Of a stretch of DNA of 32,378 nucleotides, positions 1-32,378 are shown one piece after another. The number at the start of each line of letters is the position of its first letter. The first letter of the stretch is position 1. The stretch comes from Alphaproteobacteria bacterium (GTDB taxonomy: Bacteria > Pseudomonadota > Alphaproteobacteria > JAPYRI01), in the NCBI GenBank assembly GCA_029941135.1, contig JAPYRI010000026.1:1-32378 (forward strand). Direction: 5' to 3'. Both the position numbers and the translations under genes were made by a program. The notes beneath the pieces were generated by a model. It was given only the letters and a program-made list of their open reading frames with translations. It made no database searches and had not been told where the DNA came from.

Positions 1-539
1 CTGCTGATCTGATCGACGCCATGGGGGCCGCGTTTCTGGGTATGATCGCGATTGAGACCGCATGCGACATCGACGACTTGGCAAAGATAGTCGGACGCGC
101 ACCGACGGCAAATGATTTTGAACCGACAACTTGGACTCTGATGGAAAGGGGCCGGGCGGTCACCGGTACCGAAGCCGTCGGCTTCAAACGCACGTTTCAT
201 CAAGTTGCCCGCATGGTCGGGCCGTTTTTCGAAGATTACGATGTGTACCTGGCACCGACCCTCGGCAAGCCGCCAATCCCGGTTGGCGAACTCAATCCGG
301 CCGATCCGGATTTTGATGCCTATTTTGCGCGATTGTTCGACTTCATTCCGTTTACGCCGCTGTTTAATATTACCGGCCAGCCCGGCGTTTCATTGCCCCT
401 GTGGTGGAACGACGGTGACTTGCCAATTGGTGTTCAATTCCTTTCCAAAATGGGTGAGGATGGTTTGCTCTACCAATTGGCCGGGCAGTTGGAGCGGGCT
501 CAGCCCTGGGCCGACAGAAGGCCTGCGGACCTTGCGTAA
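1..539 (+). CDS. Amidase (amidase-signature family), C-terminal part
   Basis: The reading frame is open from the first bases of the window (codons start at base 3) and ends in TAA, so only about the last 178 residues are visible. The protein would hydrolyse an amide bond. The Ser-Ser-Lys catalytic core lies upstream of the window. The visible part carries features usual for the C-terminal third of amidase-signature enzymes: a DVYLAPTLG stretch, then NITGQPGVSLPL followed by LPIGVQFLS, and an ending that reads LERAQPW. The family assignment is firm, but the substrate cannot be told. The next gene starts one base after the stop, which suggests cotranscription. Confidence 0.88.
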   Translation, partial: ADLIDAMGAAFLGMIAIETACDIDDLAKIVGRAPTANDFEPTTWTLMERGRAVTGTEAVGFKRTFHQVARMVGPFFEDYDVYLAPTLGKPPIPVGELNPADPDFDAYFARLFDFIPFTPLFNITGQPGVSLPLWWNDGDLPIGVQFLSKMGEDGLLYQLAGQLERAQPWADRRPADLA

Positions 540-540
540 T

Positions 541-1236
541 ATGTATATTCTGCGAGCGGCCGTGCTGGTCTTCTGGGCGACACTCAGCCTCCCGGCGCAT
601 TCTGCCGATTGGTTTGATCTGATTTTGTCGGATGGCACCAAGCTCAAGTATGGCATTGAATACCCGCAAGGATTTGATGCTCGCAAAACATATCCGGTAA
701 TTCTCGCCTTGCCGCCGGGTGGTCAAAGCCGGCGCATGATCGAAATGGCGCATGACAATTATTGGGGCGCGGAAGCCAGTGAGCGTGGTTTTGTTGTGGT
801 CAGCCCCATCGCTCCTTATCACAAGTTTTTCTATGCGGGCGGCGAGGTCTATATTCCCGAGCTTCTCGACCAGATCACCAAGTCCTACAAAGTGGAGCTG
901 GAAAAATTTCACCTGGTCGGGATCAGCAACGGTGGTCTGAGCGCATTTCAAGTCGCCCTGGACGCACCTGAACGCTACCGGTCCCTTACCGTGCTATCCG
1001 GGTATCCGTTGAATTTGTCAAAAACGGATAGCTTGGAGTCGTTACGAGATTTACCGATCAGTATGTTTGTTGGCGAAGATGACACGCCTTGGCGGGAAAA
1101 AATGGATGAATTGAAGGCGCGCTTTGACGCCATGGATAAACTAGTATTCTACGAAGTGGTGCCAAACAACGGCCACGAAATCACTGACCTTGCCGGTGAA
1201 AACGCCAAGCGGATTTTTGAGCACATCCACGACTAA
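541..1236 (+). CDS. Secreted alpha/beta hydrolase (esterase/depolymerase-like)
   Basis: This encodes 231 residues starting at the ATG one base after the amidase stop. The frame is open further upstream, but that part only shadows the amidase. Residues 1-22 form a Sec signal peptide ending near AHSA, so the enzyme is probably periplasmic or exported. The nucleophile elbow is GISNGG (Ser129). An acidic GEDD stretch (Asp180/181) and His212 in NNGHE complete a plausible Ser-Asp-His triad. The LPPGG near residue 57 fits an oxyanion loop. The overall look is that of PHB-depolymerase or feruloyl-esterase-like hydrolases. The substrate is unknown. Confidence 0.75.
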   Translation: MYILRAAVLVFWATLSLPAHSADWFDLILSDGTKLKYGIEYPQGFDARKTYPVILALPPGGQSRRMIEMAHDNYWGAEASERGFVVVSPIAPYHKFFYAGGEVYIPELLDQITKSYKVELEKFHLVGISNGGLSAFQVALDAPERYRSLTVLSGYPLNLSKTDSLESLRDLPISMFVGEDDTPWREKMDELKARFDAMDKLVFYEVVPNNGHEITDLAGENAKRIFEHIHD

Positions 1237-1407
1237 TAGTATTTGGTTACGCTTCATTTACACTGGCGGCTTGGACGTGTAAGGCAAACGTTACACAGTC
1301 GAATGCCGGGTTCACCACTCTCCCTTTAACGCATTGAAAGATAACAAATAACCTTTGTTCTAATTCAGGCATGAAGCTTGCACCCGATTGATGACCGGCG
1401 TCAGATC

Positions 1408-1575
1408 ATGCATATCCAGACACAACCCCAGCCCCTACATTTTCCCATGGTTATGTTGGCCCTGTTGGCGGCGGCTCTCATTGTCTTGTTGGCCCTCGCA
1501 TACAGCGCTCAGGCGGCAGTGATTGAGCCCATGCCGCGGGCAACGGGGACGTGGGTGACCGTAACCAGTTATTAG
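1408..1575 (+). CDS. Small exported protein candidate, possibly amber-interrupted
   Basis: A 55-residue ORF begins at ATG 1408. A TTG at 1378 would add 10 residues. Residues 14-38 form one strongly hydrophobic segment ending in SAQAA, which looks like a signal peptide or a single membrane span. No good ribosome binding site is seen. The ORF ends in TAG at 1573-1575, and the same frame then stays open for 51 more codons to a TGA at 1729-1731, just before the terminator at 1758. The extension contains a Cys/Trp-rich stretch, CDPSAQWWCRGER. Either it is a short peptide, or a roughly 107-residue secreted protein cut by a nonsense codon. No family is recognised. Confidence 0.33.
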   Translation: MHIQTQPQPLHFPMVMLALLAAALIVLLALAYSAQAAVIEPMPRATGTWVTVTSY

Positions 1576-1757
1576 GGAGAGGGTGACCAGCGCCTAAAGA
1601 CAATGGCTTACATGCCGATTGTGAGTGAGCTGGATGCCTCCCTTGTTAACGCCGACGATGACCTCCAAGCTAGCTCTGTATGCGATCCATCGGCGCAATG
1701 GTGGTGCCGGGGAGAACGCCGCGCCAAATGATTTCAAAAAATAGAGCTGAAAATATA

Positions 1758-1791
1758 AAATAACCGCCGGAGGAAATGCCGGCGGTTATTT
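1758..1791. terminator. Strong bidirectional hairpin terminator
   Basis: A perfect 13-bp stem (1758-1770 with 1779-1791) encloses an 8-base loop. The stem has a GC-rich core (ACCGCCGG) and an A/T outer part, giving T-rich tails on both strands. It can end transcription from the plus-strand ORF at 1408 and from the minus-strand ORF at 1832-2005. Confidence 0.8.
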
Positions 1792-1831
1792 CGCATTGCG
1801 CTCGACCCGCCAATCGGCGGCGCCGTTGGAC

Positions 1832-2005
1832 CTAGTGGACAACCCGGTCGTCAGCGGGATTGTCAGGGTCGTAGTTTTGCCCGATGTCCGCGTAAAACTC
1901 GAGCGCAGCGTCCAAATCCTTCATGGTCATGGTGCCGCGTTCAATAATTTCCCGGAATTCGCGCGCGATTTCATCGATGGTCCTGATGACTGTTTTCTGA
2001 GTCAT
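1832..2005 (-). CDS. Hypothetical 57-residue acidic protein
   Basis: On the minus strand ATG 2005 opens a 57-codon frame ending in TAG at 1834-1832. The start of the product is MTQKTVIRTIDEIAREFREI and it ends in DDRVVH. It is charged, has no membrane segment, and its first 40 residues look helical. A GAGGG lies about 10 bases before the ATG. The gene is closely followed by the strong terminator at 1758-1791 and preceded by two hairpins (2029-2053 and 2071-2098), so it may be a separate small transcript downstream of the enoyl-CoA hydratase gene. No family is recognised. Confidence 0.55.
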   Translation of the reverse strand: MTQKTVIRTIDEIAREFREIIERGTMTMKDLDAALEFYADIGQNYDPDNPADDRVVH

Positions 2006-2028
2006 GACCTAGCCCTCGGTTTAATTGA

Positions 2029-2053
2029 CAGTTGCGCATGGTAAGCGCAACTG
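2029..2053 (-). promoter_or_regulatory. Perfect 9-bp inverted repeat ahead of the 57-residue ORF
   Basis: CAGTTGCGC (2029-2037) pairs perfectly with GCGCAACTG (2045-2053) around a 7-base loop. It lies 24-48 bases upstream of the small ORF start. There is no T-run, so an operator or a leader hairpin is more likely than a terminator. Confidence 0.4.
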
Positions 2054-2070
2054 CTTAAAGCTTCGCAAAT

Positions 2071-2098
2071 CGAGGATTACAGCGAAATTGAATCCTCG
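2071..2098 (-). terminator. Hairpin directly after the enoyl-CoA hydratase stop codon
   Basis: CGAGGATT (2071-2078) pairs with AATCCTCG (2091-2098), with a 12-base loop. On the minus strand it starts two bases after the hydratase stop codon and is followed by ATTT. It is a plausible but weak rho-independent terminator or an mRNA-end stabiliser. Confidence 0.45.
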
Positions 2099-2099
2099 T

Positions 2100-2888
2100 T
2101 TATTCGCCGGTAAAGGCCGGTTTGCGTTTATTCACAAACGCGTCGATGCCCTCTCGCCCGTCGTGCGTTACCATCATGTCTGCAATTCCTTGGGCTTCCA
2201 CTTCCATTTGGGTTTCAAGTGATGCCGAAGTGCCTTCCATAATGAGGCGCTTGGCATTGCCGTAAGCGCGGGTGGGCCCTTGGGCGAGCTTAGTCGCGAG
2301 CGCATTGGCTTCGGTCATCAGGTCCGCGTCGGGCACCACTTTGTTCAAGATGCCCCAGTCCAGTGCTTCGGCAGAAGTCAGTTTGCGATTGGTGATGGCA
2401 AGTTCCTTGGCCCGGCGCATGCCGACCAGGCGACTGACGAAATAGGTGCCGCTTCCATCCGGCGACAGGCCGGCCAAGGTATAAGCCATTGTATAGGCCG
2501 AAGACTCAGAGCCAATTGCCAAGTCAGTTGCGCACACGAGGCTCATGCCTGCGCCCGCAGCAACCCCATTTACGGCAGCGATAACGGGTGCGTCCATGCG
2601 ATTGAGGCGCGATACGGCAGCATGGAGATAGACCGTCATTTCGCGGACAAACGCCGGTAGTTCGTCACCCTTGCTAGAAAAAGATACCAAGTCGCCGCCT
2701 GCACAAAACGCTTTGCCATTGCCGGTGATGATAACGGCACGCACATTCGGGTCCACATCCATTTGGATCGAGGCTTCCATGAGTTCTTTCGCCATTTCGC
2801 AACTCATGGCATTGAAGCTGTCGGGTCGGTCCAGTGTGATCAGGGCGACCCCGTCAGCCACGTGATAAGAAAAAGTTTCATATTCCAT
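2100..2888 (-). CDS. Enoyl-CoA hydratase/isomerase, PaaG-like
   Basis: This is a 262-residue crotonase-fold enzyme, the usual family length, acting on CoA thioesters in the cytosol. The oxyanion-hole segments are FCAGGD (residues 61-66) and NGVAAGAGM (107-115). The first catalytic Glu of true hydratases is not evident near residue 137. Instead there is GLSPDGSG with Asp144, as in PaaG-type isomerases, and the end, DGREGIDAFVNKRKPAFTGE, also resembles PaaG. A ring-oxepin or double-bond isomerase role is therefore more likely than plain beta-oxidation hydration, but no other phenylacetate genes are nearby. A GGGAGATAG stretch precedes the ATG. Confidence 0.85.
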   Translation of the reverse strand: MEYETFSYHVADGVALITLDRPDSFNAMSCEMAKELMEASIQMDVDPNVRAVIITGNGKAFCAGGDLVSFSSKGDELPAFVREMTVYLHAAVSRLNRMDAPVIAAVNGVAAGAGMSLVCATDLAIGSESSAYTMAYTLAGLSPDGSGTYFVSRLVGMRRAKELAITNRKLTSAEALDWGILNKVVPDADLMTEANALATKLAQGPTRAYGNAKRLIMEGTSASLETQMEVEAQGIADMMVTHDGREGIDAFVNKRKPAFTGE

Positions 2889-3141
2889 TGCTATCTCCCT
2901 GAGGGCGCACCGGCGCCAATATTTTGATAAGTTCCTACTTGGCGCGGATTGTCTCCGTATCCGGCGGAAGGGTCAACAGCGCAGAACATAGCAAATTGCC
3001 ACTTTCAGATGGTAAGGGGGCTGTGCGCCCCCGCACCATATCGGCTACAGTACGCCCGACCTTTTGATCAGTGACACAGGGCGCTTGATCGATACTCAAT
3101 TTGAAACCATTTTCCTGAAGTAATCGGAAAGGCGATTGCCT

Positions 3142-3915
3142 GTGAAAGGCGCTGAAAACGCAATAGTCCCAGCTGTGCTGGAGGTTGTGGGGTTGAGCCA
3201 TAATTTTGGCGCACGCCGGGCCTTGGACCATGCTGGTTTTACCATTCGGCCCGGCGAGTTCACCGTGTTGCTGGGGCAAAATGGCGCCGGTAAGACCACG
3301 TTGTTTTCCTTGGTGACCCGTTTGTTCGGGTCCGACCAAGGTGCGATCCGTGTGTTCGGGCATGATGTCAATCGCCGGCCGTCCGAGGCCTTGAAAAGAA
3401 TAGGCGTTGTTTTTCAGCAGCGCACTTTGGACCCCGATCTAAGCGTGCGGCAAAACCTCATGTACCACGCGGCCCTACACGGCCTGAGCCGCAGGGCAGC
3501 AAAGTCCCGTGTTGCCGAGGAACTCGCGCGGATTGATCTCACTGATCGGGCCGACGATAAAGTGCGCCAGCTTTCAGGCGGTCAGGCACGCCGGGTAGAA
3601 GTCGCGCGGGCACTGATGCACGAGCCCCGGCTGTTATTGCTGGATGAACCGACAGTGGGGCTTGATATGGCCAGCCGGCAATCCCTCCTGGAACATGTTC
3701 GCCGTCAGTGCCGGGACAAGGGTTTGGCGGTACTGTGGGCCACCCACTTGATCGACGAAGTTGATGATGAAAGTCACGTGATCGTTCTCCACCAGGGCAA
3801 AGTGCTGGACACAGGAGTCGTCAACGAAGTGGTCGAACGCGCGGGCACAACCACAATACGCGAGGCGTTTGCCGGCCTCACCGGTAGTCAACTGAACGGC
3901 GGAAAAGCGCCGTGA
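3142..3915 (+). CDS. ABC transporter ATP-binding protein (PQQ/alcohol-system type)
   Basis: This encodes 257 residues from GTG 3142, which has GGAAAGG nine bases upstream. A TTG at 3136 is also in frame but too close to that site. All ATPase motifs are present: Walker A GQNGAGKTT (45-53), signature LSGGQ (144-148), Walker B LLLLDEP (164-170) and the H-loop His202. It supplies ATP hydrolysis for the membrane subunit that follows, whose GTG start overlaps this stop (GTGA). The pair resembles the ABC-2 exporters linked with PQQ-dependent alcohol dehydrogenase systems in proteobacteria. No PQQ dehydrogenase or pqq gene lies in this window, so the exported substrate remains unknown. Confidence 0.87.
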   Translation: MKGAENAIVPAVLEVVGLSHNFGARRALDHAGFTIRPGEFTVLLGQNGAGKTTLFSLVTRLFGSDQGAIRVFGHDVNRRPSEALKRIGVVFQQRTLDPDLSVRQNLMYHAALHGLSRRAAKSRVAEELARIDLTDRADDKVRQLSGGQARRVEVARALMHEPRLLLLDEPTVGLDMASRQSLLEHVRRQCRDKGLAVLWATHLIDEVDDESHVIVLHQGKVLDTGVVNEVVERAGTTTIREAFAGLTGSQLNGGKAP

Positions 3916-4724
3916 GCATGCTTCATTATTTGCGCTGCCTTGAAGGCATCGTGCGGCGGGAGGCCTTGAGGTTCGTTCACCAGCGCGGGCGCTTTATTTC
4001 GGCCTTGGTGCGGCCGCTGGTGTGGTTGTTCATATTTGCTGCGGGTTTCCGGTCGGTTTTGGGCGTGTCGATCATTGAACCTTACGACACTTATGTTCTC
4101 TATGAGGTCTATATTACACCCGGCCTTATTGGCATGATCCAGTTGTTCAACGGCATGCAAAGTTCACTTTCCATGGTTTACGACCGGGAAATGGGGAGCA
4201 TGAAAACGTTGCTGGTGAGCCCTTTGCCGCGCTGGTACATGCTCACATCCAAATTGCTCGCCGGGGTGGCGGTTTCCATTCTTCAGGTTTATGTGTTTTT
4301 GATCATCGCTTGGCTGTGGGGCGTGGATATTCCACTTATCGGATATCTGACGGTTTTACCTGCCTTGGTTTTGTCAGGCTTAATGCTAGGGGCACTTGGT
4401 TTGTTGCTGTCTTCGGCGATCAAACAACTGGAAAATTTTGCCGGCGTTATGAACTTTGTCATCTTTCCCATGTTTTTTGCGTCATCCGCCCTGTATCCCT
4501 TGTGGCGGGTTGCCGAGACCAGTCCAATGCTGCGCACCGTGTGCGATTTTAACCCGTTTACTCCGGCAGTCGAATTGATACGCTTTTCCCTGTATGGCCA
4601 ACTCAACGTAAATGCGCTGTTGTATGTATCCGGTGCACTGGCTGTCTTCTTGGGACTTGCCATCTATGGCTATGACCCCTCCAAAGGGTTTGTCGCGCGG
4701 CGGGGCGGCCCCGCCGCGGGTTAA
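3912..4724 (+). CDS. ABC-2 type transporter permease, PedC-like
   Basis: This is a 270-residue inner-membrane protein with about six hydrophobic spans and the ABC-2 permease layout. The N-terminal RREALRFVHQRGRF and LVRPLVWLFIFAAGFR, then LFNGMQSSLSMVYDREMGSM and LLVSPLPRWYMLTSKLLAG, match my recollection of PedC, the alcohol ABC transporter permease family. GTG 3912 overlaps the upstream ATPase stop by four bases. ATG 3918 is an alternative start. It should form a dimer with two copies of the ATPase and export a small hydrophobic or alcohol-related compound. The function is inferred from family context only. Confidence 0.83.
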   Translation: MSMLHYLRCLEGIVRREALRFVHQRGRFISALVRPLVWLFIFAAGFRSVLGVSIIEPYDTYVLYEVYITPGLIGMIQLFNGMQSSLSMVYDREMGSMKTLLVSPLPRWYMLTSKLLAGVAVSILQVYVFLIIAWLWGVDIPLIGYLTVLPALVLSGLMLGALGLLLSSAIKQLENFAGVMNFVIFPMFFASSALYPLWRVAETSPMLRTVCDFNPFTPAVELIRFSLYGQLNVNALLYVSGALAVFLGLAIYGYDPSKGFVARRGGPAAG

Positions 4725-4803
4725 CCATACAGTCATTCCGTGCTTCGCCCCTGGGGTCAGCTTCTGGTAAAATCCGGCACAATAATTGTGTCAGGATGAC
4801 AAC

Positions 4804-5496
4804 ATGAAACTATTAGGAAATTTTACAATGGCGACTTTCGCCTTGGCGCTGGCTTCCATGCCGGCGCACGCCGTGTTGCGAGACTAGGATTTTGAGCGCG
4901 AGCGGCGCCACGCCACCTATCACGCGCAATTCCAAATTCTGAAAATCGCCGTGCCCACGGAGACTCCAGGCGAGTGCCGGATTTGGGGGGAGGTGGCGCA
5001 AGTTTTCAAAAGCATGGGGCGCTCTTTTAAAGAGGGTGAGAAAATCGACTTTGATGTCAGTTGCATGAGCCGCAATGACCTCATACCCACCGATGATACG
5101 CAGTGGTTGGAAATTTCCCAACTGCAAAATGCGCGCTATATTGAAGTGTATTTGAACCGCTACTTTTCCGGCGACGGAGACGTTTATCAAATTCCGGTGT
5201 GGCAGTACCGGGTGATAGAAAAGCCTACAGCTGCTCCCCAATGTCCTGACACAACCAAAGGGGCGCGATGCGATGTGTTCGATATTTTGCGAATAGAAGT
5301 TCCCGGGATCAAGCGGGATTCGGAGTCCAGTGGGATTTCCGTGACGATCGATCTTCCAATACAAACCGTGCGGCGATTACGGGTGGTGGCGGCCCAGCGC
5401 ACCCGGCGGAGCGAAACCCAAAAGACGACGGTTGCCGATATCATTACGGAATTGATTGCGCAGGAGATTGACGCTTTGAAAGCCGGAGAGCGCTAA
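4804..5496 (+). pseudogene. Secreted protein interrupted by an in-frame TAG
   Basis: ATG 4804 has AGGA eight bases upstream and starts a clear signal peptide ending in MPAHA. Codon 28 is TAG (4885-4887), just after VLRD. The same frame then runs open from DFERERRHATYH to TAA at 5494-5496, giving a 230-residue product if the TAG were read. The post-stop part is well-formed periplasmic-looking sequence with Cys residues and a helical end (DIITELIAQEIDAL). There is no convincing restart site; GTG 4951 lacks a ribosome binding site. A palindrome CACAAT-A-ATTGTG (4778-4790) lies just before the start and may be an operator. A nonsense pseudogene is the simplest reading, and readthrough is the alternative. 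No family is recognised. Confidence 0.7.
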
Positions 5497-5516
5497 GCGC
5501 ATCTATATTTTCCGCT

Positions 5517-6884
5517 TTAGAATGTGACCCGCGCGCCGGCCAAAACCGTGTCCAAATCATCGATGCCGGAGCCGGGAATATCCAGCTTCAAGCGCCGATA
5601 GGACGCATACAGTTCGGTGCCCCAGTCCGTCACGTGTTGAACCACGGCAAAAGCCATACTGTCACCTTCCGCGCCATTAGACGGCAGGTCCCAAGTTCCC
5701 CGGTAATCCACTGAAACCGCCGTGTAGCCAAATTTGATCAATTTGGCCTTATAACCGAGCTTGCCATAAATAGACCGCGGATCTTGATTGATTGCGCTGC
5801 CGGTCATGTCGCGAGTCGCACCGGCGATGGTAAAATTGAGACCGTTATTGTGAAGGACCGACAACGAGCCGCTAAATTGACTTTCCATGCTGCTGCTGAT
5901 CGACGATGTGTTGGCGTATCCGGCAGCCGCAATCACTTTAAAAGTGAAGAGCTTTTGGCCGTAATGCAGAGCCGCATCCCAAGCACCGCCGTCGATTAGG
6001 GAGCCGGATGCACGCAGTCCCCGATAAAATGGCGTGTCGTAGCGAATGCGGTCACGCCGGCCCAATCCGTCCATGTTATTGAACGCCGTATCCACCGTGA
6101 CGGTCGAGAACACGCCGTTGCGACGGGCAAAAACCAATTTCCCACCGACATCCTTAACATCTGAAGAAGCCACCAGTTTGGTTCCCGACAAATCAGATTC
6201 AAAGGTTTTATCGGACGCCGTACTGCCTTGACCGAGCGACACTTTGCCGTATTTATTACTGTCCACATACAACTCGATGATGCGTTCATTGAATGTGACA
6301 TCACTGCTGCCACGGATGCCGTCGTTGGAGGTGCCTTCGGCACTCGTATTATCGTCCTGGGTAATGCTGCGCGAACTGTTGCTTTCGATTTCGACTTCAA
6401 TGGTTGACCCAACGATCACGCCATCGCGCGGAGAAACCTTGCCTTTCAAGCGCACGCGGGTTGATGAGTTGTCATTGTCCACGCTGCGCACATCCGACGA
6501 TGTGCCATCGTCATAGAACATGGCGGCCCGATTAACTTGACCCGATAAAGTGAGGCTGGCCTTTTTGCCGCCCGACGAGACCGGTGCCGGTTTTGTGCGT
6601 ACGGTTTTTGCGGAGGCCGCACGTGGCGGCACAATCTCGGCCGACCGGCCTGGCGCAATAGGCGTCGTCGTCGCTGTGCGTCCGGCCGCCTTGGCGCCGG
6701 TTACCAATTGTTGGACTTGCCTTGAAAGCATCAATATTTGCGCTTGTTGAGAGGCGATCTGGGCTTGCTGCTCAGCGATCATATCTTCCATTAGCCGCAA
6801 ACGGTCGTCCCCGTCCGCCGCCCGTGCCGTGGTGCCTGACAAAAACACAATTATTGCCACTGCAATAAACGCGGGCAGCTTCAT
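5517..6884 (-). CDS. Outer-membrane porin with N-terminal coiled coil
   Basis: This encodes 455 residues from ATG 6884, which has GAGGA eight bases upstream. An in-frame GTG at 6899 overlaps that site and is unlikely to be the start. Residues 1-22 are a signal peptide (cleavage after ARA). Residues 24-60 form a Gln-rich coiled coil (IAEQQAQIASQQAQIL). A Thr/Ala/Pro-rich linker follows to about 105, then a beta-barrel of alternating strands that ends in a C-terminal Phe (AGARVTF), the usual BAM signal. The coiled coil probably helps trimerisation or spans toward the peptidoglycan. It is a general or solute-specific porin with unknown substrate. It converges with the interrupted secreted-protein gene, 20 bases away. 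Confidence 0.85.
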   Translation of the reverse strand: MKLPAFIAVAIIVFLSGTTARAADGDDRLRLMEDMIAEQQAQIASQQAQILMLSRQVQQLVTGAKAAGRTATTTPIAPGRSAEIVPPRAASAKTVRTKPAPVSSGGKKASLTLSGQVNRAAMFYDDGTSSDVRSVDNDNSSTRVRLKGKVSPRDGVIVGSTIEVEIESNSSRSITQDDNTSAEGTSNDGIRGSSDVTFNERIIELYVDSNKYGKVSLGQGSTASDKTFESDLSGTKLVASSDVKDVGGKLVFARRNGVFSTVTVDTAFNNMDGLGRRDRIRYDTPFYRGLRASGSLIDGGAWDAALHYGQKLFTFKVIAAAGYANTSSISSSMESQFSGSLSVLHNNGLNFTIAGATRDMTGSAINQDPRSIYGKLGYKAKLIKFGYTAVSVDYRGTWDLPSNGAEGDSMAFAVVQHVTDWGTELYASYRRLKLDIPGSGIDDLDTVLAGARVTF

Positions 6885-6989
6885 AATGACAATCCTCACA
6901 GACAGGCAGCGTTAGCTGGGTTTACGCCAGCCCGGAGATTGGTGCAAGTAAAAGCGCCGACTGATCTGGCGGTGAATAAGGCCGGCAGG

Positions 6990-7172
6990 TTAACCGCCAT
7001 AAATGACAAATTCGCCAGAAGATCCAGACAATATGCCGGGACGGGAACTGTCCTCATCGCGGTCAGACTCGTTCAAATGTTCGCCGCTTGCGCAGGCGGA
7101 AAGAGCGAGGGTAAATAAAGCACATGCGACAACTCGACCGGTTAGCTGTCGCCAAAATAAATCCGGCAGCAT
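6990..7172 (-). CDS. Small lipoprotein
   Basis: This encodes 60 residues from ATG 7172, or 67 from GTG 7193. A hydrophobic stretch ends in the lipobox LSAC, so the Cys should be lipidated. The mature part is only about 35 residues and rich in Asp, Ser and Gly, ending EFVIYGG. The ribosome binding site is weak for both starts. It is probably anchored in the outer membrane. It lies upstream of the porin on the same strand with a 105-base gap, so cotranscription is possible. No family is recognised. Confidence 0.55.
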   Translation of the reverse strand: MLPDLFWRQLTGRVVACALFTLALSACASGEHLNESDRDEDSSRPGILSGSSGEFVIYGG

Positions 7173-7204
7173 GCTGGTAGGGTATACCAACACGCTGCCG
7201 AAAG

Positions 7205-7254
7205 GAGAGCGATTTAACTTAGGTGGTTAGAAGTCGAAATGCGACTTAGCTCTC
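7205..7254 (-). other. Nested inverted repeats in a divergent intergenic region
   Basis: GAGAGC (7205-7210) can pair with GCTCTC (7249-7254), enclosing an inner hairpin AAGTCG/CGACTT (7231-7236 with 7242-7247). It lies in the likely 5' leader of the small lipoprotein. The arms are only six bases, so chance is possible. No gene is seen in the rest of the gap 7194-7427. Confidence 0.25.
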
Positions 7255-7442
7255 GCTTTATAGTACCTGCCTAGATTCCCCGGCTCTGACATGCCGTGGG
7301 ATAATCAATCGGTTTCGTCAAATGATTGAGCAAATTGGCGGACGTAGTATATCGGCAACGATTTGCGCCTGTTTAGCTTGGTCTTTATAAGATTGCACTT
7401 CTATTTATTTGAATTCGTTTTTGCTTAATGGGGGATGACCCG

Positions 7443-7877
7443 GTGACCAGAGACGACGTCTACATAGACAAGACCGCCGAAGTGCACGAGTCAGCGACCA
7501 TCGGCGCCGGCAGTTCCATTTGGAACTGGACCAAGGTGCGCGAGCAAGTATTTATTGGTAATAACTGCAACATTGGCCAAGTGGCTTTTACCAATGATTT
7601 GTATCCACGCGCCGGTAACTCCGACTGGACTGTCACCAGAACTCGGGTCGAAGATGGGGTCAGCATTGGCGCCAATGCGACCATTATCTGTGGCGTGACG
7701 TTAGGGACCAACTGCATGATCGGGGCGGGCGACGTGGTTACGAAGGACGTTCCTGCCCATGGTTTGGTCGTTGGACAGCCCGCCCGCTTGGTCGGCTATG
7801 TGTCGTGTAGCGGTCGACCGCTCAACCACGATATGGAATGTGGTCATCCTCCCGATTCCGCTAAATTGGAGGCCTAG
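7443..7877 (+). CDS. Left-handed beta-helix acyltransferase (WbpD/WlbB-like), internally shortened
   Basis: This encodes 144 residues from GTG 7443, which has GGGGGA at 7430-7435. ATG 7428 is also in frame but has no site. Hexapeptide repeats run through the protein (VYIDKTAEVHESATIGAGSS, then IGNNCNIGQ, then VSIGANATIICGVTLG and GAGDVVTKDVPAHGLVVGQP). This is the pattern of sugar N-acetyltransferases that act on UDP-linked amino sugars in O-antigen synthesis. Family members are about 190 residues. Here NCNIGQ passes straight into VAFTNDLYPRA, so roughly 35-40 residues (about two helix coils that normally follow the NIGQ repeat) are missing in frame. Activity is therefore doubtful. It starts the polysaccharide island, eight bases before a methyltransferase gene. 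Confidence 0.8.
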   Translation: MTRDDVYIDKTAEVHESATIGAGSSIWNWTKVREQVFIGNNCNIGQVAFTNDLYPRAGNSDWTVTRTRVEDGVSIGANATIICGVTLGTNCMIGAGDVVTKDVPAHGLVVGQPARLVGYVSCSGRPLNHDMECGHPPDSAKLEA

Positions 7878-7885
7878 GCAGGGTC

Positions 7886-8566
7886 GTGCGTGTTGGTGAA
7901 GAAGTGGTGCTGGAATGCCCAGTGGGAACCCTCAGAACCGTATATCCGTTCTTAATGGCAAAGGCTGAGGATAAAACAGTACTGAATGTGGGCGCAGCGG
8001 GCAATGCGTCGGTTTACTTACCCGACCGCTCGCACTTATGGCTGCACACCCAGCTTATAGATACTGCTGATGATGTGATCGGATTGGATATCGACCCAGA
8101 GGAAATTGGTAATGCGGCTGAACATGGGATTTTGATCGAGGAGGGAAATTGCGAGGACGCGGAGCTCGGCCGCTTGTTTGACCTGATTGTCATGCTTGAG
8201 GTTATAGAACACGTGGATAACCTCGGCGCAGCCATTCATAACCTGCTTGATCACTTGAACTCCGGGGGGGAGTTGGTCATGACGACCCCCAACGCAACCC
8301 ATATTGGTAACATCATTGACGCCTTCCGGCGCCGACCGGCGAACGTTTTTTATCAGCACGTCAATTTGTTCACACCGGAACATTTTCAAGCATTTTGCGA
8401 TCGTCACGATCTCAATTTAGTGGAGGTCAAATACTTCACATTTGATGCGACGGGTGGCTTCGGCATGCGCATCAAAACTGCAATCATTCGATTGTTCGGT
8501 TGGCTCAGTCCGCGTTTGCACAGCACCTTTCTGGTGACGATCCGCAAACGGGTCAAGCCCTTCTAG
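7886..8566 (+). CDS. Class I SAM-dependent methyltransferase
   Basis: This is a 226-residue protein from GTG 7886 with a GCAGGG close by. GTG 7904 is an alternative start. The motifs are motif I VLNVGAAGN, an acidic loop LDIDPEE (ribose binding) and MLEVIEHVDN, the post-motif common in Methyltransf_11/UbiG-like enzymes, followed by GGELVMTTPN. It probably methylates a sugar or sugar-nucleotide in the polysaccharide pathway. Its TAG and the TAG of the convergent next gene share the palindrome CTAG at 8563-8566, so the two genes meet with no spacer. Confidence 0.82.
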   Translation: MRVGEEVVLECPVGTLRTVYPFLMAKAEDKTVLNVGAAGNASVYLPDRSHLWLHTQLIDTADDVIGLDIDPEEIGNAAEHGILIEEGNCEDAELGRLFDLIVMLEVIEHVDNLGAAIHNLLDHLNSGGELVMTTPNATHIGNIIDAFRRRPANVFYQHVNLFTPEHFQAFCDRHDLNLVEVKYFTFDATGGFGMRIKTAIIRLFGWLSPRLHSTFLVTIRKRVKPF

Positions 8567-9318
8567 ATTTTAACCGTGATTCTGGATGAATGATCGATTT
8601 TGTGCAGGAACAATTTGAGATCATTCTCATCGATGTACTCGTCAACTGCCTTCCTCGCCCCCTGCCAGTACCCGTAATCGTCGATGATCAGAACCCCGCC
8701 CGCGGACAGGCGCGGATACAAGTGTACCAGTTCGTGACGTGTCGATTGATACCAGTCGGTGTCCAGGCGGAGGATCGCAATCTGTTCGGGTGCGTGAGCG
8801 GGGATCGTGTCCTCCACTTTACCTTCAACATAATGCAGCCTTTCCCGGTCGTAGCCGGTACTACTGACATTTTTTATTACTTGGTCCAGCGGGCCATGGC
8901 ACCAATCTGTCGTGCCGTCATCTGTTTGTTGCCGATTATATTGTTGGGCTGCGGGCTCTCCGCGATAGCTGAAGTCCTCATCGCCAGGCTCGGTCATGCC
9001 GGTGAAAGTGTCGAACAAGTATATATCGCGGTTTTGCTCACCCATGGCCGACAACTTGAGCGCCGCCGCCATCACCGAGCCGCCTTTGCCGACCCCACAT
9101 TCGACGACCGAACCAGGAATTTTTCGGGCGACCACATAGTCGACCGCAGCAATCAAAGTTTGGACGGCGTGCGCTGACGTGACCGTGTAGGGCGCAACCC
9201 GGGTGGCAATTTCCCGGTCTTCGGCAGTTGCATCCAGCATGGTGTCCTGCAGCCGGACAATTTCGTAACCCAATCCGTGAGCGGTGCGGCGCACCAGTTT
9301 TTTAATAAGATCTTTCAT
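8563..9318 (-). CDS. TylF/MycF-type O-methyltransferase
   Basis: This encodes 251 residues from ATG 9318, which overlaps the TGA of the upstream gene (ATGA). The frame is open to 9360, but that part lies inside the neighbour. TylF family hallmarks are present: VVECGVGKGGSVMAAA, YLFDTFTGMTEP, then LRLDTDWYQSTRHEL and GGVLIIDDYGYWQGARKAVD, with the paired Asp residues that bind Mg2+ and the sugar diol. It probably O-methylates a sugar on a surface glycan. It is translationally coupled with the next methyltransferase. Confidence 0.88.
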   Translation of the reverse strand: MKDLIKKLVRRTAHGLGYEIVRLQDTMLDATAEDREIATRVAPYTVTSAHAVQTLIAAVDYVVARKIPGSVVECGVGKGGSVMAAALKLSAMGEQNRDIYLFDTFTGMTEPGDEDFSYRGEPAAQQYNRQQTDDGTTDWCHGPLDQVIKNVSSTGYDRERLHYVEGKVEDTIPAHAPEQIAILRLDTDWYQSTRHELVHLYPRLSAGGVLIIDDYGYWQGARKAVDEYIDENDLKLFLHKIDHSSRITVKI

Positions 9319-10139
9319 GACGAGCCCCGGACCAGTGGAGATAAAACATAAGTACGGCACGCGCTACCTAGAATTTTGGCGAGTTTTGTACGCCATGTGA
9401 TGGGGAGTGCAAGACCAAACAAACAATATCCGGTTTGAAACAGACCGGTCGGGGTGCTGCGGTTTATCACCCATCCGTTGTCGCGAAATTGGCGCTCCCA
9501 ATGGCTTGGCCGGAAATAATATATCTCGGTAAAGCCGTTGCCGCGTTCGCCATGGCGTGGGGGGATTAACACGGCAATCAATTTAGACAGCAAGCTGCGC
9601 GGCTTTTCGTTTGTGGTTTCAATGTTTGCTTGTGACCTAGCCTTGAGCGCGCCAAGGATGGTCTTTGGCAGCGCCGGGTAGTGGGCGAGAAGTGTCCACA
9701 GTCGCCAGATATGGGTGGGAACAATATGAACGGCTATGCCCTCCTTCCGCAGCACCCGATGCATTTCCTGGTGAAAGCGTGGTAGATCGACCACGTGTTC
9801 CAATACGCTGGACGTAAAAATGACATCGAACGATTGGTCGGCGAATGGCAAGCGATTGCCATCGTAGTCAATGATCGGCATCAGCCGGTCCCGGGCGTAG
9901 TTGCTGGAAGGCAGATCAACGCCTGTAGTTGATTTGCAGGTTTTGGCGAGCAAAGAAAGCTGGTAGCCGGTGCCGGCGCCAATCTCCAGCAAATCTGCGC
10001 CATGAAAACAATCCCCCAAGGCCGCAACCTCATTTTCTAGTTCAGCCTTCTTTAGAGCATGGAGGTGGTTTTGATCCATGGGGGTCCTATAACTTTCAAT
10101 ATTAGGCGCGGGCCCGCCTTTGCTTTGGTCCGGCAGCAT
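9315..10139 (-). CDS. Class I SAM-dependent methyltransferase
   Basis: This encodes 274 residues from ATG 10139. ATG 10079 (MDQNHLHAL) has an AGGA five bases upstream and may be the true start, giving 254 residues. Motif I is LLEIGAGTGYQLSLLAK. FADQSFDVIFTSSVLEHV and LRKEGIAVHIVPTHIW follow, as in Methyltransf_11 enzymes. The C-terminal half (HGERGNGFTEIYYFRPSHWE) resembles methyltransferases of glycan clusters. It lies first in a minus-strand pair with the TylF-type gene and diverges from the glycosyltransferase gene across a 74-base gap that must hold both promoters. Confidence 0.82.
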   Translation of the reverse strand: MLPDQSKGGPAPNIESYRTPMDQNHLHALKKAELENEVAALGDCFHGADLLEIGAGTGYQLSLLAKTCKSTTGVDLPSSNYARDRLMPIIDYDGNRLPFADQSFDVIFTSSVLEHVVDLPRFHQEMHRVLRKEGIAVHIVPTHIWRLWTLLAHYPALPKTILGALKARSQANIETTNEKPRSLLSKLIAVLIPPRHGERGNGFTEIYYFRPSHWERQFRDNGWVINRSTPTGLFQTGYCLFGLALPITWRTKLAKILGSACRTYVLSPLVRGSS

Positions 10140-10213
10140 ACCTGGGTCGCGATTGCGGGTCCATTCGTGTCATACTAAGGTCCACCGAAAACCCCGACGA
10201 TGTGTTTGAGTAA

Positions 10214-11347
10214 ATGGTGAGTTCGCTAATAATGGACGGGCCGGCGGAGAGCCCAAACCCGAGACCCAGGGTGATGCATGTCATTACCGACCTGGACACG
10301 GGTGGCGCTGAAACTATGCTCGCAAATCTTGTTGTGGCCCAGAAGGACCTCCCGGAACCGCCGCTGGTGGTGAGTTTGACCCCGGGGGGAACCCAAGCAG
10401 CGCGGATTACTGCCGCCGCCCTATCGGTTCGGCATTTGGGCATGCGGAGGGGCTGGCCAAATCCCATGGCACTTTTTCGCCTGGTGATGCTTATTCGCTC
10501 CTTTAAACCGAAAGTCATCCAAAGTTGGATGTACCACGCCGATCTGATGGCTTTATTGGCGCTTCTTTTGTCCGGGCGCCGCCGATCCACTCGATTGTTG
10601 TGGGGCGTGCGCTGCTCGGATATGGATTTGAGCCGGTACGCGCTCGGCTTGCGCATCGTCATTCGGCTATGCGCATGGCTTTCTTCTTTGCCCAATGCAG
10701 TCGTCGCCAACTCCCACGCGGGCCGCACATTTCACCGGTCACTCGGCTACAAGGCGCGCCGGTTTTTGGTGGCAGTAAACGGCGTGGACATGAATATTTT
10801 TCGACCAGATTCAAAGGCGCGGGCTGAAGTGCGGGCAGAATTAGGAATAGGAGACGACGAATTTCTGGTTGGTACCAGCGCCAGGGTCGATCCGATGAAA
10901 GATTATCCGACATTTATGGCGGCATTGGGACATATGCAACGTGTCTATGGGCTGGCGGCGGGTCGGGGGACCGGCAGCTTGCCCGATCAAATCCGGTTTT
11001 TTGGCTTGGGTGAACGCCCGGATATGCCACGGGTGTTGAACGCCCTTGATCTTTTTGTGTCCGCGTCGGCATTTGGCGAAGGATTTTCCAACGCGTTGGT
11101 TGAGGCGATGGCAACGGGCCTCCCGGTGATTGCGACCGGTGTCGGCGACGCGGCCCTGATTATTGATGATAGCGGTGTTGTTGTGCCGCCCCGTGATGTG
11201 TCTGCGCTCGCGGCGGCGATTGATGACTTAAAGAATGACCCGGCACGTTGCAAAAATTTGGGCCGGGCGGCCCGCGCGAGGGTGGCGGCGAATTACGATC
11301 TCAAACGTATTGTCCGCGATATTGAAACCCTGCATGGGGACTGGTGA
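10214..11347 (+). CDS. Glycosyltransferase family 4
   Basis: This is a 377-residue GT-B enzyme. The N-terminal domain begins VMHVITDLDTGGAETMLANL (typical GT4 acceptor domain). The C-terminal donor domain has NGVDMNIFRP, GTSARVDPMKDYPTFMAA and the EX7E-type motif within SAFGEGFSNALVEAMATGLP, followed by VIATGVGDAALII. It transfers a sugar from a nucleotide donor onto a lipid-linked glycan at the inner face of the cytoplasmic membrane. The flippase gene starts seven bases after the stop, so the two are cotranscribed. The donor and acceptor sugars cannot be told. Confidence 0.9.
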   Translation: MVSSLIMDGPAESPNPRPRVMHVITDLDTGGAETMLANLVVAQKDLPEPPLVVSLTPGGTQAARITAAALSVRHLGMRRGWPNPMALFRLVMLIRSFKPKVIQSWMYHADLMALLALLLSGRRRSTRLLWGVRCSDMDLSRYALGLRIVIRLCAWLSSLPNAVVANSHAGRTFHRSLGYKARRFLVAVNGVDMNIFRPDSKARAEVRAELGIGDDEFLVGTSARVDPMKDYPTFMAALGHMQRVYGLAAGRGTGSLPDQIRFFGLGERPDMPRVLNALDLFVSASAFGEGFSNALVEAMATGLPVIATGVGDAALIIDDSGVVVPPRDVSALAAAIDDLKNDPARCKNLGRAARARVAANYDLKRIVRDIETLHGDW

Positions 11348-11354
11348 TTGTGAC

Positions 11355-12725
11355 ATGAGTGCCACGCCATCCGCTCCAAACAAGCGTTCTAAAAGCAGGT
11401 TTGCCGCCACGCCTTTGGGCCGGATAGCAGGCGCGACTCTGGTCGTCGCCGCGCTTACGGCGCTTGCACGCTCAACAACAGTTGCCCGTGAAATAACTGC
11501 AGCCAGCGCCTTCGGAGCGGGAGACGAGCTAGACGCTTATTTGATTGCCTCTGCCATCCCGGTCTATTTACTGGGGGCGATTGCCGGGTCGTTTCAATCC
11601 GCTTTCGTGCCGCGCTATATCGCTCTGGCGAAGGAGAAGGACCAGGGCGGGGCTGACCGGTTTGTCGGTAATGCATTGGCTGTAACCGTGCTTGGCATGG
11701 GGGCGGTGACGCTCGTACTAGCGGCGGCGGCACAATTTATTGTTCCCCTCATGGCATCGGGATTCCCCGCCGACAAGATCATCATGACGCGTGAGTTGCT
11801 CTATTTCATGGTGCCGGCGGTCATGCTTGGGGCGGTGCCTGTCGTCTACACGGCTTGGCTCAATGCACTTGAGCTCTATCGCCTTCCCTCCTTGTTGCCG
11901 GGAGTGGGGCCACTGGTGGCGGTCACTATTTTACTCTTGTTCGCGCCCCATTTCGGCATACGGGCGCTGGCGATTGGAACCGTGTTCGGCGCCTTCATCG
12001 AAGTATTGGTGGTGGTAACGGCAGCTCGCATAAGTGGACACCGGATACCGATCCCTCGGTTCAAAATATCGCCTGACCTGGCAAAAGTGGGCACTGAATT
12101 TTGGCCGCTTCTGTTTGGCACCTTACTATTTAGCAGCACGACACTTGTCGATCAGATCATGGCGGCATCGCTCGATCCCGGCAGTGTCGCTGCTCTCAGT
12201 TTCGGCTCTCGGGTCACTGCCCTCGTCATCGCAGTTGCGGGCGTGGGCGTGGGCACTTCGGTTTTGCCAACTTTTTCGCGGCTGGTCGCTGATCACGATT
12301 GGGCAACACTGACCCGGACCTTGGTTCAGTTCGGCATCATGGTGTTTGTTTTTGCTGCACTATTCAGTGCGGTCATTACAGGGTCCAGTGTGCCATTGAT
12401 TGAACTACTATTCGAACGCGGAAATTTCTCCGGTGCTGACACCGGCCGGGTTGCAAGCGTGCAATTCTATTTCGCCCTGCAGCTGCCGTTTTTCCTCCTA
12501 AGTCTGGTGTTGGTCCGTTTACTGTCGGCGTTATCATTGAACCGGACAGTGTTCATGATCACCGCGTTTAATACGGTCTTGAACATTGTGCTTAACTATT
12601 TGCTGATGCAGCGTATGGGGGTGGCCGGCATTGCGCTGTCGACAACGCTCGTCCATTTGATCTCGACCGGCCTGTTTGCCGGCGCTGTCATGCGGCGCCT
12701 GAGGCAGGCGCCAAAGCTAACCTGA
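11355..12725 (+). CDS. MurJ/MviN-family lipid-linked glycan flippase
   Basis: This encodes 456 residues from ATG 11355. The frame is open from 11235 but only overlaps the glycosyltransferase. About 12-14 membrane spans are seen. N-terminal features shared with MviN/MurJ include LTALARSTTVAREITAASAF and DAYLIASAIP, then GSFQSAFVPRY. The later ELLFERGNFSGADT is a conserved MurJ-type stretch. In this setting it more likely flips a surface-polysaccharide lipid intermediate than lipid II, although a MurJ role cannot be excluded. It converges with asnB, and the two coding regions overlap by nine bases. Confidence 0.85.
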   Translation: MSATPSAPNKRSKSRFAATPLGRIAGATLVVAALTALARSTTVAREITAASAFGAGDELDAYLIASAIPVYLLGAIAGSFQSAFVPRYIALAKEKDQGGADRFVGNALAVTVLGMGAVTLVLAAAAQFIVPLMASGFPADKIIMTRELLYFMVPAVMLGAVPVVYTAWLNALELYRLPSLLPGVGPLVAVTILLLFAPHFGIRALAIGTVFGAFIEVLVVVTAARISGHRIPIPRFKISPDLAKVGTEFWPLLFGTLLFSSTTLVDQIMAASLDPGSVAALSFGSRVTALVIAVAGVGVGTSVLPTFSRLVADHDWATLTRTLVQFGIMVFVFAALFSAVITGSSVPLIELLFERGNFSGADTGRVASVQFYFALQLPFFLLSLVLVRLLSALSLNRTVFMITAFNTVLNIVLNYLLMQRMGVAGIALSTTLVHLISTGLFAGAVMRRLRQAPKLT

Positions 12726-14654
12726 AATGCCGGTTTCCCGCCGCCAAGCTTCGAACATCAGTACGTCCCACAGCGATGACGTCCAATCGGCTTTGCCGTT
12801 AAGGTGCTCGGTCCAGCGGGTGCGGACGGCGGTCGCATCCACTATGCCCCCCTCCTGCAATGATTTTTCTGCAAGCAGGTCCTCGGCCCATTCGCGCAGC
12901 GGACCGGTAATCCAATGACCGACAGGAACAGCAAACCCGCGTTTGGGGCGCTCGATTAATTCCCGGGGCACATGGCGATACAGTATCTGTCGCAATGCCC
13001 ACTTGCGCACGTTGCCGCGGACTTTGAAGTCGGGTGGCAGTTGCCAGGCATATTCGACGACTTCATGATCCAGCAAGGGTACCCGAGCTTCCAAACTCAC
13101 AGCCATGGACGCTCGGTCGACCTTCGTTAGAATATCGTCCGGCAGATAAAGCGCCAAGTCAGTTTGTTGCATGCGGTCAAGCCGGCTGCCGTGTGGGCGT
13201 GCGAGCGCAAACGGGTTATCGGCGCCGGGTTCTTCGAGTCCGGCAACTGCGCGCGCATTATGCCAATGACACAAGGTGAATTGGTAAAGTTCGGCAAATC
13301 CTTCTGCCCGCAACATGCCTTCGACTCGCTGCCACCGATCGTATCCGCCGCGCACGGTTTTGCGGGCGTATGTGTCTTCGCGCTTCCTGCCAAGTCCCGA
13401 TTGTCCGATAAGCGGAGCGATTGCAGCCAGTGCCCGGCGGATACCGCGGGGTACGCGCTCCAACTTACGCCCCAGGTTTTCAGCTACAAAATAGTGATTG
13501 TAACCGGCAAAACACTCGTCGCCGCCATCCCCTGATAGGGCGACAGTTACTTGCTCGCGCGCAAGGGCAGAGACTAAGTGTGTGGGAATTTGGGACGAGT
13601 CGCCAAACGGCTCGTCGTACATGGCCGGTAACTTAGGGACCACATCAAGCGCTTGCCGCGCCGAAACGTAAAGCTCGGTGTGTTCGGTCCCCAAGTGATT
13701 GGCCACTTGCTTGGCGAATTGTGCTTCATTAAACGCGCTCTCTTCGAAGCCAATGGAGAATGTTTTGACCGGTTGCGTGGACTGTTCCTGCATCAGTGCG
13801 ACCACCAAAGACGAGTCGATGCCGCCGGATAAGAAGGCACCCAGCGGCACGTCGGCAATCATGCGCCGCCCGACAGCGGTCCGTAGCCGGCTTGCCAATT
13901 CCTCCAAAGCATCGGATTCGCGCACAAGCCCCCGGCGCTCTAAGCCGCCTGCAATGACGTCATCAAGTTTCCAATAACAGGTCATTTGAGGCGTGCTACC
14001 CGCCCGCAATGTGACGAAATGCCCGGGGCGAAGTTTGTGAATGCCCTCGTAGATACTGAGGGGGGCGGGGATATAGCCCCGTTCCAGCAGCGCCGCAACG
14101 GCTTCCCGATTAATTGAAGGCTCCCATCCAGGATAGGCCGCGAGTGCTTTTAGTTCGGAGCCAAACAAATAGGTGGTGTCGTGTCGGCCATAGTATAGCG
14201 GCTTGATGCCCATACGGTCCCGGGCAAGGGTGAGTGATCGGCTTTCCCGGTCCCAAATCGAAAATGCGAACATTCCGTTCAAGCGGTTCAATAAATATTC
14301 AACGCCCCAGGCCGCGCAACCTTCAAGGATCACTTCAGTGTCCGAGTGGCCACGAAACGTAATGCCTTTGACTTCGAGTTCTTGCTTTATTTCGCGGAAA
14401 TTATAGACCTCGCCATTGTAAGCAATCACAAAACGTCCATTTTCAGACACCATGGGCTGGTGTCCTGCATCCGTCAGATCAATTACCGATAGACGCTGGT
14501 GACCCACTCCATATCCGGCGTCCGAGTCGTTCCAAACACCTTCATCGTCCGGTCCACGGTGGCGAAGGGACTTGGACATACGCGCACAGATAGCAATTCC
14601 TTGTTCTGGATGCAACTTGAGATTCGGGTCGAGAAAGCCGGCAAAGCCACACAT
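12717..14654 (-). CDS. asnB: Asparagine synthase (glutamine-hydrolysing) / glycan amidotransferase
   Basis: This encodes 645 residues from ATG 14654 (MCGFAGF), which has AGGA nine bases upstream. The open frame to 14729 is discarded because Cys2 must become the N-terminal nucleophile. The class II glutaminase domain occupies about residues 1-210 (RHRGPDDEG, AYNGEVYNFRE, GHSDTEV). The ATP-pyrophosphatase domain follows with SGGIDSS at 276-282 and LSGDGGDECFAGY. In polysaccharide islands such AsnB-type proteins often amidate uronic acids or other glycan carboxylates. Free asparagine synthesis is the alternative. It faces the flippase gene tail to tail. Confidence 0.88.
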   Translation of the reverse strand: MCGFAGFLDPNLKLHPEQGIAICARMSKSLRHRGPDDEGVWNDSDAGYGVGHQRLSVIDLTDAGHQPMVSENGRFVIAYNGEVYNFREIKQELEVKGITFRGHSDTEVILEGCAAWGVEYLLNRLNGMFAFSIWDRESRSLTLARDRMGIKPLYYGRHDTTYLFGSELKALAAYPGWEPSINREAVAALLERGYIPAPLSIYEGIHKLRPGHFVTLRAGSTPQMTCYWKLDDVIAGGLERRGLVRESDALEELASRLRTAVGRRMIADVPLGAFLSGGIDSSLVVALMQEQSTQPVKTFSIGFEESAFNEAQFAKQVANHLGTEHTELYVSARQALDVVPKLPAMYDEPFGDSSQIPTHLVSALAREQVTVALSGDGGDECFAGYNHYFVAENLGRKLERVPRGIRRALAAIAPLIGQSGLGRKREDTYARKTVRGGYDRWQRVEGMLRAEGFAELYQFTLCHWHNARAVAGLEEPGADNPFALARPHGSRLDRMQQTDLALYLPDDILTKVDRASMAVSLEARVPLLDHEVVEYAWQLPPDFKVRGNVRKWALRQILYRHVPRELIERPKRGFAVPVGHWITGPLREWAEDLLAEKSLQEGGIVDATAVRTRWTEHLNGKADWTSSLWDVLMFEAWRRETGISG

Positions 14655-14793
14655 GTATTTGTAATTCCTAACTTTTTTGTTTGAATTGGGCTGAAAACTG
14701 CCGTTTCCTCCCGTAATTGTGACTCCCATCTCGGCAGACCAAAGTTTATACTTAACTGCTTGTCCACGCTAACGGTAACGACCGGAGGATTCT

Positions 14794-15045
14794 TTGGAAA
14801 TCCGGGGAATAATTGCCGTGAGTATCCTAGGCGCCCGCATCTACTTGCGGGACGCACAATCCTTCACGCCTGGGAATAAGCGCTTTAATGCCCCTCGCAG
14901 GAGTGATGGCATCGTCGAAGAAAAGGTCCCCCGCCAAATTGTCGACGTTATTAACATGCAAACAAGCGAACGCACACTTATGGTCAACACCGCCGCCGCG
15001 GGCGGTAATATGTCGTTGATAGCTGGACTCGATCGATCGTCATAA
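14794..15045 (+). pseudogene. Probable remnant of the extreme C-terminus of a PutA-like protein
   Basis: An 83-codon frame with only a TTG to start from ends in SERTLMVNTAAAGGNMSLIA. That ending resembles the conserved tail of proline dehydrogenase/pyrroline-5-carboxylate dehydrogenase (PutA), where I recall a VNTAAAGGNASLM-type motif. The upstream 55 codons show no clear match. I read it as the last piece of a deleted putA gene rather than an intact small gene. The resemblance rests on one short motif. The rest of the gap 14655-15146 holds the asnB promoter region and nothing else I can recognise. Confidence 0.4.
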
Positions 15046-15146
15046 GACTTTCAATTTGTTGATTGTGGCTCTAATCTCCGCCCAAATTTTGAAGGCGTCT
15101 GTCAAAACTGGCCGACGGTGATAAAACCAAAACAAGGGGAAAATGA

Positions 15147-15911
15147 ATGGATATACAAGGACAAGCGGCCATTGTGACCGGTGGTGCATCTGGCCTCGGG
15201 GGTGCTACGGCACGGGCGCTGGCAAGTAAGGGTGCGAAGGTCGCTATCTTCGATATGAACAAGGAACTTGGCGAAAAGGTCGCGGCAGAAGTCGGCGGTG
15301 TTTTTGTTAACTGCAACGTGACCAGCGCCGACAATGTGGAGGCCGCCCTGAGTGACGCTGCCGCTGCTCATGGCACGGCGCGCATCATTGTCAACTGCGC
15401 AGGTGTGGGGACACCCGCCAAAGCCGTGGGTCGCGACGGCCCGATGGCTCTGGATGTTTTTACTAAAATCGTCGAGATCAATCTGATCGGTACGTTCAAC
15501 GTTATACGCTTGGCGGCGGCGGCGATGATGGAAGATGAACCATTGGCCACCCTAGAGCGCGGCATCGTCATCAATACGGCATCGGTTGCCGCCTTTGACG
15601 GCCAGATCGGCCAACCTGCGTATGCGGCATCAAAAGCTGGTGTTGTCGGCATGACATTGCCGTTGGCGCGCGAGTTCGCCCGCTCGGGCATTCGAGTGCT
15701 GACCATCGCACCGGGGATATTTCTCACGCCCATGCTGGAAAATTCCCTGTCCGAAGAAGCAAAGGCAAGTCTTGGCGCCCAGGTTCCGTTCCCGTCACGC
15801 CTCGGCCGACCGGATGAGTTCGCTCAGCTCGCCATACAAATGTGCGAGAACGAAATGTTGAACGGCGAGACCATTCGCTTGGACGGCGCCATTCGAATGG
15901 CGCCAAAGTAG
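15147..15911 (+). CDS. SDR dehydrogenase, 3-hydroxyacyl-CoA dehydrogenase type 2-like
   Basis: This is a 254-residue short-chain dehydrogenase starting at ATG 15147, with AGGGGA six bases upstream. The NAD-binding TGGASGLG is at 11-18 and NCAG at 83-86. The catalytic Ser146, Tyr159 and Lys163 sit in NTASVAAF and YAASK. The sequence around IRVLTIAPGIFLTPML and the short end INGETIR-type tail resemble human HSD17B10-like type 2 3-hydroxyacyl-CoA dehydrogenases common in alphaproteobacteria. It would oxidise 3-hydroxyacyl-CoA to 3-ketoacyl-CoA. It stands alone between decayed fragments. Confidence 0.88.
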   Translation: MDIQGQAAIVTGGASGLGGATARALASKGAKVAIFDMNKELGEKVAAEVGGVFVNCNVTSADNVEAALSDAAAAHGTARIIVNCAGVGTPAKAVGRDGPMALDVFTKIVEINLIGTFNVIRLAAAAMMEDEPLATLERGIVINTASVAAFDGQIGQPAYAASKAGVVGMTLPLAREFARSGIRVLTIAPGIFLTPMLENSLSEEAKASLGAQVPFPSRLGRPDEFAQLAIQMCENEMLNGETIRLDGAIRMAPK

Positions 15912-15935
15912 GCGATAGGTAAATAATCCTAGCCG

Positions 15936-16055
15936 TTAGGCAGCGGCGCACCAGGTACGCCACATCTGCCTATAAGCGTCTTCGAGGGTGCGCGTGAAGG
16001 CTTCCTCATCAAGCATGTGGGAGCCGAGCATGCGGCCACGTAAGCTGCTACGCAT
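15936..16055 (-). pseudogene. C-terminal remnant of a SPINDLY-type O-GlcNAc transferase
   Basis: A 39-codon minus-strand frame (ATG 16055 to TAA 15936) encodes LRGRMLGSHMLDEEAFTRTL followed by EDAYRQMWRTWC. This is the standard ending of TPR/SPINDLY-family O-linked N-acetylglucosamine transferases: Leu-Arg repeats, then a FTRxLExAYRxMW helix. The frame continues four codons upstream (WIND) to a TAG, beyond which nothing is recognisable. More than 500 residues of the parent protein are missing, so it is a dead fragment left by a deletion. Confidence 0.6.
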
Positions 16056-16174
16056 GTCGTTTATCCACTAATTCCCCGGCACTACTGTTGCGCAAACATG
16101 TGGCGGTCCATGCAAATCTATCGTTTTTTGGGGGGTTGAGCTGGGTCTCTCACAAAAGGTCTGCCAAGCCTTGA

Positions 16175-16732
16175 ATAAAAAACCTTTGTTGGCTTTTATC
16201 CAAGGATAGGAGTTCAGAACCGCTCCTGAAACTGGCTTTCTTTTCGCCCTTGCCGAGACCCTTGGCGGCGGCCAATTGGCTCGGAGTTAAGCGGTTCACA
16301 GAACTGGGTGCGCAAGCCGCAATTCTGATCGAGATTGACGGATCCAGTATTGAAGATCCGTTCGGGTTGCCTAAGAAAAAGAGCAAACTGATCGTTTCGC
16401 GCCCAGGTGTCACGCAAGTAATCGATTTCCCAGTGCAGAACACCGGCGAGGTCGATGGCACGATATACCTGGATGACGACGGCGAGAATCGGCCCATGGC
16501 AGGCGTCGAACTTCAACTGTTGAACGACAATGCAGAGATTGTCGAGACTACGCGTTCTGCCAACGATGGGTTTTACCTATTTACCATGGTTAAGCCCGGG
16601 CACTATACGGTAGATATTCCCAAATTGGGGGGGGGGCGGCAACGCGATTTCCTAGTTGATCCGTCAGCGCCGATCGAAATCGACGCCAGAGGCAGCATCA
16701 TAAGCGACCTTGTTTTTGTTGTGCGTACTTGA
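16175..16732 (+). pseudogene. 5'-truncated C-terminus of a large envelope protein (usher-like, with Cna-B/CarboxypepD-like domain)
   Basis: The frame opens after a TGA at 16172 and has no good start codon; the first candidate is TTG 16250. The readable product is about 160-185 residues. It contains RPGVTQVIDFPVQNTGEVDG, then a beta-sandwich repeat GVELQLLN..GFYLFTMVKPGHYTVDIP that matches SdrD-B/carboxypeptidase-regulatory-like domains. In usher-like outer-membrane proteins such a domain lies at the C-terminus after the barrel. The N-terminal barrel is absent here. The usher link is inference from the flanking phrase only. Two SPOR-domain genes follow in the same direction, suggesting one former envelope operon. 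Confidence 0.5.
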
Positions 16733-16763
16733 ACTGCAATAGCCCTGAAACGTGAGTTAGAAA

Positions 16764-17206
16764 TGCGCCGTCAATTGGATGAGGAATTGGCATTAAGGGT
16801 CGACTCACTTGAGCGCATACCAAGGCGGGTTCCCCGCCGCTCGGACCCGAATGTCGGTACGGTGGTAAGCGAATAGGAGAGCACGGAAAGCGACCCGACC
16901 GTTGACTCTTCGCCCGCTTCTACAAATAAACCTGATCTGGCCGCGTCAGTCCGAACGGGCCTTCACTTAGCGTCGTATCGGACTCGGGATAATGCCGAGG
17001 CGGCTTGGAGCGAAATTTGGGGACAGCACAATAATATACTCGTCGGTCTTGATCATCGGACAAGTAAAGTAGATTTAGGACCAGGCAGAGGAGTATATTT
17101 ACGGCTGAGCGCTGTGACCGGTCAAGATAATGCTGGTGCCAAGTTAATTTGCGAGCAATTGAACGGGCAGGACCAGTACTGTGCTGTCTCGACAGCTACC
17201 AACTAA
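16764..17206 (+). pseudogene. SPOR-domain protein interrupted by an in-frame TAG
   Basis: From ATG 16764 the frame reads MRRQLDEELALRVDSLERIP and runs to a TAG at 16874-16876 (after VVSE). It then continues in the same frame with no other stop to TAA 17204-17206. The part after the TAG includes a clear SPOR (peptidoglycan-binding) domain: LHLASYRTRDNAEAAWSEI, KVDLGPGRGVYLRLSAVTG and AKLICEQLNGQDQYCAV. SPOR domains bind denuded glycan strands at division sites. There is no restart codon between the TAG and the domain. It sits directly before a second, intact SPOR gene, so it is probably a decayed paralogue. Confidence 0.65.
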
Positions 17207-17223
17207 TGATCCGGGAGTATCGG

Positions 17224-18054
17224 ATGAAATTGCCTTGCCCAGCGCAGGGAGAAAGTGTTTTGGAGCGGGCCGCCCGCCGGCAATTACGCCGGCGCAAGCC
17301 AGTGGCGATTGTGATCGTAAGGCTCTCTGCAATAGTCGTGCCTCTTTTGCTGGCAAGCGGTTGCGTCCAACAAGCGGCCGAGACCGAAATATTCCCTGGC
17401 TACGTCTTTGGCGAGGGCAAGAACAATATGCTTAATTACCCGGAAGATCCTGGCCGTACGGAATATTCTGGAGAGCGCTTGAATGTTAGATTTAAAGATC
17501 AGATGGCGAATGCTATGTCTGAGTATAGTGATCTGCAGAGCGCCCCGCCTGATCAACCACACAACATCAATTTGGGAGATGCATTAGCGGAGATAAGTCG
17601 ATCTACGCGGGCGCTTAATGACAGCGCGGCTATTCGGCCGAGCCCCTTAATAAGCGGAGATGTGGAGCTTCAGGATATGCGTACGTCGAATGTTAGAAGT
17701 GTAATAAATACTGCTCCAAATCAAACCAACGGTCGCGAACAGAAAACAGCAAAATCAATTGAGCCGGGCACACTCGAAAATTGGCAAACAGCCTTATTTT
17801 TAGCGTCCTACCGGTCAAATTCAGCCGCCGAGGCGGGCTGGCACGAAGTGAGCCAGCGATTTGCAGATCCTCTGAAAGAGTTCCAGGCTAAAATTGTTGA
17901 AGTAGATTTAGGCTCGCGAAAAGGCGGCATTTATTTTCGCTTGTTTGCCGCACCCATGGATGGGGAAGAACAGGCGCGCGCCGTTTGCCAAGTGCTGGCA
18001 AAGAGCAACCAATTTTGTCGTGTCGCCACTGCGGGCGGGCGCATCAAATGGTAA
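17224..18054 (+). CDS. SPOR-domain lipoprotein
   Basis: This encodes 276 residues from ATG 17224, which has GGGAG six bases upstream. ATG 17206 overlaps the previous stop and GTG 17302 would give a shorter signal. A hydrophobic stretch ends in the lipobox LASGC (Cys47), an unusually long n-region if the 17224 start is right. A low-complexity periplasmic linker follows. The last 75 residues form a SPOR domain (FLASYRSNSAAEAGWHEVSQ, KIVEVDLGSRKGGIYFRLFA, then AVCQVLAKSNQFCRVA). It should tether the outer membrane to peptidoglycan and accumulate at septa. It is a paralogue of the broken gene just upstream, and both share the VDLG...GxYxRL core. Confidence 0.75.
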   Translation: MKLPCPAQGESVLERAARRQLRRRKPVAIVIVRLSAIVVPLLLASGCVQQAAETEIFPGYVFGEGKNNMLNYPEDPGRTEYSGERLNVRFKDQMANAMSEYSDLQSAPPDQPHNINLGDALAEISRSTRALNDSAAIRPSPLISGDVELQDMRTSNVRSVINTAPNQTNGREQKTAKSIEPGTLENWQTALFLASYRSNSAAEAGWHEVSQRFADPLKEFQAKIVEVDLGSRKGGIYFRLFAAPMDGEEQARAVCQVLAKSNQFCRVATAGGRIKW

Positions 18055-18093
18055 GGCGAACCGTGTTTATCCAATCGTCGCGGGAGTGAAATT

Positions 18094-18945
18094 ATGATCA
18101 AAGTTATTCGCGTCCTAAGTATTGGGCTGTGTCTCGTCGTTCTTACATCGTGCGTCTCAGTAAGCCGCCTTGACACAGCTTCTACGAACGGAATTACATT
18201 TGTCATAGATGGCCGCAGTTTTGACGATATTTGGGATGCAGCCCACCAGTCGCTTACTGAGGATTTGACGATCGTCGCCGAAAATCGATTAAGCGGCTAT
18301 ATTAAGGCGACAAGTGAAGCAGATGTGGCGACCGTCAATTCTGGTGAAGTTGTTGGTATGTTTATTACCTTGATGGATGTTGAAGCTCAGCGATACTGGG
18401 TCGCAGTTGTAAGTGAGCCGCTCTATCAGCCCGAGTATATGAGCCGGAATTGGCATCTACAAGTGGCGCGGCAGATGAAAACGACGCTCGGGGAACCAAC
18501 TGCCTCCTTCATCTTTGAGCCCGATATGGCCTTGGCTGGGGAGCCGTTACGCGCTGCAATCAGTGCTGCCACGGGGGGAGAAGAGCGGGCCCGCTTTGTT
18601 GATGCCACACCGATTGCGACGGCTTTGATGGGAGACAGCATTGCGACCAATCCGTTTATGGTCGGTTATGCCTGCCAGATGGGTGCCTTGCCTCTCAGTC
18701 GGGCGGCCCACGATTCCGACAAAGTGGCACAAATTGTGGCCGAAATGGCGTCGGTGGCGCCGGAATCAATAGCTGTTGAATTGGAAGATGTGATTGCAAA
18801 GCGGGTTGAGTTCCTGGCCGACTATCAGAATGCGGCCTACGCGGAACGGTACCGGTCAACCGTCGAAAAGGTCGCTTCGGCGGAGCAAGAAAGCACCCCG
18901 GGAACGGACGAATTGGCGCTCACGGTCCGCCCGCTATATGTTTAA
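18094..18945 (+). CDS. Chimeric ORF: lipoprotein joined in frame to indolepyruvate ferredoxin oxidoreductase
   Basis: ATG 18094 has GGGAG upstream and starts a signal with the lipobox LTSC (Cys20). Residues 21 to about 133 look like a complete small-lipoprotein domain (FDDIWDAAHQSLTEDLTIV, GYIKATSEAD, GEVVGMFITLMD, ending QVARQMKTTLG). From about residue 135 the sequence changes to that of the C-terminal region of 2-oxoacid (indolepyruvate) ferredoxin oxidoreductase: FVDATPIATALMGDSIATNP, then FMVGYACQMGALPLS. The lipoprotein has therefore lost its stop codon and run into a cytosolic enzyme fragment. The frame ends at TAA 18943 because of a one-base shift. It is probably the scar of a large deletion. 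The product could still be a lipoprotein with a useless tail. Confidence 0.65.
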   Translation: MIKVIRVLSIGLCLVVLTSCVSVSRLDTASTNGITFVIDGRSFDDIWDAAHQSLTEDLTIVAENRLSGYIKATSEADVATVNSGEVVGMFITLMDVEAQRYWVAVVSEPLYQPEYMSRNWHLQVARQMKTTLGEPTASFIFEPDMALAGEPLRAAISAATGGEERARFVDATPIATALMGDSIATNPFMVGYACQMGALPLSRAAHDSDKVAQIVAEMASVAPESIAVELEDVIAKRVEFLADYQNAAYAERYRSTVEKVASAEQESTPGTDELALTVRPLYV

Positions 18946-19438
18946 ATTGATGGCCTACAAGGACGAGTATGAAGTCGCGCGTCTCTATACCGATGGCCGG
19001 TTCGAAGAGAAAATACGGCGTCAGTTTGAGGGCGACATTAGACTCGAATTTAATTTGGCGCCGCCGCTTTTGACGCCAAAGGATTCAAAAACCGGTCACT
19101 TGACCAAGCGTCCCTGTGGGGCTTGGATGATGGGCGGGTTCAGGATACTGGCCAAGTTCAAGGGGCTGCGCGGGACTAAATTTGATTTATTCGGTTACAC
19201 CGAAGAGCGCAAAACTGAACGTCGCCTGATTCGTGATTATGAAGCTAGATTGGACCAGATACTTGCCAGTTTGAACCGTGGCAATCATGGTATTGCGGTC
19301 AGGATTGCATCTCTGCCAGATCACATACGCGGTTACGGGCATGTGAAGGAAGCCGCGATCGCGCAAGCCAGGGTCGAAGAGCAAGAACTGGTGTCGGCTT
19401 TTGAGGGCGGTCACAACCGGGCCGTAGCGGCAGAGTAA
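18494..19438 (+). pseudogene. Indolepyruvate ferredoxin oxidoreductase, C-terminal fragment with frameshift
   Basis: Bases from about 18494 encode the family's C-terminal third. Up to V at 18925-18927 it is read in the frame of the lipoprotein. After one extra base (around c18928) it resumes as ARYMFKLMAYKDEYEVARLY, then FEGDIRLEFNLAPPLL, GLRGTKFDLFGYTEERK and LPDHIRGYGHVKEAA, ending at TAA 19438. These blocks are typical of the long fused bacterial IOR. The N-terminal thiamine-diphosphate and ferredoxin-like regions (about 800 residues) are missing. The enzyme would oxidatively decarboxylate aryl pyruvates, so this fragment cannot be active. Confidence 0.75.
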
Positions 19439-19492
19439 ACGGTCTGCCTAAGAAGAGGCCGGTCAGTAGTGTGGCTGAGTAGAGGAAATAGT

Positions 19493-20545
19493 TTGAGCTT
19501 CCTTCCCGAAACAACGCGAGACCAAAAAGCTATCGCCGTTTGGCTGATCGTCAGTGCAGCATTGGTATTTGGTATGGTTGTGCTAGGCGGCGTGACGCGC
19601 CTCACCCATTCCGGACTATCCATGGTCAACTGGCGCCCTGTCACCGGTTTTTTGCCGCCAATCGGGGAAGTCGAATGGGGTCAAGCCTTTGACGAATATA
19701 AGAAGTATCCCGAGTACCAAAAAATAAACAAAGGCATGACCGTAGACGGCTTTAAGCAAATTTTTTGGTTTGAATTCTCCCATCGACTGCTCGGACGATT
19801 GATCGGCCTCGTTTTTTTTATCCCCTTTCTTTATTTCACAGTTCGGCGACGCGTGGGGCGGCGCTTGTTTCCGAAATTGCTTGTCATGTTTGTGCTTGGC
19901 GGCATGCAGGGTGTTCTCGGCTGGTACATGGTGAAAAGCGGACTTGTCGATCGGCCTGATGTCAGCCACCTGCGATTGACCGCTCACTTAGGGGCGGCCT
20001 TGTTGATCTACGGCTATATTCTGTGGGTTGCCCTGGGTCTATTGGGGTCGGGGACATCAGACAATGATCCGGCTGCGGCCCGTTTACGGCCGTTTACATT
20101 GGTGCTGGTTGCCGCTGTTGGTTTGGTAGCTCTTTCCGGCGGACTGGTCGCCGGTCTCGATGCGGGATTTCACTACAATACGTTTCCAATGATGGGCGAC
20201 AATTGGGTGCCAGACGGCCTCTTCGCTCTAAAGCCGTGGTGGACTAATTTCATCGAAAACTGCACAACGGTGCAGTTCGATCACCGTTTATTAGCGGAAA
20301 GTCTATTGCTTGCCGCCATTGGAATATACCTGTGGGCGCGGCGCCTGGGATTGTCCGGCCGGGCCCGGGCTGCACTTTTGGCCTTGGCGGGTATTATGAC
20401 TTTTCAGGCTGTCCTCGGCATAACGACACTTGTGTTAGTAATCCCCGTTCCGCTTGCTGCAGCGCATCAGGCGGGGGCTCTTGTCGTCTTGGCCTGCGCC
20501 GTATGGGCGGCCCGTGCATTAAGTCCTGTCGACATAGATAATTAG
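19493..20545 (+). CDS. ctaA: Heme A synthase, COX15/CtaA family
   Basis: This encodes 350 residues from TTG 19493, chosen because AGAGGAA lies six bases upstream. A GTG at 19469 would add eight residues. The protein oxidises heme O to heme A for the aa3-type cytochrome oxidase in the inner membrane. Eight hydrophobic spans are visible, with the four heme-ligand histidines at 97 (FEFSHRLLGR), 165 (RLTAHLGAA), 264 (QFDHRLLAE) and 325 (AAHQAGAL). The length and the GGVTRLTHSGLSMVNWRPV start are typical of alphaproteobacterial and mitochondrial COX15. No other cytochrome-oxidase gene is adjacent. Confidence 0.93.
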   Translation: MSFLPETTRDQKAIAVWLIVSAALVFGMVVLGGVTRLTHSGLSMVNWRPVTGFLPPIGEVEWGQAFDEYKKYPEYQKINKGMTVDGFKQIFWFEFSHRLLGRLIGLVFFIPFLYFTVRRRVGRRLFPKLLVMFVLGGMQGVLGWYMVKSGLVDRPDVSHLRLTAHLGAALLIYGYILWVALGLLGSGTSDNDPAAARLRPFTLVLVAAVGLVALSGGLVAGLDAGFHYNTFPMMGDNWVPDGLFALKPWWTNFIENCTTVQFDHRLLAESLLLAAIGIYLWARRLGLSGRARAALLALAGIMTFQAVLGITTLVLVIPVPLAAAHQAGALVVLACAVWAARALSPVDIDN

Positions 20546-20569
20546 GAATCTGCCATATAATTCTTGATA

Positions 20570-21196
20570 TTAGCGCTCAGTGCCGCCTTGTGCTGGGGTG
20601 GTCAGGGGATTGAACTTCGCCAGTTGATCATTCACGAGATCAAGGGCCTTTTGAATTTCGAGAGTGGTTAATCGGTTTCGTACATCGGAACTTTGTGCAC
20701 GAGCATCACTGTCGCCCAGGTGCGCACCGATGGTGAACCACATATATGCTCGCACCGGGTCCCGGGAGACGCCATAGCCGTTCATATACATTGTTCCCAG
20801 GTTAGAGATTGCCGTGGGATCACCCTTACGGGCCGCTTTCAGATACCATACGCTGGCTTCCGAGTAATCCAGCGGTACGCCTAAGCCATAAAAGTAGGCC
20901 GAACCCACGTTGGACAAACCTGTGATGTTCCCTTGCTGGGCTGCTTTTAGGTGCCAGCCGAATGCTTTGTGTGCGTCCCAAGTAATATCCAGACCGTGGC
21001 GGTATAATTCGCCCAGATAAATCTGAGCATTGGAATCACCAGTCGCTGCCCTGACCCGGAAGCGACTGAATGCGGCCTCGGGTTTGCCGCTTTGGGCAAC
21101 CACCAAGGAATCCCCTATCGCTGCCTTGGCAGAAATGGCAAACGAAGTCACTAACAGGACAGCGGTGATACCGCCAGTGGCGGTCGAACGAATCAT
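20570..21196 (-). CDS. Exported Sel1-repeat (TPR-like) protein
   Basis: This encodes 208 residues from ATG 21196 with GGGAGGA upstream. The open frame to 21250 is longer but has no site. Residues 1-24 are a signal peptide (AISAKAA). Sel1-like repeats follow: NAQIYLGELYRHGLDITWDA, GNITGLSNVGSAYFYGLGVP and DPTAISNLGTMYMNGYGVS, each about 36 residues. Such solenoids act as protein-interaction scaffolds in the periplasm. It converges with ctaA and diverges from the lysophospholipase-like gene. Confidence 0.85.
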   Translation of the reverse strand: MIRSTATGGITAVLLVTSFAISAKAAIGDSLVVAQSGKPEAAFSRFRVRAATGDSNAQIYLGELYRHGLDITWDAHKAFGWHLKAAQQGNITGLSNVGSAYFYGLGVPLDYSEASVWYLKAARKGDPTAISNLGTMYMNGYGVSRDPVRAYMWFTIGAHLGDSDARAQSSDVRNRLTTLEIQKALDLVNDQLAKFNPLTTPAQGGTER

Positions 21197-21265
21197 GCTG
21201 TAATCCTCCCAGCGGTATGGTAACCGGAATGGCACCAATTGTCGGTGCATAATTTGGATTTAGAG

Positions 21266-22219
21266 ATGATTTCAGACGACCCGGATTTAATGAAACAACC
21301 CCCGGGTGGCACTATTGAGGTGATGTCGGCGCGGGATGGTTCCCGATTACGCTATGGTGTTTGGCCTGTACCCATCGCCGATCGCCGCGGAGCGGTGTTG
21401 CTGCTTCACGGGCGTACCGAATTTATTGAGAAACACTTCGAAACAATTGCCGATCTTTTGGCGCGCCGATTTTCGGTGTTTACGCTCGACTGGCGTGGCC
21501 AGGGCTTGTCCGATGCGATGAACGGAAATCCTTTGAAGGGACACGTCCGAGACTACGATGAATATCTTGATGACCTGGATTTGTTTGTGCGCATAGTGGT
21601 TCACAGGGAAGATAATTTGCCCTTCTTTGTACTGGGACACTCCATGGGAGCTCACCTCGCACTGCGTTACGAACACCTGCATCCGGAAGCCGTGAAAGGC
21701 ATGATCATGTGCGCTCCAATGATTAAATTATTAGGTCGGCGGGTGATCGGAGTTCTATCTCAAATTGCCAGCCGGTCTCTGGTGGCGATTGGATTTCGCA
21801 ATAATTATATTCCTGGACAAGCGGCCTATTGGGAAGCCAGACGAAATTTTGAGGGCAACCCTCTTACCTCCGATCCCTGCCGTTATAAGTTGACGACGGA
21901 TTGGATCGATCGGAATGCCAACTTGGCGGTGGGCCCACCAACCTTCAGCTGGTTGAGTGCAATGTTTCGCTCCATCGCCGTCACTCATCAAACGACCTTT
22001 CGCGCAGCCATCATCACACCGGTCCTTATCGTTGCGGCAGGGCGCGATTCGGTCGTCTCGACGGATGGCGCCAAAGAATATAGCGAACGGCTGCCGGGGT
22101 TTGAGTTTGTGTCGATTGATGGTGCCCAGCACGAAATATTGCACGAGCGAGACGACTTGCGCGATGCGTTTTGGGCTGCGTTTGATCAGTTTGTCGAGGA
22201 AATTCTTTCGCCGTCTTGA
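21266..22219 (+). CDS. Alpha/beta hydrolase, lysophospholipase (PldB)-like
   Basis: This encodes 317 residues from ATG 21266, which has GGA seven bases upstream. TTG 21239 would add nine residues. The catalytic elbow is GHSMGAH with Ser126. AAGRDSVVS supplies the Asp and GAQHEIL the His. The N-terminal LLLHGRTEFIEKHFETIADL and DWRGQGLSD are typical of the Hydrolase_4/PldB monoacylglycerol-lipase group in alphaproteobacteria. No signal peptide is seen, so it acts in the cytosol or at the inner membrane face. Its TGA abuts the convergent hisN stop without a spacer. Confidence 0.85.
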   Translation: MISDDPDLMKQPPGGTIEVMSARDGSRLRYGVWPVPIADRRGAVLLLHGRTEFIEKHFETIADLLARRFSVFTLDWRGQGLSDAMNGNPLKGHVRDYDEYLDDLDLFVRIVVHREDNLPFFVLGHSMGAHLALRYEHLHPEAVKGMIMCAPMIKLLGRRVIGVLSQIASRSLVAIGFRNNYIPGQAAYWEARRNFEGNPLTSDPCRYKLTTDWIDRNANLAVGPPTFSWLSAMFRSIAVTHQTTFRAAIITPVLIVAAGRDSVVSTDGAKEYSERLPGFEFVSIDGAQHEILHERDDLRDAFWAAFDQFVEEILSPS

Positions 22220-23049
22220 TTAGGCGGCCGAATTCAGTATTTCAAGCACATGCTGATGAAGGGCCGGATCGCCCGCAGCGACCGCCAGTCCCCCATTTTC
22301 AGGTGGCCCGCCTTTCCAATCCGTGATGACGCCGCCCGCGCCCCGTACAATCGGGACGAGGGCTTGAATATCAAAGGGCTTAAGCGAGCCTTCAATTACC
22401 AAGTCGATCAAGCCGTGGGCGAGCATGCAGTAGGCGTAGCAATCCAACCCGAAGCGCCGGTAAGAGACTTGAGACGACACGGCATCAAAGGCGGCAAGTT
22501 GACGGTCGTCTTCGAACATACTGCGGTCGGTACAATAAAGAGATGCTTGGCTGATATCGCCGCAGGCGCGGGTGTGAAGGGGCCGGCCGTTTAAGGTGGC
22601 GCCGTCCGGGCCGCCGATAAAGCGCTCTCCTGTGTAGGGTTGATCCATGATCCCGGCGACTGCGCGCGAGCCATCATTGATGCCAATAAGCATGCCCCAT
22701 GTGGGTACACCGGAGATGAAAGATTTGGTCCCATCAATGGGATCTATCACCCAAGTCACTGGGGGTGTGCTGCCGGGCGCGGCAGGCTGATTGCCAAATT
22801 CTTCGCCCAAAATACCGTGGTCCGGATAGGTTTCCCCAATCATCCGTCGCATGATTTCTTCGGCGCCCCGATCGGCCGCCGTTACCGGATCAAAGGGTCG
22901 GGTGCCGTCCGATTTATCCTCGAGCGCTAAATCCGCTGAATTTGCGCGGAAATGGCCGAGGACGATATCTTTAGCCGCGTCTGCCAGCGTGCCGGCAAAA
23001 CGTAAATACTCCCGTGCGCGATCATCATCCAACCCCGCCGGAGATTGGC

Positions 23050-23053
<4 letters not shown>
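22220..23053 (-). CDS. hisN: Histidinol-phosphatase of the inositol monophosphatase family
   Basis: This is a 277-residue phosphatase of the Li-sensitive Mg2+-dependent family. Metal-binding residues are seen in GILGEEFG and in WVIDPIDGTKSF, followed by ISGVPTWGMLIG. The second site is GSLKPFDIQALVPIVRGAGG. The detailed wording of these motifs fits HisN-type histidinol-phosphatase better than SuhB. It would remove phosphate from histidinol phosphate in histidine synthesis. The ATG overlaps the stop of typA by four bases, so it is translationally coupled to it. Confidence 0.82.
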
Positions 23054-24897
<1,844 letters not shown>

Positions 24898-25011
24898 GGT
24901 AACTCAATCGCAGCTAATAAAAAGGGTGTGGATAAGCAGGCGGCGCAGTATAGCGATGCGGCTCTTCCCCTCAAGCCTTAAGGTGTAAGAATTAACGAAG
25001 CGCTAAATGGG

Positions 25012-25686
25012 TCAAAATTCGGCGGCAGTTCGCGCTTCGGCTGTGCGGCGTTTGGCGCGGCGCTCCAAGGCAACCCGCCGCCGCTCTGCTTTCCACAGAT
25101 TCTGAACTTTTCGCTGGTAGGGGATATAACGGGCACGGGTGCGGGAATGATAATACCCGATAGCTTTGTTCCACGACCGTCCCTTTTTGCGTAAGGTTTT
25201 GAGGAACACGGCTGCGTAGGCAATATTGGTGTAGGGGTCAAATGCGTCTTCAAGCGATGAAAACGCTTCAGGGTGGTAGTGCAAATTAATCTGCATACAG
25301 CCCACATCGATACTGCTAATGCCGCTGGCTTGAAGCGTCTTTACGGCGGCAATGGCGGCATTTTTCGTGCGGTGGTACCGGGACTGACCGCGCGCGTTTA
25401 CCGTCCACGGCCAGGCAACATTTTCCCCCGTCGAGCGGAGCCATTTGCCGGTCTCCACCAAGGAAACGGTCGATAACAACATCCTCGGTAACCGTTGTTC
25501 CTGCTCATTTATTTGGGCTGAGTTCTGACAATGATTGAGGTCGTTTTCCGCCGTATAGTGCGAGGTACCGGGGCTGGTAGCGGCTGCAGCGTTAGACACC
25601 CACAGGGTCAACCAGAGGGCGGCGAGGAGATTGAGCAAACGCCCCGGTCTCCATTCTTGAGAATTTTTGTGTAGAGTTCTGGCCAT
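25012..25686 (-). CDS. Secreted lytic transglycosylase (SLT domain)
   Basis: This is a 224-residue protein with a signal peptide ending near SNAAAA (residue 36). The SLT-like fold is shown by LLSTVSLVETGKW (likely catalytic Glu78), IDVGCMQINLHYHPEAF and DPYTNIAYAAVFLKTL, then KAIGYYHSRT. It cuts peptidoglycan glycan strands in the periplasm. The C-terminus is a very basic helix rich in Arg and Ala (VALERRAKRRTAEAR), possibly for wall binding. It does not belong to any obvious secretion cluster here. The gap to typA shows no terminator. Confidence 0.85.
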   Translation of the reverse strand: MARTLHKNSQEWRPGRLLNLLAALWLTLWVSNAAAATSPGTSHYTAENDLNHCQNSAQINEQEQRLPRMLLSTVSLVETGKWLRSTGENVAWPWTVNARGQSRYHRTKNAAIAAVKTLQASGISSIDVGCMQINLHYHPEAFSSLEDAFDPYTNIAYAAVFLKTLRKKGRSWNKAIGYYHSRTRARYIPYQRKVQNLWKAERRRVALERRAKRRTAEARTAAEF

Positions 25687-25745
25687 AGCATAGGGGTAAC
25701 CGCAATCCCTGTGCCAATCTTGTCTTCAAGCCACCGAAATTGAAA

Positions 25746-26684
25746 TCAAGAGCGAGGGCCTAAATCAGATATGTCAATCTGGGCCAAAGCACTCACCAAT
25801 TCGCCCATGTGGTCGATCAATTGGTTTAAGGCCGGTAGACGTTCGATTAACTCTTCGTCCATATAGAGTCCGCGGCTAATCTCGATTTGAAGAGCATGCA
25901 TGCCTTTTGCGGGTTGACCGTACCGTTGAACAGTATGTCCGCCGGCAAAAGGCGCATTGCGGGTGACCGAATAACCTTGATTGAGCAGAACGCGTTCCAC
26001 GGTTTCAATCACCACCGGCGCGCAACTGGCTCCGAATCGATCACCCAAAATTATGTCTGGGCGTTGATACCCTGTGGTGCGGGACCGGCGCCCGGCGTTC
26101 GACGGCATCGAATGGCAATCCACCAGCACCGCACAGTCAAATCGGTTTGTAGTTTCTTCGATGAGATCCGAAAGTGTGTCATGATAGGGCATGTAAAGGG
26201 TTTCTATCCGGCGCTCAGCTTCGGCAAGGGGTAGTTTATCGGCATATATCTCGAGACCTTCGGCGACGATTCTTGCGACCGTTCCGAAACCGCCGGCGAC
26301 CCTATATGAAGTGGTGTTGGCATAGGTCGGCAGCGGATCGCAAAACATTGCCGGGTCCAATTCATAGGGTTCACGATTCACGTCCAGATAGGCGCGGGGA
26401 AAGTTGGCTTTCAGCAAAGGTGAGCCGAGAGTCGGTGCAGAACTGAATATCTCGTCGACAAAACAGTCTTCGGATCTGCGCAAAGTAAGTAAATCCAATT
26501 GCGTCCTGCACAGAAAATCATCCGGATAGTCGGAACCGCTGTGGGGCGAACAGTAGATTATCGGCGATTTCTGGGTGATCGGCGCATCAACTTCGAACGG
26601 CTCTCGTACGTAGTCCAGATCGAACGCTTCGCTGCCACGGAGATAATCTATGGGAAGCTCCCTTGGTGACTGGTGACCTGCCAA
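25746..26684 (-). CDS. N-formylglutamate amidohydrolase family protein
   Basis: This encodes up to 312 residues. The longest frame starts at TTG 26684 and lacks a clear ribosome binding site, so the true start is uncertain. Family motifs are IIYCSPHSGSDYP, FVDEIF, LKANFPRAYLDVNRE and VLVDCHSMPS, with His/Glu/Asp metal ligands, then QRPDIILGDRFG and ALQIEISRGLYMDE. It hydrolyses N-formylglutamate (or a similar N-formyl amino acid) in histidine breakdown. No hut genes are nearby, so the exact substrate is open. Confidence 0.87.
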   Translation of the reverse strand: MAGHQSPRELPIDYLRGSEAFDLDYVREPFEVDAPITQKSPIIYCSPHSGSDYPDDFLCRTQLDLLTLRRSEDCFVDEIFSSAPTLGSPLLKANFPRAYLDVNREPYELDPAMFCDPLPTYANTTSYRVAGGFGTVARIVAEGLEIYADKLPLAEAERRIETLYMPYHDTLSDLIEETTNRFDCAVLVDCHSMPSNAGRRSRTTGYQRPDIILGDRFGASCAPVVIETVERVLLNQGYSVTRNAPFAGGHTVQRYGQPAKGMHALQIEISRGLYMDEELIERLPALNQLIDHMGELVSALAQIDISDLGPRS

Positions 26685-26849
26685 ACCGATCTACGACCTA
26701 AATTAAGCCCGGCTAAACCATCTTAACACGTTTTCTTCAGCCGCGTGAACGGCAGGAAAGGGCGGTGGTCGGCGGCTTATGGGATTATTAATGTATATAC
26801 CCCAAACTATGTCTCTTGGTTCCAGTTTTCCCTTTGAGGGCAATACGTT

Positions 26850-27208
26850 ATGGCACACCTCCTGATCGTCGAAGCCAGTCAGAGCCGGCGCTATTTTATG
26901 ATCCGTGCTCTGGAGCATAAGGGTCATGCAGTCGCCGCCGCCGACAGCACCGATGCCCCCTATTGCTGATAGCCCACGGTCACTATGACATGCTGCTCGC
27001 CAATCAAAACCTGGCTGCGGGTGAGGGGGCGGAACTGGCAAAACGTGCGCTCGAGCAAGACCCAACGATCCATCTTCTCCTGAATGCGGATGAAAGTGCG
27101 GACGCGGGCAGGTTGCCGGCTAGACGGTCCCTCAATACGGGCGTGCAACCGACATCGATCGAACTTGGTGATTTGGTATCCAGAGTAGAAAGCACATTGG
27201 CTGCCTGA
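26850..27208 (+). pseudogene. CpdR-like response-regulator receiver, frameshifted and missing the phospho-Asp
   Basis: ATG 26850 has GAGGG nine bases upstream and encodes MAHLLIVEASQSRRYFMIRA then LEHKGHAVAAADSTDAPYC, ending at TGA 26967. A one-base shift at the C5 tract (26956-26960) gives the continuation HGHYDMLLANQNLAAGEGAE, LAKRALEQDPTIHLLLNADES, ending at TGA 27206. Together they trace a CheY-like receiver of the CpdR type, which normally reads MAHILIVEDD...GHxVTAA...YDLLLTDIxMPxMDG. The acidic pair is EA instead of DD, the phosphorylated Asp is Asn (LLANQ), and the C-terminal Lys region is not seen. It is a dead copy rather than a sequencing slip alone. Confidence 0.6.
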
Positions 27209-27246
27209 CTTGAGGTTATAATTATTAGCCTCTGCCACACCAGGGC

Positions 27247-27274
27247 TTGCAGCCAGGCGCAGTTATCCTATATA
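27247..27274 (+). promoter_or_regulatory. Putative promoter of tRNA-Val
   Basis: TTGCAG (27247-27252) and TATATA (27269-27274) are separated by 16 bases. The tRNA 5' end lies 16 bases after the second box. This fits a sigma-70-type promoter for a short tRNA leader. Confidence 0.4.
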
Positions 27275-27290
27275 TCCGACCCACTCTTCC

Positions 27291-27365
27291 GGGCGATTAG
27301 CTCAGCGGGAGAGCACCTCGTTGACATCGAGGGGGTCACTGGTTCGATCCCAGTATCGCCCACCA
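27291..27365 (+). tRNA. tRNA-Val (anticodon GAC)
   Basis: The 75-base sequence folds as a full cloverleaf. The acceptor stem GGGCGAT pairs with ATCGCCC, followed by A and an encoded CCA. The D-arm is GCTC-AGCGGGA-GAGC. The anticodon arm CCTCG-TTGACAT-CGAGG carries GAC in the loop, which decodes GUC and GUU valine codons. The T-arm is CTGG-TTCGATC-CCAG. A promoter-like element lies upstream and a strong terminator 27 bases downstream, so it is a single-gene unit. Confidence 0.95.
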
Positions 27366-27392
27366 TCCATTTCAAAGACTTAGGGACAAATT

Positions 27393-27418
27393 AGGCGGGC
27401 CATATTGGTCCGCCTTTT
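27393..27418 (+). terminator. Rho-independent terminator after tRNA-Val
   Basis: AGGCGGGCCA (27393-27402) pairs with TGGTCCGCCT (27406-27415; one G-T pair) around a 3-base loop. TTTT follows directly. Confidence 0.85.
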
Positions 27419-27423
27419 CTCTG

Positions 27424-27445
27424 CGGTAACAATCACGGTAACAAT
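27424..27445. repeat. Two 10-base direct repeats downstream of tRNA-Val
   Basis: CGGTAACAAT occurs at 27424-27433 and again at 27436-27445, two bases apart. The place, just after a tRNA 3' end and its terminator, is common for integration scars, but no integrase or second copy of the tRNA end is visible. No gene is seen from 27446 to 27556. Confidence 0.35.
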
Positions 27446-27556
27446 GGAGTGAGGTAGACTTAGTGACTTCGGACTGACCGAGAACTATTGGCTCTTTGCC
27501 ATTATCCAACCTTGCTCAACACTCACAATCCAGAAATGCGCAAAACATTGTGGCAC

Positions 27557-28798
27557 CTAAAAAATGTAACGGTATCCCATCCGGCCACCCATCATTTTGT
27601 GGAAGTGGTTGGAATTGGCGCCGCCGACGCTGATCGGGTTGCCGACGCCCGGGTCGCGACGGGTGCGGGCGGGGACCACGTGCATACTGGCACCGACCTC
27701 GTGGTGTTTGTTCAAGCGGTAGGAAAAACCACCTGCAAAAGTCCAGGTGTCGGTGAGCGGCATGCCCAGGTTGGCGAAGATCTTGTCCCGGTCAATAACG
27801 TCCGAGCTGTAGTTCATGCCGGTGCGCAGAGTTAAGGAGGCGTTGGCTTTGTGTTCAATTCCAAAGAAACCTTGGTGGACATCATCCCAGCCGAAGCCGC
27901 CGGCCTCCAGCGCTTTCCCCAAGGCCGTCACGTGGCTGTAGCCGATATAGCGATAGTCCATGGCAATGGAGGTGCGCGGCAGGACACGCAGGGCAAGCCC
28001 GAACTGCCCAATCGCCGGGGTGTTCATGGGCGCTCGCAGCAGATCATTATATTTCTCGAACGAATCGAACCAGATCGGCGACGAGAACGCGCCGCCGATG
28101 GAAAGCTTTTTGTGCACATCCCAGATTGCGCCGGCCCGGAAGCCGATGCCGATGGCGCGACTGGTGCCCAAGCCACCTTTGGAGCGGGTGCCGCGCGCGG
28201 TTAGGTAATTCGCCTTGAAGAACGAGTAGCCGCCAATCACGCTAAAGCCCACCGCCAAGTCTTTGCGGGGTGCCCAGGCGATAGTCACAGGTATGAGGTT
28301 GAGGCTGTACATATTCTGGGTGTCGAATTTATCCTGCGGGTCGGCTGCGCCCAAGGCCGAGCGGGGCTCGCTGTATTTGGTGCCAAAACCACCCGCTGCC
28401 CCAACGGCGACACTGACCGCGACGGTCGGCGAAAGTCGATGGACATAGCCGCTCGCCCCCGCCAGAAACCACCGCTTGCCGGCTTTTTGGCGTCCGACCG
28501 GGTTGGCGTTAGGGCCCAGCGCCTCAGCTTTCATGGGCATGTACATCCAGGCGAGGGCACCACCGGCTTGGCGCGGGGATCGCGCAACCGCCGCCGGATT
28601 GCGCAACGTGGCTGTCGCGCCGCCAGGCATTGCGACCCCGGCCCCGGCCATGCCACACGCCTGAACCCCCGCACACCACATTAACAAACCGTTGGACGCG
28701 ATGGCAGGCTGCGCGTCGTATATCGACGCGATTACTATCGCGACTACGCTGGCACGTACAAATACCCTGTAACTCGACATACTTTTGACTGTCCCCAT
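27557..28798 (-). CDS. FadL/OmpP1/TodX-family outer-membrane transporter
   Basis: This encodes 413 residues from ATG 28798, or 407 from ATG 28780 (MSSYRVFV), for which GGGGA lies 11 bases upstream. A signal peptide is followed by a mature N-terminus rich in Gly and Ala with NPAAVAR, matching the hatch region of FadL proteins (NGLLMWCAGVQACGMAGAGVA). The rest is an antiparallel beta-barrel ending in Phe (GYRYIF). It lets long-chain fatty acids or other hydrophobic compounds cross the outer membrane. A TetR-like palindrome lies 33 bases upstream, which suggests induction by a hydrophobic ligand. Confidence 0.85.
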   Translation of the reverse strand: MGTVKSMSSYRVFVRASVVAIVIASIYDAQPAIASNGLLMWCAGVQACGMAGAGVAMPGGATATLRNPAAVARSPRQAGGALAWMYMPMKAEALGPNANPVGRQKAGKRWFLAGASGYVHRLSPTVAVSVAVGAAGGFGTKYSEPRSALGAADPQDKFDTQNMYSLNLIPVTIAWAPRKDLAVGFSVIGGYSFFKANYLTARGTRSKGGLGTSRAIGIGFRAGAIWDVHKKLSIGGAFSSPIWFDSFEKYNDLLRAPMNTPAIGQFGLALRVLPRTSIAMDYRYIGYSHVTALGKALEAGGFGWDDVHQGFFGIEHKANASLTLRTGMNYSSDVIDRDKIFANLGMPLTDTWTFAGGFSYRLNKHHEVGASMHVVPARTRRDPGVGNPISVGGANSNHFHKMMGGRMGYRYIF

Positions 28799-28831
28799 GA
28801 GCGCTAACTGTCCCCGATTGAATGTACATAA

Positions 28832-28847
28832 TTAAACGTTCGTTTAA
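28832..28847. promoter_or_regulatory. TetR-type operator candidate upstream of the FadL-family gene
   Basis: TTAAACG-TT-CGTTTAA is a perfect 7-bp inverted repeat with a 2-base centre, 33 bases before ATG 28798. AAACG..CGTTT palindromes are typical binding sites of TetR-family repressors. No tetR gene is adjacent, so a repressor would act from elsewhere. Confidence 0.5.
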
Positions 28848-29244
28848 CAGCAATTTTGCGCTTTGCCAAAATATTTGGGCTTGTCAAATCAGGTCTAGCA
28901 AAGGCAGCGTCAGACCCAAAGGCGGTGGGGTCTAGGCGGCGGTGGTCAAGATTTGCGAAACACACTTCTCGACAAATGAGCTGGCACCAATCGATGACGT
29001 GGTTCTCACGAAGAAAAATAGGAGACACAATACTGAATGTAAGTGGCAATAATTGCGCCAGTGGTGTTCAAATATGGACACCCCTCCGGCTCTGCCTCAG
29101 TGCAACTTTAAGCTCGGCCCTCGTTGTCGGTTACGCTCGTGCAGTTCCGTCGTGACTGCGAGGCCAGATGGCTCGTTTCGGATGGTTTGCCCAAGAAATT
29201 TCGCAAACATGACTACGGCCAAGCAGGTGATAGGGCGCCAAATA
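28848..29244. other. Non-coding or unrecognised stretch
   Basis: About 400 bases lie between the FadL operator and the end of the LysR-family gene. Short frames exist on both strands (for example one on the plus strand from TTG 29124) but none has a clear start, ribosome binding site or family motif. It may hold the FadL promoter and a decayed gene that I cannot identify. Confidence 0.4.
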
Positions 29245-30147
29245 TCAAATCCTGGGCTTCTTACCTTCGACGAGATCGCGGTGACGGAGTAACGCGTCAG
29301 CGATAAAGCTCGTGAATTTTCTAATGCGCGCCGTATTGCGCATATCCTCGTGCGTCAAAACCCAAATATCGGTCTTCAATATTGACGATCCTGGAGGCAT
29401 ACGAAATACGCCTGGTGTAGCGTCCCCCATGAAACACGGAAGTACGGCCATTCCTAACCCTGCGCGCACAGCAGTTAGTGTTTCATGGGGATTTTCGATA
29501 ATCGAACCAACAGGTATTTCTGGGAAATCGGTTTCCTTTATCCATTGCTGCGAGGATGGATCATCCGAAGATCCGATCCAACTGAGCAAAGGACCCGACG
29601 ATGTCTCCGGACCGTCCAACTGATCACCCGGCAAAAATTCGTTATTGACGTAAGCGGCGCGCGCCATCGTCAGGACACGGCGGCCGACCAAATATTGTGA
29701 CGGGTCATTCGATACACGAACAGCGACGTCAGCCTCTCGCTTGGCCAAATCCACCATCTCATAATTTAGGGCTATTTGCAGTTTGATAGCCGGATTCGCA
29801 CGAGAAAATGCAGCAAAATCGGGCATCAGAAGATGTGTCGCGAGCAAGCCCGGAATGGAAATACGAATCTTGCCCGCGAGCTCCGCATCGCGGCCAGATA
29901 TCTGGCGATCAACTTCAGTTGTTTCCGCCTCGATGCGTTCCGCTGAACGGAGCATCGCAGCGCCTGCCTCCGTCGTGTAATAACCCTCGGGGAGTCTCTC
30001 AAATAATCGCGTACCAAGCTCGTCTTCCAAAGCTGTGATTCGCCGCATAACGGTCGAGCGAGAAATGCCAAGTTTCTCAGCTGCTTTCCTCAGTGAAGCA
30101 TAAGGCGCGACTTCGAGGAAGATTCGGCGATTATCCCAGTTATACAT
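29245..30147 (-). CDS. LysR-family transcriptional regulator
   Basis: This encodes 300 residues from ATG 30147 (MYNWDNRRIFLEVA); a TTG at 30165 would add six. The N-terminal winged helix-turn-helix is SLRKAAEKLGISRSTVMRRI then ALEDELGTRLFERLPEGYY. An effector-binding domain follows with GKIRISIPGLLATHLLMPDF and ETLTAVRAGLGMAVLPCFMG. It is a DNA-binding regulator with an unknown ligand. No metabolic gene is divergently adjacent; the upstream side is the IS6 remnant zone, so its natural target may have been lost. No ribosome binding site is evident. Confidence 0.88.
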   Translation of the reverse strand: MYNWDNRRIFLEVAPYASLRKAAEKLGISRSTVMRRITALEDELGTRLFERLPEGYYTTEAGAAMLRSAERIEAETTEVDRQISGRDAELAGKIRISIPGLLATHLLMPDFAAFSRANPAIKLQIALNYEMVDLAKREADVAVRVSNDPSQYLVGRRVLTMARAAYVNNEFLPGDQLDGPETSSGPLLSWIGSSDDPSSQQWIKETDFPEIPVGSIIENPHETLTAVRAGLGMAVLPCFMGDATPGVFRMPPGSSILKTDIWVLTHEDMRNTARIRKFTSFIADALLRHRDLVEGKKPRI

Positions 30148-30314
30148 GTGTGCAATATCGAACAACTAAAGATCATATTTCAACAGTCATTGGTCATTAT
30201 TGCAGGGTCCAGTTGAGCGCGTTCAGATGAGGATTTGGCGGCGTTAAGAGCTAAACGGGCGGTGTCAGAGCAAATTAGCTTGAGCGCCGAAAGCCCGTCT
30301 CGCAGCGTCTTCGG

Positions 30315-30453
30315 ATGAGAAATCCGTTCCGATACTTCAAGACGTCGCCCGAGATCATTTGCTTGAGCATTGTCACATTAAGGTGCTGCTTCGGAATCGC
30401 GCCTGCGATAGCGTCTTTGGATGCGAAACATCTCGTTCAAGCGGCATCGCTTT
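30315..30453 (+). mobile_element. Two IS6-family transposase 5' ends, both truncated
   Basis: ATG 30315 encodes MRNPFRYFKTSPEIICL, the start I recall for one group of IS6-family transposases, then loses homology near 30368. ATG 30421 encodes MRNISFKRHRF, which resembles the start of another IS6 group, and loses homology after about 11 residues. Both ATGs are preceded by nearly the same text: AGCGTCTT(C/T)GGATG at 30304 and 30410, and GCTTGAGC at 30278 and 30361. GGGCGGTGTCAGAGCAAATT at 30258 may be a left inverted repeat. No catalytic DDE region remains. The family call rests on short N-terminal motifs. Confidence 0.45.
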
Positions 30454-30743
30454 GTGCGCAGCCTTGCGGCCGCAACCGGCGGTGCGTGCGAACTTCTGAC
30501 GCCTCACGAAGATATGGCGGCCCGTATTCATCGACATTTCCAGCGCTTGTATGCCGCGAGCACGGCGAAGGTGGCTGTCCGCTGGCCCCTGCCAGCAACT
30601 CAGACACTGCCCGGATATAGAAACGGTCTACGACGACGACACGCTCCATGCTCAAACAGGCCGGCAAATCCGTCAATGTCGCCGGTATCGACTGCAAAAC
30701 AATACCGGTTCATCAAATGTGTAATCTCATCCCTCGCACTCAT
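30454..30743 (-). pseudogene. SnoaL/NTF2-like protein, frameshifted
   Basis: ATG 30743 has AGGAAGG six to seven bases upstream and reads MSARDEITHLMNRYCFAVDT then GDIDGFAGLFEHGA, the usual start of SnoaL-like polyketide-cyclase or dehydratase-fold proteins. The frame then degenerates (CRRRR) and stops at TGA 30600. In the next frame RVVVVDRFYIRAVSELLAGA, then GQPPSPCSRHTSAGN, looks like the continuation up to about 30510. The rest of the domain is missing next to the transposase fragment. It lies 19 bases after an intact SnoaL gene and was probably in the same operon. Confidence 0.5.
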
Positions 30744-30762
30744 TGATTTCCTTCCTGCCAGC

Positions 30763-31257
30763 TTACAGCTGTTCCAAGTTGTCCGGCCCTGCCCAGCCTT
30801 TGGCGAGTGTAGTCATGGCCCGAATATCGACAGTTTCATGGGTAATAAGCCAGCGCTCACCTGCGCGGCGAAATCCCCAATCGTAAGTCCCCCAACCGAG
30901 GTATGAACGGCCCTCCCGGGCTTGGGTCACATGCCAATACATAAAGGCGGTGGCCGTGTTGCCGTCATTGGTTCCCTTAATGGCAAAATCTTCATTGGCG
31001 TAATAACGGCGCGGCGTATCGAACCGTTTCCAATATTCATTGAAAAAACCTATGACCGCTTCTTTGCCCACCCGTTCGACGTCCCATTCGGGAACTTTTA
31101 ATACCGCGTCTTCGGCAAAAATGTTGGTGAGTATCTCGGGCCTTTTATCATCAACCCCGACCGCATAGAGCGACAACGTTTGGCGAATATCATCCTTCGC
31201 CTGAAGCACGGCTATCTCGCGCTCTAAGTTAGCCAGCCGCTGCTCGACGGTCAGCAT
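30763..31257 (-). CDS. SnoaL/NTF2-like domain protein
   Basis: This encodes 164 residues from ATG 31257 with AAAGGAG six bases upstream; a TTG at 31278 is ignored. An N-terminal helix (VEQRLANLEREIAVLQAKDD) leads into the NTF2 cone: IRQTLSLYAVGVDDKRPEIL, FAEDAVLKVP, then VIGFFNEYWKRF and ITHETVDIRAM. Such proteins act as small-molecule isomerases, cyclases or hydratases in catabolism. Catalytic residues cannot be assigned with confidence. It follows the cupin gene by 40 bases on the same strand, suggesting one pathway. Confidence 0.8.
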   Translation of the reverse strand: MLTVEQRLANLEREIAVLQAKDDIRQTLSLYAVGVDDKRPEILTNIFAEDAVLKVPEWDVERVGKEAVIGFFNEYWKRFDTPRRYYANEDFAIKGTNDGNTATAFMYWHVTQAREGRSYLGWGTYDWGFRRAGERWLITHETVDIRAMTTLAKGWAGPDNLEQL

Positions 31258-31297
31258 GACAGTCTCCTTTCGCGACAAGTATCGCTATTGCGGGTCA

Positions 31298-31852
31298 TTA
31301 CCCGGCGGCTTGTTCCGCTTCAAATTCGTGAATACGCGTCCAGGCGGCGTCAGAAAATTCTCCAGCGGGGGCGTCGCCACTGATGATGACTTGCAGTACA
31401 TGCTCCACGTCGGGCTCGTCCTTGGTCACATTCATAAACCTCCGGTAAACGCCGGGTGGAAACGAGACCACATCCAATGGGCCCACATCGATAAACTCGT
31501 AATCCTCGCCTTCGTTCCACTCACAGCGCCACGTGCCAGTGATCGGCATGAAGGTTTCGTTAGTGTCGTGGTTGTGCATCAACGGGCCCTTCCCGGGCTT
31601 GGCACGGATGAAACCTATGTTGAATCCTTCTGAGATGTCGATGGCAGCACTGCGCGCGTTTTCAGACCCCAGCGGGGACATTTGCGTCACTTCGTCTTCC
31701 GGTGGGCGGAATCCGAGCACGTTGATAAGCTCACGGGTGCATTCCGGCAAATCACTGTCGGGCAGTCCTTTTTTACTGCCCTTCAAGTCGGCGAAAAGTG
31801 CTACACGTTTCAGCATGTCTTCACGCGACCATACTTTTGGCTCAGGCATCAT
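31298..31852 (-). CDS. Cupin-domain protein
   Basis: This encodes 184 residues from ATG 31852 with GGGGAG six bases upstream; the open frame to 31927 has no start signal. The cupin motif HNHDTNETFMPITGTWRCEW gives the metal-binding His, His and Glu, and SFPPGVYRRFMNV the second block. A single beta-barrel of this type is either a dioxygenase/isomerase or a small-ligand binder. The N-terminal 60 residues (KVWSREDMLKRVALFADLKG) are a helical extension unlike plain cupins. It is first in a minus-strand cluster with two SnoaL-type genes, probably for breakdown of an aromatic or polyketide-like compound. Confidence 0.82.
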   Translation of the reverse strand: MMPEPKVWSREDMLKRVALFADLKGSKKGLPDSDLPECTRELINVLGFRPPEDEVTQMSPLGSENARSAAIDISEGFNIGFIRAKPGKGPLMHNHDTNETFMPITGTWRCEWNEGEDYEFIDVGPLDVVSFPPGVYRRFMNVTKDEPDVEHVLQVIISGDAPAGEFSDAAWTRIHEFEAEQAAG

Positions 31853-31987
31853 GGCGGCTCCCCTTCTTCTAAGTTCAACGGGTAATCGTAAACCTAACTG
31901 ACCGGTTCGGGCAACATGGCTTTGCACGCGCGAATGAGGTCTAATAATGTGCGTGGATTAAACACAGATCGCCTACAGGAGGTGAAT

Positions 31988-32378
31988 GTGATCGCAATAA
32001 TCAGAAAGTATTGGACTTGGGGCACTATGGGAGTGCTCGAGGTCTTCATTACGTTTGGTGCAATTGGGCAAACATTTGCCGCTGATCGATCGTAGCGCTC
32101 GATCACAGTGACCGGCAGTGGCGCTGCAAAAGGCCGCCCCAATCAAGTTGAAATTAATGCTGCCGTCATCACCACGGGCAAAAGCGCCAAAGCCACTGTT
32201 GACGCCATCAGCCGCACGATGACTCAAGTTTTGGCGCATTTGAGCAAAGTTGGTATCAAAGACGACTCGATTGTTACGATGCATTTTGACGTTTCGCCGC
32301 GCTTCCAAAAGCTGAACGGTCGTAACGATGCGCCAGTGATCTCGGGCTATCAAGTCAACAGTCGCTTGACGGTGACAG
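31988..32378 (+). pseudogene. SIMPL (DUF541)-domain protein with in-frame TAG, cut by the window end
   Basis: GTG 31988 has a near-perfect AGGAGG five bases upstream. It starts a signal peptide that reads through VFITFGAIGQTFAADRS, followed by TAG (32093-32095). Beyond it the same frame continues as RSITVTGSGAAKGRPNQVEI, with MTQVLAHLSKVGIKDDSIVT and ISGYQVNSRLTVT, which is the classic SIMPL domain start of exported proteins of this family. The frame stays open to the end of the window. The stop lies between the signal peptide and the domain, so no exported SIMPL protein can be made without readthrough. Confidence 0.72.

Follow-up and report, generated by a model that had tools for sequence, protein, structure and literature searches.

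A probable young pseudogene of single-chain indolepyruvate ferredoxin oxidoreductase joined in frame to a lipoprotein gene in an alphaproteobacterial genome

Bacterial pseudogenes and deletion-made fusions, including those of pseudogene clusters (PMC3711429), display truncations, frameshifts and losses of stop codons that join neighbouring reading frames. Single-chain indolepyruvate ferredoxin oxidoreductase (IOR) is described by the profiles PRK13029 and PRK13030 and by the Pfam domains POR and DUF6537. In the window, by which we denote the whole analysed stretch of 32,378 nucleotides of an alphaproteobacterial contig, a remnant of such a gene aligns with family positions 828-1160, and in the stretches that survive no near-invariant residue has been lost; compared to intact members it lacks positions 1-827 and a further 26 codons, carries a one-base frameshift and falls far below the family cut-offs. 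The remnant is continuous in frame with a lipoprotein sequence upstream. The locus shares the hallmarks of known pseudogene fusions and differs from them not in kind but only in the pair of genes involved, and it is probably an ordinary young IOR pseudogene, a known kind of object.

The fused open reading frame (18094-18945) runs for 283 codons, first through the lipoprotein and then into the final third of IOR; this and all features below lie on the forward strand. A probable ribosome-binding site of the lipoprotein, GGGAG (18082-18086), is read directly from the sequence 7 nt before the ATG at 18094. The lipoprotein part (18094-18492, residues 1 to about 133) begins with a hydrophobic stretch and a lipobox ending in cysteine, MIKVIRVLSIGLCLVVLTSC (LTSC, Cys20), as expected of a substrate of Lgt and LspA. 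BLAST alignments of intact IORs with the fused frame mostly begin at residue 134-136, which places the junction at 18487-18498, where the lipoprotein stop codon and about 830 N-terminal IOR codons are gone. The claim of the sequence-only reading that the lipoprotein lost its stop and runs into the IOR tail is thus borne out. A repeat search found no direct repeat at the junction that would account for a deletion. The predicted structure of the fused product has a mean pLDDT of 35.6, too low to be informative.

The lipoprotein half matches no named family in Pfam or NCBIfam, and a search of PHROGs returned no convincing relatives. Among 385 genomes of the class, its sole relative is a weak one, a protein of 152 amino acids with its own stop, from an order represented by one genome only. 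A two-sequence profile built from this protein and the window lipoprotein recovers a paralogue in the same genome as the window, a lipoprotein of 292 amino acids on contig C25 (832-1710) with a proline- and glutamine-rich tail and an N-terminal domain related to the window lipoprotein. Both relatives share with it the lipobox cysteine, conserved in the alignment, a W-x-A motif, a G-x-I motif and the terminal segment; they differ from it in being only about 21-27% identical and in that neither is fused to IOR. The domain shared by the two relatives ends at the equivalent of about residue 132 of the window protein, in good agreement with the earlier suggestion that the lipoprotein is essentially complete to about residue 133. 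Because the shared segment ends there, the lipoprotein domain appears from the alignment to be whole or nearly whole, and the join probably lies close to the position of the former lipoprotein stop. This half may still work and be exported and lipidated.

The IOR portion of the fused frame corresponds to profile positions of about 828-997 out of 1170. Its residues 134-205 match positions 847-917 of PRK13029 (whole-protein E 2.5e-23), which also matches a second stretch downstream, and residues 230-275 match DUF6537 in Pfam (E 8.6e-10), while in an overlapping frame (18794-19438) DUF6537 is matched at E 9e-57 and PRK13030 over positions 984-1159. A profile search of the organism's own genome resolves the remnant into three pieces, at positions 828-901, 926-997 and 984-1160. 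The first (18493-18699) is the C-terminal part of the POR gamma-like domain, the second (18703-18927) reaches the start of DUF6537, and the third (18929-19438) continues DUF6537 through the natural IOR stop at 19436-19438; all three are delimited by profile and BLAST matches. The jump from profile position 901 to 926 corresponds to an in-frame deletion of 26 codons (78 bp) between PLS and RAAHD, at 18699-18703, a gap that the alignment with intact IORs also displays. Each of the 38 non-redundant intact IORs examined carries 26 or 34 residues at this site, and the remnant is unlike every one of them. A net one-base frameshift follows at 18926-18931, where the tblastn frame changes (about 18927/18929) with every listed intact IOR query; the first frame then stops at 18943-18945, and DUF6537 is split at about 18928, after some 46 of its 203 positions. 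The list of damage drawn up from the letters had correctly placed the junction and a frameshift near 18928 but missed the 26-codon deletion.

Programmed ribosomal frameshifting was considered for the frame change and rejected. No in-register slippery heptamer is seen at 18920-18947. The heptamer TTTAAAT (18941-18947) sits in the wrong register and shares bases with the stop, and the homology has already changed frame upstream of it. The tblastn queries with intact IORs also argue against it, as these carry the corresponding region in one frame.

The remnant's best IOR profile scores are 82 bits before the frameshift and 204 bits after it, against cut-offs of 952 and 816, and it is far from the full length of about 1165 amino acids. 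No over-cut-off IOR was found anywhere in the genome with PRK13029 or PRK13030; the locus thus combines three lesions with the lack of an intact copy in the genome, the signature of an IOR pseudogene. A query made of the 822 N-terminal residues of IOR has no match in the assembly (3.02 Mb in 178 contigs, completeness 95.26%), so that the N-terminal regions binding TPP and 4Fe-4S clusters are absent from it, whereas in each of the six relatives searched this query has matches of nearly full length, with the best copies 64-72% identical. The proposed loss of about 800 IOR residues therefore stands, with the figure corrected to about 830. Apart from the remnant, one 2-oxoacid:ferredoxin oxidoreductase was found in the genome, a KorAB-type pair encoded on the short contig C151 (12-1830); it is a 2-oxoacid:acceptor oxidoreductase with its alpha subunit cut by the contig end. 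A KorA-like match was weighed as the missing part of IOR and rejected as belonging to this enzyme.

That errors in assembly can give rise to false pseudogenes is well documented (PMC11017572). All three lesions (junction, 78-bp gap and one-base shift) might be errors of assembly or consensus laid over an intact ior gene, or the outcome of a mixture of strains. The assembly is a fragmented one of scaffolds, with runs of N inside those sampled (C2, C3 and C16); the window itself contains no N, the absent IOR part turns up nowhere else in the assembly, and the three lesions are separate events within 1 kb, which argues against one chimeric join. Among 70 conserved gene locations tested in the same genome (0.81 Mb), we found a convincing frame break only at the IOR locus and at one other. 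Since just one other frameshift-like locus was found among the 70, the assembly does not appear to be generally ridden with indels. That other locus, on contig C20 (about 9720-11100), encodes a histidine kinase that is split between two frames near position 10100, with its N-terminal part in one and its ATPase part in another, possibly a second frameshift pseudogene or a sequence error. The remaining multi-frame candidates of the survey were dismissed, being explained by a run of N in threonine synthase, by leuC-leuD and, on contig C6, by what are apparently adjacent related genes.

The damage appears to be recent. Of the 63 columns with conservation of 95% or more among 33 intact IORs, the remnant keeps all 63, and it differs at 3 of the 102 columns conserved to at least 80%, where the average intact IOR differs more often. 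Both IOR parts display the codon statistics of working genes, each in its expected frame, and their composition is like that of the neighbouring sequence. The retention of near-invariant residues together with an intact coding signal suggests that IOR was under selection until recently. Judged by these residues, decay has barely begun, and the changes since inactivation would be mainly insertions and deletions. Three indels without a missense change at near-invariant sites are a somewhat atypical pattern of decay and would be compatible as well with assembly error, which, with the evidence of the previous paragraph and with the degraded state of the sequence upstream speaking against it, we regard as unlikely.

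The fused frame is preceded at a distance of 39 bp by an ORF for a SPOR-like lipoprotein (17149-18054, from the ORF list and Pfam), with which it probably shares a transcript, and is followed by an intact ctaA gene for heme A synthase (19469-20545; COX15-CtaA by Pfam and profile matches). The coding signal is weak over much of the region from 15.9 to 17.2 kb just upstream, a degraded stretch of gene scraps that the first description of the surroundings had overlooked. Within it, a SPOR-like stretch at 16733-17206 shares 34% identity with residues 201-295 of ORF 17149-18054 and is interrupted by an in-frame TAG (16874-16876); it probably represents another copy of the SPOR lipoprotein, now broken. 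Positions 16214-16732 encode a C-terminal piece resembling CarboxypepD_reg and SdrD_B, with no clear gene start, possibly the end of what was once a larger surface protein.

If a deletion had joined the two genes, relatives might be expected to carry the lipoprotein and ior on either side of the deleted block, a gene order that no relative examined shows. In the IOR loci examined, IOR lies beside neither ctaA nor this lipoprotein, and no shared neighbourhood was found across the ctaA and IOR loci of the class or the IOR loci of GTDB genomes, a comparison set in which the window genome is the only member of its order. The want of a conserved neighbourhood, and the patchwork of scraps that the region between 15.9 and 19.4 kb resembles, would suit a history in which the IOR tail never stood beside the lipoprotein, and a rearrangement or an imported fragment brought an already truncated piece behind it. 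Against this stand the common strand of the two parts, the retained natural IOR stop, the composition of the remnant, which is that of its neighbours, and the lack of any mobile-element gene among the Pfam matches of the window; such an origin seems quite improbable.

The history that we find most probable is that of a recently inactivated single-chain IOR gene, joined in frame by a deletion to the lipoprotein gene upstream and afterwards struck by two more lesions. A lipoprotein gene would have stood upstream of ior on the same strand. One deletion, about 2.5 kb long or longer, would have taken IOR codons 1 to about 830, with the TPP-binding, 4Fe-4S and first gamma parts, along with the lipoprotein stop codon and any 3' tail, joining the two genes in frame. 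The remnant would then have suffered the 78-bp in-frame deletion and the one-base shift. A ribosome starting at the lipoprotein's own site would now translate the full lipoprotein domain and 150 residues of IOR scrap before the stop at 18945, an extension that is probably tolerated or trimmed. A fusion by deletion is, on sequence grounds, the likely interpretation. Of the proposal that a precise deletion junction created a new ORF, the loss of the stop and of most of IOR is supported, and the precise deletion is inferred; a new ORF has arisen in the mechanical sense, and nothing indicates that it is a functional gene.

The open in-frame ORF, its good ribosome-binding site and the conserved residues of the remnant could also be taken as signs of a working gene, expressed and selected as a lipoprotein lengthened by an IOR-derived C-terminal extension. 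The IOR half, however, lacks the catalytic domains and a block of 26 residues, its DUF6537 is cut by the frameshift, and no relative examined carries the fusion; we also know of no role for an IOR fragment outside the cytoplasm. A selected fusion of this kind, a protein newly born by the loss of a stop codon with its tail drawn from a dying neighbour gene, is very hard to credit.

The pseudogene reading accounts for the odd gene call of a lipoprotein seemingly fused to an oxidoreductase, and offers a clean case of a deletion joining two reading frames ahead of missense decay; its importance beyond annotation is small. Over-cut-off IOR is present in 176 of the 385 sampled genomes of the class; about half of the sampled members have none or fall below the cut-off, and the loss of IOR is therefore ordinary. 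Alphaproteobacterial members of the IOR family can use other 2-oxo acids, as has been suggested for EdcC in the breakdown of estradiol (PMC7793797), and for this reason the lost substrate is not nameable with certainty. The genome is not to be credited with IOR, and the state of the remnant suggests that IOR-type 2-oxoacid oxidation disappeared from this lineage only very recently.
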